In this document: piece after piece, positions 1 through 48,320 of the stretch
How the letters are laid out: every line of letters starts with the position of its first letter
Position numbering within the stretch: position 1 is the stretch's first letter
Made by a program: the position numbers and the translations under genes
The notes under the pieces: model-generated
What the model was told of the DNA's origin: nothing
Databases searched by the model: none
Seen by the model: only the letters and a program-made list of their open reading frames with translations
Source of the DNA: Sporomusaceae bacterium
GTDB lineage: Bacteria > Bacillota > Negativicutes > Acidaminococcales > JAJUGR01
Length of the DNA: 48,320 bases
NCBI GenBank assembly: GCA_029265905.1
Contig: JAJUGR010000016.1
Coordinates: forward strand, 1 to 48,320
Reading direction: 5' to 3'

Positions 1-1
1 G

Positions 2-64
2 CTGAAGGGGCCGAAATCCTTCCTGTTCGAAGCGTTGCAGGGGCTTTCGAGTGCGCTGGCGTAG
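2..64 (+). CDS. Possible 3' end of an upstream gene
   Basis: One frame is open from the window edge to a TAG at 62-64, giving a 20-residue tail that ends in LQGLSSALA. Its third codon positions are G/C-rich, as in the genes nearby. A second frame is also open, to a TAA near 109-111, so the choice is uncertain. The product cannot be named from this fragment. Confidence 0.3.
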   Translation: MKGPKSFLFEALQGLSSALA

Positions 65-157
65 CGGTACGGTACCTTTACTCGTTCTTTGGCGCGGTCG
101 CTTCTTCTTAAAAAAACCACAACAGTGCCTTGACACTATCTGATGGCGAAGTAGTGC

Positions 158-186
158 GTGACGCCATCTTCAGGATCTGGTATAAT
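158..186 (+). promoter_or_regulatory. Putative sigma-70-type promoter of the acyltransferase-like gene
   Basis: A perfect TATAAT at 181-186 is preceded, after 17 bases, by GTGACG at 158-163, a four-of-six match to TTGACA. It lies about 50 bases before the TTG start at 239. An open frame could begin at the GTG of this -35 box, but the promoter makes the later start more likely. Confidence 0.45.
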
Positions 187-238
187 TACCAAGGCAAATG
201 ACGTTGGCAGGCAGGCGCCAAGCAAGGAGAGATGGAAA

Positions 239-1270
239 TTGCGCAAACGGGATAACGCCATTGATATTCTGCGAGGCATGGCGATTTTTACCATGGTTGC
301 CTCTAATCTGACGCCATACGCGTTAGCGGACGAGGCGCCGGAATGGTTTCGGTTTTACGGCACTTTTGCGGCGCCGCTATTCGTTTTTCTAGCGGGCATG
401 ATGATTGGCTTGGGACGCAAAAAACAGCACGGCTTTGGGTACTATTTGATCCGCGGGCTGGCGTTGATGGGCGTGGGCGCCTGGCTTGACGCCTATGTCT
501 GGGGTCTGTTTCCTTTTTTAAGCATGGACGTTCTTTATTTGATCGGCCTGGCGATGCCGCTGTGCTATCTGTTTGGCAGGCTTCCGGCCGGCCCGCGTTA
601 CGCGCTTGCCCTAGCGGTTTTTGCGCTGATGCCGCAGCTGCAGGCTTGGTCTCCCTACCGGCATTCGCCGGACAATTTCACGATTGCCAGCGGTATTGCC
701 GCGGCAGCCGTTTTCGCACAAGCCGACCTGGCGCAGAGCTGGCTTATCGATGGCTGGTTTCCGGTTTTCCCCTGGCTGGGCGTGGCTTTTGCCGGAACCT
801 TGGCCGGGGAGATCAGACTGCGCAGCCGCTCTTTTGACGGCGTGAAAACCTTGGCGCTGGGAATCGCCAGCCTGGCGGCCGGTGTTTTTTGGTGGCTCGA
901 CAAGCCAGTGGAACGCTTTGCCCGCGGTGGGTATCCGGATTTGTTTTATCCGCCGACGCTGTCGTTTTTTTGCGTTGCGGCCGGCGTCGTGCTGCTGCTG
1001 TTTTACATCGTAGACAATACGGCGGAGAATCCGCTTTATGCGCCGTTTAAGCTATACGGGAAATGCAGCCTGCTGATGTATATCTTGCATACGGTTGTGA
1101 TTGGCGAGTATTTCTGGCCGGAGGGCGGCGAGATGGGGCAATTTGCTTTTGGCGCCTTCCTGCAAGTGTATCTGATCTTCATGCTCGGGCTGCTGGCAGT
1201 CGCGTGGGTCGTAAGCCTGCTGAAGCCCAAAAACCTTCCGGCCCCCATCCGGTTTTTTATCGGCAGTTGA
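239..1270 (+). CDS. DUF1624/heparan-alpha-glucosaminide N-acetyltransferase-like membrane protein
   Basis: Polytopic membrane protein of 343 residues with about ten hydrophobic segments. It opens with the family signature DILRGMAIFTMV near residues 9-20, seen in bacterial relatives of the HGSNAT acyltransferases (DUF1624), which are thought to move acyl groups onto envelope sugars. The substrate here is unknown. The TTG at 239 is preferred as start because AAGGAG lies at 224-229 with good spacing and a promoter sits just upstream; the frame is open back to a GTG at 158, but that codon lies in the -35 box. A terminator follows the stop, so it is probably transcribed alone. The family call is from the N-terminal motif and topology; a general acyltransferase-3 protein is the main alternative. 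Confidence 0.7.
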   Translation: MRKRDNAIDILRGMAIFTMVASNLTPYALADEAPEWFRFYGTFAAPLFVFLAGMMIGLGRKKQHGFGYYLIRGLALMGVGAWLDAYVWGLFPFLSMDVLYLIGLAMPLCYLFGRLPAGPRYALALAVFALMPQLQAWSPYRHSPDNFTIASGIAAAAVFAQADLAQSWLIDGWFPVFPWLGVAFAGTLAGEIRLRSRSFDGVKTLALGIASLAAGVFWWLDKPVERFARGGYPDLFYPPTLSFFCVAAGVVLLLFYIVDNTAENPLYAPFKLYGKCSLLMYILHTVVIGEYFWPEGGEMGQFAFGAFLQVYLIFMLGLLAVAWVVSLLKPKNLPAPIRFFIGS

Positions 1271-1279
1271 GCCGAAATT

Positions 1280-1316
1280 CCGGCCGCTTGCGAGCGGGCC
1301 GGGATTTTTGTTTTTT
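1280..1316 (+). terminator. Rho-independent terminator
   Basis: CCGGCC at 1280-1285 pairs with GGCCGG at 1297-1302 and is followed by a T-rich run to 1316. It closes the acyltransferase-like gene. Confidence 0.8.
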
Positions 1317-1331
1317 AATGCCCGTCACATA

Positions 1332-1363
1332 ATAGGTATTACCTATGAATTTTATTGTATAAT
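1332..1363 (+). promoter_or_regulatory. Promoter and palindromic operator upstream of the YeiH-type gene
   Basis: TATAAT at 1358-1363 forms the -10 box. A perfect inverted repeat, ATAGGT-ATT-ACCTAT, covers 1332-1346, exactly where the -35 box should be, and no good -35 is present. The T-N11-A-like symmetry resembles LysR-type regulator sites, and yeiH homologues are often under LysR-type control. No regulator gene lies nearby. Confidence 0.5.
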
Positions 1364-1424
1364 AGTATTTTACAAAGATATCATGGCGTCGTAGAATAGG
1401 AGCAGATTGATAGGGGGGAAGTGT

Positions 1425-2465
1425 ATGGGCCAGGTTCAGCGTTTTGCCCCGGGGGTTCTGCTTTGTTTTTTGATTGCTGCTCCCGCGTGGCTGTTGGGAA
1501 CGGCGTTTCCGGTTATTGGCAGCCCGGTTTTCGGTATTTTGTTTGGCATGTTCCTCACAATGGCTTTTCCTAATCTGGTGGCGGCAGAGGTCAAGTCTTT
1601 CCGCTTTGGTGAAGGGGTGAAGTATACTTCAAAGAAGATACTGCAATACTCCGTCATCTTGCTGGGATTTGGCATGAATTTGTTTCATGTGCTGAGGGTG
1701 GGTGCCCAGTCGCTGTCCGTCATACTTTTTACGCTGGCTGCCTCATTCATAACGGCTTATTTGGTCGGCCGCATGCTGAAGCTCGACGGACGGACGACGA
1801 CGTTAATCGGCGTGGGCACGTCGATTTGCGGCGGCTCGGCGATTGCGGCGACAGCGCCGGTCATTGGAGCGAAAGACGAAGAAGTCGCGCATGCCATATC
1901 GACGATTTTCCTGTTCAACATCATCGCCGTATTCATTTTCCCGGCGGTCGGCATGATGCTGGGCCTCAGCGACATGGGCTTCGGCATGTGGGCGGGAACG
2001 GCGATCAATGACACGTCGTCAGTTGTGGCCGCTGGCGCCGCCTGGAGCAATGCCGCAAACGACAACACCGCCTTGGCGTTTGCGACAATTGTCAAGCTAA
2101 CCCGCACCCTGATGATTGTTCCGATAACGCTTGTCCTGGCTGTTTACACGGCGCGCAAGGCGCGGAACGATTACCGGCAGGCCGGTGGCGAGCCATACAG
2201 CGTGGCCAAGGTTTTCCCCTGGTTTGTCATCTGGTTTGTGGCGGCGGCCGTCGTCAACACGTTTTGCGGCATTCCGGCACTTGCCAATATTCTCGTCGGC
2301 ATGGGAAAATTTATGATTGTTATGGCCATGGCGGCGATCGGACTAAATACGAACCTTGCCAAATTGATTGCCAACGGCATTCGTCCGCTCTTCCTGGGGG
2401 TTTGCTGCTGGGCGGCTGTTGCGGTTGTGTCGCTGGCTGTGCAGAAGTTGACCGGCATGTGGTAA
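1425..2465 (+). CDS. YeiH/UPF0324 family putative sulfate exporter
   Basis: Integral membrane protein of 346 residues, with about ten membrane spans. The family hallmark GVGTSICGGSAIAATAPVI lies near residues 129-147, followed by the conserved segment GTAINDTSSVVAAG. Family members are annotated as putative sulfate or sulfonate exporters; the transported substrate is not firmly established. ATG 1425 is chosen over the upstream in-frame TTG at 1407 because AGGGGGG at 1412-1418 is correctly placed for it. The gene has its own promoter, overlapping a palindrome that could bind a LysR-type regulator. It is followed by hcp after about 160 bases and is probably a separate unit. Confidence 0.85.
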   Translation: MGQVQRFAPGVLLCFLIAAPAWLLGTAFPVIGSPVFGILFGMFLTMAFPNLVAAEVKSFRFGEGVKYTSKKILQYSVILLGFGMNLFHVLRVGAQSLSVILFTLAASFITAYLVGRMLKLDGRTTTLIGVGTSICGGSAIAATAPVIGAKDEEVAHAISTIFLFNIIAVFIFPAVGMMLGLSDMGFGMWAGTAINDTSSVVAAGAAWSNAANDNTALAFATIVKLTRTLMIVPITLVLAVYTARKARNDYRQAGGEPYSVAKVFPWFVIWFVAAAVVNTFCGIPALANILVGMGKFMIVMAMAAIGLNTNLAKLIANGIRPLFLGVCCWAAVAVVSLAVQKLTGMW

Positions 2466-2493
2466 TATTGCCAAAGTGAACTCATGCTAAGTT

Positions 2494-2530
2494 GATTCGC
2501 TTGACTTGTGTTAGGCGAATCTTTTCATAT
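2494..2530 (+). promoter_or_regulatory. Inverted repeat between yeiH-like gene and hcp: terminator or operator
   Basis: GATTCGC at 2494-2500 and GCGAATC at 2515-2521 form an inverted repeat followed by TTTT, so it can act as a weak terminator for the exporter gene. The 14-base centre contains TTGACT at 2501-2506, a good -35 box, with a poor -10 (TTCATA, 2524-2529) 17 bases on. The repeat could therefore be an operator for hcp instead. Confidence 0.45.
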
Positions 2531-2625
2531 GCGGACTGAAGCCGGCTTTTCTTGAAGGAGTTTGCGGCGGACATCACGAACAATCCACGAAGAACAACCA
2601 AGCGTTGAAAGGGAGGAATTGCCGA

Positions 2626-4194
2626 ATGGGAAGCATGTTTTGTTTTCAATGCGAGCAGACTGCCGGAGGTAAAGGTTGTACTGTACAAGGTGTTTGTGGT
2701 AAAACGGCCGAGGTGGCCAACAAGCAGGATGAATTGACGTGTGCGCTGATTGGTTTGGCCCGGGCGGCCGCCAAGGGCGGCGCCGGCAAACACGCTGACG
2801 AGCTGATGATGCAGGGCCTGTTTACGACGATTACCAATGTTAATTTTGACAGCGCGCGGATCGCCGCGCTTATCGCCAGCGTTGAAGCGGAAAAAGCCCG
2901 CTTGGACAGCGGCGCGCAGGATATGTCGCCGGCGGCGCTCTGGACGGGCAATGAGGATCTTGTTTCCCTGCGCTCGACGCTTTTGTTCGGCATGCGCGGC
3001 ATGGCGGCTTATGCTTGGCATGCGCATGTACTGGGCAAAGACGATCCGGAAGTGACGGGCTGGTTTTACAAGGGCATGCGGGCGATTGGCGAAGAACACA
3101 GCGCTGACGAGTGGCTTGGTTTGCTGATGGAATTCGGCATGGTCAACTTGAAATGTATGGCGATTCTGGATGCGGCCAACACGGGCGCTTATGGCCAGCC
3201 TGTTCCGACCGTCGTGCCGCTGCTGGTGGAAAAAGGGCCGTTCATTGTGGTCACCGGCCATGACTTGCTTGACTTGAAACAGCTTTTGGATCAAACGCAG
3301 GGCAAGGGCATCAACATTTATACGCACGGCGAGATGCTTCCCGCCCACGGCTATCCGGAACTGAAAAAATACCCGCATTTGAAAGGGAATTTTGGCACCG
3401 CCTGGCAGAACCAGCAAAAAGAATTTGATGCGCTTCCCGCGCCGATACTGTACACGACCAACTGCCTGATGCCGCCAAAACCCTCGTATTCCGACCGGAT
3501 CTTTACCACCTGTGTCGTGGGATATCCTCAGCTCAAGCATATTCCCGACCAGCCGAGCGGCGTGAAGGATTTCGGACCGGTCATCGCGCAGGCGCTGGAA
3601 CTGGGCGGGTGGCCGGAAGACAAGTCCTTCACCGGCATCAACGGCGGCACGCAAGTGATGACCGGTTTTGCCCAGCACACGGTGCTTGGCATTGCCGATA
3701 CGGTCATCGATGCGGTCAAGGCGGGCGCGATCAAGCACTTCTTCCTAGTGGGCGGCTGCGATGGCGCGAAACCCGGCCGCAATTACTATACCAATTTTGT
3801 CAAGCAGACCCCGAAGGATACGGTCGTTTTGACACTGGCGTGCGGAAAATACCGCTTTAATGACCTGGACATCGGCAATATCGGCGGCATCCCCCGCATT
3901 CTTGACATGGGGCAGTGCAACGACGCCTATTCAGCCATCCAGGTGGCGGTGGCCTTGGCGGATGCCTTCAAGTGCGGCGTCAATGAGCTGCCGTTGACGC
4001 TTGTCTTGTCCTGGTATGAGCAAAAGGCGGTCTGCATCCTGCTGACCTTGCTGGCGCTGGGCATTAAGAACATTTATATCGGCCCGTCGCTGCCGGCTTT
4101 CCTGTCCAGCAATGTGTTGAATATTTTGGTCGACAAATTCAATCTGAAACCAATTACGACGCCGGAAGCTGATTTGAAAGCCATTTTGGGTTAG
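2626..4194 (+). CDS. hcp: Hydroxylamine reductase / hybrid-cluster protein Hcp (class I)
   Basis: Cytoplasmic Fe-S/oxygen-hybrid-cluster enzyme, 522 residues, the usual length. It reduces hydroxylamine in vitro and is tied to nitric oxide and nitrosative stress in anaerobes. The N-terminal cluster cysteines C6, C9, C18 and C24 have the short C-x2-C-x8-C-x5-C spacing of the strict-anaerobe class rather than the longer spacing of enteric Hcp. Later cluster ligands are visible: C280 (TNCLMP), C378 (GGCDGAK), C406 (ACGKYRF), C431, and E465/K467 in WYEQK. The start at ATG 2626 follows GGGAGG at 2611-2616; an in-frame TTG at 2605 lacks a ribosome site. No reductase partner (Hcr) is adjacent. A strong terminator follows. 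Confidence 0.97.
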   Translation: MGSMFCFQCEQTAGGKGCTVQGVCGKTAEVANKQDELTCALIGLARAAAKGGAGKHADELMMQGLFTTITNVNFDSARIAALIASVEAEKARLDSGAQDMSPAALWTGNEDLVSLRSTLLFGMRGMAAYAWHAHVLGKDDPEVTGWFYKGMRAIGEEHSADEWLGLLMEFGMVNLKCMAILDAANTGAYGQPVPTVVPLLVEKGPFIVVTGHDLLDLKQLLDQTQGKGINIYTHGEMLPAHGYPELKKYPHLKGNFGTAWQNQQKEFDALPAPILYTTNCLMPPKPSYSDRIFTTCVVGYPQLKHIPDQPSGVKDFGPVIAQALELGGWPEDKSFTGINGGTQVMTGFAQHTVLGIADTVIDAVKAGAIKHFFLVGGCDGAKPGRNYYTNFVKQTPKDTVVLTLACGKYRFNDLDIGNIGGIPRILDMGQCNDAYSAIQVAVALADAFKCGVNELPLTLVLSWYEQKAVCILLTLLALGIKNIYIGPSLPAFLSSNVLNILVDKFNLKPITTPEADLKAILG

Positions 4195-4214
4195 GCTTGA
4201 ACAAGGTTTTGTGC

Positions 4215-4250
4215 GACGCGCCCCCGCGGCTCAGGGGGCGCGTCTTTTTA
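4215..4250 (+). terminator. Strong rho-independent terminator after hcp
   Basis: An 11-base-pair perfect stem, 4215-4225 with 4234-4244, is followed directly by TTTTTA. Confidence 0.95.
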
Positions 4251-4347
4251 TGGGGGCTAGGCCCGAGAGAAAGGATTTTAGCCGCCGGCATGGAATTTTG
4301 ATGTAGAGAAGGGTGCTAGCGGTTGCTCGGAAGGGGCGGACAATGTC

Positions 4348-4941
4348 ATGGAACAGCTTTTTCATGTCGTCATGGAATACATAGCGGCCAGGGGGTATGC
4401 CGCGATTGCGCTTGGCATGGCGCTTGAAAGCGCCTGCGTTCCGATCCCGAGCGAGCTTATTTTCGGCTTTGCCGGCTATCTGGTGTATATGGGGAAATTA
4501 GACTTTGGCCTGACGGTCTGGTCAGGCGTGATCGGCGGTCTCATTGGCTCCATAGCCGCGTATTTAATTGGCTACTATGGCGGACGCCCCTTTGTTGATC
4601 GCTATGGCAGGTACGTATTCATCTCCGGCCGTCATGTCGACACGGCCCAGCGCTGGTTTGACCGGTACGGCTTGAAGGCGACTTTTTTCAGCCGCTTGCT
4701 GCCGGTTGTGCGGACGTTTATTTCCCTTCCGGCCGGCTTTGCCCGGGTTGATTTTGTCAAATTCGTCTTATATACCTTGCTGGGCTCCTTGCCCTGGACA
4801 ATCGGCTTGGTTTACGCCGGCATGCTGCTGGGGGAAAACTGGCAGCGGTTAACGGCAATCGGGCATCAGGCCAGTCTGGCTGTTGCCGCAGGCCTGGCGA
4901 TGATCGGCGTCTATTACTGGCGCAAGCGCCGCAACGGCTAA
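4348..4941 (+). CDS. DedA/SNARE-associated (VTT) family membrane protein
   Basis: Inner-membrane protein of 197 residues, typical for DedA proteins, which are implicated in moving undecaprenyl phosphate or phospholipids across the membrane and in envelope homeostasis. The diagnostic region runs from about residue 70 to 155: GYYGGRPFVDRYGRY, then FFSRLLPVVRTFISLPAG with the conserved F-x-R-x-x-P-x-x-R pattern, and a glycine-rich GSLPWTIGLVYAG near the last spans. ATG 4348 is used with AAGGGG at 4331-4336; the nearby ATG at 4343 is out of frame. The 129-base gap to the potassium channel holds no clear terminator, so co-transcription is possible. Confidence 0.9.
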   Translation: MEQLFHVVMEYIAARGYAAIALGMALESACVPIPSELIFGFAGYLVYMGKLDFGLTVWSGVIGGLIGSIAAYLIGYYGGRPFVDRYGRYVFISGRHVDTAQRWFDRYGLKATFFSRLLPVVRTFISLPAGFARVDFVKFVLYTLLGSLPWTIGLVYAGMLLGENWQRLTAIGHQASLAVAAGLAMIGVYYWRKRRNG

Positions 4942-5070
4942 ACGGGCGTAGCAAGCCAGGCTAGCGGGCGAGCGCAAGCAGGGTTTTTATGGGATGCGTG
5001 GAAATTTATAAATATAACTGTAGTTTGTCAACGAACCATTTGCTTTGCATCAAACGGAGGGGGTGGGCAT

Positions 5071-6078
5071 ATGTTGGTGGCGCGCTTGAAGTATGCTGTG
5101 CTCATCGTCATCGTGGTTTTTTTCATCAGCTTCATCGGCTTTATGCTGATCGAGGGCTTGAGTCCGCTTGATGCCGCCTATTTGACGGTTGCGACCCTGG
5201 CGACCGTAGGATACGGGGACATTCATCCCAACACTGCCGCCGGAAAAATTTTCTCGATGGTGGTTGTTTTGTTCGGCGTGGGGGCGGTTTACTATACGTT
5301 TGTATTGGCCGTCAGCATGGTTGTGGAGGGACAAATGAAGGATTTTTGGGGGAAACGCAGCATGAGAAAGCAAATTGCCGGTTTGAAAAACCATATTATC
5401 GTTTGCGGCGCCGGACGCGTTGGCGTGAATGCCATCAAGCGGTTGCTGCACGAGTCTGAGCCGTTTGTGGTTGTCGAAAAGGATGAGGCCCTGTGCGAGC
5501 CGCTGATTGCGCAGAAACTGCTGGTTGTCAACGGTGACGCAACGCTGGACGAGGTGCTGCTGGAGGCGGGGATTAAGCGCGCCAAGGGCATCATTACCGC
5601 ACTGCCGCACGACGCGGACAATGTCTATGTTACCTTGACGGCAAAAAGCTTGAATTCGGACCTGGCCATTGTCGCCCGCGCGGAGCGCCCGGAAGCGGAG
5701 GAGAAATTGCGTCGCGCCGGCGCAACGACGGTTATTTTTCCGGCTGTGATGGGCGGCCGGCAAATGGTAACAGCCATGACGAGACCGGTGATTATGGACT
5801 TTGTGGAGAACGTGTTTTACAACCAGGAGTTGCATTTGGACATCGCCGAGATCCGCGTCGCAGCGGGTTCGGCGCTAATCGGCAAGACGCTGCTCGGCAA
5901 TCGAATCAAGGAGCGGTATGATGCGATTGTTGTCGCGATGAAGCGCGGGGAGGAACTGCTGACCAATCCCAAGGCGGATGCCGTCATTCATGATGGCGAT
6001 ATTTTGATTGTGCTTGGCCAGCGGGGCCAACTAAGCCAGCTTAATGAAATTGCGTCAAAGGCTGCAACGGAGGTATAG
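5071..6078 (+). CDS. Potassium channel with TrkA-N (RCK) and TrkA-C domains
   Basis: Two-span potassium channel of 335 residues. The first span is near residues 5-27, the selectivity filter TVGYGD is at residues 45-50, and the second span follows at about 65-85. A Rossmann-type RCK domain starts at residue 108 (IIVCGAGRVGVNA, then an acidic VVVEKDE) and ends in a TrkA-C ligand-binding domain from about residue 245. Such channels pass K+ and are gated by nucleotides or Ca2+ at the RCK ring; the TrkA-C part may bind c-di-AMP in Firmicutes, which is an inference here. The ATG follows GGAGGGGG. The next gene begins only 2 bases after the stop, so the two are almost certainly co-translated. Confidence 0.92.
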   Translation: MLVARLKYAVLIVIVVFFISFIGFMLIEGLSPLDAAYLTVATLATVGYGDIHPNTAAGKIFSMVVVLFGVGAVYYTFVLAVSMVVEGQMKDFWGKRSMRKQIAGLKNHIIVCGAGRVGVNAIKRLLHESEPFVVVEKDEALCEPLIAQKLLVVNGDATLDEVLLEAGIKRAKGIITALPHDADNVYVTLTAKSLNSDLAIVARAERPEAEEKLRRAGATTVIFPAVMGGRQMVTAMTRPVIMDFVENVFYNQELHLDIAEIRVAAGSALIGKTLLGNRIKERYDAIVVAMKRGEELLTNPKADAVIHDGDILIVLGQRGQLSQLNEIASKAATEV

Positions 6079-6080
6079 AC

Positions 6081-7169
6081 ATGGATCGGCTTCCAGAAGA
6101 GTGGCGGGAAAGGGAGATTAACCGCTGGATAAAAGAAGAGTTTTTTTCGCGTACGCCCGCGAGCAGACAGAGTGACTGGCTGCGCTTCATCCGCTACATC
6201 TCCGTCGAGTTTGAAGAAGCAAACAAGGTGCGCCTGGTTATCATGACCAGCGCCTTTATCAGGATTTACATCGACGCGCAATTAACCGATCTATGGCATG
6301 ACCATCGGACTTCAAGCCTGACGCTTGCTTTGCATTCGGTAAACCTGATGGGCGTACCCTTACTGCCGCAGTTTTTGTCGCGCTGGCTGACACATGTTTT
6401 CATGGGCGTTGCCGGCTTTATCTTGAACCCCATTGTTTTGCGCGAAGGCGCCCTGCTGCGGTTTGACGCGGATGTCATCAGCCTTGATTTGCACCAGTAC
6501 CTGCACACCTGTACGTACGGCGATGTAGCCAAGTATTTGCGGACCGCCGACGGACAGTGGAACAACAGCTTTGTCGTATTTGGCGCCGAGACCTATTTAG
6601 GCGGCATCAAGCCCAAGCTTTGCGAGCTTTCGGCGGCTGGACAGCAACGGTATTCATACCGGAGCGAGCGGCGCGGCGCCAGGCGGAAAAAGAACTGGTT
6701 TAGGTTCGAAGATTTCTGGCAGCTTTCCTTGGTGGCGGGCTTGGCGTTTTTTGCTGTTGTGCTGATGCGCCCGTATATCTCGCCGGAAAAATTCAAGTTT
6801 TCCTTGTCCTGGTCGTTTTTATATTCGTTGCTGCTGCTGTTGGCCAGTTTAGGCATCATCAACCTGGCCCGCTGGATTTATCAGTTCTACTGGCAGGCTA
6901 AACGGCGATCGATCGCTTTCCGCACGGAAGAAATGCGTTACCGGATTGATCGCATCAGACGGGATATTGAGCTGGAAATGCACCGCTTCCGCCAGGTGAC
7001 GGACGATGCCGAACTTGAAAAAGACTTATTCCGGGCCGGCCTGCACCGCCATAAGGTGCTGGTGCTGGAAGAAAGTCTTGAAGTATTCAATCGGGAATTG
7101 AAATTGAAGTATATGCTGGCTTATATTATAACGATCGTTAGCGAGTATATCGCATTTCGCTTCTTTTAA
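6081..7169 (+). CDS. Unrecognised membrane protein, translationally coupled to the potassium channel
   Basis: I do not recognise this 362-residue protein. The first 210 residues form a soluble region rich in charged and aromatic residues, ending in a strongly basic stretch (SERRGARRKK near 195-204). Two membrane spans follow at about 213-231 and 244-265. A long, highly charged helical segment (about 275-341), likely coiled coil, is next, and a final hydrophobic helix covers about 343-358. It starts 2 bases after the channel stop, and its ribosome site (GGAGG) lies inside the end of the channel gene. This tight coupling suggests a channel subunit or regulator, but that is inference from position only. 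A 59-base gap with no clear terminator separates it from the hydrolase. Confidence 0.75.
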   Translation: MDRLPEEWREREINRWIKEEFFSRTPASRQSDWLRFIRYISVEFEEANKVRLVIMTSAFIRIYIDAQLTDLWHDHRTSSLTLALHSVNLMGVPLLPQFLSRWLTHVFMGVAGFILNPIVLREGALLRFDADVISLDLHQYLHTCTYGDVAKYLRTADGQWNNSFVVFGAETYLGGIKPKLCELSAAGQQRYSYRSERRGARRKKNWFRFEDFWQLSLVAGLAFFAVVLMRPYISPEKFKFSLSWSFLYSLLLLLASLGIINLARWIYQFYWQAKRRSIAFRTEEMRYRIDRIRRDIELEMHRFRQVTDDAELEKDLFRAGLHRHKVLVLEESLEVFNRELKLKYMLAYIITIVSEYIAFRFF

Positions 7170-7228
7170 AGCGGGTTTGGCCGCGCAAAAGAAGGCGTCA
7201 GGATAACGTGGCAGGAGGGGGGATAGGC

Positions 7229-8203
7229 ATGCCGATTCCGGAATCTTTGTTGCGGTTGCTCAAAAACCGGCCTCCGGCGCGGACGGTGGGGGTGGCGGCA
7301 AGCCGATTGGCCTTGGCGCAACTGGCGGGCCTGTATGTCCGTAAAGCAACGTTGCCGGCGGTTGCTGTTCAGGATATAAGGCTGGCTACGCCTTGGCGCA
7401 CCGGGGCGAGAATCTATACGCCGCCAGGCGCGGGGCCCTTTCCCATGTTTGTTTATTTTCACGGCGGCGGATGGGTGCGGGGCGACCTTGACCTGGGCGA
7501 CGGCATTTGTGCAAGCTTGGCGCGGGCTGCTTGCTGCATTGTAGTCAGCATCGATTACAGCCTTGCCCCCGAGGTCAAGTTTCCCGGGCAGGTTGAGGAA
7601 GGGTACGCGGCTATCGCCTGGCTGCGCGAGCGGGCTGCGGATTTTCATGCCGATCCGGCCCAACTGGCCGTCGGCGGAGATAGCTCTGGCGCGAATCTTG
7701 CTGCGGCTTTATGTTTGTTCCTGCGCGAACAGGGGGCGCCTCCGCCAGTTTGCCAGATCCTGTTCAATCCGGTTCTGGACTTGACGGCTGACTACCAAAA
7801 AGACGGTCCGTTCAGCGATCCTTTTTTGACCGCAGAGGATATGGCGTTTTATGCTGACTGTTATTTGCCTGAACGGCAAGCGGCCGCCAACCCGCTGGCC
7901 TCGCCGCTTTTGGCCAATACGCTCGCAGGATTGCCGCCGGCATTGATCATCACGGCCGATGGTGACCCGCTGCAGCAAGACGGCGAACGGTATGCCGCTC
8001 GTTTGCGTGAGGAGGGGGTTTTTGCACGGCTCCAGTCCTATGCCGGCGTAATGCATGGCTTCGTCTCTTTGGTGGGGCTGGTTGAGGAGGCGGACGCGGC
8101 CGCTTCCTTGGCTGCGCAGTATCTAGGCGAAAGCTTTGCTGGCGGCAGCGTGTCTTCAACTCGGCGCCAAGCGGGAATAAAAACCCGGGCGATTAGGCAA
8201 TGA
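7229..8203 (+). CDS. Alpha/beta hydrolase of the hormone-sensitive lipase family
   Basis: Predicted carboxylesterase of 324 residues with no signal peptide. It has the oxyanion-hole motif HGGGW at residues 78-82, the nucleophile motif GDSSGAN with Ser152, a likely acidic residue Asp246 in DGDPLQQD, and His276 in VMHGFVS. Together these define bacterial family IV (HSL-type) esterases acting on short acyl esters; the natural substrate is unknown. ATG 7229 is chosen over an in-frame GTG at 7208 because AGGAGGGGGG lies between them, well spaced for the ATG. The final codons lie inside the left arm of a bidirectional terminator, so the extreme C-terminus (ARNK-like basic tail ending KTRAIRQ) may be little conserved. 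Confidence 0.9.
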   Translation: MPIPESLLRLLKNRPPARTVGVAASRLALAQLAGLYVRKATLPAVAVQDIRLATPWRTGARIYTPPGAGPFPMFVYFHGGGWVRGDLDLGDGICASLARAACCIVVSIDYSLAPEVKFPGQVEEGYAAIAWLRERAADFHADPAQLAVGGDSSGANLAAALCLFLREQGAPPPVCQILFNPVLDLTADYQKDGPFSDPFLTAEDMAFYADCYLPERQAAANPLASPLLANTLAGLPPALIITADGDPLQQDGERYAARLREEGVFARLQSYAGVMHGFVSLVGLVEEADAAASLAAQYLGESFAGGSVSSTRRQAGIKTRAIRQ

Positions 8204-8228
8204 AAATTCACCTAATCGCCCGGGTTTT
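8180..8228. terminator. Bidirectional terminator between convergent genes
   Basis: An 18-base-pair perfect stem, 8180-8197 with 8211-8228, has T-runs on both strands. It overlaps the last codons of the hydrolase on the plus strand and the stop codon region of the efflux adaptor on the minus strand. Confidence 0.93.
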
Positions 8229-9333
8229 ATGGAATGGTGACAGGGTCGCCGTCCTTTATGCCGGCAACATTCTCTGCAATGACGTAACTTGGCTGCGGCA
8301 ACTCGGAGGTGATTTCCGTGAAGCCGCCGATAGCATCGCCAACCAGCACCTGCTGGCGATGCGCCTTGCCGCCGACGGCAAGATAAACAAACGTATTGCC
8401 CTGGTTGTCCCGGAACAGCGCCGTAGTGGGAACAGCCTGGATGTCGGCTGTTTTTCCGCTGTCCAGCCGCACCGTTACCGCCAGACCGGCTTTCCAGAGG
8501 CCGTCCGGGCTGCTGAGGAGCTTGACGTGGGCCAGGAAAAACGGCGCTTGCTCGGCTTCGACCTGCGGGTAGATTCTGGACACCTGCCCGGTGACGCTGT
8601 GCTGGCCGGATGAAATGACCGCCGGCGAACCCAGGTGAATGAGATATAGATCGTTTTGGGAGAGGCGGACAACGGCTTCAACCTCCTGGCCGCTGCCCAA
8701 GGCGAGCAGTTTTTGGCCCGCCTGCACTGTTTTTCCGGCAGTGGCCGACAGGCCAGTGATAATCCCGTCAACAGGGGCGGTTAGCGTCGCGAAACCATCT
8801 TTAGGGACTGACGTGGCCGGGGCGCTGGCAGTGACGGTCGTGTTCGCCTTTGCTTCCTGCAGACGAGCAGTTGCCGCTTCAAATTGTTTGCGGGAAATGC
8901 CGCCGATCTCGTAAAGCTTTTGCAACCGATTAACCTCTTTTAAGGCTGCTTCATAATCGGCCTGAGTCCGTGCGGAAGGGGCGGCAGGCTCAGGCTCTTG
9001 TAAAGCGGGCTCTTGTGTTGCTTGCAGTTTAAGCAGCGGCTGTCCCGCCTTCACCGCCTGCCCTTCTTTGACGTATAGCTCGCTCAGCTGGCCGGTAAAG
9101 TCAGCGTTGACTGGCACCGAGCCGGCGCTTTCGAGTGCGCCGGTGCGGGTGATGGCGAGCGGCTTTTTGATACGGCCGACCTGCGCGGCGGTTGGACGAT
9201 CGGCGGTTGGCGCACTGGCTTGCTGGGGGCGGGCCCCAAAAGGCGGCAAGCCTAATTTGCTTGCCAGCGGCACGGCTGCAACGAGCAAGGCTGCGGCGAG
9301 GGCCAGTATATATTTTTGCGGGAACTGTTTCAT
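8227..9333 (-). CDS. RND-type efflux periplasmic adaptor (HlyD/MFP family)
   Basis: Membrane-fusion protein of 368 residues with an N-terminal membrane anchor (about residues 6-24). A split biotinyl-lipoyl domain follows (FTGQLSELYVKEGQAVKAGQPLL, interrupted to stay short: first half near residues 75-97; second half near 185-215), with an alpha-helical hairpin between the halves and a beta-barrel domain after. Such adaptors bridge an inner-membrane pump and an outer-membrane channel, so they imply a diderm envelope. The start is set at the ATG ending at 9333, five codons inside the longest frame, because AGGTGA lies just upstream. Unusually, no RND or ABC pump gene and no TolC-like gene is adjacent; the partner must be elsewhere. 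An adaptor for a MacB-type ABC pump is an alternative. Confidence 0.85.
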   Translation of the reverse strand: MKQFPQKYILALAAALLVAAVPLASKLGLPPFGARPQQASAPTADRPTAAQVGRIKKPLAITRTGALESAGSVPVNADFTGQLSELYVKEGQAVKAGQPLLKLQATQEPALQEPEPAAPSARTQADYEAALKEVNRLQKLYEIGGISRKQFEAATARLQEAKANTTVTASAPATSVPKDGFATLTAPVDGIITGLSATAGKTVQAGQKLLALGSGQEVEAVVRLSQNDLYLIHLGSPAVISSGQHSVTGQVSRIYPQVEAEQAPFFLAHVKLLSSPDGLWKAGLAVTVRLDSGKTADIQAVPTTALFRDNQGNTFVYLAVGGKAHRQQVLVGDAIGGFTEITSELPQPSYVIAENVAGIKDGDPVTIP

Positions 9334-9461
9334 ATCGATCACCTTCATTAAACACCTGAGTTGTAATATTTATGTTCTCACTTTTTTCGTGTTGCGTCAA
9401 GGAAAGGAAAAATGTTAACCGTATCTGCAACGAATGGGGAGAAAAATGGACGGATTTCAGT

Positions 9462-9467
9462 TATAAT
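9462..9467 (+). promoter_or_regulatory. Putative -10 box of the LytM-like peptidase gene
   Basis: A perfect TATAAT lies 47 bases before the GTG start at 9515. No convincing -35 box is present at the right distance, so an activator or alternative promoter type is possible. Confidence 0.35.
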
Positions 9468-9514
9468 AATAAGTGATTAGAGCAGTTTTATCTTACATGA
9501 GGGGGAAACGGGGC

Positions 9515-10162
9515 GTGCCAGTTTCAATCACGAAAAGTGACGAAGCCGCAAAAAAATGCTGGAAAAAGACGCTTGTGGCAAAGAAGAACCTTGTTTTGCT
9601 GGTTTGTTTTATAACGATATGCGCAGCCGGCGTTCTCATTAGCCAGCATCGTACGATTAGTGCCGGCGCTATGGCAATGACGCCGATGGCGCTTGAGCCG
9701 ATCCGGCCTGTGGGTGGTGGCGAACTGCAGGAGCTTGAGAAAATGGCGCGCAGCACTGATAAATTTGCGGGGCAGCCGTCCATTTGGCCGACCCGGGGCG
9801 AGGTTACGTCCCGGTTTGGCTGGCGGAATTCTCCTTGGGGCGGCGGACAGGAGCTGCATCAGGGGATCGATATCGCCAACAGCCCGGGTACGCCTGTTGT
9901 CGCTACTGCCGATGGCGTCGTTGTTCAAAGCGGACTGTCCGGCGGTTACGGCAATCTTGTGCAGGTGGACCACGGCAACGGGCTTGCCACGATTTACGGC
10001 CATAATTCCCGCTTGGCGGTGCAACCGGGGCAAAGCGTAAAAAAGGGACAGGTAATTGCCTATATGGGCAGTACCGGACGAAGCACGGGACCTCATCTTC
10101 ATTATGAAATCAGAATGAATGGTGAGGCGGTTGATCCGATCGGCTTCTTGGTGCAATATTAG
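9515..10162 (+). CDS. M23 family (LytM-like) metallopeptidase, membrane anchored
   Basis: Predicted peptidoglycan endopeptidase of 215 residues. A basic N-terminus and one membrane span (about residues 24-43) place the catalytic domain outside the inner membrane. The zinc ligands are complete: His115 and Asp119 in HQGID, and the HLH motif at 194-196. The domain also has the usual SRFGWR entry and the lipoyl-like loop GQSVKKGQ. GTG 9515 is chosen because GAGGGGG at 9499-9505 is well placed; the frame is open back to 9473, but the GTG and ATG found there lack a ribosome site. A shared terminator with the convergent barrel gene follows. Its role is probably cell-wall remodelling in growth or division. 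Confidence 0.92.
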   Translation: MPVSITKSDEAAKKCWKKTLVAKKNLVLLVCFITICAAGVLISQHRTISAGAMAMTPMALEPIRPVGGGELQELEKMARSTDKFAGQPSIWPTRGEVTSRFGWRNSPWGGGQELHQGIDIANSPGTPVVATADGVVVQSGLSGGYGNLVQVDHGNGLATIYGHNSRLAVQPGQSVKKGQVIAYMGSTGRSTGPHLHYEIRMNGEAVDPIGFLVQY

Positions 10163-10168
10163 ACAACG

Positions 10169-10210
10169 AAAAAGCAGGCTCCTCTGGATTCCATGAAGAG
10201 CCTGCTTTTT
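10169..10210. terminator. Bidirectional terminator
   Basis: A 13-base-pair perfect stem, 10169-10181 with 10198-10210, has A/T tails on both sides. It serves the peptidase (+) and the outer-membrane protein (-). Confidence 0.92.
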
Positions 10211-10229
10211 CTTAAAGAATTTTACCTGC

Positions 10230-10700
10230 TTAGAATTTGAACGAGGCGCCGATCGTGGTTTGATGGTTGCTGTCGCTGGCATGATGCATAAGGGACCGGT
10301 AATTTAGGTTGATGTCGACATTGCGGGCCACATTGAAGTTGGCGCCGAGCTGCAGCACGTTCGAGTCGCTCTCGAGACTGGCCGCAACGGAGGCGTAGCC
10401 GTCAACCTTGGACGACAACGGCGCGATAACCCCTAAGCCGGCGTAAATTTCGGAATCTTCATGAAAATCCCTGGCGCCGGCCAACACCCTCAAATGCTTG
10501 CCGAGTTCGTACTGGCCATAGAGATCGTGCTCCTGGAGGCCAATCGTCAGCTTATCGGTGAATTTGTGCTCGATATAAAGATCCTTGTCATGAATGCCAA
10601 TTGCTGATTGACCGTTATCCAAATTATTGATGGGGGCGCCAAATGCAGTGCCGGCGCTCAAAGCAATCATCAGGGCTGAAGCAAGTAATGTTTTTTTCAT
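10230..10700 (-). CDS. Small outer-membrane beta-barrel protein, unrecognised family
   Basis: Secreted protein of 156 residues. It starts with a clear signal peptide (MKKTLLASALMIALSAGTAFG, 21 residues, described here in part: basic start, hydrophobic core, small residues before an AFG-A cut site). The mature part consists of alternating polar and hydrophobic strands with few turns and ends in phenylalanine (GASFKF), the signature recognised by the BAM machinery. At about 135 mature residues it could form a barrel of roughly eight strands. Function is not known; small barrels of this type often bind envelope components or act as minor pores. The start is secure: GAGGAGG lies just upstream. 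It is expressed alone, convergent with the peptidase. It supports a diderm host. Confidence 0.75.
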   Translation of the reverse strand: MKKTLLASALMIALSAGTAFGAPINNLDNGQSAIGIHDKDLYIEHKFTDKLTIGLQEHDLYGQYELGKHLRVLAGARDFHEDSEIYAGLGVIAPLSSKVDGYASVAASLESDSNVLQLGANFNVARNVDINLNYRSLMHHASDSNHQTTIGASFKF

Positions 10701-10758
10701 TGCAAATCCTCCTCAACATTTTCTGTAACTAGCTTGCGGATGCTGATCACCTACCCCT

Positions 10759-10764
10759 ATTATA
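10759..10764 (-). promoter_or_regulatory. Putative -10 box of the outer-membrane protein gene
   Basis: TATAAT on the minus strand lies about 60 bases upstream of the start codon at 10700. The hexamer 17 bases upstream (TCCAAA) is a poor -35 box. Confidence 0.4.
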
Positions 10765-10851
10765 CTCGAAAAACCGGTTGGTTTGGAGATGGAAACCTAA
10801 TGAGTCGGTGATGGCTGGATGACAGGATGGATTAGAAAGGCGGGCGAAGCA

Positions 10852-11400
10852 ATGATTAAAATCGGCAGGAAGACTATTTTGGTCAAGCAGGGCGACATCA
10901 CAGCGGAGGCAACGGATGCCATTGTGAACCCGGCCAATTCGCAGCTGCGGCATGGCGGCGGCGCGGCAAAAGCGATAGCAGTAAAAGGCGGGGCGATCAT
11001 TCAGCAGCAAAGCGATGCCATCATCAGGAAGATCGGTTCGCTTCCCGCGGGCAAGGCGGTTATCACGGATGCGGGCGCTTTGCCGTGCAAATTTGTTATA
11101 CACACAGTGGGGCCGCAAATGGGTGAGGGCGACGAGCCGGAAAAACTCCGCCGGGCGATCAACAGCGTGCTGACGATCGCCGAATTGTACAACCTGCAAT
11201 CGGTTTCCCTGCCCGCGGTGTCGAGCGGCATCTTCGGCTTTCCCAAGGCCGCCTGCGCGCAGATCTTATTGGAAACCGCGGCGGCGTTTTTGAAGCAACC
11301 GGGGATCAGCCTGAGCGAAGTGGTCATGTGCAATTTTGATGATGAAACGTACCGCATCTTTTTGGAGCAGGAATCGATTTTGCTGAGCAAGGGCCTCTAA
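10852..11400 (+). CDS. Macro-domain protein (ADP-ribose / O-acetyl-ADP-ribose hydrolase type)
   Basis: Single-domain macro protein of 182 residues. The ligand-binding signature is present: DITAEATDAIVNPAN at about residues 15-29 and the glycine loop HGGGAAKAI at 34-42, with SSGIFGFP near 129-136 forming the second phosphate-binding loop. Proteins of this class bind ADP-ribose and often remove acetyl from O-acetyl-ADP-ribose or ADP-ribose from proteins. ATG 10852 fits the conserved start of the domain; the ribosome site (AAAGG) is weak. The metK gene begins 80 bases downstream with no terminator, so it may lead the cofactor gene block. Its position near pncB and pncA suggests a link to NAD turnover, which is inference. 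Confidence 0.88.
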   Translation: MIKIGRKTILVKQGDITAEATDAIVNPANSQLRHGGGAAKAIAVKGGAIIQQQSDAIIRKIGSLPAGKAVITDAGALPCKFVIHTVGPQMGEGDEPEKLRRAINSVLTIAELYNLQSVSLPAVSSGIFGFPKAACAQILLETAAAFLKQPGISLSEVVMCNFDDETYRIFLEQESILLSKGL

Positions 11401-11480
11401 AAAAGGGGAGCCGTCGGCGTGCGGACTAAACAGCGGGTGGTCAGGGCGACGCAATGCAAAGACAAAGGGGGGCGCCAGGC

Positions 11481-12662
11481 ATGCGAAAATGGTTGTTTAC
11501 GGCAGAATCTGTGACGGAGGGGCACCCTGACAAGATTTGCGATCAGGTGTCCGACGGCATTCTTGATGCGATCTTGAAGCAGGACCCGTACGGCAGAGTC
11601 GCTTGCAATGCGTTTGCGAGCAAGGGCATGGTCTTGGTGGCCGGGCAAATTACGACAAATTGCTATGTCGACATTCCCGGCATCGTCCGCCGGATCGTCA
11701 AAGAGATTGGTTATACAAAAGCTGAATTGGGGTTTGCCGGCGACAGCTGCGCCGTGCTTACGGCAATTGATGAGCAGTCGCCGGATATTGCCGCCGGCGT
11801 CGATGCTTCGATTGAGCGCAAAGGCGGCTCGGGGGACGCGTTTGATCAGCTTGGCGCCGGCGATCAGGGCATGATGTTTGGCTATGCCTGCAATGAAACG
11901 CCGGAGCTGATGCCCATGCCAATCATGCTGGCGCATAAATTAGCCAAGCGGTTGGCGGCTGTACGCAAATCCGGGGAGTTGCCTTATTTGCGGCCCGACG
12001 GAAAAACGCAGGTAACGGTTGAATATCATGGCGACCGTGTTGCTAGGGTGGACGCGGTTGTCGTCGCCTGCCAGCATGATGACAGTGTTGCGGTGGAGCA
12101 ACTGCGCCGGGATATTCTGGCGAAAGTGATCAGAAAGGTCGTGCCGCCGGAACTGGTGGACGAACAAACCAGCTTTTATATTAATGCGACGGGGCGCTTC
12201 GTCATTGGCGGCCCGCAGGCTGACAACGGGCTGAGCGGCAAAAAGACGGCCGTCGATACGTATGGCGGCTGCGCCCGGCATGGCGGCGGGTCCTTTTCAG
12301 GCAAGGACCCCACGAAGGTCGATCGCTCGGCGACCTATGCGGCCAGATATGTGGCGAAGAACCTTGTGGCGGCCGGCCTGGCGGATAAGTGCGAAATAGA
12401 ACTGGCGTATGTGATTGGCGTGGCGCATCCGGTTTCCATTTTAATCAACACTTTTGGTACGAACCGCATCGCGGAAGAAAAAATCCTGGCGCTGGTCGAG
12501 GAGCATTTCGACTTGCGTCCGGCAGCCATTATTGAGCACTTTGGCTTGCGGCGGCCGATTTATCAGCAAGTTGCCGCTTACGGCCATTTTGGACGCAGTG
12601 ATCTGGACTTGCCGTGGGAAAAAACAGACAAGGCTGACGCTTTGCGCAAAGCCTTGCGATAG
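11481..12662 (+). CDS. metK: S-adenosylmethionine synthetase
   Basis: MetK makes S-adenosylmethionine from methionine and ATP in the cytosol, working as a tetramer with Mg2+ and K+. The 393-residue length is normal. Visible signatures are [20 protein letters not shown] near residues 5-24, [12 protein letters not shown] near 126-137, and the phosphate-loop [16 protein letters not shown] near 269-284. ATG 11481 follows an AAAGGGGGG box; an earlier in-frame ATG at 11454 is less well placed. No SAM riboswitch precedes it. The next gene, a radical SAM enzyme, starts 13 bases after the stop, so enzyme and cofactor source are probably co-expressed. Confidence 0.98.
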
Positions 12663-12675
12663 GGGGCGATGGGTT

Positions 12676-13551
12676 ATGAAGGAGGCCATGCTGTACGAAC
12701 GTCTGGCGGACAAACGGGTGAAGTGCGCTGTTTGCAATCACCGCTGTACGATTGGAAACGGGAAACGAGGGATTTGCGGCGTGCGGGAAAACCGGGAGGG
12801 CACCCTATTCGCGCTCAATTACGGCAAGACAATCGCGGCGCACCTTGACCCGATTGAAAAAAAGCCGCTTTATCACTTTTTGCCCGGAACAATGATCTAC
12901 TCGTTTGCCGCGGTCGGCTGCAATTTCCGTTGCTCCTGGTGCCAAAATTGGGAGATATCGCAAAGCCCGAAACCGAATAAGCCGATCGAGGGGGTTGACG
13001 TGACGCCGCAGGAGCATGTGCGGCAGGCGCTTGAATACGGATGCCCTTCCATCGCTTATACCTATTCGGAGCCGACGGTGTTTGTCGAGTACGCCCTTGA
13101 CACCATGAAGCTGGCCAAAGATAACGGCTTGAAAAACGTGTGGGTGACGAACGGCTACATGTCACGTGAGACGCTCGACGCGATCATCCCTTATCTGGAC
13201 GCCACTAATGTCGACTATAAAGGGCCGAACGGCGGCGTTTATGAACAATACTGCGGAGCAAGCGCCGAACCGATTCTCGCGAATCTCAAATACCTCCACG
13301 AGGCGGGCGTGCACAACGAAATTACGACGCTCATTGTGCCCGGCGTTAATGACAAATATGAGCAATTGAAAGTAATCGCTTGCTTTATTGCCGAAGAACT
13401 CAGCCCTGACGTGCCCTGGCATATCAGCCGCTTTTTTCCAGCCTGGAAAATGATGAGCACGCCCGTTACGCCCTTGGAAACGTTGAAAATGGCGGAAGAA
13501 ATCGGGCGCAAAGCCGGGCTGAAACATATTCATATCGGCAATGTCTGGTGA
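12676..13551 (+). CDS. amrS: AmrS-type radical SAM enzyme (AmmeMemoRadiSam system)
   Basis: Radical SAM protein of 291 residues. The [4Fe-4S] motif is CNFRCSWC with C82, C86 and C89. An N-terminal cysteine set (C17, C20, C24, C34 in CAVCNHRC and GICG) matches the AmrS group, related to pyruvate-formate-lyase activating enzymes. The family is named for its co-occurrence with Memo and AMMECR1 proteins, but neither is present here. The exact reaction is not settled. ATG 12676 is preferred; the in-frame ATG at 12688 lies too close to its AAGGAGG. It sits 13 bases after metK and 31 bases before pncB. Confidence 0.87.
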   Translation: MKEAMLYERLADKRVKCAVCNHRCTIGNGKRGICGVRENREGTLFALNYGKTIAAHLDPIEKKPLYHFLPGTMIYSFAAVGCNFRCSWCQNWEISQSPKPNKPIEGVDVTPQEHVRQALEYGCPSIAYTYSEPTVFVEYALDTMKLAKDNGLKNVWVTNGYMSRETLDAIIPYLDATNVDYKGPNGGVYEQYCGASAEPILANLKYLHEAGVHNEITTLIVPGVNDKYEQLKVIACFIAEELSPDVPWHISRFFPAWKMMSTPVTPLETLKMAEEIGRKAGLKHIHIGNVW

Positions 13552-13582
13552 CGGACACAGGGCTGGAAAGGGGTGCTGCTGG

Positions 13583-14848
13583 ATGAGCACGGCGTTATTT
13601 ACCGATCTGTATGAATTGACGATGGCGCAAAGCTACCTTGAACACAACAAGACCGGCAAAGCAGTTTTCAGCTTGTTTGTCAGACGTCTGCCCAAAGAGC
13701 GAAATTTCCTCGTCTCCTGCGGACTCAAAACACTGGTGGAATACCTGGCGAAGTATCAATTTACCAAAGAGGACATTGCCTACCTGCGCAGTTTGAACAA
13801 GTTCAGCGAGGAGCTTCTGGCTTATTTGAGCGCCTATCGGTTTCGCGGCAATTTGTATGCGATTCCGGAAGGCAGGATTGTCTTTCAAAATGAACCGCTG
13901 ATCCAGGTAGAGGGAACTTTGCCGGAGGTTCAAATTCTCGAAACCCTGGTGATAAACCTGATTCATTTCCAGACGATGATTGCGTCCAAAGCGGCGCGCA
14001 ACTACCTGGCAAGCCGGGGGAAAATGCTGGTTGACTTTGGTCTGCGCCGCTCGCACATGCTGATGGCCGGCCTCTATGCCGCCCGGGCGGCGTTTATAGC
14101 CGGGTTTGACGGAACCTCGAATGTTGAGGCGGGGAACCGGTTTGGCGTCCCGGTGTTCGGCACGATGGCCCATTCGTACGTGATGGCGTATGACAGCGAA
14201 GAAGAGGCCTTCCGGGCGTTTGTCAAGAGCTTTCCGCGCAGCGCCTTGTTGCTGATTGATACCTACGATACGTTGGCTGCGGCCAGGATTGCGGCAAAAC
14301 TCGGGCAAGAAGGCGTGCCGATCACCGGCGTGCGGCTCGATAGCGGCGATATTCCAAGCCTGGCGCGCGGCGTCCGGCGCATTTTAGACGAGGCCGGTTT
14401 GCGGCAGGTAAAGATCTTTGTCAGCAGCGGCGTTGATGAGTATTCCATCAGCAAGTGGCTTGCTGACGGCGTCCCCGTCGACGCATTTGGGGTGGGAACG
14501 CACTTCATTACCTCCGCCGACAAGCCGTATCTCGACATGGCCTATAAATTGACGGAGTATGAACACCAGCCCAAGTTCAAGACCAGTCCGGGCAAGGCAA
14601 CATTCCCTTTCTTGCGCCAGGTGGGCAGAACGTATGAGCAGGGCCTGATGGCTGGCGATGAAACCGTCCGAATGGGTTCGGCGCACCAGGGGGAGCCGCT
14701 TGTGCAGCTTATTATGCAAGCGGGCGAGTTAGTTGCTTCCTTGCCGGACGAGCCGGCCATCAGGGAGACTTTTTTCGCCGATGTGCAGCGGCTTCCGGCA
14801 GCGATGAAGGGGATAGATAAAGTTGATTACAGTGTGACGGTGCGATAG
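13583..14848 (+). CDS. pncB: Nicotinate phosphoribosyltransferase
   Basis: Converts nicotinate, PRPP and ATP to nicotinate mononucleotide, the entry step of NAD salvage (Preiss-Handler route). The 421-residue protein opens with TDLYELTMAQSY, typical of the family, and carries GTMAHSYVMAY near residues 193-203, where the modified active-site histidine is expected, and the phosphate-binding region VRLDSGDIPSLA near 252-263 with SSGVDEYSI after it. ATG 13583 follows AAAGGGG at 13567-13573. pncA begins 27 bases downstream, so the pair is an operon. Confidence 0.96.
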   Translation: MSTALFTDLYELTMAQSYLEHNKTGKAVFSLFVRRLPKERNFLVSCGLKTLVEYLAKYQFTKEDIAYLRSLNKFSEELLAYLSAYRFRGNLYAIPEGRIVFQNEPLIQVEGTLPEVQILETLVINLIHFQTMIASKAARNYLASRGKMLVDFGLRRSHMLMAGLYAARAAFIAGFDGTSNVEAGNRFGVPVFGTMAHSYVMAYDSEEEAFRAFVKSFPRSALLLIDTYDTLAAARIAAKLGQEGVPITGVRLDSGDIPSLARGVRRILDEAGLRQVKIFVSSGVDEYSISKWLADGVPVDAFGVGTHFITSADKPYLDMAYKLTEYEHQPKFKTSPGKATFPFLRQVGRTYEQGLMAGDETVRMGSAHQGEPLVQLIMQAGELVASLPDEPAIRETFFADVQRLPAAMKGIDKVDYSVTVR

Positions 14849-14875
14849 CAAACAAGTTTGACGGGAGGGGCGACT

Positions 14876-15460
14876 ATGAAGGTTGCTATAACGGAAAAAG
14901 ACGCTTTGATTGTCGTGGATGTGCAGGTTGACTTTTTGCCCGGCGGGGCTCTCGCTGTTCCGGGCGGCGAAAAGGTCATTTCGCCGCTGAACGCTTACAG
15001 CAAGCTGTTTTCCGAGTCGGGTGCGCCGGTCTACTTTACCCGCGACTGGCATCCGCGCAATCATCTTTCTTTCAAGGAAAATGGCGGCCTGTGGCCGGCT
15101 CACTGTGTTGCCGATATGCCGGGGGCCTTGTTTCCGCAGAATTTGGCGTTGCCGGCGGACAACAAGTTTATTATCGCCAAAGGCGTCAAACGGGAATTCG
15201 ACGCGTATTCCGGCTTTCAGGATACGCCCCTGTTGGCCCTGCTGCAGGAACGCGGCATTCGGCGTGTTTTTATTGGCGGTTTGGCAACGGAGTATTGCGT
15301 GAAAAGCACCGTGGAGGGGGCGCTGAACCTTGGCTTTGCAACCTTCCTGCTGGTGGACGCCATTCAAGGCATAGAACTAAATCCCGGTGACATGGAGCAA
15401 GCCATCAAGCAGATGCTGTTCGGCGGCGCCGTCGCCATAACGCTGACTGATATAGGCTAA
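14876..15460 (+). CDS. pncA: Nicotinamidase
   Basis: Hydrolyses nicotinamide to nicotinate, feeding PncB immediately upstream. The 194-residue isochorismatase-fold protein has the full active site: Asp15 in VDVQVDF, Lys102 in AKGVKREF and nucleophile Cys141 in LATEYCV. Metal ligands Asp57, His59 and His63 are in RDWHPRNH. ATG 14876 is used with GGGAGGGG at 14862-14869; an in-frame start at 14858 would overlap that site. A terminator follows, ending the block that starts with the macro-domain gene or metK. Confidence 0.95.
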   Translation: MKVAITEKDALIVVDVQVDFLPGGALAVPGGEKVISPLNAYSKLFSESGAPVYFTRDWHPRNHLSFKENGGLWPAHCVADMPGALFPQNLALPADNKFIIAKGVKREFDAYSGFQDTPLLALLQERGIRRVFIGGLATEYCVKSTVEGALNLGFATFLLVDAIQGIELNPGDMEQAIKQMLFGGAVAITLTDIG

Positions 15461-15487
15461 GCTGACAGGGGAAGTGTGAAACAAGTG

Positions 15488-15520
15488 CAAGTGCCGTTTG
15501 CAGACGGCACTTGTTTTTTT
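15488..15520 (+). terminator. Rho-independent terminator after pncA
   Basis: A 10-base-pair stem, 15488-15497 with 15504-15513, is followed by TTTTTTT. Confidence 0.93.
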
Positions 15521-15540
15521 GTGCTCTTGCTGGCAGCAGG

Positions 15541-15549
15541 TGGTATAAT
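15541..15549 (+). promoter_or_regulatory. Extended -10 promoter of the MFS gene
   Basis: TGGTATAAT is an extended -10 element with a perfect TATAAT at 15544-15549. It lies between the pncA terminator and the MFS start; no good -35 is needed for this promoter type. Confidence 0.55.
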
Positions 15550-15607
15550 AAATACTCAGTGCAGGGTAGAGCCCGTTGCTACAGTCGCAGCAAGGAGAGG
15601 TGTCGGC

Positions 15608-16798
15608 ATGAATTGGCGGCGAAATCTGTGGGTGTTATGTATAGGCGTATGTTTATCGGGCGCCAGCTACACAATGGTGATCCCGTTTTTGCCTTTGTAT
15701 TTATTTGAGCTGGGGGTCAGCCAAAGCAATGTTGCGGTGTGGTCCGGCGTTGTTTTTTCGGCGACTTTCTTAGTGGCCGCCATCCTAGCGCCGTACTGGG
15801 GGCGTCTGGCGGATAAGACGGGCAAAAAACGGATGCTCATCCGGGCCGGCATTTGCCTGGCGGGTGTTTATTTTTTAGGTTCGCTGGCCAGGAATCCGTA
15901 TGAATTATTAGGCATGCGCATTTTGCAGGGCATTGCCAATGGCTTTGTGCCGGCGGGCTATGCGATCGTATCCTCCAGTTCGCCGGAAGATAAAATTGGT
16001 TCGAGCCTGGGGTTCATGCAGGCCGGATTGCTGTGCGGCGGCATTCTTGGCCCGCTGCTGGGCGGGACGCTTTCTCACTTATATGGCATGCGCCAATCTT
16101 TTGTAATTGCGGCGGCGATTATACTCGCGGCGACGATTGCAGCCTGGCTGCTGGTGGAAGAGCGCAAAACAAGCGAGCCGGTCAAGGTCGGCAGCATTAA
16201 GGAAGATATAAAAACAGCGCTGTCAAACGGCGCGCTCATCCGGCTGCTGTCACTGCTGCTGCTCGTTCAGATGACCAGCATGATCCTGCAGCCGCTGATT
16301 ACCTTGTACATCACGGAATTGCAGGGTTCTCTGGCGGGGGCGGAGCTAAAGGCGGGCTTTGTTTTTGGTTTGGCGGGCGTCGCTGGTGCGATCGCGGCGC
16401 CACTCTGGGGGAAAATTGGACAAAAAGCCGGCTATTTTACGGTTTTGGTGACTACGCTGTCCAGCGCCGGCGTCATCAACGCCCTGCAGGTGCTGGTCGG
16501 GACGATTACTCAATTCAGCGTATTTCAATTCGTCTTTGGCTTTTTTATTGCCGGGGTTTTGCCGGCGATCAATTCCATGGTTGTCGCCAACACGGAGCGC
16601 GATTTTCGTGGCCGGGCTTTCGGGCTGACGACCAGCGCCAGCCAGCTGGGCTTTATGCTGGGGCCGGTTGTTGGCGGCGTGATCAGCTCGTTTTTGGGGA
16701 TAAAAGCGGTATTTGTTTTCACAGGGCTTGTTTTGATCGGCGCCGCGGCGGTCGTATGGCGTAGTAAAGGGTTAAAAAGCGAGTCGGCGTTGAAATAG
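15608..16798 (+). CDS. Major facilitator superfamily transporter (multidrug-type)
   Basis: Twelve-span MFS protein of 396 residues. The loop 2-3 signature appears as GRLADKTGKKRM near residues 67-78, and motif C-like glycines occur in the fifth span (GGILGPLLGG). The two-half architecture, with duplicated hints such as GLAGVAGAIAAPLWGKIGQKAG, fits drug:H+ antiporters of the 12-span group. The substrate is unknown. The start at ATG 15608 follows AAGGAGAGG at 15591-15599. It is transcribed alone between two terminators. Confidence 0.88.
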   Translation: MNWRRNLWVLCIGVCLSGASYTMVIPFLPLYLFELGVSQSNVAVWSGVVFSATFLVAAILAPYWGRLADKTGKKRMLIRAGICLAGVYFLGSLARNPYELLGMRILQGIANGFVPAGYAIVSSSSPEDKIGSSLGFMQAGLLCGGILGPLLGGTLSHLYGMRQSFVIAAAIILAATIAAWLLVEERKTSEPVKVGSIKEDIKTALSNGALIRLLSLLLLVQMTSMILQPLITLYITELQGSLAGAELKAGFVFGLAGVAGAIAAPLWGKIGQKAGYFTVLVTTLSSAGVINALQVLVGTITQFSVFQFVFGFFIAGVLPAINSMVVANTERDFRGRAFGLTTSASQLGFMLGPVVGGVISSFLGIKAVFVFTGLVLIGAAAVVWRSKGLKSESALK

Positions 16799-16803
16799 CG
16801 CGA

Positions 16804-16856
16804 ACAAAGGCAAACCGGGCGGCTGCGTTTTGTGCAGCCGCCCGGTTTGCCTTTGT
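16804..16856. terminator. Very strong bidirectional terminator
   Basis: A perfect 23-base-pair stem, 16804-16826 with 16834-16856, has a 7-base loop and lies between the convergent MFS (+) and cstA (-) genes. Confidence 0.93.
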
Positions 16857-16870
16857 ATGACCGGTTTCAA

Positions 16871-18682
16871 TTAATTGTTTGTTGCTTCAATTGCTTCGAT
16901 TTCTTCTTCGGCGCCTTGGCTGGCCGGAACTTCTTTTGCCAGTCTGAACCAGCTGCGCACGCAGTCGACCAGAACGACGCAGATCAAGGCGAACATAATC
17001 AGGCTGACCGTGACCAGCAGGTAGTTTTTAGCCGGCCAATAGATGTTGACGATGTTCAGGTAATCGGCAGTGAAGGTAACGGAAGCCAGGAACACCATCG
17101 GAACGATCGTAACCCAGGCGTACCGGCCGCGTCCCATGCGGAAGAGCACTGTCGTGCCGATGGCCAAGGTCATCGTTCCCAGCAGCTGATTGGAGACGCC
17201 AAACAGCGGCCAGATGGTGGAGATGTTGCCTTGCAGCACCAGGTAACCCCAGGAGCCGCAGATCAACGCGCTGGTGAAGACAATGCCAGGCAGCCAGTGC
17301 GGGTTTTGAAGCGGTTTGTAGATTTTGCCGCCCATTTCCTGCAGCAGATAGCGTCCGACGCGCGTGCCGGCGTCAATGAGGGTCAGGATGAACAGGGCCT
17401 CAAACATGATGCAGAAGTGGTACCAGTAGGACATGAGCGATTCCATGCCCGGGATCCGGGAGAAAATGTGCGCCATGCCGACGGCCAGGGAAACCGCGCC
17501 GCCCGGGCGTCCGGCAATTTCTTCGCCGACCATATGGGCCAAAGCCGGCAGTTCCTGCACTTGCATGCCCAATTTAGCAAATGCAGCCGGAGTGGAGTTG
17601 ATAGCAAAATAGTCGGCCGGTTGCAAGCTTGTGGCAGCGATCAAGGCCATCAGCGCGATGAAGCTTTCAACCAGCATTGCACCGTAGCCAATGGGGAGAA
17701 TTTCTTTTTCGTTGGTCAGCATTTTCGGCGTCGTGCCGGTGCTGATCAGGGAATGGAAGCCGGATAACGCGCCGCAGGCAATGGTGATGAAGACAAACGG
17801 CCAGGCGGGACCGCCGATAACCGGGCCGCCGCCGTGCACAAACTGCGTGAAGGCCGGCATGTTGATTTCTGGTCTGACCAAAATAATGCCCAGGGTCAGT
17901 GCGCCGATGGTGCCGATTTTCATGTAAGTGCTGAGGTAATCGCGCGGCGCCAGCAGGAGCCATACCGGCAGGGCAGCGGCGAAGAAGCCGTAGATCGCCA
18001 GCATGATGGAGAGCTGTTTGATGTTGAACGTAAAATACGGAGCGAGCCAGGAGTCGGCGACGTATGGGCCGACGAACACGGCGCCCAAGACCAGCGTTAC
18101 GCCAAGCACCGTTGCTTCCTGTATTTTGCCGGGGCGCAGCCAGCGCAGATAAATGCCGATAAAAATCGCGATTGGAATAGTAGCGCCGACGGAGAAGGTG
18201 CCCCAGGGGCTGTTGTACAGAGCGTTGGCTACAACGACTGCCATGCCGGCCAGCGTGATGACCAGCATCGCCAACACCGCGATTGAGGCGCAAAAGCCAG
18301 ACACCTTGCTAACTTCCGCTTTGGCGATTTCGGCGACTGACATCCCGTCATGGCGGACAGATGCGAACAAAATGACCATGTCATGCACAGCGCCGGCAAT
18401 AACAGCGCCGATCAGCAGCCACATCGTGCCGGGCAGATAGCCGAACTGTGCGGCAATAACCGGACCAACCAGCGGGCCGGCACCGGCAATGGCGGCGAAG
18501 TGATGGCCGAACGTGACCCATTTGTTGGTCGGAACGTAGTCCCGTCCATCGTCAAGCCTTACGGCCGGCGTGGACCGGTTTTCGTTCAGAGTGAGCACTT
18601 TAGCGGCAATAAAAGAACCATAAAGACGGTAAGCGATTGTTAGCCAAAGCGCCGCAATGATAACCAGGTAAATACCGTTCAC
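16871..18682 (-). CDS. cstA: CstA family carbon-starvation / pyruvate transporter
   Basis: Polytopic membrane protein of 603 residues, matching the shorter Firmicutes CstA form rather than the roughly 700-residue enteric forms. The family signature runs through NKWVTFGHHFAAIAGAGPLVGP near residues 53-74 and the domain GTMWLLIGAVIAGAVHDM after it. CstA and BtsT proteins take up pyruvate or peptides. GTG 18682 is preferred because AGGAGGGG lies six bases upstream; an in-frame ATG at 18721 has no ribosome site. The lytS-lytT pair lies just upstream on the same strand but is separated by a terminator, so cstA has its own promoter, probably activated by LytT through direct repeats at 18783-18813. 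Confidence 0.93.
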   Translation of the reverse strand: MNGIYLVIIAALWLTIAYRLYGSFIAAKVLTLNENRSTPAVRLDDGRDYVPTNKWVTFGHHFAAIAGAGPLVGPVIAAQFGYLPGTMWLLIGAVIAGAVHDMVILFASVRHDGMSVAEIAKAEVSKVSGFCASIAVLAMLVITLAGMAVVVANALYNSPWGTFSVGATIPIAIFIGIYLRWLRPGKIQEATVLGVTLVLGAVFVGPYVADSWLAPYFTFNIKQLSIMLAIYGFFAAALPVWLLLAPRDYLSTYMKIGTIGALTLGIILVRPEINMPAFTQFVHGGGPVIGGPAWPFVFITIACGALSGFHSLISTGTTPKMLTNEKEILPIGYGAMLVESFIALMALIAATSLQPADYFAINSTPAAFAKLGMQVQELPALAHMVGEEIAGRPGGAVSLAVGMAHIFSRIPGMESLMSYWYHFCIMFEALFILTLIDAGTRVGRYLLQEMGGKIYKPLQNPHWLPGIVFTSALICGSWGYLVLQGNISTIWPLFGVSNQLLGTMTLAIGTTVLFRMGRGRYAWVTIVPMVFLASVTFTADYLNIVNIYWPAKNYLLVTVSLIMFALICVVLVDCVRSWFRLAKEVPASQGAEEEIEAIEATNN

Positions 18683-18721
18683 AAAAACCCCTCCTGTTTT
18701 CTGAATTATTGATTTGTTCAT

Positions 18722-18813
18722 AATATAACTTGCCTAGCTGAATTGATAAACAAAAAGCCGGTCAACAGGTCAATTTGCGGGTTGAATGGAAATATAGCCG
18801 GGTGAATGGAAAT
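18722..18813 (-). promoter_or_regulatory. cstA promoter with tandem LytTR-type direct repeats
   Basis: On the minus strand a -10 box TATATT (18722-18727) follows a weak -35 TTTATC (18745-18750) by 17 bases. Upstream lie two perfect 11-base direct repeats, TGAATGGAAAT in plus-strand sense, at 18783-18793 and 18803-18813, spaced 20 bases apart. LytTR regulators bind pairs of direct repeats on the same DNA face, about two helical turns apart, and activate promoters with weak -35 boxes. The adjacent LytT is the obvious candidate; binding itself is inferred. Confidence 0.6.
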
Positions 18814-18823
18814 GAAAAATGGA

Positions 18824-18852
18824 CAAAAAGAAAGGGCGCCCTGCGGCGCCCT
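18824..18852 (-). terminator. Terminator after the LytTR regulator gene
   Basis: AGGGCGCC at 18833-18840 and GGCGCCCT at 18845-18852 form an 8-base-pair stem; on the minus strand a T-rich run follows (18824-18832). The stem includes the stop codon of the regulator gene and separates it from cstA. Confidence 0.8.
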
Positions 18853-19621
18853 AGTTGATTCCGAGCAAATCTTTGATTTTTTTGATTTGGCCTTTGCCCA
18901 CCGGCACTTCAATGCAGTTGCGGCTTCCCGGCAAAGAGAGCTTAAGCCAGTAGGTTCCTTTAAACCAAGGGACAACCTCTTTGACCTTTCCCATGTGCAC
19001 GAGATAGCTTCTGTGCACACGGGTGATGGCCGTCCCTTGCAACCGCTCCTGCAAGGCCGCGAGGGTGCCGGAATAGTTATATTCTCCCGTATCGGCGACG
19101 ACCGCGACGGCGCCGTCCTGCGTGCCAATGTAGATAATATCGTCATAGCTGATCAGGATGATTTTGCCGTTTTTTTCGACCGCCAGCTTGTTGACTGGCT
19201 GCTTGCCAACCGCCAGAAGGGTTTGATCAAGCCGGTTTGCCGCTGCCTGCCATTCGTCCGGATGATACTTTTCCAAGCGTTTAACGCTTGCTGTCACCCG
19301 CTCGCCGTCGAAGGGCTTAAGCAAATAATCGATGGCGCCAATTTCAAAAGCCCGAATGGCGTATTCGTCATAAGCGGTGGCGAAAACAATCAGGGTTTTG
19401 GGCAAAACGGTTCTCAGGGCTTGGGCGGTATCAAGGCCATTCATGCCGCGCATCTGTATGTCCAAAAAGACCACATCCGGCTGTAGCTGGGCGGCGAGGC
19501 CGATGGCGGCCGGACCACTGTCCGCCTCGCCAATGACGGCGATGCCGGCTGCTTTGGACAACAAAAAAATGAGTTCGTCACGGGCCGGTTGTTCGTCGTC
19601 GACCACAATTGCTTTAAGCAT
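18851..19621 (-). CDS. lytT: LytTR-family response regulator
   Basis: Two-domain DNA-binding regulator of 256 residues. The receiver domain (about residues 1-120) has the acidic pocket DDE at 8-10, the phosphorylated aspartate in VFLDIQMRGMNG near residue 54, and Lys in LLKPF near 103. The C-terminal LytTR domain (about 150-256) holds ALQERLQGTAITRVHRSYLV-type residues, quoted in part: the HRSYLV motif is characteristic. It overlaps the 3' end of the kinase gene by 8 bases, showing translational coupling. Its likely target is the cstA promoter directly downstream. The symbol follows the LytS/LytT naming; BtsR- or LytR-type names are equally possible. Confidence 0.92.
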   Translation of the reverse strand: MLKAIVVDDEQPARDELIFLLSKAAGIAVIGEADSGPAAIGLAAQLQPDVVFLDIQMRGMNGLDTAQALRTVLPKTLIVFATAYDEYAIRAFEIGAIDYLLKPFDGERVTASVKRLEKYHPDEWQAAANRLDQTLLAVGKQPVNKLAVEKNGKIILISYDDIIYIGTQDGAVAVVADTGEYNYSGTLAALQERLQGTAITRVHRSYLVHMGKVKEVVPWFKGTYWLKLSLPGSRNCIEVPVGKGQIKKIKDLLGIN

Positions 19622-21314
19622 AAGCAGTCACCTCATCATTCAGTTTTTTGGGCACGAGCATGGCAATCCTTGTGCCGTGGTCGGGCTGACTGGTGATGCT
19701 TAGGCCGTAGCCGTCGCCATATTGGCCGAGGAGCCGTTCGTGAACGTTGCGCAAGCCAATGCATTCTGCGCCGGGGGTTGTCAGCGGGTTGCGCGCGGAC
19801 AGGTCCATGCCCATCCCGTTGTCGGTGATGCTGATTTCAATGTTCTCGCCACGCTCGACGGCTTTTATTGCTAAAATGCCGCCGTCCGGCTTGGGCTGCA
19901 GACCGTGCTTGATGGCATTTTCCACCAGGGGCTGGATCGTCAGCGCCGGAATGAGATACCGTCCGAGACCGGCGTCGATGATTTCCGTAACCAGCAGCTT
20001 TTCGCCGTGGCGGGCCTGTTCGATTGACAGATAAGCGCGCACCTGCGCCAACTCTTCGTCGAGCGTAATGTTCCGGCCGGCTTTGTGCAAGGTGTAGCGG
20101 AAAATAGCGCTGAGCTTAATCAGCAAGTCGCGCGCTAAATCCGGTTTGGTGCGGACAAGGGAGGTGATCGTGTTGAGTGTGTTGAACAGAAAGTGCGGGT
20201 TGATCTGGGCATGCAAGGCCTTCATTTTGGCGTGCGCGGCCATTTTGGCCTGGTGCTCTATTTCCGTTAGCTCGAGTTGGGTGGAAAAGAGGTGGGCCAG
20301 TCCGCTGGCGAAAATTTGATCGGATTGGGCGATATTGTTTTTATGCGTATAGTAAAGTTTTAGCGCGCCGATCACCCGATCGCCGCACTTGAGCGGCGCG
20401 ATAATGGCGCTTGACAGGCGGCACCCAGCATGAGAGCAGCCAATGCCTTCCTTGTCCTGCGCGATCTGCAGTTCGCCGGTTGCGAGCACTTTGCGGGTCG
20501 CGGCTGTCAGCTGAGCGGCAGATGGCGGTGCGTGGTGATTGCTTTCGGCGCCGGCGAAGGCCAGCACGCGCTCCATATTCGTTATGGCCACGGCGTCGTA
20601 ATCGGTGGCGGACAGGATAATTTGCACCGTTTTTTGCGCCGAATCGTCGTTGAGGCCGCGTCTCAATACGGACAAGGTTTTGTTGGCGATGTGGAGCGCT
20701 TTGTGCGACTGTTCAGCGCCGATTTTCTCCTGGCCGGCGCCGACTGTTTTGATGATCAACATAAAAACGGACAGGCCGATCGAGTTGGCGACAATCATCG
20801 GCATGGCGATTTCGTCGACAAGGGCGGCGGCCAGGTAGTAAGGCTGCGCCGTCAGGAGAATGATGCCCATCTGCATAACTTCGCCGATGATGCCGGCCAC
20901 GAGCGCCAGCCACCAAGGGATAGGGCGGCGCGGGTACAAGCGGTGCACCAGTCCGGCCAGCAGCCCCTCGCACAGATTGGCCAGCGCGCAGGCAAAGGCG
21001 GTGAAGCCTCCCAGCAGGTAGCGGTGACCGCCGGCAATGATTCCCGCAGCGGCGCCCATGGCTGGGCCGCCGATCAGTCCGGCCGACATCACGCCGACAA
21101 CGCGGGAATTGGCCAGCGCATCGTTTACCGGGATGCCGGCATAGGTTCCGATGATGCCGACAAGACCGAAAAATACCGTCAATAGCCAGGCGTCCAGACG
21201 TGTGTTGCGGCGGTTGATCAACCGCCTGAAGATGTCTGTCTGCGACAGCACAAAAGCGAGCGTTGCGGCCACGCTGATCCGTTCAATCATTTCCCATAAT
21301 AAAAGTTTTGTCAT
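19614..21314 (-). CDS. lytS: LytS-type sensor histidine kinase
   Basis: Membrane sensor kinase of 566 residues. The first 190 residues form the 5TMR-LYT sensor module of several spans with the motif NDALANSRVVGVMSAGLIGGP (two pieces around residues 62-85). A GAF domain (about 225-350) carries the cysteine-containing GIGCSHAGCRLSSA typical of this kinase family. The dimerisation and phosphate-accepting segment is QINPHFLFNTLNT near residues 370-382, and the ATPase domain follows with EPLVENAIKHG-like N-box (QPLVENAIKHG) and DNGMGMD. Relatives (BtsS, YpdA, Bacillus LytS) respond to pyruvate. ATG 21314 follows a GGGGGT box. It is divergent from the P-type ATPase gene. Confidence 0.93.
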   Translation of the reverse strand: MTKLLLWEMIERISVAATLAFVLSQTDIFRRLINRRNTRLDAWLLTVFFGLVGIIGTYAGIPVNDALANSRVVGVMSAGLIGGPAMGAAAGIIAGGHRYLLGGFTAFACALANLCEGLLAGLVHRLYPRRPIPWWLALVAGIIGEVMQMGIILLTAQPYYLAAALVDEIAMPMIVANSIGLSVFMLIIKTVGAGQEKIGAEQSHKALHIANKTLSVLRRGLNDDSAQKTVQIILSATDYDAVAITNMERVLAFAGAESNHHAPPSAAQLTAATRKVLATGELQIAQDKEGIGCSHAGCRLSSAIIAPLKCGDRVIGALKLYYTHKNNIAQSDQIFASGLAHLFSTQLELTEIEHQAKMAAHAKMKALHAQINPHFLFNTLNTITSLVRTKPDLARDLLIKLSAIFRYTLHKAGRNITLDEELAQVRAYLSIEQARHGEKLLVTEIIDAGLGRYLIPALTIQPLVENAIKHGLQPKPDGGILAIKAVERGENIEISITDNGMGMDLSARNPLTTPGAECIGLRNVHERLLGQYGDGYGLSITSQPDHGTRIAMLVPKKLNDEVTAYA

Positions 21315-21482
21315 ATTGATACCCCCGTTCTTTCAAGATAACACTTTACCGGGGCGCTGGCAATTGCCTTTGCATTGCTTCAGCGAGACGGCGGGAGAAT
21401 AAATCTCTGCGGGAGGAGGGTATTTGTCATGCAACGGGGAAAATAACACCATCACGTACCTTCGCTTAAGGAGGTGTCGATT

Positions 21483-24269
21483 TTGGCTGGTCATAATCGA
21501 CGTGCAAATTTCGCCGCTTTTACTGAGGCGGCTGTTCTGGCAGCATTGCAAACGCAACGTTCTGGCTTGACGGCGGACGAAGCCGCGGCGCGACTGAGGC
21601 GGCATGGACGCAATGAGTTGCCAAAGGCGCCCGGCTTGTCTTTAGTGAGGCAGTTGTTTAAGCAGTTGTTTCATTTCATGGCGCTGCTGTTGTGGCTTGC
21701 CGGCGGCTTGGCCTTTGCGGTCGACATGCCGGAATTGGGGTGGACGACGTGGACGGTCGTTGTTGTGAATGCTCTATTCAGTTTCTGGCAGGAGTACCAG
21801 GCTGACAAGGCGTTGGCGGCGCTATCGGCAATGTTGCCGCGCAAGGTCAAGGTCTATCGCGGCGGACGCCTGGAGCAAGCACCCGCTGTGGAGATTGTCA
21901 TCGGCGATATCCTGTCGCTGGAGGCGGGGGATCAGGTGCCGGCCGACGCAAGGTTGCTCGTGGCGGAAGAAGTACGGGTTGACTTGTCATTGCTGACGGG
22001 TGAATCGCTGCCTGCGGCGTGTCACGCGGCGCCGACCGCCATAGACGAACAAAGCAGCGCTTGGAGCGCCAACTTGCTGTTTGCCGGGACGACTGTTGTT
22101 GCCGGAAAAGGCTTGGCGGTTGTCTATGCTGTCGGCAAAGATACAGAATTGGGCAAGGTTACAAAGCTGACCGCTGGGGTGGCGAGGGAAAAAAGCTCGC
22201 TGGAGGTACAGGTTCGGCGCATCGTGCGCTTTGTTACAACAATCGCTTTGGTCATGGGGGCGGTTGCCTTCGCGCTGGCGGCGGGATGGATGAACATCGA
22301 CGTGCGGTCGAGCTTCATATTTTGCATTGGCATCATCGTCGCGAACGTGCCGGAGGGATTATTGCCGACGGTCAGTCTGTCTTTGGCAGTTGGCGTCAGG
22401 CGCATGGCGCAGCACAACGCGCTGGTGCGAAAATTGTCAGCGGTTGAATCACTTTGTGCGACCGACGTAATTTGTACCGACAAGACAGGCACGATTACGA
22501 TGAATGAGGTGACGGTTAAACACCTTTGGCTGCCGGAAGGAGAAATTGAGGTCTCCGGGAACGGGTACGAGAAACAGGGAGAACTGCTTAACCGGCCGCC
22601 GGAATTGGCGCTGCAGACGGAACTGCTTTTGACGGTGGGCGTTGTTTGCTCAGATGCCGAGATTCGGTCCGTCAGCGCGTCTGACGCGCTGTGGGATATT
22701 CTTGGCGATCCGACCGAAGTGGCGCTATTGGTGGCGGCAGAGAAAAATGGACAAGCGGTGAGCGCTGTGCGGGGCTGCTTTGATCAACGACAGACGAAAC
22801 CGTTTAATCCGGCGCGTAAGATGATGAGCGTTTTGTGCGTGAACCGCGCCAGTCCGCTGTTTGCAACGGGCGCCAAAGTAGCGTTTGTTAAAGGGGCGCC
22901 GCCGGAAACACTGCAACAATGCCGGTTTGTCAGATGTGCCGACGGTGCGGTCGTCATGACGGAGCAGCACCGGACGGCGATCTTGTCTGCCAATGAACGG
23001 CTCGCTGGCGCCGGACATCGCGTATTGGCGCTTGCTTACAAGGAAGGCGCGTGCGACTGGGAGACGGGTGAACAGGAACTTGTCTTTGTCGGTTTGGCCG
23101 CTATGATTGATCCGCCGCGCCCAGAAGTGGCGGCGGCTGTGGCGCTTTGCCGCGAAGCCGGCATTCGGGTCACGATGATTACCGGCGACTATGGCTTGAC
23201 TGCGGCGGCGGTAGGCAGGCAAATCGGCCTTGTCCGCGATGGGGTGACCGTTGTTACGGGGGCGGAGCTAGATCAGCTAGAGCTAGAAGGGTTCCGCGAC
23301 TTGCTCCGCCAAGACAGACCGCTTATTTTCTCCCGCACAACGCCGGAACAGAAACTCAAAATCGTACAGGCATACCAAGCCTGCGGACATGTGGTCGCCG
23401 TGACCGGCGATGGAGTCAACGATGCACCGGCGTTAAAAGCAGCGGATGTCGGCATCGCCATGGGGCGAGGCGGCACTGATGTGGCGCGGGAGGTAGCGCA
23501 TATCGTCTTATTGGACGATCACTTTGCCACGATTGTGAAGGCCATCGAACAGGGGCGGGCCATTTACGACAATATCCGCAAGTTCATGACCTATATCTTG
23601 GCCTCCAACGTCCCGGAGATAGTGCCGTTCATCGCCATGGTTTTTGCCAAAATCCCGCCGGCCTTGACCATACTTCAGATTTTAGCCATTGACGTTGGCA
23701 CGGATATGGTACCAGCCCTGGCTTTAGGCGCAGAAGTGCCGGAAAAGGGGAGTCTGCGGCGCCGGCCCGCCGATTACACAGGCAATCTGTTGGACAAATC
23801 ACTTTTTCTTCGCGCCTACGGTTTTCTGGGGATGATTGAGGCGGGACTGTCGATGGGGGCGTTTGCTTTTGTTTGGGGGCAATACGGTTTTACTCTAGCG
23901 GATGTGCAGGCAGTGACGCCACAGATTTTATCCAATGAGGCAGAACTTTATGTGCTGGAAGCGTACCGGCATGCGACGACCATGGCGCTGGCGGCGATCA
24001 TCGCCTGTCAAATCGGCAATGTTTTTGTCTGTCGGTCGGAACGGACGCCGGTTTGGCAGCTGCCGCTGGCGAGCAACCCCTTGATTTTGATTGGCATTGG
24101 CACCGAAATTGCCATTGCCGCAGCTTTGCTGTACCTGCCCTTTTTGGCGGCTGTGTTTTTTACGCATCCCCTGGCTTGGGCTGATGCGCCTGTTTTACTT
24201 TTATGTCCGATAATTGTTGTTGCATTGGAAGAATTGCGTCGATATGTTGTCCGGTGGTTGCGCTGGTGA
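21483..24269 (+). CDS. P-type cation ATPase with Na,K-ATPase-like (P2C) cation sites
   Basis: Membrane cation pump of 928 residues. It has an N-terminal cation-ATPase domain, TGES in the actuator domain, the phosphorylation motif DKTGTIT with Asp333, and the hinge TGDGVNDAPALK. The ion-site segments resemble animal Na,K-/H,K-ATPases: NVPEGLL with Glu291 in span 4, SNVPE with Ser708, Asn709 and Glu712 in span 5, and DVGTD with Asp737 and Asp741 in span 6. These match Na,K-ATPase E327, S775, N776, E779, D804 and D808 with identical spacing from span 5 to span 6. Bacterial SERCA-like pumps usually have PEGLP instead. TTG 21483 is chosen: TAAGGAGGTG is at 21467-21476, and the GTG at 21474 lies inside it. 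No beta subunit gene is adjacent. The transported ion is inferred to be Na+ and/or K+. Confidence 0.9.
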   Translation: MAGHNRRANFAAFTEAAVLAALQTQRSGLTADEAAARLRRHGRNELPKAPGLSLVRQLFKQLFHFMALLLWLAGGLAFAVDMPELGWTTWTVVVVNALFSFWQEYQADKALAALSAMLPRKVKVYRGGRLEQAPAVEIVIGDILSLEAGDQVPADARLLVAEEVRVDLSLLTGESLPAACHAAPTAIDEQSSAWSANLLFAGTTVVAGKGLAVVYAVGKDTELGKVTKLTAGVAREKSSLEVQVRRIVRFVTTIALVMGAVAFALAAGWMNIDVRSSFIFCIGIIVANVPEGLLPTVSLSLAVGVRRMAQHNALVRKLSAVESLCATDVICTDKTGTITMNEVTVKHLWLPEGEIEVSGNGYEKQGELLNRPPELALQTELLLTVGVVCSDAEIRSVSASDALWDILGDPTEVALLVAAEKNGQAVSAVRGCFDQRQTKPFNPARKMMSVLCVNRASPLFATGAKVAFVKGAPPETLQQCRFVRCADGAVVMTEQHRTAILSANERLAGAGHRVLALAYKEGACDWETGEQELVFVGLAAMIDPPRPEVAAAVALCREAGIRVTMITGDYGLTAAAVGRQIGLVRDGVTVVTGAELDQLELEGFRDLLRQDRPLIFSRTTPEQKLKIVQAYQACGHVVAVTGDGVNDAPALKAADVGIAMGRGGTDVAREVAHIVLLDDHFATIVKAIEQGRAIYDNIRKFMTYILASNVPEIVPFIAMVFAKIPPALTILQILAIDVGTDMVPALALGAEVPEKGSLRRRPADYTGNLLDKSLFLRAYGFLGMIEAGLSMGAFAFVWGQYGFTLADVQAVTPQILSNEAELYVLEAYRHATTMALAAIIACQIGNVFVCRSERTPVWQLPLASNPLILIGIGTEIAIAAALLYLPFLAAVFFTHPLAWADAPVLLLCPIIVVALEELRRYVVRWLRW

Positions 24270-24382
24270 GGGCGGTGGTGCGATTTTTGCGTGAATAAGC
24301 CGGCAAATCCGGTTACAATGAAAGAGAGGGGCGTTTCGCGCTTTGCCAAGACGGCTAATGGGGGAGAGGAGCGAAAGTCGGC

Positions 24383-24868
24383 ATGAATCATGTGTTTTTT
24401 TATGATACCTTGATTGGCAAAATCGGCATTGCTGATAATGGCGTTGCCATTACCGAGGTGTTTTTTGGCGACAGCTCTGTGCCGCCGGGCGCAACGATAA
24501 AGGAAACGCCGCTGATTAAGCGGGCGGCTAAACAGCTTAATGAATATTTCAGCGGGGCAAGGCGGGCGTTTGAATTGCCGCTGGCGCCTGCAGGAACCGC
24601 TTTCCAACAGTCCGTATGGCGGATCTTGAAAACGATTCCCTACGGGCAAACGCTGCATTACCAGGCGGTGGCCGAGCTGGCCGGCAATCCGAAAGCTTCA
24701 CGGGCGGTCGGCATGGCGAACAACAAAAATCCGATTGCCATTATCATCCCTTGCCATCGCGTGATCGGCAAAAACGGCGCAATGGTCGGGTACGGCGGGG
24801 GCGTAGCGATAAAAGAAAAGCTCTTGACCTTGGAAAAACGGCACAGCGGACAGTCTTTGCACGAATAG
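24383..24868 (+). CDS. ogt: Methylated-DNA--protein-cysteine methyltransferase
   Basis: Repairs O6-alkylguanine by moving the alkyl group to its own cysteine. The 161-residue protein has the active-site motif IIPCHRVIG with Cys124, the helix-turn-helix region (YGQTLHYQAVAELAG near 90-104), and the asparagine hinge and GYGGG loop after the active site. ATG 24383 follows GAGAGGAG. A possible -10 box (TACAAT, 24314-24319) lies upstream with a poor -35. corA begins 15 bases after its stop, so it seems to lead a gene run reaching thpR. Confidence 0.95.
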   Translation: MNHVFFYDTLIGKIGIADNGVAITEVFFGDSSVPPGATIKETPLIKRAAKQLNEYFSGARRAFELPLAPAGTAFQQSVWRILKTIPYGQTLHYQAVAELAGNPKASRAVGMANNKNPIAIIIPCHRVIGKNGAMVGYGGGVAIKEKLLTLEKRHSGQSLHE

Positions 24869-24883
24869 CGGAGGGGGAGCGCC

Positions 24884-25942
24884 ATGAACCAGGGAAGAGG
24901 AATGCGCAAGAAGGTCGGCATGCCGCCGGGCTCGCTTTTGTATACGGGCGAGCCGACTATGGAAACGATTGTGTTGCGCGGCATCGATTACACGCCTACG
25001 GAATTTTACGAAATCGAACAGGCTACGGTTGACGATCTGCTGAAACTGAAGGAGACGCCGGCAATGAGCTGGATTCAGGTCATTGGGCTGCATGATGTGC
25101 AGGTAGTTGAGCAAATTGGCACCTGTTTCGGCATCCATCCCCTGGTAATGGAGGATATTCTGGAGACCCACCACCGGCCCAAGCTTGAAGATTACGGCGA
25201 CTACTTGTATATCATTTTGCGGGCCTTTCCTCCCGGTGATGAGGACTATGACAACACGGAGCAAATCAGTCTGATCATCGGAAAAAATTATGTGCTCACC
25301 TTTCAGGAGCACGGGGAAGGGCTTTTCAATGCCCTTCGTGCGCGGCTGCGGGAAGGAAAAGGCCGGCTGCGTTCGCAGGGGGCGGACTATTTGGCTTACG
25401 CCATGCTTGATACGGTGGTTGACAACTATTTTAATGTGATGGAGTCAATGGGCGAAGGCATTGAAAGCTTGGAGGAGCAGTTGGTTCTTACTGCGAACCG
25501 CGACACGCTGCAGGAGATCCACCGGCTGAAGCATGCGATTTTGCTGCTGCGAAAGGCCGTGTGGCCGCTAAGGGACATGCTTGGCGTCCTCAGCCGCGGC
25601 GAATCTGAGCTGGTCCGCGAATCGACGCTGATTTATATTCGCGATGTGTATGACCACACGATTCAAGTGATTGATACGTTGGAAACGTATCGGGACATCT
25701 TATCCGGCATGCTTGATATTTACTTGTCCAGCCTCAGCAACCACATGAATCAGATTATGAAGGTGCTGACGGTTATTTCAACGCTGTTTATTCCGCTGAC
25801 GTTCATTGTCGGGGTTTACGGGATGAACTTCAAGTACATGCCGGAACTGGAAAAGGAATGGGCGTACCCCGCCTTGTGGGGCGTGATGATCTCGCTTGCT
25901 TTAGGAATGCTGGCCATCTTCAGACGGCGAAAATGGCTGTAG
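24884..25942 (+). CDS. corA: CorA family magnesium/cobalt transporter
   Basis: Homopentameric divalent-cation channel of 352 residues. A large cytosolic N-terminal domain is followed by two C-terminal membrane spans; the pore signature YGMNF is at residues 312-316, after the first span (VLTVISTLFIPLTFIVGV in part). The last span is followed by the basic tail RRRKWL, as usual in CorA. GGAGGGGG precedes the ATG at 24884. It lies between ogt and the ArsC/Spx-like gene with short gaps; no Mg2+-sensing M-box riboswitch is visible upstream. Confidence 0.96.
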   Translation: MNQGRGMRKKVGMPPGSLLYTGEPTMETIVLRGIDYTPTEFYEIEQATVDDLLKLKETPAMSWIQVIGLHDVQVVEQIGTCFGIHPLVMEDILETHHRPKLEDYGDYLYIILRAFPPGDEDYDNTEQISLIIGKNYVLTFQEHGEGLFNALRARLREGKGRLRSQGADYLAYAMLDTVVDNYFNVMESMGEGIESLEEQLVLTANRDTLQEIHRLKHAILLLRKAVWPLRDMLGVLSRGESELVRESTLIYIRDVYDHTIQVIDTLETYRDILSGMLDIYLSSLSNHMNQIMKVLTVISTLFIPLTFIVGVYGMNFKYMPELEKEWAYPALWGVMISLALGMLAIFRRRKWL

Positions 25943-25976
25943 ACTTGATCCGAATTTGAAAGTGGGGGGAAAGGCG

Positions 25977-26330
25977 ATGAAATGCATATTTGTTTGTTAT
26001 CCAAAATGCACAACCTGCCAGAAGGCGCGCAAGTGGCTGGATGCGAATAAAATCGCTTACGAAGAGCGGCATATCAAAGACGATAATCCGAGCGCGGACG
26101 AACTGAACGAGTGGCGGTTAAAAAGCGGTCTGCCGCTTAAAAAGTTTTTCAACACAAGCGGGCTGATTTATAAAGCATTGGGGCTAAAAGAAAAGCTGGC
26201 GACAATGCCGGAGGCAGAGCAGCTTGATTTATTGGCGACGGATGGCATGCTGGTCAAAAGGCCGATTCTCATCGCCGGGGACAAGGTGCTGGTTGGGTTT
26301 AAAGAAGCGGAGTGGGAGACGTTAAAATAG
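25977..26330 (+). CDS. ArsC/Spx family thioredoxin-fold protein
   Basis: Small cytosolic protein of 117 residues with the ArsC/Spx/YffB fold. It carries the redox pair CTTC (Cys11, Cys14) in YPKCTTCQKAR, and the conserved LVKRPIL near residues 84-90 that closes the active site. Members include glutaredoxin-dependent arsenate reductases and the RNA-polymerase-binding regulator Spx, which has a CxxC of the same kind. No arsenic genes are near, so arsenate reduction is not favoured. ATG 25977 is preferred over an in-frame start at 25956, since GGGGGG lies between them. Confidence 0.85.
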   Translation: MKCIFVCYPKCTTCQKARKWLDANKIAYEERHIKDDNPSADELNEWRLKSGLPLKKFFNTSGLIYKALGLKEKLATMPEAEQLDLLATDGMLVKRPILIAGDKVLVGFKEAEWETLK

Positions 26331-26348
26331 GAAAGGCGGGGTGCGGCA

Positions 26349-26630
26349 ATGATTGTGGGGGCGGCGGAAATCAAGCTGCATGCGCCGTGGGTTTCTTCGT
26401 TGAAAGAAAAGCGCATGGTTGTCAAAAGCATTATCGGCAAGGTGCGAAACCGGTTTAATGTTTCAATCGCTGAGATTGCCGAGCAGGATACGCACCAAAC
26501 TATTATCCTCGGGCTTGCATGGGTGGCAGGCACGGTCAGCCAAGCCGACAGCATCGTTGACCACGTCCTGGGGTTCATTGAAAGCAACTCGGAAGCAGAA
26601 ATAATCGAGGTTCAACGCGAGATGCGGTGA
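26349..26630 (+). CDS. YlxP-like DUF503 protein
   Basis: Protein of 93 residues matching the DUF503/YlxP family: it opens with a beta strand (IVGAAEIKLHAP), followed by the hallmark SLKEKRMVVKSIIGKVRNRFNVSIAE and a short second half. YlxP is usually encoded in the nusA-infB-rbfA region and is linked to ribosome assembly; here it stands apart from that cluster, between the ArsC/Spx-like gene and rtcB. The start at ATG 26349 has AAAGGCGGGG upstream. Function is not established. Confidence 0.85.
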   Translation: MIVGAAEIKLHAPWVSSLKEKRMVVKSIIGKVRNRFNVSIAEIAEQDTHQTIILGLAWVAGTVSQADSIVDHVLGFIESNSEAEIIEVQREMR

Positions 26631-26712
26631 AGGCTGGACGGGGCTAGCGGGGCTGGCCCAGCAATGATGAGGAGGACGCGTTTTCGCATCATGATGTGTT
26701 AGGGGTGAAAAC

Positions 26713-27882
26713 ATGATCAGGTTCAAGTTTCCAGGCAGCCAGGTGCCGGTCTATTCTTGGGCAAGCGACATTGATGCGGCAGCAAAAGAGCAGGTTGAAC
26801 ATTTGTCAAAACTGCCGTTTGCCTATGATCATATCGCAATCATGCCGGATTGCCACAGCGGATACGGCATGCCGATCGGCGGCGTGCTGGCCGCCGATAA
26901 CGTGATCATCCCCAATGCGGTGGGGGTCGATATTGGCTGCGGCATGATTGCTGTTAAGACGACGCTAACCGAGGTTACGGTGGAACAAATTAAACGGATC
27001 ATCGGCGAAGCGCGAAAAATCATCCCTGTCGGCTTCAACCATCATAAAGAGCGGCAGGAAAGTCCTGTATTTGACCATGTGCCTGACGTTGAGATCATTC
27101 ACATTGAACTGGATTCTGCCCGCCACCAGATTGGAACCTTGGGGTCAGGGAACCACTTTGTTGAGATTCAAGCCGGAGACGACGGGTTTATTTGGCTGAT
27201 GATCCATTCCGGAAGCCGGAATATCGGCAAAAAGGTATGCGATTGCTATAATGAAATGGCGGTAGGGTTGAACGCGCGCTGGAAGGTGGCGGTGCCAGCC
27301 GCGTGGGATTTGGCATATCTGCCGGTCGACACGCCGGAGGCGCAGGAGTATCTGGCGGCAATGGAATTTTGCCTGCGGTTTGCAAAAGCAAACCGGGCGC
27401 TGATGATGAAACGGCTAAAGGAGATTGTATTTGAAGTTGCCGGCGGCATGCAGCAAGCGGAAGAAATTTGCACGCACCACAATTATGCCGCATGGGAAGA
27501 GCATTACGGAAAACGCGTGCTAGTCCACCGCAAGGGCGCCATTCGCATGTTCAAGGGGGATATCGGCATCATTCCCGGCAGCATGGGAACGCCTTCGTAC
27601 ATTGTGAAAGGCTTGGGCAATCCGGACTCGTTCATGTCGGCATCGCATGGCGCTGGCCGAAAAATGAGCCGGGCGGAAGCGGACAAAACAATTTCCGTCG
27701 AAGAAGCCGACAAGGCAATGCGCGGAATCGTATATGGCCGCTGGAACCGTGACCGAAAGGGCCGCTTGGATTTGTCGGAATGTCCGTTGGCCTATAAGGA
27801 CATTGAAGAGGTGATCGAGCTGGAGCTTGATCTGATTAGACCGATTGTTAAGCTTCGGCCGCTGGGGGTTTTAAAGGGTTAA
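26713..27882 (+). CDS. rtcB: RtcB RNA ligase (3'-phosphate/5'-hydroxyl)
   Basis: GTP- and Mn2+-dependent RNA ligase of 389 residues that joins 2',3'-cyclic phosphate or 3'-phosphate ends to 5'-hydroxyl ends, as in tRNA repair. Metal ligands lie in VGVDIGCGM (Asp73, Cys76) and in the HHNYAAWEEH region; the guanylylated histidine is His312 in SASHGAGR. MPDCHSGYGMPIGGV near residues 40-54 is a further family signature. AGGGGTG precedes ATG 26713. An 82-base gap separates it from the ylxP-like gene. It is followed 33 bases later by thpR, whose product acts on the same type of RNA end. No RtcA or RtcR is present. Confidence 0.96.
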   Translation: MIRFKFPGSQVPVYSWASDIDAAAKEQVEHLSKLPFAYDHIAIMPDCHSGYGMPIGGVLAADNVIIPNAVGVDIGCGMIAVKTTLTEVTVEQIKRIIGEARKIIPVGFNHHKERQESPVFDHVPDVEIIHIELDSARHQIGTLGSGNHFVEIQAGDDGFIWLMIHSGSRNIGKKVCDCYNEMAVGLNARWKVAVPAAWDLAYLPVDTPEAQEYLAAMEFCLRFAKANRALMMKRLKEIVFEVAGGMQQAEEICTHHNYAAWEEHYGKRVLVHRKGAIRMFKGDIGIIPGSMGTPSYIVKGLGNPDSFMSASHGAGRKMSRAEADKTISVEEADKAMRGIVYGRWNRDRKGRLDLSECPLAYKDIEEVIELELDLIRPIVKLRPLGVLKG

Positions 27883-27915
27883 CCACGACAGGGGCGGCAA
27901 GGAGGGGGGACAGGG

Positions 27916-28518
27916 ATGCGGTTATTCATTGCAATTACTTTTTCCCAGGCGGTTCTGACGGCGCTGATTTCATTGCAAGCAAAACTGCAAGCCCTGTTAA
28001 CCAGGGGGCGTCTGGCACGTTCTGACAACCTGCATCTGACCTTGCAGTTCTTGGGCGAAACGCCGGCAGAAAAAATTCCAGCCATCGTTGCAGCGCTGGC
28101 AGAAGTGGCGAATACGAGTGCGGGGTTTGACCTCTCTTTTGGCGAGCAATTGGGCTATTTCGGGCGCTCATCCTTGGCGCGGGTGATCTGGCTGGGGATC
28201 GGAGAAGGGGGGGCGTCGTTACAGGTTCTGCAAAGCAAGGTTGCCGCCGCCGTGAAAGCGTTGGGCCTTCCGGATGAACCAAATGCCTATGTGCCGCATA
28301 TCACGCTTGCTCGCGATGCCCGCTTTGGTCGTCCGGAACTGCTGCAAAACGGATGCGTTTGTTGGAATACGGGCGCGCTGCCGAAACAAAGCGTGAGCAG
28401 CTTTTCCTTGTTTGCCAGCAGCCTTGAAAGCGGGCGGCGCGTGCACCGCTGCCTGGCGACATTCAAGCTCGCGGCTTCGGGCGCCGGTGACGCCGCGCCG
28501 CCCCCGGCAAAGTTGTGA
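27916..28518 (+). CDS. thpR: RNA 2',3'-cyclic phosphodiesterase (LigT/ThpR)
   Basis: Two-H phosphoesterase of 200 residues. It carries both HxTx motifs: HLTL with His40/Thr42 and HITL with His128/Thr130, arranged in two similar halves. ThpR opens 2',3'-cyclic phosphates on RNA ends to 2'-phosphates; some relatives were described as 2'-5' RNA ligases. AAGGAGGGGG lies in front of ATG 27916. It follows rtcB directly, so the two are probably co-transcribed. The last 20 residues are alanine/proline-rich and look unstructured. A new promoter follows for the next gene. Confidence 0.93.
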   Translation: MRLFIAITFSQAVLTALISLQAKLQALLTRGRLARSDNLHLTLQFLGETPAEKIPAIVAALAEVANTSAGFDLSFGEQLGYFGRSSLARVIWLGIGEGGASLQVLQSKVAAAVKALGLPDEPNAYVPHITLARDARFGRPELLQNGCVCWNTGALPKQSVSSFSLFASSLESGRRVHRCLATFKLAASGAGDAAPPPAKL

Positions 28519-28547
28519 TTGAAACAGACAGTTGGTAGTGGTAGAAT
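28519..28547 (+). promoter_or_regulatory. Promoter of the GGDEF-EAL gene
   Basis: TTGAAA at 28519-28524, a 17-base spacer and TAGAAT at 28542-28547 with an extended TG at 28539-28540 make a good housekeeping promoter starting right at the thpR stop codon. Confidence 0.7.
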
Positions 28548-28597
28548 TTTCTTAATATTGTTTTCAATATGAATCGCGACATGAAAGAGAGAGGCAG

Positions 28598-31500
28598 ATG
28601 TTTTCTTCAATTCGCAAGCATTTAACGCTGATCATGTGCGCCTTGATTTTACTTGCGCTCGTTTCAACTTTGACGATTAATTATTTATTGATGGCAAAAG
28701 ATTATGAACAGAGCATGCAGCGCGAGAATTCGGCGATGGCGGAAAGCTTGGCGGCCAACATCGCCCATTTCATGCAAAATGCCTACAACGTCAGCCAGCT
28801 CTTGTCCGAATATCCCGGGTTGAAGGACTTGGACTTGGAAAAACAGCAGGAATTATTGGTCGAGACGACACATCGTTACCCGATCTTTCAACTGCTGGCG
28901 ATTAATGATTTGAATGGGCAGCAGCTTGTCCGCTCGAGCGGCCCTTTGGGCAACCGCTCTGAACGCTGGTGGTTCAAGAAGTTCATGGCGGAAAGGAAGC
29001 CTTACATTTCAAAAACATATTATTCCGCCTCGACCGATGGCCCGATCACAACAATTCTTCATGGCATATACGCGGGTGACCGGCTGGTCGGACTGCTTAT
29101 GTCAGATATCGAGATTCGGGATTTGCAGCAAATGGTCGAAAACTACAACACGGGCGCCGGCAGTTATGCCTATCTGTTGGACGGAGAAGGCGCGGTGATC
29201 GCTCATCCCGACAAACAGCAAGTCGCAGAATTGTACAATTACAAGACGATGAAAAAACGCGTGCTGGTGCGCGATGCTGCCGGTGCTGTGCTGAAAGATG
29301 ACAAGAACAATGAAGTGACGGAGGAAATTGATTTTGAGGTTGCTCCCTCCTTGCAGGCGATCGTCAAAAAAGCCGTGTCGGGCGAAGCCGGGGTCGGCGA
29401 GTATACGGATCTGGGCGGCGAGCAGTACATATGCGCTTACCGGGCCATACCGCTGCCTGGCATATCAGACCCCTGGAGTCTGATTGTTGTCCAAAGAAAA
29501 AGCGCAGTCATGTCGTTCGTCAGTGACGTGACGATTAAAAATACGTTCGTCGGCTTGCTGGTTATTGCGCTGTCCGCGTTGCTGGCGTTTTGGTTCTCGC
29601 GGCAGATAACGAATCCTTTAATTGAGCTCGTGCAGGCAACTGATCGGATTAAGGGCGGCGATTTGGCCGTTCAGCTTGCGGTTGAATCGTCCAACGAGCT
29701 TGGCGCGTTAGCGGCGAATTTCAACCAAATGGTATGCCGATTGCGCCAGCATCGTGACAGGCTGGAGGAGTTGGTGGAAGCGCGGACGCTTGCGCTGGGC
29801 GCGGCCAATCAAGAATTGACGGCAATGAATCAGGCGCTGGCGGATGCCAATCAACGTTTGCAGCATGAAAATAAAGCGAGACGCCAGACCGAGGAAAAAC
29901 TGCTGCTGCGGGACCGGCAATACAGGGCCATAACGGGACTCCTAACCGGCGCCGCCAGCGAGACGGAAGATATTTTGGCGTCTGTTTTGCATCATGCCGT
30001 GCAATTGCTTGGCGCCGTCGCCGGCTACATCGGCGTGTATGAAAATGACGGAAAAACTTATCGCATCAAACACGGCATAGGAATCGACAGTCCGCGCGTG
30101 ATGGACGAAAAAACCGTTAAGGCGGGAATGCAGGGGCAGGTCTATGCTTCCGGCGAACTTTTCTACGTAGACGACTACCGCTCCTATTCTGAACGGATCC
30201 CCGATCCCTGGGTGGGTCCGTCAGCTACCACTGTCATTATGGTCCCGTTGAAACAAGGCGGCAAGGTGCACGGTATCCTGGCGGTGAACTGGGTCGAGAA
30301 TGTGCACCCGGTTAGCAACGAAGACCTGGATGCGCTCAGGCAATTCGGCGATCTGGCCTCGGTGGCGCTCGAGCGGGACACGGCGCAAAAACAGATCGCG
30401 CATGTTGCTTTTCATGATACGCTGACCGGGTTGCCGAATCGGGCCAGCTTAAATCACTACCTCGAAAGAGAGATGCTGCAGGCCCGTTGCAGCGGGGCGA
30501 CCGGTATCGTATTGTTTATTGATGTGGATGATCTAAAGTCGGTCAATGACAATTTCGGGCACTCGTCCGGTGATGATGTTATTGTGGCGGCTGGAAAGCA
30601 CATCAGCGCGGCTGTTGGCCGCCAAGCCTTTGTCGCCCGGCAGGGCGGAGACGAGTTTATTGTTGTGGTCCCCGGCGATAATAGCCGCGACTGTGCCGCT
30701 AAGATAGCCGATACGGTTATTCGAGAACTCTGCAAGGAATACGCGGTCGCAGGTAAAAGCCTTCATATGTCGGCCAGCATAGGCGTTGCCATTTATCCGG
30801 ATGACGGCGATGTTGCGGAAGATATATTGAAAAAGGCCGACAGCGCCATGTACGCGGCCAAACAGGCCGGGAGAAACTGCTGGCGCTTTTATGAACCTGT
30901 ATTGCTTCAGTCGGCGTATGAAAAAATGGTGCTGACAAATGCCTTGCGGCGCGGACTGGAACGCAAGGAATTCGCGCTGCACTATCAGCCGCAGTTTGAT
31001 GTATCAGGACAGCACATAGTTGGCTTTGAGGCCCTGCTGCGCTGGAACAGTGCGGAACATGGCCCGGTTTCGCCAGGCAGGTTTATTCCGCTGGCCGAAC
31101 AAAGCGGGCTGATTTTGCCGATTGGACAATGGGTGTTGCAGGAGGCCTGCCGGTTCGCGCGGCGGTTGGCTGATTTGGGCTGGGGACATGTTCATGTGGC
31201 TGTTAATGTGTCGACAAAGCAGTTGGCCTCGAATACGTTTGTTGACAGTGTACGCGCCGCCCTTGCTGATGCCGGCCTGGCGCCCAATCAGCTTCAGCTT
31301 GAGATTACCGAAAGCGTTTTGATTGAGTCCATGGAGGATAACGCAGTCAAACTCAGCCAATTGAGAGCGCTGGGCGTGACGTTGGCGCTGGATGATTTCG
31401 GAACCGGTTATTCTTCCTTGACCTATTTGCAAAATTTGCCGGTGGCGATGCTGAAGATCGACAAAGCGTTCGTTGAAAAAATTATCGAGGATGAAACACA

Positions 31501-31696
31501 GCGGCGGATGGTGGGGGCGATTATTGCCCTGGGCCATACTCTGGGGCTGGTTGTGACTGCTGAAGGCGTGGAAACGCTGGAGCAAGTGCAGGTGTTGAGG
31601 ACATTTGGCTGCGATTTGATCCAGGGCTTTGTTTTCAGCCGTCCGCTTCCGGAGTACGTTGCCATGGGGTATGTTACAGCGGCTGAGCCCGGCTGA
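28598..31696 (+). CDS. Membrane sensor with Cache, HAMP, GAF, GGDEF and EAL domains
   Basis: Cyclic-di-GMP enzyme of 1032 residues. A first membrane span (about 10-33) and a second (about 307-327) flank an extracytoplasmic double-Cache sensor. HAMP (about 330-385), a coiled coil, GAF (about 450-590), GGDEF (about 600-760) and EAL (about 775-1020) follow. The cyclase motif GGDEF is intact at 683-687, without the RxxD inhibitory site upstream of it. The phosphodiesterase residues look complete: EALLRW with Glu811, NVS, ITES, DDFGTG, LKIDK and AEGVET. Both activities are therefore possible; which one dominates cannot be read. The Cache domain probably binds a small ligand outside the cell. It has its own promoter. 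Confidence 0.95.
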   Translation: MFSSIRKHLTLIMCALILLALVSTLTINYLLMAKDYEQSMQRENSAMAESLAANIAHFMQNAYNVSQLLSEYPGLKDLDLEKQQELLVETTHRYPIFQLLAINDLNGQQLVRSSGPLGNRSERWWFKKFMAERKPYISKTYYSASTDGPITTILHGIYAGDRLVGLLMSDIEIRDLQQMVENYNTGAGSYAYLLDGEGAVIAHPDKQQVAELYNYKTMKKRVLVRDAAGAVLKDDKNNEVTEEIDFEVAPSLQAIVKKAVSGEAGVGEYTDLGGEQYICAYRAIPLPGISDPWSLIVVQRKSAVMSFVSDVTIKNTFVGLLVIALSALLAFWFSRQITNPLIELVQATDRIKGGDLAVQLAVESSNELGALAANFNQMVCRLRQHRDRLEELVEARTLALGAANQELTAMNQALADANQRLQHENKARRQTEEKLLLRDRQYRAITGLLTGAASETEDILASVLHHAVQLLGAVAGYIGVYENDGKTYRIKHGIGIDSPRVMDEKTVKAGMQGQVYASGELFYVDDYRSYSERIPDPWVGPSATTVIMVPLKQGGKVHGILAVNWVENVHPVSNEDLDALRQFGDLASVALERDTAQKQIAHVAFHDTLTGLPNRASLNHYLEREMLQARCSGATGIVLFIDVDDLKSVNDNFGHSSGDDVIVAAGKHISAAVGRQAFVARQGGDEFIVVVPGDNSRDCAAKIADTVIRELCKEYAVAGKSLHMSASIGVAIYPDDGDVAEDILKKADSAMYAAKQAGRNCWRFYEPVLLQSAYEKMVLTNALRRGLERKEFALHYQPQFDVSGQHIVGFEALLRWNSAEHGPVSPGRFIPLAEQSGLILPIGQWVLQEACRFARRLADLGWGHVHVAVNVSTKQLASNTFVDSVRAALADAGLAPNQLQLEITESVLIESMEDNAVKLSQLRALGVTLALDDFGTGYSSLTYLQNLPVAMLKIDKAFVEKIIEDETQRRMVGAIIALGHTLGLVVTAEGVETLEQVQVLRTFGCDLIQGFVFSRPLPEYVAMGYVTAAEPG

Positions 31697-31746
31697 GGAG
31701 AACGGTTCATAGGTGGCAACGGGATGCAGATGGAGGTTTTGGCAGC

Positions 31747-32661
31747 TTGATTAAGGTGTTGACGGATCGCATTGGCAGACCTTGGTTGAAAATGATCGCA
31801 GGTGCTGTGGCAGTCATTATTGCCGCGGTTTATGGCATCTCAGGCTATGTGGGGTGGAATCTCACGCATCCGGTGCGCAAGCCGGTTACTGCGTCGCCTG
31901 CTTCTGTTGGCTTGCCCTATGACGACATTGCCTTTTCCAGCCGGACGGATGGCTTGCGGCTAAAAGGCTGGCTGCTTAAGGCGCCGCAAAACCGGATGAC
32001 GGTTATCTGCGCGCATGGCTACCGGCAAAACCGTCTTCAGCAAGATGTGCCTTTGCTCGCCATTGCGCGCGCGCTCGTGGATTGCGGCGTAAACGTGCTG
32101 ATGTTCGACTTCCGCAATTGCGGGGAATCGGAAGGCGCGATCACTTCCGTTGGGCTATATGAAGTGCGCGATGTGCTGGGGGCGGTTGATTTCGTCCGTG
32201 CCCAGCCGGACATCAGTCAAAAAGTGGTGTTGTTCGGGTTTTCGATGGGGGCGGCGGTGGCGATTTTGGCAGGGGAGCAGGAGCCGGAGGTGACGGCTGT
32301 CATCGCCGACTCCCCTTTTGCCGACCTAACCTCCTATCTGAAGGAAAATTTCTCTGTTTGGACAGAATTGCCCGCCGTGCCATTTAACCGGACTATTTTG
32401 AGCGTATTGCCCGTATTGACTGGATTAGAGCCTGATAAAGTTAGCCCGGTGCGGGATGTCGGCATGCTGCATGGCCGTCCGCTGCTGCTTATACACGGCG
32501 AAGCTGATGCGGATATAGCGATCAGCAACAGCGAAGGGCTGCAGCGGGCGTATCCGGCGGCCCGCCTGGTGCGAATCCCAGGGGCGCAGCATGTCAAAGG
32601 GTTTAAAACGGATCGGGAGCTGTATTTGACAGAGGTGTTGGCTTTTTTAAGCGCGCTGTGA
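31747..32661 (+). CDS. Membrane-anchored alpha/beta hydrolase
   Basis: Serine hydrolase of 304 residues with one N-terminal membrane span (about 15-36), so the catalytic domain probably faces outside. The nucleophile is Ser166 in GFSMGA, the acid lies in LLIHGEADADI, and the histidine in GAQHVKGF. The CAHGYRQNR segment supplies the oxyanion hole, as in BEM46/YqkD-type and YfhR-like hydrolases. The substrate is unknown. TTG 31747 is used because TGGAGG at 31731-31736 is the only ribosome site; an internal ATG at residue 16 would remove part of the anchor. It lies 50 bases after the GGDEF-EAL gene and may be read through from it. Confidence 0.85.
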   Translation: MIKVLTDRIGRPWLKMIAGAVAVIIAAVYGISGYVGWNLTHPVRKPVTASPASVGLPYDDIAFSSRTDGLRLKGWLLKAPQNRMTVICAHGYRQNRLQQDVPLLAIARALVDCGVNVLMFDFRNCGESEGAITSVGLYEVRDVLGAVDFVRAQPDISQKVVLFGFSMGAAVAILAGEQEPEVTAVIADSPFADLTSYLKENFSVWTELPAVPFNRTILSVLPVLTGLEPDKVSPVRDVGMLHGRPLLLIHGEADADIAISNSEGLQRAYPAARLVRIPGAQHVKGFKTDRELYLTEVLAFLSAL

Positions 32662-32670
32662 GACAAAAGA

Positions 32671-32701
32671 GCCGGGGCGAAGGATTTCCCTTCGTCCCGG
32701 C
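32671..32701. terminator. Hairpin between convergent genes
   Basis: GCCGGGGCGAAGG (32671-32683) pairs with CCTTCGTCCCGGC (32689-32701) with one G-T wobble. The minus-strand side is followed by a T-rich stretch (32661-32670); the plus-strand tail is T-poor, so it probably works best for the MscS-related gene. Confidence 0.75.
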
Positions 32702-32723
32702 TTCCGTACGTTTGTGCGCGTGG

Positions 32724-33887
32724 CTATTCTTTTTTCTTCAAGGCATTGATCCACCTCTCCAGCTCGCGTGCGGCAATCTCCCTGCCGCCCAAGCCGAACG
32801 CGACGGCGATGGCGACAGCGATGGCGCCGAGCAGCAGGCCAAACGCCAAGTTGATGATGTCATTGGCCAATCCGATTTCGCGCAAGGCCATGGAGCCGGC
32901 GAAAATCCAGATCGCGGCGCGAGCGACTGTGGCCAAAAATTGGCATTGTTCGGATTCTGTCGCCAGAATCGTTTTGTAAGCCCAGCTAGCCAGCCAAGCG
33001 CCGGCCGCCATTATGATCACGCCCAAGAGCAATTTTGAGCAAAAGAGCGTAAACTGCACAACCAGTGCTGACAGCAGGGCTAAACCGAGGGCTTGCGTCG
33101 CTTCCGTCAGACCCAGGAGCATGACTGCGAACATGACCAGGTAGCCGGCGATGTCAGAAGGTTTTTTGCCTTCGCTTATTCCTTTTACGCAACCGCATTT
33201 TGCGGCAAGGGCGTCAAAACCGATGCCGGCCAGGGCGCTGCTCGTCAGTTTTGCCAGTATCGAGGCGCCGATATAAAATACAGCCAGAATAATAAGCGAA
33301 GAAATCAGGTTAGGGATAAACGCGAAGACCTTGTTGAACATCAGGTTGATTGGTTCCAGCAGGCTGCGCAATCCCAACGCATCCAGAACCATCGGCAAAA
33401 ACAGCAGCAGCGTCAGTCCGTAGGTGACGTCAGCCAGCGATTGCGTGACCGGGATTTTCACATACTCGCCCAGGCGGCGGTCAGCATCGATGGAAGTTAG
33501 AAGCCCCGCTACGACCATGCGCAATACTTTTGCCGACACTAAGGCGACAAGGACGAGAACGATAGCGCCGGCAAGCTGCGGCAAGTAACCGAAGGCAACA
33601 TTCAGCATCCGGTTGATAGGTTCGAAGAAGACCGTCAAGCCAAGCCGCTCGCAAAAAGCGAGGAACGTCATCAGCATGATCAGATAATAGACGAAGTTGC
33701 CGGCATGCTTAGGCAAGTTGCACTCGACATCCGGCTTGCGCCATTTGGCAAACCAACCTGAGGCGGACAACTTGGTAAACAGTTTTTGTGTGACGTCCCC
33801 CATTACGGATGCCAGTATCCAACCGAGAATGAAAATCCCTATGGCAGCTACGACTGTTGGTACCCCTGACAGCAACTGGCTAAACAT
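32724..33887 (-). CDS. MscS-related membrane protein of the conserved TM-helix family
   Basis: Polytopic protein of 387 residues with repeated amphipathic TM helices of the PF05552-like type found in mechanosensitive-channel relatives (for example CmpX): GYLPQLAGAIVLVLVALVSAKVL, AFIPNLISSLIILAVFYIGA and LALLSALVVQFTLFCSKLLLG are similar helices, each quoted only in part below 25 residues for orientation. The cytoplasmic beta domain typical of MscS is absent. The C-terminus is charged (RWINALKKKE). It may act in osmotic release or in signalling with small molecules. ATG at 33887 follows GAGGGGGGA. Expression is divergent from the GHKL ATPase gene across an AT-rich gap. Confidence 0.75.
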   Translation of the reverse strand: MFSQLLSGVPTVVAAIGIFILGWILASVMGDVTQKLFTKLSASGWFAKWRKPDVECNLPKHAGNFVYYLIMLMTFLAFCERLGLTVFFEPINRMLNVAFGYLPQLAGAIVLVLVALVSAKVLRMVVAGLLTSIDADRRLGEYVKIPVTQSLADVTYGLTLLLFLPMVLDALGLRSLLEPINLMFNKVFAFIPNLISSLIILAVFYIGASILAKLTSSALAGIGFDALAAKCGCVKGISEGKKPSDIAGYLVMFAVMLLGLTEATQALGLALLSALVVQFTLFCSKLLLGVIIMAAGAWLASWAYKTILATESEQCQFLATVARAAIWIFAGSMALREIGLANDIINLAFGLLLGAIAVAIAVAFGLGGREIAARELERWINALKKKE

Positions 33888-34049
33888 AAAAGATCCCCCC
33901 TCAATAATGATTTAGTCACCACTCTTGTTTATATTAACCAATCAAAAAGCAAATCCTGCTTTTTAATGAATATATTGTATTAATTTCAGAAAAAATAATT
34001 TTTTCGAGGCGTTTTTGCTGGCCGCTATCGATAATCGGGAAGGAAAGCA
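33888..34049. other. AT-rich divergent intergenic region with a terminator-like hairpin
   Basis: This stretch is clearly richer in A and T than the genes around it. AAAAAGCA at 33944-33951 pairs with TGCTTTTT at 33957-33964 around a 5-base loop, about 60 bases before the start of the minus-strand gene. It is terminator-shaped on both strands, so it could be an attenuator in the leader of that gene or a barrier between divergent transcripts. I see no coding frame here. Confidence 0.5.
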
Positions 34050-34078
34050 TTGTCATGATTTTTTAATCACTCTATAAT
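34050..34078 (+). promoter_or_regulatory. Promoter of the GHKL ATPase gene
   Basis: TTGTCA at 34050-34055, a 17-base spacer and a perfect TATAAT at 34073-34078. Confidence 0.8.
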
Positions 34079-34161
34079 GAAAGTGACAGGAGTTGCTGGA
34101 GTCTGCTTGCGGGAAAAAACGCCGCTGCATTTCCTATTCGGGTATAGGGAGGATGAGGGCG

Positions 34162-36063
34162 ATGGCCGTTTTATCATTGCCGGTGGATCAGCGTGTGATT
34201 GATATTGACTCGCGGCGCTTTGCCTCCATTGAAAAGGCGCTCGTTGAACTAATCACCAATGTCGACGACAGCTACGCCCGTTTGGAACGCCACGGCGCTG
34301 CTGTCAGCGGCAATATCCGCATTACGTACGAGAGGCATCAAAACGGCGCGGTTTTAGGTGTGGGCGATCAGGCGGAAGGCATGTCGTTAGAGCGCATCCG
34401 CTCTGTTTTGTCATATGGCGGCGCACACAGCCTGTTGGCTCATGGCGAGGCGAGCGGACGGGGGTATTTCGGCCGCGGCATGAAGCAGGCGATTTACGGT
34501 TTGGGATACGGATGGGTCGAATCGCTGCAGGAGGGCCGGCTCAGCCGGGTTGACTTATTTCGGTCGGAACAAGGCACCTATTTGTACGACGACTGGGACG
34601 GCGACCGTCCAGCTGCGGAGCAGGATTATGCGAGGCTTGATATCCCCCTGGGCGGGAATGGGACGCGCGTTACAATCGTGGTTGAGAATCTTCAGACCAA
34701 CATCCCCTACTTTCGCTCGCTTGTGACAGCTGTCACCAATAATATTTATTTGCGTGACATTTTGCAACGGCGCACGGTTACGCTGGTGAGCGTGAATCCT
34801 GACAAGAAAAAACACGTTTCCGTGAAAGTCCGCTATGAGGAGCCTGAATCTGAAATAATCATTGGTCCGGACAGCCACGGCTCGTTTCTCTATAAGGACC
34901 AGGAGTATCCGTTTCAACTGACGTTGAAAAAAGCGGTGGGGGTGGAACTCGTTCTCAAAGGGGATGAGCGGACGAACGGCTTGCTGGTCATATCCGGAAC
35001 CGCGGTTTTAGATTGCCAGTTTTTCCGGTTTGAAAATCAATTGGGAACAGAGTATTTGTTCGGAGTCGTGTCCTGCCCGGCGCTAACTGACATGCTGGGG
35101 AAAGGCCACCCCGTGATTAGCGACGAGCGGGAGGGGTTGAACCTAAAGGATCCGTTTGTTGCCGCGTTTGCCAACGCCGTAAGCGACACAATTGCTGAAG
35201 CGGTCAGAAAGGAGCAGCAACGACTGAGCCATATCGAGCACGCCACCACCTCGCGGCGGACGCAGGTGCTGATCGAGCAGCTTTTGCGCCATATGAACCA
35301 GGTAGCGGCGGATGACCTGGGCATTGTCTTGCCGCCGGGGCCTGGATCGGGCCGATACGGCCCCGTCGACACGGGGCGACCGGCGGCGCTGCGCTTCAGC
35401 ATGCCTTTTTACTACCGGCAGGTTGGCCGTGCGTTTCGCGTGGCGATGATTGTTGACCGGGCTCAGCTGCTGAGTGAAGAGGTCCTCTCGTTTGTCTACG
35501 AACTGCCGGCAAGCATCAAAGCTGAACCGGCCTTAACCGACATGGAGGTTGCCGGCTTGCCGGACAATGGCCGTTTTGAGTGGACGCTGACCGGCTCTGA
35601 AATCGGGGCGCACGGCAGAATCGGCGTAACCTCCGGCCCGTACGCCGCCTTCTGCGAGGTGGTTATCGCCGAACAGGCTTCGGGCAAAGGCTATTACCAT
35701 CCGTCCGGACGGCCGTCAGCCCCCTGGCATTGGGATAATGGCACGGATCTGTTCAGGGGCTATGAATTGCGCAATCTGGACAATGACATTGTGCGGGCTG
35801 TCTATAGTCCGGAGGAGCGCTTGATTCTTATCAACACCGAAGCGCCGATCGTTCGATTGTATGTAAGCGGGCAAGGGCGCTTCAAGGACGGCGCCCGCCT
35901 TCTGTTGGCGGAGCTGTTTTTGGATGTCATTACGGACGAATTGGCCCGCCGCTATGTTGACCGGACGACGCAAAAAGGAGATTTCTCCGCGTATATGCAA
36001 GTTAAACAGACGTTTATCCGCCGCTACGGCGTTGAAATCCACCGCATTTTATTGGGCGACTGA
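34162..36063 (+). CDS. Free-standing GHKL (HATPase) protein of unknown function
   Basis: Soluble protein of 633 residues with an N-terminal Bergerat ATP-binding fold of the Hsp90/MutL/MORC kind. The N-box is ALVELITNVDDSYA (Glu29, Asn33, Asp36), the G1 box is VGDQAEGMS (Asp69, Gly73) and the G2 loop is GRGYFGRGMK (99-108). No histidine-phosphotransfer domain precedes it, so it is not an ordinary sensor kinase. Residues from about 200 on show no domain I recognise; a helical stretch lies near 355-395. ATG 34162 is preferred over ATG 34153, which directly abuts the AGGGAGG box. A nitroreductase gene follows after 27 bases. Such ATPases work in DNA handling, chaperone or defence roles; none can be assigned here. 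Confidence 0.85.
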   Translation: MAVLSLPVDQRVIDIDSRRFASIEKALVELITNVDDSYARLERHGAAVSGNIRITYERHQNGAVLGVGDQAEGMSLERIRSVLSYGGAHSLLAHGEASGRGYFGRGMKQAIYGLGYGWVESLQEGRLSRVDLFRSEQGTYLYDDWDGDRPAAEQDYARLDIPLGGNGTRVTIVVENLQTNIPYFRSLVTAVTNNIYLRDILQRRTVTLVSVNPDKKKHVSVKVRYEEPESEIIIGPDSHGSFLYKDQEYPFQLTLKKAVGVELVLKGDERTNGLLVISGTAVLDCQFFRFENQLGTEYLFGVVSCPALTDMLGKGHPVISDEREGLNLKDPFVAAFANAVSDTIAEAVRKEQQRLSHIEHATTSRRTQVLIEQLLRHMNQVAADDLGIVLPPGPGSGRYGPVDTGRPAALRFSMPFYYRQVGRAFRVAMIVDRAQLLSEEVLSFVYELPASIKAEPALTDMEVAGLPDNGRFEWTLTGSEIGAHGRIGVTSGPYAAFCEVVIAEQASGKGYYHPSGRPSAPWHWDNGTDLFRGYELRNLDNDIVRAVYSPEERLILINTEAPIVRLYVSGQGRFKDGARLLLAELFLDVITDELARRYVDRTTQKGDFSAYMQVKQTFIRRYGVEIHRILLGD

Positions 36064-36090
36064 GTGAAAACAAGAGGGAGGGAAATCAAC

Positions 36091-36651
36091 ATGAATGAAA
36101 CGCTAGCATGCATTATGAACAGGCGAAGCACGAGGGCTTTTTTGCCGGAGCAGGTCAAGGAAACGGAGCTGCAGGCGATTTTGCAGGCCGGCCTTCATGC
36201 CCCCAGCGCGCATAACGAACAGCCATGGCACTTTACTGTCATTCAAGACCAGCTGCTTTTGGCGGAATTAAACGCCGGGGCCAAGGAGGTGGGTAAAAAC
36301 GCCAACGATGCTCTCTTGCGTAAAATGTGCAGCAATGAACAACTGCATATTTTCTATCATGCGCCGACAGTTATCGTTGTGTCCGGCGAGGAAAAGGCGA
36401 TCATGCCGAAAACGGATTGCGCAGCAGCCGTGGAAAACATGCTGATAGCGGCTGAATCGCTAGGAATCGGTACCTGTTGGATCGGGCTGGCGATGTTAGC
36501 TTTCCAGGGAGAAAAAGCGGCGGATTATTGCCGGCAGCTCCAGATTCCTGATGGGTATGCGCCCTATTACGCCGTTTCCCTCGGCTATAAAAAGATTGCC
36601 GCTGTCAGTGCACCCCCCCGACGTGAAGACACGGTGAATTTTTTGCGGTAA
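36091..36651 (+). CDS. Nitroreductase family FMN oxidoreductase
   Basis: Flavoenzyme of 186 residues. The FMN-binding motif RRSTRAF lies at about residues 10-16, APSAHNEQPWHF at 42-53, and the conserved late motif ESLGIGTCWIG near 126-136. These proteins reduce nitro compounds, quinones or flavins using NAD(P)H; the physiological substrate is unknown. GAGGGAGGG sits 8 bases before ATG 36091. It lies 27 bases after the GHKL ATPase gene with no terminator between, so they are probably co-transcribed. A separate promoter follows for the ferritin-like gene. Confidence 0.9.
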   Translation: MNETLACIMNRRSTRAFLPEQVKETELQAILQAGLHAPSAHNEQPWHFTVIQDQLLLAELNAGAKEVGKNANDALLRKMCSNEQLHIFYHAPTVIVVSGEEKAIMPKTDCAAAVENMLIAAESLGIGTCWIGLAMLAFQGEKAADYCRQLQIPDGYAPYYAVSLGYKKIAAVSAPPRREDTVNFLR

Positions 36652-36686
36652 TAGTTGAAGCGGGTTTCGCCTTGCAGGGCTTTAGT

Positions 36687-36716
36687 TTGCGGATTTTGCC
36701 GCAATCGGCTTATAAT
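36687..36716 (+). promoter_or_regulatory. Promoter of the ferritin-like gene
   Basis: TTGCGG at 36687-36692, an 18-base spacer and a perfect TATAAT at 36711-36716. Confidence 0.6.
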
Positions 36717-36753
36717 GAAATTGCAGGCCTGATTAAAGTAAGGAGGGATTAGC

Positions 36754-37260
36754 GTGGGGTTTTTTGATTTTGCCTTAAAAATGGAACTAGACGGGGAGAA
36801 ATACTATCTGGACCAAGCGGCAAAGGCGGAAACGGCTGATCTCAAGCGCTTATTGGAAGGGCTGGCCCAGGATGAACGCCGCCATTATGAGATTGTCAGG
36901 GCGATGAAGGAGTTGAACGCGGAACGTGCAGAAACACAGTTTTCCGCGCTTGAAACGGAAAATGTTTTTGATTTGAAGCTATACGAAGCCTATCTGCGCG
37001 ATAATCAGGCGCTGATTGCCCGGAGCAGAACCCAGCAAATTGACGTTTACCGCGCCGCCCTGAAGATGGAGGAGGAGAGCGTCGCCTTGTACAAAAAACT
37101 GCAGGGCGAAACGGACAAGCCGGCTGAAAAAACGATTTTCGCTCGTCTGATGCGTGAAGAGGAGCGTCATGTTGAAGTGTTTGAAACATTGATCGCGATG
37201 CTCAATAACGCTGCGGAATGGGTTGAGTCAGCGGAATTTAACCCTAAAGATAACTATTAA
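36754..37260 (+). CDS. Ferritin-like / rubrerythrin-type diiron protein
   Basis: Four-helix diiron protein of 168 residues. The first half shows an early glutamate (MELDGEKYY, residues 10-18) and the ligand motif DERRHYE (40-46); the second half repeats it with KMEEESVALY and EEERHVEVFE. This is the rubrerythrin fold without the C-terminal rubredoxin domain, so it may reduce peroxide with a separate electron donor, or store iron. GTG 36754 is the start, with AAGGAGG at 36740-36746. Its own promoter and a following terminator make it a single-gene unit. An oxidative-stress role in an anaerobe is likely but inferred. Confidence 0.85.
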   Translation: MGFFDFALKMELDGEKYYLDQAAKAETADLKRLLEGLAQDERRHYEIVRAMKELNAERAETQFSALETENVFDLKLYEAYLRDNQALIARSRTQQIDVYRAALKMEEESVALYKKLQGETDKPAEKTIFARLMREEERHVEVFETLIAMLNNAAEWVESAEFNPKDNY

Positions 37261-37294
37261 GTCCTTAAGCTTAGCATAATGTCGGGTATGGAGA

Positions 37295-37333
37295 CCGGAT
37301 TCTGCCATGTAGCGGAATCCGGCTTGCTTTTGG
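37295..37333 (+). terminator. Terminator after the ferritin-like gene
   Basis: An 11-base-pair stem with one wobble (37295-37305 with 37312-37322) is followed by a T-rich tail. Confidence 0.7.
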
Positions 37334-37365
37334 CTAATGGATTAGGGCGCTCGAGGAGGAAACGC

Positions 37366-38715
37366 GTGAAACAAAGAGATGAATTGGAAGAAGACAAGGT
37401 ATCGTCACTGCTGTGGCGGTTTTCCATTCCGGCCGTGACTGGCATGATGGTTGGCGCTATGTATAATGTTGTTGACAGCATTTTTGTCGGCCGCGGCGTA
37501 GGCGAGATTGCCTTGACAGCGGTTACTATTTCCTTTCCGCTGATGACAATTTTAATGGCGGTCGGCATGCTCGTCGGACTAGGGGCGGCATCGGTCGTTT
37601 CCATTTCCCTGGGGCAAAAAGACAAGTTCAAAGCTGAGCAGACGTTGGGCAACGCCTTGACGATGATGCTGGTATTCGTCTTGTCTACGACCGGCTTCAT
37701 TTTATGGCAGTTGGACTGGTTGCTGGTCAGCTGCCTGGGGGTAACCGCCGACGTATTGCCCTATGCGAACGATTTCATGTCGATTATTTTGCTCGGCAGC
37801 TTGTTTTTGCATGTCGGATTTGGTTTGAATGCAGTCGTCCGTGCGCAGGGCGATCCGAAAACAGCGCTTGCGACCCAGGTGATGTCTGCCGTCGTGAATG
37901 CCGTGCTGAATTACATTTTTATTTTTTCGTTTGGCTGGGGCATCAAAGGCTCGGCGACTGCAACTGTGATTGCGCAGGCGGTGGCGGCTGCGTGGGTGAT
38001 GGCGCATTTTATTCGAGGCCAAGGCGTTTTGCGGCTCAGGTGGGTGCATTTGCGTCTGCGCTGGAGGATCGTCAAAGATATCGTCCGGATTGGCGTTGCG
38101 CCTTTTTTGATGCAGATTGGGGCAAGCCTTGTCATGGTCGTGTTTAATCTTCGGGTCATGGTGTTTGGCGGCTCGACGGCGGTGGCGGCGCTCGGGATCG
38201 TCAACCGCGTTTTGATGCTGGTTGTGATGCCGGTTTCTGGCATCAGCCAGGGAGCCCAGCCGATTATCGGGTACAATTACGGCGCCAAACGGTATGATCG
38301 CGTTATAGAAGCGTTGAAAAAATCGATTTTTGCCTCCACGATAATTTGCCTTGTTGGTTTCGTTGGGGTGGAATTTTTTGCCGAAGAAATTGTCCGGCTG
38401 TTCAATGACGAACCGAGATTGATTGAAATCGGCGCAACGGGGTTGCGGGTCTTTTTAATGCTGCTGCCGATTATTGGTTTTCAAATCATCAGCGCCAATT
38501 ACTTTCAGGCGATTGGCAAAGCCCAGTATGCAATTTTGTTTAATATATTGCGGCAAGTGCTGGTGTTGATTCCGATGGTGTATTTGCTCTCGCACTTTTT
38601 CGGCTTGATGGGGGTTTGGCTAGCCGGACCCATTTCTGATCTTGCCGCCGCCCTGCTTACGGGGATTTGTTTGCGGCGCAACATTCGGCATTTTGCATCC
38701 CTTCGGGGGACATGA
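37366..38715 (+). CDS. MATE family multidrug/Na+ antiporter
   Basis: Twelve-span exporter of 449 residues with two similar halves. The first half starts LLWRFSIPAVTGMMVGAMYNVVDSIFVGR (residues about 15-43, quoted in pieces elsewhere), and the second has PVSGISQGAQPIIGYNYGAKRYDR near 290-315. This is the typical NorM/DinF-related MATE pattern. It probably expels cationic drugs or metabolites with Na+ or H+. GTG 37366 follows GAGGAGGA at 37353-37360; the open frame upstream passes through a terminator and is not used. The promoter of the next gene overlaps its stop codon. Confidence 0.92.
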   Translation: MKQRDELEEDKVSSLLWRFSIPAVTGMMVGAMYNVVDSIFVGRGVGEIALTAVTISFPLMTILMAVGMLVGLGAASVVSISLGQKDKFKAEQTLGNALTMMLVFVLSTTGFILWQLDWLLVSCLGVTADVLPYANDFMSIILLGSLFLHVGFGLNAVVRAQGDPKTALATQVMSAVVNAVLNYIFIFSFGWGIKGSATATVIAQAVAAAWVMAHFIRGQGVLRLRWVHLRLRWRIVKDIVRIGVAPFLMQIGASLVMVVFNLRVMVFGGSTAVAALGIVNRVLMLVVMPVSGISQGAQPIIGYNYGAKRYDRVIEALKKSIFASTIICLVGFVGVEFFAEEIVRLFNDEPRLIEIGATGLRVFLMLLPIIGFQIISANYFQAIGKAQYAILFNILRQVLVLIPMVYLLSHFFGLMGVWLAGPISDLAAALLTGICLRRNIRHFASLRGT

Positions 38716-38721
38716 TATAAT
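38693..38721 (+). promoter_or_regulatory. Promoter inside the end of the MATE gene
   Basis: TTGCAT at 38693-38698, a 17-base spacer and TATAAT at 38716-38721, with a TG at 38713-38714 giving an extended -10. It starts transcription of the unknown gene at 38782. Confidence 0.7.
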
Positions 38722-38781
38722 TACGCTGTCGCTTTGGGCGCGCAATTTGGCACAGGTTTGGTGCATAGGAGATATTGACCA

Positions 38782-40317
38782 ATGGAGAAAGACCCGCAGA
38801 ATGTATATGAAGCGATGCAGCTATATTACGAAGAATATGAAGAGGGCGTTTATTTTACGCGCGAATTGACCGAGAGCTTCATTCGCCAAAAGGCCTGGCA
38901 GGGCGAGCGCGACGAGCAGCTTCAACGCATATGGGAACAGATAAAACTGTTTGAGCTTTACATTATGCATAAGCAGTTGGAAGCGCTGGCGTTTTTTGCC
39001 GCGGAAGACTATTTATTCAGCGCCTATTGGCTTGCGTCGGAAGAGGCAGATTGCTCGATGCCGCTGGATAATGCGTCTTTTTACCTGGCCGTGCTGGTTG
39101 AATTTGTGCAGTATATCCAAGAGCGGGACAAACAGTCCTTGGCCGCGCCCGCATTAGAAGCAAAGCGTCTTTTAGACGAAGGCTTCGATTTGCTGAGCTT
39201 TGAGAAGGCGGCTGGCGCCGGGGTGTTTGTGGCCGAACCAATTGATCCCGATGTTGACGCCGGCGAACTGTTCGAGTGGAGCCTCATGGAGGTGGTGGAA
39301 CAGGCAATCGACTATTTTGCGGACAACCCTGCCTTTCACCACGACTACCTGCGTTCCGTGAGCTGGTTCAACGGTTTGCTGGAAAACGCGGAGGAGGACG
39401 ATGATTTTTCCGCAGAGCTTTGGAATGACTATTGGTACTATTTTTTGTTTGAATATCATTTGCTGGAATCAGACAAAAAGCCCATCGCTTATTTTCTGGA
39501 GTCGGTTGATGTTGCGGACATGGAGCCGATTGTAGCCGATGTATTGCTGCGCTCGGAATTTATTTTGTTTTATGTTGAGCGTCAACCAATTGGGGACGCT
39601 GTTATTTGCCGCGATTTGATGACGGATGAACTGTTTGAATTGCCGGAACCGGATTCCGGATTGCCCTGGGCCGTCATGCGTCAGCAACTATTTATGGGCC
39701 AGCGGTATCGCTACGAAGGGCGCTATGGCGGACGCTACAGCAGTGTGCAAGTCAGCGCCAAATTGCGCAACCGGATTAAGACGGAACTGCAACGGCTTCT
39801 GACCGTGTTTCGCCTGCAGCGGCCGGATGCCTCCTGGCACGATCTGCTTGAGCGGCATACGCTTTTTATCCGCTATATGCTGGAAACGTTCGTCCGCTTC
39901 AATCAATTGACAGTATTTCCTGCCGAGCTGCCCAAGCAGGCAACGACCGCGTCTGTCCGCGATGGAGAGTTGCCTGCGGATGCGGTGGAAGCGGAAATAA
40001 ACCGTCTGGTTGCCATGTCGGTAGGCTTTTCAAAATACGATCAGCGCCTTGTTCATTTGCTCTGGCGGGATTTTCGAGCGGTGGCAGAACCGGCGCTAAC
40101 CGAATCGGCGAAAGCGTGGGCTATGGCGGTTTTGTCCTTGTTCAGCGAAAACAATCAGGTTCTGCAGAAAATGATCGCCTTGCAAATTAAGGCGTTTGCG
40201 CTCGATAAGGCGGAAATAAGCCGCTTGCGCACGCGAATCGGATCCGCATTAAAAATGGAGATGCCGGATTTTCGCTATTTGAATGAATACGGCTATGTTC
40301 GCTACCTGCTTGAATAA
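38782..40317 (+). CDS. Unrecognised acidic soluble protein
   Basis: I do not recognise this 511-residue protein. It has no signal peptide or membrane span. The first half is strongly acidic and rich in aromatic residues (LYYEEYEEGVYF near 14-25, NDYWYYFLFEYH near 214-225) and looks all-helical. The second half is more basic, with repeated leucine-rich helices (RIKTELQRLLTVFRLQR near 331-347). No catalytic motif or cysteine cluster stands out. The pattern would fit a helical scaffold or a protein that reads nucleic acid or protein partners, but that is speculation. It has its own promoter, and a small membrane protein follows after 29 bases. Confidence 0.75.
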   Translation: MEKDPQNVYEAMQLYYEEYEEGVYFTRELTESFIRQKAWQGERDEQLQRIWEQIKLFELYIMHKQLEALAFFAAEDYLFSAYWLASEEADCSMPLDNASFYLAVLVEFVQYIQERDKQSLAAPALEAKRLLDEGFDLLSFEKAAGAGVFVAEPIDPDVDAGELFEWSLMEVVEQAIDYFADNPAFHHDYLRSVSWFNGLLENAEEDDDFSAELWNDYWYYFLFEYHLLESDKKPIAYFLESVDVADMEPIVADVLLRSEFILFYVERQPIGDAVICRDLMTDELFELPEPDSGLPWAVMRQQLFMGQRYRYEGRYGGRYSSVQVSAKLRNRIKTELQRLLTVFRLQRPDASWHDLLERHTLFIRYMLETFVRFNQLTVFPAELPKQATTASVRDGELPADAVEAEINRLVAMSVGFSKYDQRLVHLLWRDFRAVAEPALTESAKAWAMAVLSLFSENNQVLQKMIALQIKAFALDKAEISRLRTRIGSALKMEMPDFRYLNEYGYVRYLLE

Positions 40318-40346
40318 GCGCAGGGAGAGCAAGGGAGGCACAGCAC

Positions 40347-40676
40347 ATGGAAAACAAAACTCAGCCAGGAAATGGCCAGAAACCGGCGGATGATGCGGTT
40401 GTGCTGGCGCCAAAGGAGCGGGATACTTTCGACGGCGTGACGATTGAGCAGTCCGGCGGACGCGAACAGCGTGGCGCGCGGGATGCAGGCCGGCGGTATC
40501 AACAACGGGCGTCTGAACGGACACGTTATGTTAAAACTGTTTCCATCGGCGGCGGGTGGGCCACATTGCTTGGCTGGCTCATTGTATTAGGGATTATGTT
40601 TATTGTCTTGCCGGCTTTTTTTCTGTTTGCACTGGCTGGCGCCGTTATCTGGTTTATCTTGCGGCTATTTCGCTAG
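40347..40676 (+). CDS. Small C-terminally membrane-anchored protein, unknown
   Basis: Protein of 109 residues in two parts. Residues 1-65 are hydrophilic, rich in Gln, Arg, Asp and Gly, and probably disordered. Residues about 67-105 form a hydrophobic hairpin of one or two spans (GWLIVLGIMFIVLPAFFLFALAG, only part shown), ending in basic LRLFR. It follows the acidic protein at 38782 by 29 bases with GGGAGG upstream, and a terminator follows, so the two form an operon. A role as membrane dock for the upstream protein is possible but unproven. Confidence 0.7.
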   Translation: MENKTQPGNGQKPADDAVVLAPKERDTFDGVTIEQSGGREQRGARDAGRRYQQRASERTRYVKTVSIGGGWATLLGWLIVLGIMFIVLPAFFLFALAGAVIWFILRLFR

Positions 40677-40678
40677 AT

Positions 40679-40730
40679 AATCAAAGAGGACCGCTCCGTT
40701 TTACGAACGGAGCAGGTCCTCTTTGATTTT
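40679..40730. terminator. Bidirectional terminator overlapping the end of nadE
   Basis: A long stem (40679-40700 with 40706-40728, one bulged A at 40714) is followed by TTTTAT. On the minus strand its left part includes the last codons of nadE, whose stop is at 40701-40703 in the loop. Confidence 0.9.
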
Positions 40731-42602
40731 ATAGTAGTTGCGGCTAAAGTAAACTGGCAGTTGGGCTTCACGATGGTCAAAGCCGAACGAGCGGCGGCTG
40801 ACCGCCATGACAGGCGGCGCTTGAATCCGCTTGGCGACGCCGAGACCGGTGAAAAGGCGCCACCAGCGCTCGAGGTCATCAAAAAAGTCTTTGGGAGTGG
40901 GGAAAAGCTTGGCGGCAAGCCCAGGTTCACAACCGAGCTTCTCCTCCAACTGGCTTAATTGGTACCAGCGGGCGATGTCCTCCGGCGCCGCTTTGTCCCA
41001 GCGTTCAACGAACGACTGGAACAAGTAATCGTGGTAGGGATAATGAAGCGGATCGCCCCCCACACCGACGGTCTGCTTGTCGGACAATTCCGCGCTGGGG
41101 CGAATTGTGAAAATAGCGGCGGGAATGACGGGCGCAGGATAAACGACTTGGTTTAGATAGTGGCCCAGACGATAGACCTGGTGCTTCCACAGGTCGCCTA
41201 GCAGGGCGAAACAACCGCCTAAATCTCCGTAGAAGGTGGTGTAGCCGACAGTCAGCTCGCTTTTGTTGGCGTTGCAAGTGAAAGCCGCGCCAAAGGCGGA
41301 CGCGAAGGCGGCTAAAATGCGGCTGCTTCTGTCTCTGGCTTGGATGTTTTCCAGGGTCAGGCCGGTAAACGGCGTAGGCAGAAAGGTTGTTTCACTGCCC
41401 AGTCTGATCGGCGTTGTTGACAGCTGTTCCACGGTGTGCTCGTAGCTCTCGTCAATCGGGACGACCGCATAAGGACAGCCCAGGTTGTCGGCGAGCGTAC
41501 GGGCCAGCGACTGGGTAACAGGGGAATTGTAACGGCTTGGCATGTTGATCAGCAGCACGTTTTGCGGGCCGAGCAGGAAAGCGAAAAAGGCGGCGGCTAC
41601 CGCCGAATCGATGCCGCCGGACAAGCCGATGACCAAACGCTTGATGCCTGTTTGCGCTAAAAAACGCGTAGCGCCGAAGGATAAGGTTTGATAAATTATT
41701 TCTGCTTCATCCTCCGCGGCCAGCGCAACCGGGGTTAGCGGTTCGAGGCGGTTGCGGCCGGCGTGAAAGCGAACCAACTGCACAGAATTGTCATAGGCGC
41801 CGCAACTGGTGGCGATTGTGCCATCCGGCTGGTAGGCCAGGCTGTTGCCGTCAAAGGCGTAAATCGTTTTCCCGTTGTTTTGCAGGCTGATCTGATTGAC
41901 ATACAGCAGCGGCACATTGTTTTCCCGGGCATGCTTGGCAAAAACGCGGGTGCGCTTGGTGTTTTTGCCCAACGTGAACGGGGAGGCGGAGAGATTGACT
42001 AAAAGCGTTGCGCCATTGGCTTTAAGCATGGCGGTCGGATTTACCGGGTAGTCTTCGCTCCAGCCATCCTCGCAAAGCAAGCAGCCTAATTGAATCTGTT
42101 CTTCGCCGAAACAGAGCGCCGTCGGCTGCATGTAGGCTGACAGAGGCTGGTTGTTCTCGTTCGCCACCTGCTGCAAGCTGGTGAAATGGCGGCTGTCGTC
42201 AAATTCGCGATAGTTAGGCATCAGCGTCTTGATGCGGAAGGGGTAGGGGGAGGAGCCGTCGCTGATGAGCCTGCCGTGCTGTGCCACGAAGCAGGCGTTG
42301 TATTTGCGAATCCGCCCGTCGCAGTTGATTTTCTGTTCGTCAAGGGCGATATTGCCGAAAACAATGCCCATTTCATCCGAGGCCCGGACGATTTCTTCGC
42401 CGTAGGCGGCGCAGTCACGGATGAAGGCCGGCTGCTCCCACAAATCCCCTAGCAGGTAGCCGGGGACTGCCATTTCCGGGAAGAGCAGCAGCTGCACGCC
42501 GTCGGCCTTTGCCTGTCTTATAATAGAGAGCATAGTGCCGGTATTTAAGTCGGGGCGGCCGGGGACGACTTCCATTTGCGCCAAGGCAATCAGTATTGAC
42601 AA
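40701..42602 (-). CDS. nadE: Glutamine-dependent NAD+ synthetase
   Basis: Final enzyme of NAD synthesis: amidates nicotinate adenine dinucleotide using glutamine and ATP. The 633-residue protein has an N-terminal nitrilase-type glutaminase domain with triad Glu43 (FPEMAVPGY), Lys125 (RIKTLMPNY) and Cys177 (LLCEDGW), and a C-terminal synthetase domain with the ATP loop SGGIDSA near residues 326-334. TTG 42602 is the chosen start: CGGAGTG lies just upstream, and SILIALAQMEVVPG then begins the domain properly; an in-frame ATG at 42635 has no ribosome site. It completes the salvage path begun by PncA and PncB elsewhere in this window, but is transcribed separately. Confidence 0.96.
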   Translation of the reverse strand: MSILIALAQMEVVPGRPDLNTGTMLSIIRQAKADGVQLLLFPEMAVPGYLLGDLWEQPAFIRDCAAYGEEIVRASDEMGIVFGNIALDEQKINCDGRIRKYNACFVAQHGRLISDGSSPYPFRIKTLMPNYREFDDSRHFTSLQQVANENNQPLSAYMQPTALCFGEEQIQLGCLLCEDGWSEDYPVNPTAMLKANGATLLVNLSASPFTLGKNTKRTRVFAKHARENNVPLLYVNQISLQNNGKTIYAFDGNSLAYQPDGTIATSCGAYDNSVQLVRFHAGRNRLEPLTPVALAAEDEAEIIYQTLSFGATRFLAQTGIKRLVIGLSGGIDSAVAAAFFAFLLGPQNVLLINMPSRYNSPVTQSLARTLADNLGCPYAVVPIDESYEHTVEQLSTTPIRLGSETTFLPTPFTGLTLENIQARDRSSRILAAFASAFGAAFTCNANKSELTVGYTTFYGDLGGCFALLGDLWKHQVYRLGHYLNQVVYPAPVIPAAIFTIRPSAELSDKQTVGVGGDPLHYPYHDYLFQSFVERWDKAAPEDIARWYQLSQLEEKLGCEPGLAAKLFPTPKDFFDDLERWWRLFTGLGVAKRIQAPPVMAVSRRSFGFDHREAQLPVYFSRNYYKIKEDLLRS

Positions 42603-42767
42603 GATAACACTCCGTTCATAGAAATATCGGTTCAAGTCGCCGAGTTTTCGAAGTTAAGGAAGGAATGTGAACGGCGATGACGAATGTTAATTCTTATAAG
42701 AGAATGGACTAGTTTTTCTGTACTTGTCCATTATACAACAAAAATAAACAACAATGGAGGCGTTACC

Positions 42768-43028
42768 ATGGAAAAAGGAAGCGTGATCATGGCTGTTTAT
42801 CAAGAAAGGCGCTCAGAGTCGGCTGTCCAGGTCCAGGATGTTTTGACCAAGTACGGCTGCTCCATTCATGTGCGGCTGGGACTGCATGACGCCGGTCCTG
42901 ATTTTTGCAGCAACGCCGGCTTGATGTTGCTGCAATTGTCCGGCGGCACTCCTTTGGCCGATGAAATGCGGCTGGCGTTGGAAAAAATTCCGGGCGTTAA
43001 AGTAAAATTCATGGCGCTTGATTTTTAA
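42768..43028 (+). CDS. Small ACT/NikR-C-like domain protein
   Basis: Protein of 86 residues consisting of a single compact domain with the strand-helix-strand-strand-helix-strand order of ACT or NikR C-terminal folds: GSVIMAVYQ, a helix SESAVQVQDVLTKYG, the strand pair around HVRLGLHD and LMLLQLSG, a helix, and a final strand VKVKFMALDF. It resembles the TM1266-type family associated with iron-only hydrogenases, but no hydrogenase gene is present. ATG 42768 has ATGGAGG at 42754-42760. It is divergent from nadE and is followed by a terminator. Ligand and role are unknown. Confidence 0.7.
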   Translation: MEKGSVIMAVYQERRSESAVQVQDVLTKYGCSIHVRLGLHDAGPDFCSNAGLMLLQLSGGTPLADEMRLALEKIPGVKVKFMALDF

Positions 43029-43047
43029 AATAATAGGGACGTGTGAA

Positions 43048-43070
43048 AAAGAGAGGGTTTCCCTCTCTTT
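43048..43070 (+). terminator. Rho-independent terminator
   Basis: A 10-base-pair stem, 43048-43057 with 43061-43070, has a 3-base loop and an AT-rich tail (ATTCAT). Confidence 0.85.
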
Positions 43071-43133
43071 ATTCATGCGCAGGAATATGATACACTATCA
43101 CTTACAAGTTGGCGAAGAATGGGTTGAATTGTG

Positions 43134-43637
43134 ATGAAAAAAACGAATGCGGCCCGCCTGCTCGATCGTTTGTCGATTGAATACGCGGTCCGCACTTATC
43201 CGATACAGGACGGTGAACACCTGGAAGCGGCAGCGGTTGCGCGGCTGGTGGGCATGCGTCCGGAGCAGGTGTTCAAGACGTTGGCGGCGCGCGGCGACAA
43301 GCACGGGGTGCTGCTGGCTTGCATTCCGGCCGATCAGGAACTTGATTTAAAAAAACTGGCGGAGGCAAGCAATAACAAGCGGGTTGAGTTGGTGCAGCTA
43401 AAGGAAGTGCAAGCGCTGACCGGTTATGTGCGGGGCGGCGTATCGCCGCTTGGCGCGAAGAAAAGCTATCCGGTGTATGTCGATCAAAGTGCGCTGGATC
43501 TGCCTGTGATGGCGGTCAGCGCAGGCGTTCGCGGCGCGCAGCTTGTCTTGGCCCCGCATGACTTGGTGCAGGCCGTGCAGGCGACTGTTCATCCGATTAC
43601 GCGGCGCTTGCCGGATGCGTCTGAGTTGGAAATATAA
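43134..43637 (+). CDS. ybaK: Cys-tRNA(Pro)/Cys-tRNA(Cys) deacylase YbaK
   Basis: Free-standing tRNA-editing domain of 167 residues, related to the INS domain of bacterial prolyl-tRNA synthetases. The key lysine is Lys48 in QVFKTL, and the glycine-rich GYVRGGVSPLG near 101-111 and the end region VLAPHDLVQAV match the family. It clears cysteine wrongly attached to tRNA-Pro. The ATG at 43134 is preferred although a GTG precedes it directly; no strong ribosome site is visible. A B3/B4-domain protein follows after 22 bases, and threonine synthase after that, apparently as one unit. Confidence 0.93.
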   Translation: MKKTNAARLLDRLSIEYAVRTYPIQDGEHLEAAAVARLVGMRPEQVFKTLAARGDKHGVLLACIPADQELDLKKLAEASNNKRVELVQLKEVQALTGYVRGGVSPLGAKKSYPVYVDQSALDLPVMAVSAGVRGAQLVLAPHDLVQAVQATVHPITRRLPDASELEI

Positions 43638-43659
43638 TTTGCAGGAGAGGCGGACAAAA

Positions 43660-44325
43660 ATGATAAACATTGCACCGGACATCCGGCAGAACATTGCCGG
43701 GTGCAGGTTGGGCGTTACGGTTATTCGGCAAGCCTCTGTCCGCGGCACATCGCCGCAATTGAGGCAGGAGTTTCAGGCAATCAAGCAGGCGGTGGCGACT
43801 GCTTACAATATTGAAACCTTGACTAGGGTGCCGCGGATTTTAGCTGTCCGCAACATGTACAAGCGCATGGCGATTGATCCAAGCCGGTACAGGCCGGCCT
43901 CGGAGGCGCTTGTGCGGCGTGTTTTGCAGGAAAAGAACCTCTATTACATTAATAGTGCTGTTGATGCGAATAATTGCTGTTCGTTGAAATATCTCGTGCC
44001 AATTGGCATATACAACCTAGATAAAGTGGAAGGAGAGATAACCTTCGGCATCGCGAAAGGCGGCCAATATGAAGGCATCAACGGAAGAATCTTTTCCGCG
44101 GACGGACAGCCTGTTTTAATGGACGCGCAGGGGCCTTTCGGGAATCCGACCACCGATTCCACCCGGACTGCAGTCACGTTAGGAACGAGCAGCCTGCTGA
44201 GCGTCATGTATTGCGATGACGCCATCCCGGAAAGCGAACTGACCGCCATGTTGCAGGGAACTGCCGACATGATGACCGCCTACAATGGCGGCAAGATAGA
44301 GTGGTCTGGCATTATTCAAGCATAA
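43660..44325 (+). CDS. B3/B4 (phenylalanyl-tRNA synthetase editing-type) domain protein
   Basis: Single-domain protein of 221 residues related to the B3/B4 domain of the PheRS beta subunit, which removes tyrosine from tRNA-Phe. Typical sequence features are SRYRPASEALVRRVLQ near residues 74-89, the NNCCSLKYLVPIGIYN stretch and the late GTSSLLSVMYCDD. Stand-alone forms occur in many Firmicutes and their substrate is not clear. ATG 43660 follows AGGAGAGG at 43643-43650. Its stop codon overlaps the ribosome site of thrC, so these genes are coupled. Confidence 0.85.
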   Translation: MINIAPDIRQNIAGCRLGVTVIRQASVRGTSPQLRQEFQAIKQAVATAYNIETLTRVPRILAVRNMYKRMAIDPSRYRPASEALVRRVLQEKNLYYINSAVDANNCCSLKYLVPIGIYNLDKVEGEITFGIAKGGQYEGINGRIFSADGQPVLMDAQGPFGNPTTDSTRTAVTLGTSSLLSVMYCDDAIPESELTAMLQGTADMMTAYNGGKIEWSGIIQA

Positions 44326-44337
44326 GGAGTGACAAGT

Positions 44338-45834
44338 GTGACTATTTTTTCGAGTACCAGAGGACTGGACACTGGCACAAGTGCTGCCGCAGCCATCTTG
44401 AAGGGGCTAGCTTCTGACGGCGGTTTGTTCGTGCCGTCACAGTTGCCGCGCTTGACAATTGACGACATTATTGCGCTTCAGGAAATGACGTATCAGCAGC
44501 GGGCAAGCAAGGTGCTGGGGCTGCTGCTGCCGGGCTACACCGAGCAGGAGCTCGGCGCTTGGATTGAAAAAGCCTATGCTGATTTTGACGACGCGCGGGT
44601 TGCGCCGGTTGTTCCGGTTGCGCCGGGAGTCGCCATGCTGGAATTATGGCACGGCCCGACGGCGGCCTTTAAAGACATGGCCTTGCAGGTGTTGCCATAT
44701 TTATTGACGGCCGCGATTCAAAAAACCGGGGCGACCGATGAAATCGTGATTTTGGCCGCTACGTCCGGCGATACAGGCAAGGCAGCGCTGGAAGGGTTTA
44801 AGGACGTTCCGGGTACCCGCATTATGGTCTTTTTCCCGGAGGTGGGAGTCAGCCCCATGCAGCGGTGGCAGATGGTTACGCAAGGCGGCAGCAATGTCAG
44901 CGTCGTTTCCGTCGTGGGGAATTTTGACGATGCGCAGTCGGGTGTGAAAAAATTGTTTGCGGATCGGGCGCTGGCCAAACGTCTGGCGGCGGGCGGTTTT
45001 GCCTTTTCGTCGGCGAATTCGATCAACTGGGGGCGCTTGGCGCCGCAGGTAGCGTATTACTTCAGCGCCTACGCTGATTTGCTCAAGCAGGGGAAAATTA
45101 ACGCCGGCGATTTGATCAATGTTGTTGTGCCGACCGGCAACTTCGGCAATATTCTTGCCGCTTATTACGCCAGGGAAATGGGCCTGCCGCTTGGCAAGCT
45201 GATTTGCGCCTCCAATCAAAATGATGTGTTGACCGAATTTTTGACAACGGGCGTGTATGATCGACAGCGCCCCTTTTTCCAGACGCTGTCGCCGTCCATG
45301 GATATCTTGCTGTCAAGCAATCTCGAACGCCTCTTATATCACCTGACCAAGGGCAACGCGGTAAAAGTTGCCGGCTGGATGGATTCGCTGGCAAAAACCG
45401 GCCGCTATCAGGTGGATGATGAAACGCTGGCTGCGCTTCACGACATCTTTGCCGCAGGCTGCACCGGCGATGAGGCGACCAAAAGCGTGATCAGCCATGT
45501 CCTGCAGGAAAACAACTATCTGCTCGATCCGCACACGGCGGTCGCCTGGAGCGTGGCGCAGGAATATAAAGCGAAATCGGGCGATGAACGGTACAGCCTT
45601 ATTGTTTCGACTGCCAGCCCGTATAAGTTCTGTCGGCCGGTGCTGGAAGCCGTGTCAGACGCGCCGGTCGCAGAAGGGGCGGATGAATTTGACCTGATCC
45701 GCCAATTGGCCGCGAAGACAGCGACCAGTGCGCCGGCGGCGTTGGCAAGACTGGAGAACGAAACGGTGAAACATCAAAAGCTGGTGCAAAAAGACGGTCT
45801 GGAGCAGGCCGTTTGTGAATGGCTGAAGGTATAA
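44338..45834 (+). CDS. thrC: Threonine synthase
   Basis: PLP enzyme converting O-phosphohomoserine to threonine. The 498-residue protein belongs to the longer bacterial and fungal type. The PLP lysine is Lys112 in PTAAFKDMALQ, and the phosphate loop lies in VPTGNFGNILAAYYA. GTG 44338 is the start; AAGGAG at 44324-44329 overlaps the TAA of the gene before, giving translational coupling with the B3/B4 protein. No homoserine dehydrogenase or kinase gene is adjacent, unlike many thr operons. A terminator follows. Confidence 0.95.
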   Translation: MTIFSSTRGLDTGTSAAAAILKGLASDGGLFVPSQLPRLTIDDIIALQEMTYQQRASKVLGLLLPGYTEQELGAWIEKAYADFDDARVAPVVPVAPGVAMLELWHGPTAAFKDMALQVLPYLLTAAIQKTGATDEIVILAATSGDTGKAALEGFKDVPGTRIMVFFPEVGVSPMQRWQMVTQGGSNVSVVSVVGNFDDAQSGVKKLFADRALAKRLAAGGFAFSSANSINWGRLAPQVAYYFSAYADLLKQGKINAGDLINVVVPTGNFGNILAAYYAREMGLPLGKLICASNQNDVLTEFLTTGVYDRQRPFFQTLSPSMDILLSSNLERLLYHLTKGNAVKVAGWMDSLAKTGRYQVDDETLAALHDIFAAGCTGDEATKSVISHVLQENNYLLDPHTAVAWSVAQEYKAKSGDERYSLIVSTASPYKFCRPVLEAVSDAPVAEGADEFDLIRQLAAKTATSAPAALARLENETVKHQKLVQKDGLEQAVCEWLKV

Positions 45835-45840
45835 CGGGAG

Positions 45841-45872
45841 CGGGTCGTTTTTTGCGGCCCGTCTTCATTTTT
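45841..45872 (+). terminator. Rho-independent terminator after thrC
   Basis: CGGGTCG at 45841-45847 pairs with CGGCCCG at 45855-45861 (one wobble), followed by a T-rich tail. Confidence 0.75.
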
Positions 45873-45889
45873 GTTAGGGAGGTGCTTGT

Positions 45890-47641
45890 ATGCGCGTATT
45901 GCTTACGGCGTTCAACAGCCGGTTTACTCATTCCTCATTGGCGCTTAGGTATCTTGATGCCGCTTGTAAAAAAGCCGGGCACGATGCTTCAATATATGAA
46001 ACGACCATTCAGACGCCTTTGGCCAGCGTTCTGATGGAAGTCTATCAGCGGCGGCCGGAAGTGGTAGGGCTTGCCGTGCATATTTGGAATCGTGATTTGA
46101 GCCTGTCCCTTGCGGCGGCGATTAAGCAGGTGATGCCGCAGACGCGGGTTGTTGTCGGCGGGCCGGAGGTAACGTATGCCGCACGTGCGGTGCTGGAGGC
46201 AAATCCGGCGATCGACGCGGTTGTTATGGGCGAAGGGGATCAGCTCTTCCCGCAGCTTTTGTCCGATCTGGCTGAACGGGGCGCGTTTGTGTCCCGCCCG
46301 GGTCTGGCGTTTCGCACCCAAGCCCAAATTGTGCTCGAAGGCGGCCCGCTGGAGGTTGCCGAATTAGATGATTTGCCTTTTCCGTATTGCCATGCCGCAG
46401 AAAACGAATGGCGCGACCGCGTCTTGTATTATGAGACGTCGCGCGGCTGTCCATTCCGCTGCGCGTACTGCTTGTCGGCTGTCAGCCGCAGCGTTCGCCG
46501 GCGCTCGTTGCCGGTTGTGCTGGCGGAATTGGCGACCATCATAAAAATGAGACCGCGCCAGGTGAAGTTCGTCGACAGGACCTTTAACCTGGACGAAGCC
46601 TATTTCCGGCCGATTTTAGCTTATTTAGCCGAGCAGGACACGGAGCTGGAGTTTCACTTTGAATTAGCGGTGGAGCGCCTGTCGGAGTCCTTTTTAACTT
46701 GGTTGGAAAGCGCGCCGCCGGGGCGGTTCCGCTTTGAAGTCGGGGTCCAGACGATTACGCCGGATGCCTTATGCGCCATTAACCGGCAGCAAGACTGGGC
46801 AGTGGCAAAAGAGCGGCTAAGTCGCTTGTGCGCGCTGCGGAATTGCGTCACCCATCTGGATCTGATCTGCGGCTTGCCGCATGATACGCCAGAGAGCTTC
46901 GCTGCCGCCCTGGATGCCGTTTACCGGCTCGGACCGGATGAATTGCAGCTTGGTTTTTTGAAGCTGCTGCCCGGCGCGCCACTGCAACAGGAAGCGGCGC
47001 GCTATGAATACCGCTATTTGCCCAATACGCCGCCGTACGAAGTGTTGGCCTCGAAAACCATGCCGTATGAGGACATGAGTCGTTTCAAGCGCATGGAAGC
47101 GCTGTTGGATCAGTTGTATAACACCGGGCGGTTCAAACGCATTGTCGCACTGTTGGTCGAGCAAGTTTATGAGCGATCAGTATCGCGTTTCCTGCGGGCT
47201 TTGAGCGTGTGGTGGGAGGGGGAGGGGCTGTTTCAAGTGCAGCAGAACCCGCGGGTTGCGGCGGAACATTTATGGCGGTTTGTGCAAACCTTGCCGGAAC
47301 GGATCCAGCCGGCCGCCGCAGAGTGCTTGATGCTTGATGTCCTTGTCTTCCAGCCTGGTTGGCGGCCGGCCTTTTTGCCGTGGCGCAACGAAAGCCAGGA
47401 AGCGATGGCGGTCGCCTTTTGGCGGGACGAGGAGCGGGTTCGTCGCTATTTGCCGGATTATCAGCACCTGTCCTGGCGGGAGATTAACCGGCGCTACGCA
47501 GTGGAGTGGTTTTTGGCTTATGACCCCGTTGGCGGGGGACTGTCTGGGGAAAGGCAAGCGGCAAGACCGGTGCTTGTTGATTTAACAAGCGAGTATGCAA
47601 AATGCTGGCAATTGACAGAAAAACAAGGGGCAATTGAATAA
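45890..47641 (+). CDS. B12-binding domain radical SAM protein (DUF4080 type)
   Basis: Protein of 583 residues. The N-terminal cobalamin-binding-like domain (about 1-140) has the GGPEVTYAA loop. The radical SAM core follows, with the cluster motif CPFRCAYC (Cys187, Cys191, Cys194) and later VKFVDRTFN and FEVGVQTI. The C-terminal third has the DUF4080 arrangement. The usual cobalamin-binding histidine motif (DxHxxG) is not seen, so B12 may bind base-off or not at all. Substrate is unknown; relatives include methyltransferases and hopanoid or antibiotic enzymes. GGGAGGTG precedes ATG 45890. It is followed by an independent promoter. Confidence 0.9.
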   Translation: MRVLLTAFNSRFTHSSLALRYLDAACKKAGHDASIYETTIQTPLASVLMEVYQRRPEVVGLAVHIWNRDLSLSLAAAIKQVMPQTRVVVGGPEVTYAARAVLEANPAIDAVVMGEGDQLFPQLLSDLAERGAFVSRPGLAFRTQAQIVLEGGPLEVAELDDLPFPYCHAAENEWRDRVLYYETSRGCPFRCAYCLSAVSRSVRRRSLPVVLAELATIIKMRPRQVKFVDRTFNLDEAYFRPILAYLAEQDTELEFHFELAVERLSESFLTWLESAPPGRFRFEVGVQTITPDALCAINRQQDWAVAKERLSRLCALRNCVTHLDLICGLPHDTPESFAAALDAVYRLGPDELQLGFLKLLPGAPLQQEAARYEYRYLPNTPPYEVLASKTMPYEDMSRFKRMEALLDQLYNTGRFKRIVALLVEQVYERSVSRFLRALSVWWEGEGLFQVQQNPRVAAEHLWRFVQTLPERIQPAAAECLMLDVLVFQPGWRPAFLPWRNESQEAMAVAFWRDEERVRRYLPDYQHLSWREINRRYAVEWFLAYDPVGGGLSGERQAARPVLVDLTSEYAKCWQLTEKQGAIE

Positions 47642-47674
47642 AAATCTTTCTTTTCCGTCTATTTCGCCATTCTG

Positions 47675-47703
47675 TTTACAAGTGAAAATCCACCTGCTAT
47701 GAT
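47675..47703 (+). promoter_or_regulatory. Promoter of the 51-residue protein gene
   Basis: TTTACA at 47675-47680, a 17-base spacer and TATGAT at 47698-47703. Confidence 0.7.
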
Positions 47704-47755
47704 TTGACTTGTGGCTTTCATTTATAAAGAAGAATTAAGGAGTGTGCAAAAAGAC

Positions 47756-47911
47756 GTGAGCAAGATCGAACTGTTGTCGAGAATCCAAAAGCTGACCAAT
47801 TTGGTTCATGGAGATGACCTCTCCCGCTACGCATTGTCGGAAAGCAGCGTGGCGGAACTGCGCCAAGCTTTGGACAAGATGACTGACGAGTATATCGACA
47901 CCTATTGCTGA
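47756..47911 (+). CDS. Small 51-residue protein, unknown
   Basis: Short helical protein (MSKIELLSRIQKLTNLVHGD at its start), with charged and leucine-rich helices suited to protein-protein contact and a C-terminal cysteine. I do not recognise a family. GTG 47756 lies 13 bases after AAGGAG at 47737-47742, slightly far; other in-frame GTGs at 47744 and 47711 are worse placed. It has a good promoter upstream and a strong terminator downstream, which supports it being a real gene. Confidence 0.65.
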   Translation: MSKIELLSRIQKLTNLVHGDDLSRYALSESSVAELRQALDKMTDEYIDTYC

Positions 47912-47938
47912 TTGCACTTTCTTCACAACATAAGCGAT

Positions 47939-47979
47939 GATAAAAAACGACTGCGGCTTTGCTGCAGTCGTTTTTTATC
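47939..47979 (+). terminator. Strong rho-independent terminator
   Basis: A 16-base-pair stem, 47939-47954 with 47964-47979, contains a run of six T in its right arm. Confidence 0.92.
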
Positions 47980-48148
47980 GGTTCGCGGGAATGACCTTGA
48001 AAAATGGTCTGTATTGTAGGCGAGTGGGCGCCCAACCATATTGTTAGAAAGTCGTTTGCAGAAAGTTGAAAAACGTAGCAATGATGTAATAAACACGAAT
48101 AATGCCTAATTATAAATAGATAAGGCCGAATTTGGCTGATTTTAACGG
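47980..48148. other. AT-rich non-coding stretch upstream of the putative rRNA promoter
   Basis: I see no gene here. The sequence is AT-rich with several A-tracts (for example near 48060-48120), as often found upstream of strong rRNA promoters, where they can act as UP elements. Confidence 0.4.
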
Positions 48149-48178
48149 TTGAGCGAAACAAAAGGGCTATGCTATTAT
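48149..48178 (+). promoter_or_regulatory. Putative rRNA operon promoter
   Basis: TTGAGC at 48149-48154, an 18-base spacer and TATTAT at 48173-48178. It lies in front of a non-coding leader that runs to the window end. Confidence 0.5.
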
Positions 48179-48180
48179 AA

Positions 48181-48320
48181 ATGAGTCGCCGCTGAGAGGC
48201 GCGGCAAACCGGGTCCTTGAGAACTGAATAAGAGAGAATGTCGGATGTGTGTGACACGGTTTTCACCGCAAGGTGGAAAACGCGTCAAAAACAATAAACT
48301 TAGTTAATACAAAGAGCCAA
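48181..48320 (+). ncRNA. Putative 5' leader of an rRNA operon (16S beyond window)
   Basis: The region is non-coding. It has a boxA-like antitermination element, TCCTTGAGAACTGAATA (48214-48230), close to the CTTTGAAAACTGAA form seen in Firmicutes rRNA leaders. A GC-rich hairpin lies at 48187-48205, and an imperfect stem with a GCAA tetraloop spans about 48253-48286, suited to RNase III processing. The window ends in AAAGAGCCAA, before any 16S sequence. The identity is inferred from these features only. Confidence 0.55.

Follow-up and report, generated by a model that had tools for sequence, protein, structure and literature searches.

A P2C-like P-type ATPase from a Sporomusaceae bacterium with the site I and II residues of the animal Na,K-ATPase and an altered third-site region

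A contig of a Sporomusaceae bacterium (JAJUGR010000016.1; the 48,320 nucleotides analyzed are referred to as the window) encodes a P-type ATPase that is a relative of the Na,K-ATPase, but not an animal-type Na,K-ATPase. Its residues at ion sites I and II are those of the animal pump and its third-site region is not. From these residues and from its position in phylogenetic trees we infer, with moderate confidence, that the protein is an alpha-only pump that extrudes Na+ and countertransports K+. The gene and the parts of it discussed below are as follows; NKA denotes animal Na,K-ATPase numbering.

21468..21475, + strand: putative Shine-Dalgarno sequence AAGGAGGT, about 8 nt 5' of the TTG start, read from the sequence
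21483..24269, + strand: P2C-like P-type ATPase gene, 928 aa, TTG start (open reading frame, profiles, trees and model)
22350..22364, + strand: span 4 PEGLL (residues 290-294), E291 = NKA E327 (alignment)
22479..22481, + strand: catalytic aspartate D333 of DKTGT, the phosphorylated residue, invariant in a 47-protein alignment
23592..23594, + strand: Y704 = NKA Y771 of site III (alignment; 59/59 relatives)
23604..23618, + strand: span 5 SNVPE (708-712) = NKA S775, N776, P778 and E779 (alignment)
23691..23705, + strand: span 6 DVGTD (737-741) = NKA D804, T807 and D808 (alignment)
23838..23840, + strand: span 7 E786, at the position of the site-III glutamine NKA Q854 (alignments, column counts)
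24009..24032, + strand: span 8 QIGNVFVC, Q843 = Q923, I844 = W924, N846 = D926 and C850 = C930 (alignments, column counts)
24105..24107, + strand: span 9 E875 = NKA E954 (alignment)

The earliest start of the open reading frame is an in-frame GTG at 21474. Since AAGGAGGT overlaps this GTG and ends about 8 nt ahead of the TTG at 21483, the TTG is the likely start, in agreement with the original prediction, which had placed it there; the ribosome-binding sequence is a strong one. Domain profiles found the complete P-type ATPase domain set in the product.

Profile searches gave an ambiguous picture of the family. The best curated profile was TIGR01106 (Na,K/H,K alpha) at 532 bits, which does not reach its cut-off of 946, and the best archaeal score for this profile among the members examined was 771 bits. 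Two calcium-pump profiles were only 24 bits behind (508 vs. 532), and the ortholog L078 scored higher with a PMR1-type calcium profile than with TIGR01106 (541 vs. 516 bits); both observations count against a Na+/K+ reading. Because the lead is small and L078 prefers the calcium profile, profiles alone do not settle the family, and its placement as P2C-like is decided by trees. Among sequences of solved structures the best match was the Na,K-ATPase (478 bits), followed by SERCA (437) and LMCA1 (427). An AlphaFold2 model built from 47 sequences (pLDDT 83.5, pTM 0.74) had the Na,K-ATPase E1.3Na+ structure 8jbk as its top fold match (TM 0.87), with SERCA at TM 0.85; this predicted similarity supports the fold, does not bear on the substrate and does not separate the window ATPase from SERCA.

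We computed three maximum-likelihood trees, one with a P3A outgroup and two under mixture models. The original prediction had made its case depend on a position outside the SERCA-like P2A clade, and the window ATPase indeed fell outside the bacterial P2A proteins with support of 100/100 in both mixture-model trees, while in the P3A-outgroup tree the P2C-like clade was separated from P2A with an SH-aLRT of 100. Human ATP1A3 and ATP1A4 were nested in the P2C-like clade beside archaeal pumps (100/95 and 99/93), the latter sampled from one phylum around a Methanoculleus genome. The closest kin of the window ATPase are other Negativicutes proteins (63-66% identity), found in only a few of the 251 genomes of the class. 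Next come cyanobacterial proteins (49-50% identity), joined with the Negativicutes branch at 100/99 and plasmid-borne in Nostoc and Picosynechococcus PCC 7002, and the P2C-like clade has further representatives among Chloroflexota, Pseudomonadota, other Bacillota and archaea. An AU test did not reject the query clade as the earliest P2C-like branch (p 0.07), nesting within P2A being outside the scope of that test. On a conjugative Nostoc plasmid (L143, 304-2949) there are two nearby P-type ATPases with a gene for a PspC-domain protein between them, the upstream ATPase having an unusual set of membrane motifs.

Residues were mapped by HMMER alignment to the human ATP1A3 and ATP1A4 chains and by MAFFT alignments. 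All six correspondences proposed originally were recovered (E291 with E327, S708 with S775, N709 with N776, E712 with E779, D737 with D804 and D741 with D808), as was the equal spacing, 28 residues separating N709 from D737 and likewise N776 from D804, in alignments with no gap from span 5 to span 6. In the alignment the window ATPase is thus identical to the animal pump at sites I and II, which lie on spans 4, 5 and 6. We then counted columns in 59 P2C-like and 57 P2A-like prokaryotic proteins; proteins were assigned to the sets according to whether position 804 is D or N, which makes that column circular. Leucine at L330 is present in 53/59 P2C-like and 0/57 P2A-like proteins, proline at P778 in 51/59 and 0/57, and glutamate at E954 in 53/59 and 0/57; Y771 and Q923 are each present in all 59 P2C-like proteins. 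The expectation that ordinary bacterial P2A pumps have PEGLP agreed with the counts, proline occupying the L330 position in 55 of the 57. Because position 804 changes only once on the tree and columns outside the set definition (P778, E954) separate the two sets cleanly, the match to the animal ion-site residues exceeds chance.

The serine S708 had been taken as a sign of a Na,K-like cycle. It is present, where H,K pumps have lysine, but serine at S775 also occurs in 7/57 P2A-like proteins, and we rejected it as a diagnostic on its own; judged from the alignments, P778 and D804 are diagnostic, unlike S775 alone. The P2A signature (NxxTD in span 6, NxGE in span 5 and PEGLP) was not found in the window ATPase, which has DVGTD, NVPE and PEGLL in its place. 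Two groups of relatives depart from the common pattern. In one sub-branch (L054-L057, L090, L095 and L096, from one Bacillota genus and Chloroflexota), YIFAHLxPEA and GTE replace SNxPE and GTD, and since this puts H at S775, L at N776 and E at D808, its ion selectivity is probably different. A second (L060-L063) combines PEGLP with SHNxxE, DLGSD and a glycine at E954, which mixes the P2A and P2C signatures.

These data bear on the proposal that the protein is a P2A-type calcium pump with convergent residues, which the close P2A profile scores and the global fold common to both would favor. We regard this as very improbable, given the 100/100 separation in the trees and the absence of D804, P778, L330 and E954 from the bacterial P2A proteins sampled. 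In addition, the same genome already encodes two separate, ordinary P2A pumps with NLV[TS]D (L003 and L004), and calcium export is therefore otherwise covered. Two more adjacent P-type ATPase genes lie elsewhere in this genome (G000:C26:46300-49399; L007 and L005), one with NLLYD and SNFGNM motifs, perhaps Mg2+-ATPase-like, and the other with PEEFP and IHIPI and without the usual ion motifs.

The third sodium site differs. The original prediction had proposed a check of spans 8-9 for equivalents of D926 and E954: E954 is kept, as E875, but D926 is asparagine (N846). With W924 replaced by I844 and E953 by T874 as well, the window ATPase does not carry the whole animal ion site. Equivalents of the site-III-related Y771, Q923, C930 and E954 are retained in the alignment, and the span-7 site-III glutamine Q854 is a glutamate, E786, so that the pocket has six carboxylates, as many as that of the animal pump, one of them being on span 7 instead of span 8. 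No prokaryotic relative has D926 (0/76; the 59 plus 17 further proteins, 5 + 12 new). The combination of E854 with N926 is found in 40/59 P2C-like proteins and in 38/44 of those with intact sites I and II, while Q854 with N926 is found in 9/59. Proteins with Q854/N926, and hence neither site-III acid (L152-L155, L157, L088, L089, L091, L093 and L102), could serve as natural controls for a role of E786.

The consequences of such changes are known from animal pumps. When D926 is neutralized in human alpha3 (D923N), the affinity for Na+ falls by a factor of more than 100, and site III does not form in an H,K background unless W924 is present (PMC9463140); in simulations with D926 neutralized, Na+ selectivity was lost (PMC5026471). 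Four substitutions, K794S, A797P, W at 943 and R949C (non-gastric H,K numbering), jointly convert an H,K pump to a 3Na:2K pump (PMC9463140), and of these the S, P and C are present in the window ATPase and the W is absent. We propose that Na+ would be moved out and K+ back through the classic phospho-enzyme cycle, with D333 phosphorylated; spans 4, 5 and 6 would form sites I and II just as they do in the animal pump. The Na+-only third site would be altered by the loss of the span-8 acid and the gain of the span-7 acid. Because neutralization of D926 lowers Na+ affinity and selectivity in animal pumps, this site may have been either rebuilt or lost: E786 may stand in for D926, giving a 3:2 exchange, or the site may be gone, giving an electroneutral 2:2 exchange, and our data favor neither stoichiometry decisively.

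Loss of the site, with some other role for E786, is a real possibility, although we give it somewhat less than an even chance; it is a sub-case of Na+/K+ exchange, and its likelihood overlaps with that of the exchange as a whole. The asparagine at D926, in light of the animal mutants, the H,K-type isoleucine at W924 and the relatives with neither acid all point toward loss. Against it, the window ATPase keeps the E954, Q923, Y771 and C930 equivalents and has a new acid at a site-III-coordinating position (Q854, equivalent to Gln873 of the non-gastric H,K-ATPase), and retention of E954, Q923 and Y771 in 53, 59 and 59 of the 59 relatives is not the drift expected of a dead site. The archaeal sisters of the animal pump and its nearest bacterial branch (L131) have E/N at 854/926, and for this reason the animal Q854/D926 state looks derived in our alignments, in which animals are the only eukaryotes. 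We tentatively suggest, as a minority possibility, that the ancestral P2C third Na+ site consisted of the span-7 glutamate and the span-8 asparagine, that the animal line shifted the carboxylate to span 8 (Q854/D926, plus W924), and that prokaryotic pumps may transport three Na+ by way of a site of different construction, with no beta subunit.

The isoleucine at W924 is also the H,K-pump residue, which could suggest a proton/potassium exchanger. This seems improbable, as the H,K signature (Lys at S775 and Arg at C930) was not found in the window ATPase, which has S708 and C850 at these positions, and the span-5 proline is present. Somewhat less remote, though still unlikely, is efflux of Na+ only, or of alkali cations broadly, without K+ return, in the manner of the ENA pumps of fungi or the P-type Na+-ATPase of Exiguobacterium. 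One Na+-ATPase of the P-type has already been recorded from a bacterium (Ueno, 2000, as cited in PMC2928168), and an altered site III could change the use of the counter-ion; however, the P2D ENA profile (TIGR01523) scored a weaker 377 bits, below its cut-off of 645, and the K+-site ligands S775, N776, E779 and D804 are all kept. The Aphanothece Na+-ATPase was dropped as a precedent, being F-type according to its authors.

An alpha-only Na+/K+ pump, the reading we prefer, is consistent with the lack of the beta-assembly motif SYGQ/E in all 59 P2C-like relatives (0/59; it is present in both references), as in the published prokaryotic group (group I; PMC9609216). The beta-subunit profile PF00287 had no matches in the genome, nor in the control genomes, and no partner-like gene adjoins the ATPase. 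The ATPase gene is followed by Ogt and CorA genes, and its divergent neighbors encode a sensor kinase judged LytS-like from its sequence, a LytR/BtsR-type regulator and CstA; this stretch (window 16871-21314), with its CstA-family transporter, LytS/BtsS-like kinase and LytR/BtsR regulator, is a probable pyruvate-sensing cassette. Farther along (26713-28518), a gene for an RtcB-family RNA ligase is directly followed by one for a ThpR RNA 2',3'-cyclic phosphodiesterase; the two may form an RNA-repair pair. No conserved neighbor hinting at Na+ or K+ was found across the relatives examined, which counts against the Na+/K+ reading. Rfam searches detected no riboswitch anywhere in the window; next to the 20 scanned relatives they picked up just a pair of glycine riboswitches and one tRNA, with no RNA element indicating Na+/K+ control. 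A Na+ economy in the host is likely, since the genome encodes a Na+-decarboxylase beta subunit. The ATP-synthase c subunit (L140, 1474-1725, - strand) has an unusual acid pair, with GDS in helix 1 and IES in helix 2; we dropped it as a clue to the coupling ion, its residues fitting neither standard pattern clearly.

Prokaryotic pumps of this kind are known already. Na,K-ATPase-like P2C pumps of methanogens and bacteria have been published (Palmgren, 2023, as cited in PMC10654040) and correspond to group I of Shahnazari (2022; PMC9609216), although the review describes the methanogen products as uncharacterized and the role of P2C pumps in archaea as an open enigma (PMC10654040). The window ATPase shares with them the clade, sites I and II and the absence of SYGQ, and differs in that its lineage, from Negativicutes, clusters with the cyanobacterial pumps and is separate from the archaeal sister branch of the animal pump. 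Relative to the animal alpha subunit, the closest solved fold, it has equivalents of E327, Y771, S775, N776, P778, E779, D804, T807, D808, Q923, C930 and E954, and differs in Q854 (E), W924 (I), D926 (N), E953 (T), the missing SYGQ and a score below the TIGR01106 cut-off. The non-gastric H,K-ATPase has the isoleucine at W924 in common with it, whereas the window ATPase has S rather than K at S775, P at 778, C rather than R at 930 and N rather than D at 926. Bacterial P2A Ca2+-ATPases (LMCA1, SERCA-like) share the architecture, E327, N776, E779 and D808, but have N at 804, G at 778, PEGLP, no E954 and mostly hydrophobic residues at 854. In the sister clade, the proteins of Picosynechococcus PCC 7002 (WP_012305489.1) and Nostoc C052 (WP_179069725.1), named only "cation-transporting P-type ATPase" in public records, have the same E854/N926; they differ in being plasmid-borne, in D (PCC 7002) or V (Nostoc C052) at W924 and, in PCC 7002, in A at P778. 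With this lineage, pumps of this type extend to Negativicutes and cyanobacteria, among them PCC 7002, a laboratory cyanobacterium whose gene is readily available for tests. We found no description of the E854/N926 pattern in the literature searched, which left out Palmgren (2023). According to a review, methanogens conserve every residue of the three Na+ sites (PMC10654040), whereas the archaeal members sampled here always have N at D926. The absence of D926 from all sampled prokaryotic relatives, together with the frequent glutamate at Q854, conflicts with the idea that prokaryotes already have all the animal ion ligands. The variation at site III is worth testing, and, given the D926/Q854 pattern, two point mutations would allow a test of how the 3 Na+ : 2 K+ stoichiometry arose.

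Follow-up and report, generated by a model that had tools for sequence, protein, structure and literature searches.

Prokaryotic MORC-like ATPases are, as far as they are described by Iyer (2008, PMC2292703), found mainly within restriction systems together with helicases and nucleases. According to the same description, the neighbourhood of MORC and paraMORC genes usually, although not universally, comprises an SFII helicase, a methylase or a restriction nuclease, while one subset of paraMORC3 is stand-alone. The MORC genes and some of the paraMORC genes show a patchy spread, and the MORC signature GhXhhpXXRhl is located in the S5-fold domain. A single-protein example is VcSduA, the GHKL-Shedu protein of Vibrio cholerae, which is described as a GHKL-nuclease of the paraMORC3 type that protects against phage (PMC12137116).

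The GHKL ATPase gene considered here, P0001, was found at 34162-36063 in a window of 48,320 nt (contig JAJUGR010000016.1 of a Sporomusaceae bacterium). It lies on the forward strand, as do all window features given below. The open reading frame is intact, with coding sequence at 34162-36060 for 633 amino acids and a stop codon at 36061-36063. A ribosome-binding site GGGAGG was recognised by eye at 34147-34152, and the ATG at 34162 lies 9 nt on. Upstream of the gene, the GC content drops to 0.39 in the intergenic gap, and a promoter-like sequence TTGTCA-17-TATAAT (34050-34078) matches the consensus at 11 of 12 positions. A promoter of its own across an AT-rich gap, as proposed in the sequence-only reading, is thus predicted by sequence match, whereas the number of promoter-like sites in the scanned region (4 seen compared to 2.6 expected) is not significant as a count alone. 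Both GC and GC3 of the gene lie inside the range of the neighbouring genes.

The N-terminal GHKL (Bergerat) domain comprises about residues 1-176 (34162-34689). Pfam HATPase_c_3 matched residues 22-118 with 27 bits (cut-off 25) and an E of 5.1e-6. Invariance of the nucleotide boxes was scored in alignment A1, which consists of 8 sequences. All eight share E29 and N33 of the N box ELITN (residues 29-33, 34246-34260), D69, E72 and G73 of the G1 box DQAEG (residues 69-73, 34366-34380), and G101, G104, G106 and K108 of the G2 box GYFGRGMK (residues 101-108, 34462-34485). Compared to D-x-G-x-G, the G1 box reads D-x-[A/S]-E-G, with alanine or serine in place of the first glycine in 8/8. The earlier statement that the three boxes are intact holds for N and G2, while for G1 it has to be qualified by this small deviation. 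Judged from the HATPase profile and the N, G1 and G2 boxes, P0001 belongs to the GHKL (Bergerat-fold) ATPases, a fold it has in common with Hsp90 (HtpG), MutL and GyrB. Residues 15-227 of the structural model, which is of low confidence, align with Hsp90, GyrB, Topo VI-B and SMCHD1, all tied at a Z of about 13.

In histidine kinases, the ATPase domain is C-terminal and is preceded by a DHp/HisKA dimerisation domain. This assignment was rejected for P0001, in which the ATPase domain is N-terminal and a HisKA or other kinase domain is absent in Pfam. Searches of Pfam, NCBIfam, PADLOC and PHROGs gave no hit at an E of 1 or better to families of nucleases, Hsp90, MutL or kinase dimerisation domains. 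In particular, the Pfam HSP90 and MutL domain families did not match, neither a TIR domain nor a nuclease family was found by Pfam and PADLOC, and a search of the PDB by sequence gave no match. An HxH motif and the MutL endonuclease motif are absent from the protein. When residues 177-633 were compared with profiles of HtpG (19 sequences) and MutL (30 sequences), 48 and 33 of 100 column-shuffled controls scored as high; an Hsp90 or MutL architecture is ruled out by sequence profile, since the C-terminal part of these proteins, unlike their ATPase fold, is not matched. A C-terminal match to a kinase, MutL or Hsp90, named beforehand as the finding that would speak against a free-standing GHKL ATPase, was looked for by profile and did not appear, so that this description of P0001 stands.

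Residues 177-360 (34690-35241) form a candidate transducer (S5-like) region with helices, where S5 is proposed from the position. This region matched by profile only a 784-aa relative described below (P 1.8e-5, 0/100 shuffles as high), while in comparisons with the S5 regions of MORC, HtpG and MutL 23, 89 and 62 of 100 shuffles scored equally high. The model has a pLDDT below 50 over residues 247-348. Within the region, R323 in the stretch ISD[ED]R[ED]GLN is kept in 7/7 sequences, a residue that may resemble a catalytic basic residue of Hsp90-type proteins. Further downstream, an immunoglobulin-like beta-sandwich is predicted by AlphaFold2 with moderate confidence for residues ~406-506 (35377-35679); with four sequences as input the pLDDT was 67-81 over residues ~425-494, and the Ig-like PDB matches of residues 406-506 are generic, with a Z of 7-8 near background. 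The C-terminal region (residues 541-633, 35782-36060) is conserved, with a family identity of 68-81% across residues 541-600, and is predicted to consist of a beta-hairpin followed by two helices. A loose PD-(D/E)xK pattern occurs at residue 587-588 in three sequences and at 541-571 in three others and is accordingly not family-wide. Since the pLDDT is low (48 for full-length P0001, 55 for residues 405-633), the fold matches count as weak evidence, and the structure prediction proposed earlier for the C-terminal part yielded the predicted sandwich but no confident full-length model. Regarding the ~430 residues that had been called unknown sequence, the lack of a kinase, MutL or Hsp90 match agrees with this term, whereas the predicted Ig-like domain does not, and neither does the presence of the C-terminal part in a protein encoded among restriction-modification genes.

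Compared with a profile of six prokaryotic MORCs, residues 1-116 of P0001 gave a P of 3.7e-8 and a score of 72, against 24.7 for the best of 100 column shuffles. The corresponding comparisons with the HtpG and MutL profiles reached a P of only ~1e-3, with matched residues limited to ~19-80. However, HtpG (P 2.3e-8) and MutL (P 3.0e-10) are matched by the N-terminus of the MORC profile as well, and the 784-aa relative matches the MORC profile with a P of only 3.9e-4. Because of both observations, the N-terminal match alone cannot place the family with MORC. The MORC signature is absent from P0001 in its strict form as well as in a relaxed form, in which the last two positions are free. The strict form was found in 0/8 sequences of A1, yet in just 1/6 of the MORC controls. 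The relaxed form was present in 6/6 MORCs, 0/19 HtpG and 0/30 MutL, and in two of the eight sequences in A1 (L003 and L017, at the ISDER/ISDDR stretch, residue 315), and therefore the family is not cleanly without the signature. Residues 273-283 were considered by eye as a signature with alanine for arginine (7/7), for which a comparison of S5-only profiles gave no support.

In summary of these likenesses, prokaryotic MORC and P0001 share the N-terminal position of the GHKL domain and a patchy spread, and MORC is the best profile match of the three known GHKL groups compared. Unlike prokaryotic MORC, the window gene has no helicase or methylase beside it, and its product is shorter, with 633 aa compared to 750-802 aa for five complete MORCs. 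At four of five prokaryotic MORC plasmid loci, the gene is followed by one for a helicase, and a cytosine methylase is encoded close by. According to their published descriptions, paraMORC1-5 resemble P0001 in having a GHKL domain followed by further domains; in P0001, no TIR or nuclease family was found by Pfam and PADLOC, and an HxH is absent. VcSduA, as described, is likewise a single protein with an N-terminal GHKL ATPase; it ends in a DUF4263 nuclease, which was not found in P0001 by Pfam and PADLOC.

Full-length homologues with 53-67% identity to P0001 were found at 7 other loci, in 3/299 other genomes of the same class and in 4/245 genomes of the Arthrobacter-type family. The class of genome G300 showed the family in 2/296 genomes, both already counted, and the class of G598 showed a relative in 1/154 genomes, namely G598 itself. 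Left out of the family count were weak matches to a prokaryotic MORC (G733, L014), to a histidine kinase as judged by eye (G1276, L031), and to a protein in G1214 (L019) whose match spans 41 residues. The family is thus rare and patchy across two distant groups. In a codon-wise comparison with four of the seven homologues, third positions diverge far more than second positions. This excess, together with the full-length homologues, indicates that the protein is under constraint and that its open reading frame is no product of chance. Among the matches listed from open PMC papers, nothing was recognisably on this family.

The relative in G598 is a GHKL protein of 784 aa (L018:1104-3455, minus strand) with 24% identity to P0001. 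A profile of the seven family members built without it finds the protein over residues 22-314, and hhalign widens the match to residues 26-354 (P 1.3e-18). Residues 345-633 alone are weakly colinear with it (score 27.2, 1/100 shuffles as high), and it is probably a distant relative over the full length, judged by these alignments. Unlike P0001, it is ~150 residues longer and sits in a restriction-modification/DndB neighbourhood, on the same strand as genes for an N6/N4 methyltransferase, a type IIG restriction-modification protein and a DndB-family protein. The restriction link of the family is drawn from this one distant genome.

Downstream of P0001, a nitroreductase-family gene of 186 aa (36091-36651; Pfam PF00881, E 6.8e-33) follows after 27 nt, if ATG 36091 is the start, with no terminator-like site in between. 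Conservation of neighbours was determined by all-against-all BLASTP (E <= 1e-10, ORFs of at least 80 aa) of the window from 24 kb onward and the 7 other loci, of which L003 and L016 have short upstream flanks (1.4 kb and 536 nt). Neither a nitroreductase homologue (flanks of L003 and L016 being short) nor a homologue of the rubrerythrin-like window gene was found at the other loci at this threshold. The gene common to all family loci is the ATPase alone, along with ORFs antisense to it. The pairing with a nitroreductase noted earlier therefore describes adjacency in the window, a conserved unit of the two genes is ruled out by this comparison of 8 loci, and the nitroreductase is probably there by accident. 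Smaller sets of neighbours were shared: a GGDEF-EAL-type gene by the window and L017 only, ArsR-, SRPBCC- and SDR-like genes (named by eye) by L002 and L029, and genes for a sensor kinase, UspA and hydrogenase-type proteins, some of them named by eye, by L015 and L016.

No helicase, methylase or restriction nuclease was detected by Pfam or NCBIfam among the 16 window neighbours scanned. Outside the window, 9 proteins from 6 loci were scanned and others inspected by eye, and within this coverage none of the family loci showed a recognisable set of defence or restriction genes. A lone HSDR_N nuclease-like gene lies ~2 kb from the family member in Arthrobacter SPG23 (L004), and a DEAD-box helicase with the look of an RNA helicase lies ~6 kb from that of L017. 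A linkage to defence genes was hence not borne out at the family loci within this coverage, and the 784-aa protein is the single, distant relative with a restriction link.

Altogether, P0001 has an N-terminal GHKL domain with conserved boxes, and an architecture of ~633 residues that is kept in the family; a nuclease, kinase or chaperone module was not recognised in it. Our leading interpretation, to which we give a probability of about 0.4, is that P0001 is a GHKL ATPase standing by itself, which branches within or close to the MORC/paraMORC radiation, forms a rare subfamily of its own and acts as a putative clamp, gated by ATP, that holds DNA or complexes of DNA and protein. Two subunits would dimerise via their ATP-bound GHKL domains, and the transducer-like and immunoglobulin-like domains would shut round DNA, or round a complex bound to it, as a clamp that lets go once ATP is hydrolysed. 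The protein might act alone or with unlinked partners. It could police or compact particular DNA, of foreign origin or with abnormal modification; alternatively, it could pass a signal on to enzymes of restriction or repair. A more specific and quite unlikely version is an autonomous bacterial MORC-like silencer, which would recognise particular DNA and control it by clamping or compaction, without a nuclease and without cutting, as a stand-alone counterpart of the animal and plant MORC proteins acting on transposons, with an ancestry common with the restriction-linked relative.

An ATP-gated clamp could also remodel client proteins with no link to DNA, as an Hsp90-type chaperone. The tied alignment of the low-confidence full-length model with Hsp90, GyrB and Topo VI-B, the single gene without a conserved partner, and a universal stress protein as the next gene in two related genomes (L015 by Pfam, L016 by similarity) are consistent with this possibility. 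It is rather unlikely, however, considering the shuffle-level comparison of residues 177-633 with HtpG, the N-terminus that is closer to MORC than to HtpG, the restriction-linked and probably full-length distant relative, and a true HtpG gene in the same genome. Since the host genome carries its own HtpG and MutL genes, P0001 replaces neither of them. If P0001 were an ordinary chaperone, the interest would be modest.

The patchy spread, the promoter-like site and the lack of a conserved neighbour would also fit a defence system against phages or plasmids made up of this gene alone, whose ATPase senses foreign DNA and acts without partner genes, comparable to the phage protection described for VcSduA (PMC12137116) with its own nuclease. 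This too is doubtful: no nuclease or effector domain was recognised, PADLOC and PHROGs gave no match to P0001, no family member was found in the plasmids, phages and viral contigs searched, and GC and GC3 do not set the gene apart from its neighbours. An accessory factor of DNA repair or chromosome maintenance, working like MutL with unlinked repair proteins, could be proposed from the GHKL relatives that Iyer (2008, PMC2292703) describes as acting on DNA topology and in the repair of mismatches, and from the conserved position in L015 and L016. With the family in just three of the 299 other genomes of the class, a core repair function does not apply, and given also the missing MutL endonuclease motif we regard this explanation as very improbable.

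The reading of P0001 as a MORC/paraMORC-related clamp would have a consequence beyond this organism. A conserved stand-alone family without a recognised nuclease would allow the clamp action of a lone ATPase to be tested, which may bear on the eukaryotic MORC proteins.

The gene of the 633-aa GHKL ATPase is an intact open reading frame of 633 codons at 34162-36063 on the (+) strand. Since a GGGAGG can be read 9 nt upstream of the ATG at 34162 and the aligned family homologues share this start point, the start was placed at this position. As to the strong promoter of its own proposed by the sequence-only reading, a promoter-like site at 34050-34078 inside the AT-rich gap matches 11 of 12 consensus positions. 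The sole Pfam domain above cut-off was HATPase_c_3 at residues 22-118 (27 bits compared to a cut-off of 25), and searches of NCBIfam, PADLOC, PHROGs and PDB sequences with the ATPase gave no meaningful match. All eight aligned sequences keep the GHKL boxes, except at the leading Gly of G1, where every one of them has Ala or Ser. Altogether, the description as a free-standing GHKL ATPase is confirmed by the intact gene, the domain match and the conserved boxes, and the claim of intact boxes holds apart from this Gly. Since GC (0.564) and GC3 (0.662) lie inside the ranges of nine other window genes (0.489-0.565 and 0.556-0.695), its composition gives no hint of a recent acquisition.

Full-length relatives were present in 3 of 299 other genomes sampled from the same class, with identities of 60-67%, and in 4 of 245 genomes belonging to the family of an Arthrobacter record. 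A fifth match among the latter was a MORC and was left out of the count. The phylum sample of 398 genomes showed matches only in the window's own genome and in one distant relative. A pattern-based contig scan, which detects close relatives only, returned three named loci from Arthrobacter and Pseudarthrobacter, already counted among the four; plasmid, phage and viral-contig searches found no family member. In the tree, the same-class and Arthrobacter-type groups were parted with full support on that branch, support within the same-class group being weak, and gene transfer between the two groups is likely. Compared to four relatives, the window gene differed at 0.60-0.65 of third and 0.17-0.29 of second codon positions, which indicates that the protein is under constraint.

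The surroundings of the ATPase are ordinary and include a mechanosensitive channel, a nitroreductase, a rubrerythrin-like protein, a MATE transporter, NAD synthase and threonine synthase, among others. Since the nitroreductase starts 27 nt after the ATPase stop and no terminator-like site was found between them, the two genes may be co-transcribed in the window. The proposed pairing was nevertheless set aside, because a nitroreductase homologue at E <= 1e-10 was found in none of the seven other family loci. The ATPase was the only gene common to all eight loci compared. In two same-order loci the ATPase has a UspA gene and a sensor kinase next to it, and two Arthrobacter-type loci have other neighbours in common. 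A PADLOC scan of nine neighbouring proteins from six of the seven other loci gave a single weak match, a lone PD-(D/E)XK-like protein assigned to HSDR_N by Pfam (L004 of Arthrobacter sp. SPG23, 12000-13088, (-) strand), about 2 kb from the ATPase. The remaining neighbours, as far as listed, were read by eye, revealing a DEAD-box helicase about 6 kb from the ATPase at L017. Elsewhere in the window, at 26713-28515 (+), a gene resembling the RNA ligase RtcB, though under the family cut-offs, has an RNA 2',3'-cyclic phosphodiesterase gene immediately downstream that exceeds its cut-off; the two may form an RNA-repair pair. A 511-aa protein at 38782-40314 (+) remained unmatched in Pfam, NCBIfam and PADLOC at E <= 1, and a 583-aa protein at 45890-47638 (+) resembles B12-binding radical SAM enzymes, under the cut-off of all families listed.

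In hhalign comparisons of the 7-member family profile with established GHKL groups, column shuffles served as controls. For 19 HtpG and 30 MutL sequences the match was restricted to residues ~19-80 (P ~1e-3). Residues 177-633 scored no better than shuffles (48/100 and 33/100 as high, respectively), in line with the earlier statement that no MutL-type C-terminus is recognisable. Against six prokaryotic MORCs, residues 1-116 matched with P 3.7e-8 and a score of 72, compared to 24.7 for the best column shuffle. Counting against the MORC link, N-terminal matches of the MORC profile were likewise obtained to HtpG (2.3e-8) and MutL (3.0e-10), and to the distant 784-aa relative at just 3.9e-4; this similarity is therefore in part one shared by GHKL domains generally. 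In relaxed form, the signature that Iyer and colleagues (PMC2292703) describe for MORC was found in 6/6 prokaryotic MORCs, 0/19 HtpG and 0/30 MutL, and in its strict form in 1/6 MORCs. The window ATPase has this signature in neither form; two relatives (L003 and L017) carry the relaxed form at residue 315. Four of five plasmid MORC loci read comprise a downstream DEAD/DEAH helicase gene, in one case after an intervening transposase gene, and a nearby cytosine methylase. Both were absent from the stretch read of the Streptomyces plasmid locus. The single MORC-locus helicase scanned contains Mrr_cat and ResIII domains (Pfam).

The 784-aa protein from the same phylum (genome G598) was found over residues 22-314 by the family profile, which was made without it, and hhalign widened the match to residues 26-354 (P 1.3e-18). 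Since a match is also obtained with family residues 177-633 on their own (score 40.3, 0/100 shuffles as high) and, weakly, with residues 345-633 on their own (27.2, 1/100), the two proteins are probably homologous end to end. In this one genome, the gene shares its strand with genes for an N6/N4 methyltransferase, a restriction-modification protein of type IIG (PADLOC E 3.1e-252) and a member of the DndB family (Pfam E 1.7e-64), an apparent restriction-modification neighbourhood at L018 1104-11943. The 784-aa GHKL gene itself overlaps one whose 213-aa product matched no Pfam family.

AlphaFold2 with four sequences gave low confidence for the whole ATPase (pLDDT 48). The predicted GHKL part matched Hsp90, GyrB, Topo VI-B and SMCHD1 equally (Z ~13), and its Foldseek list includes MORC3. 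The profile comparison did not recover the S5 domain that MORC-type proteins should have: residues 177-360 are matched by the 784-aa relative (P 1.8e-5, 0/100 shuffles), but against the S5 regions of MORC, HtpG and MutL 23, 89 and 62 of 100 shuffles scored as high. Residues 405-633, folded separately, form a predicted seven-stranded sandwich at ~416-502 (pLDDT 67-81 over ~425-494) with generic immunoglobulin-like matches near background (Z 7-8), followed by a conserved hairpin and two helices.

A DNA-directed role is favoured for the ATPase by its MORC-like N-terminus, by the relative linked to restriction and by the patchy distribution of the family, with defence, repair and chaperone roles as rivals. 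Concerning the linkage to defence or repair genes raised by the sequence-only reading, none of 16 scanned neighbouring proteins in the window was a helicase, methylase or restriction nuclease; the restriction link held for the 784-aa relative, in one genome. In GHKL proteins, ATP binding joins two GHKL domains and hydrolysis separates them, and in MORC, MutL and topoisomerases this joining and parting closes and opens a clamp on DNA. By analogy, a DNA-directed ATPase would act as a clamp driven by ATP-dependent pairing of its GHKL domains. Since neither conserved partners nor a recognised nuclease were found, this clamp would work alone or via unlinked proteins.

Another HATPase_c_3 family is tied to paraMORCs and restriction loci in one study (PMC8011034). 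Overall, the window ATPase fits as a rare variant that stands free and belongs to, or lies close to, the MORC/paraMORC-like GHKL ATPases. In the boldest reading it would be an autonomous MORC-like silencer, modelled on C. elegans MORC-1, which is reported to entrap DNA topologically and condense it (PMC8277788).
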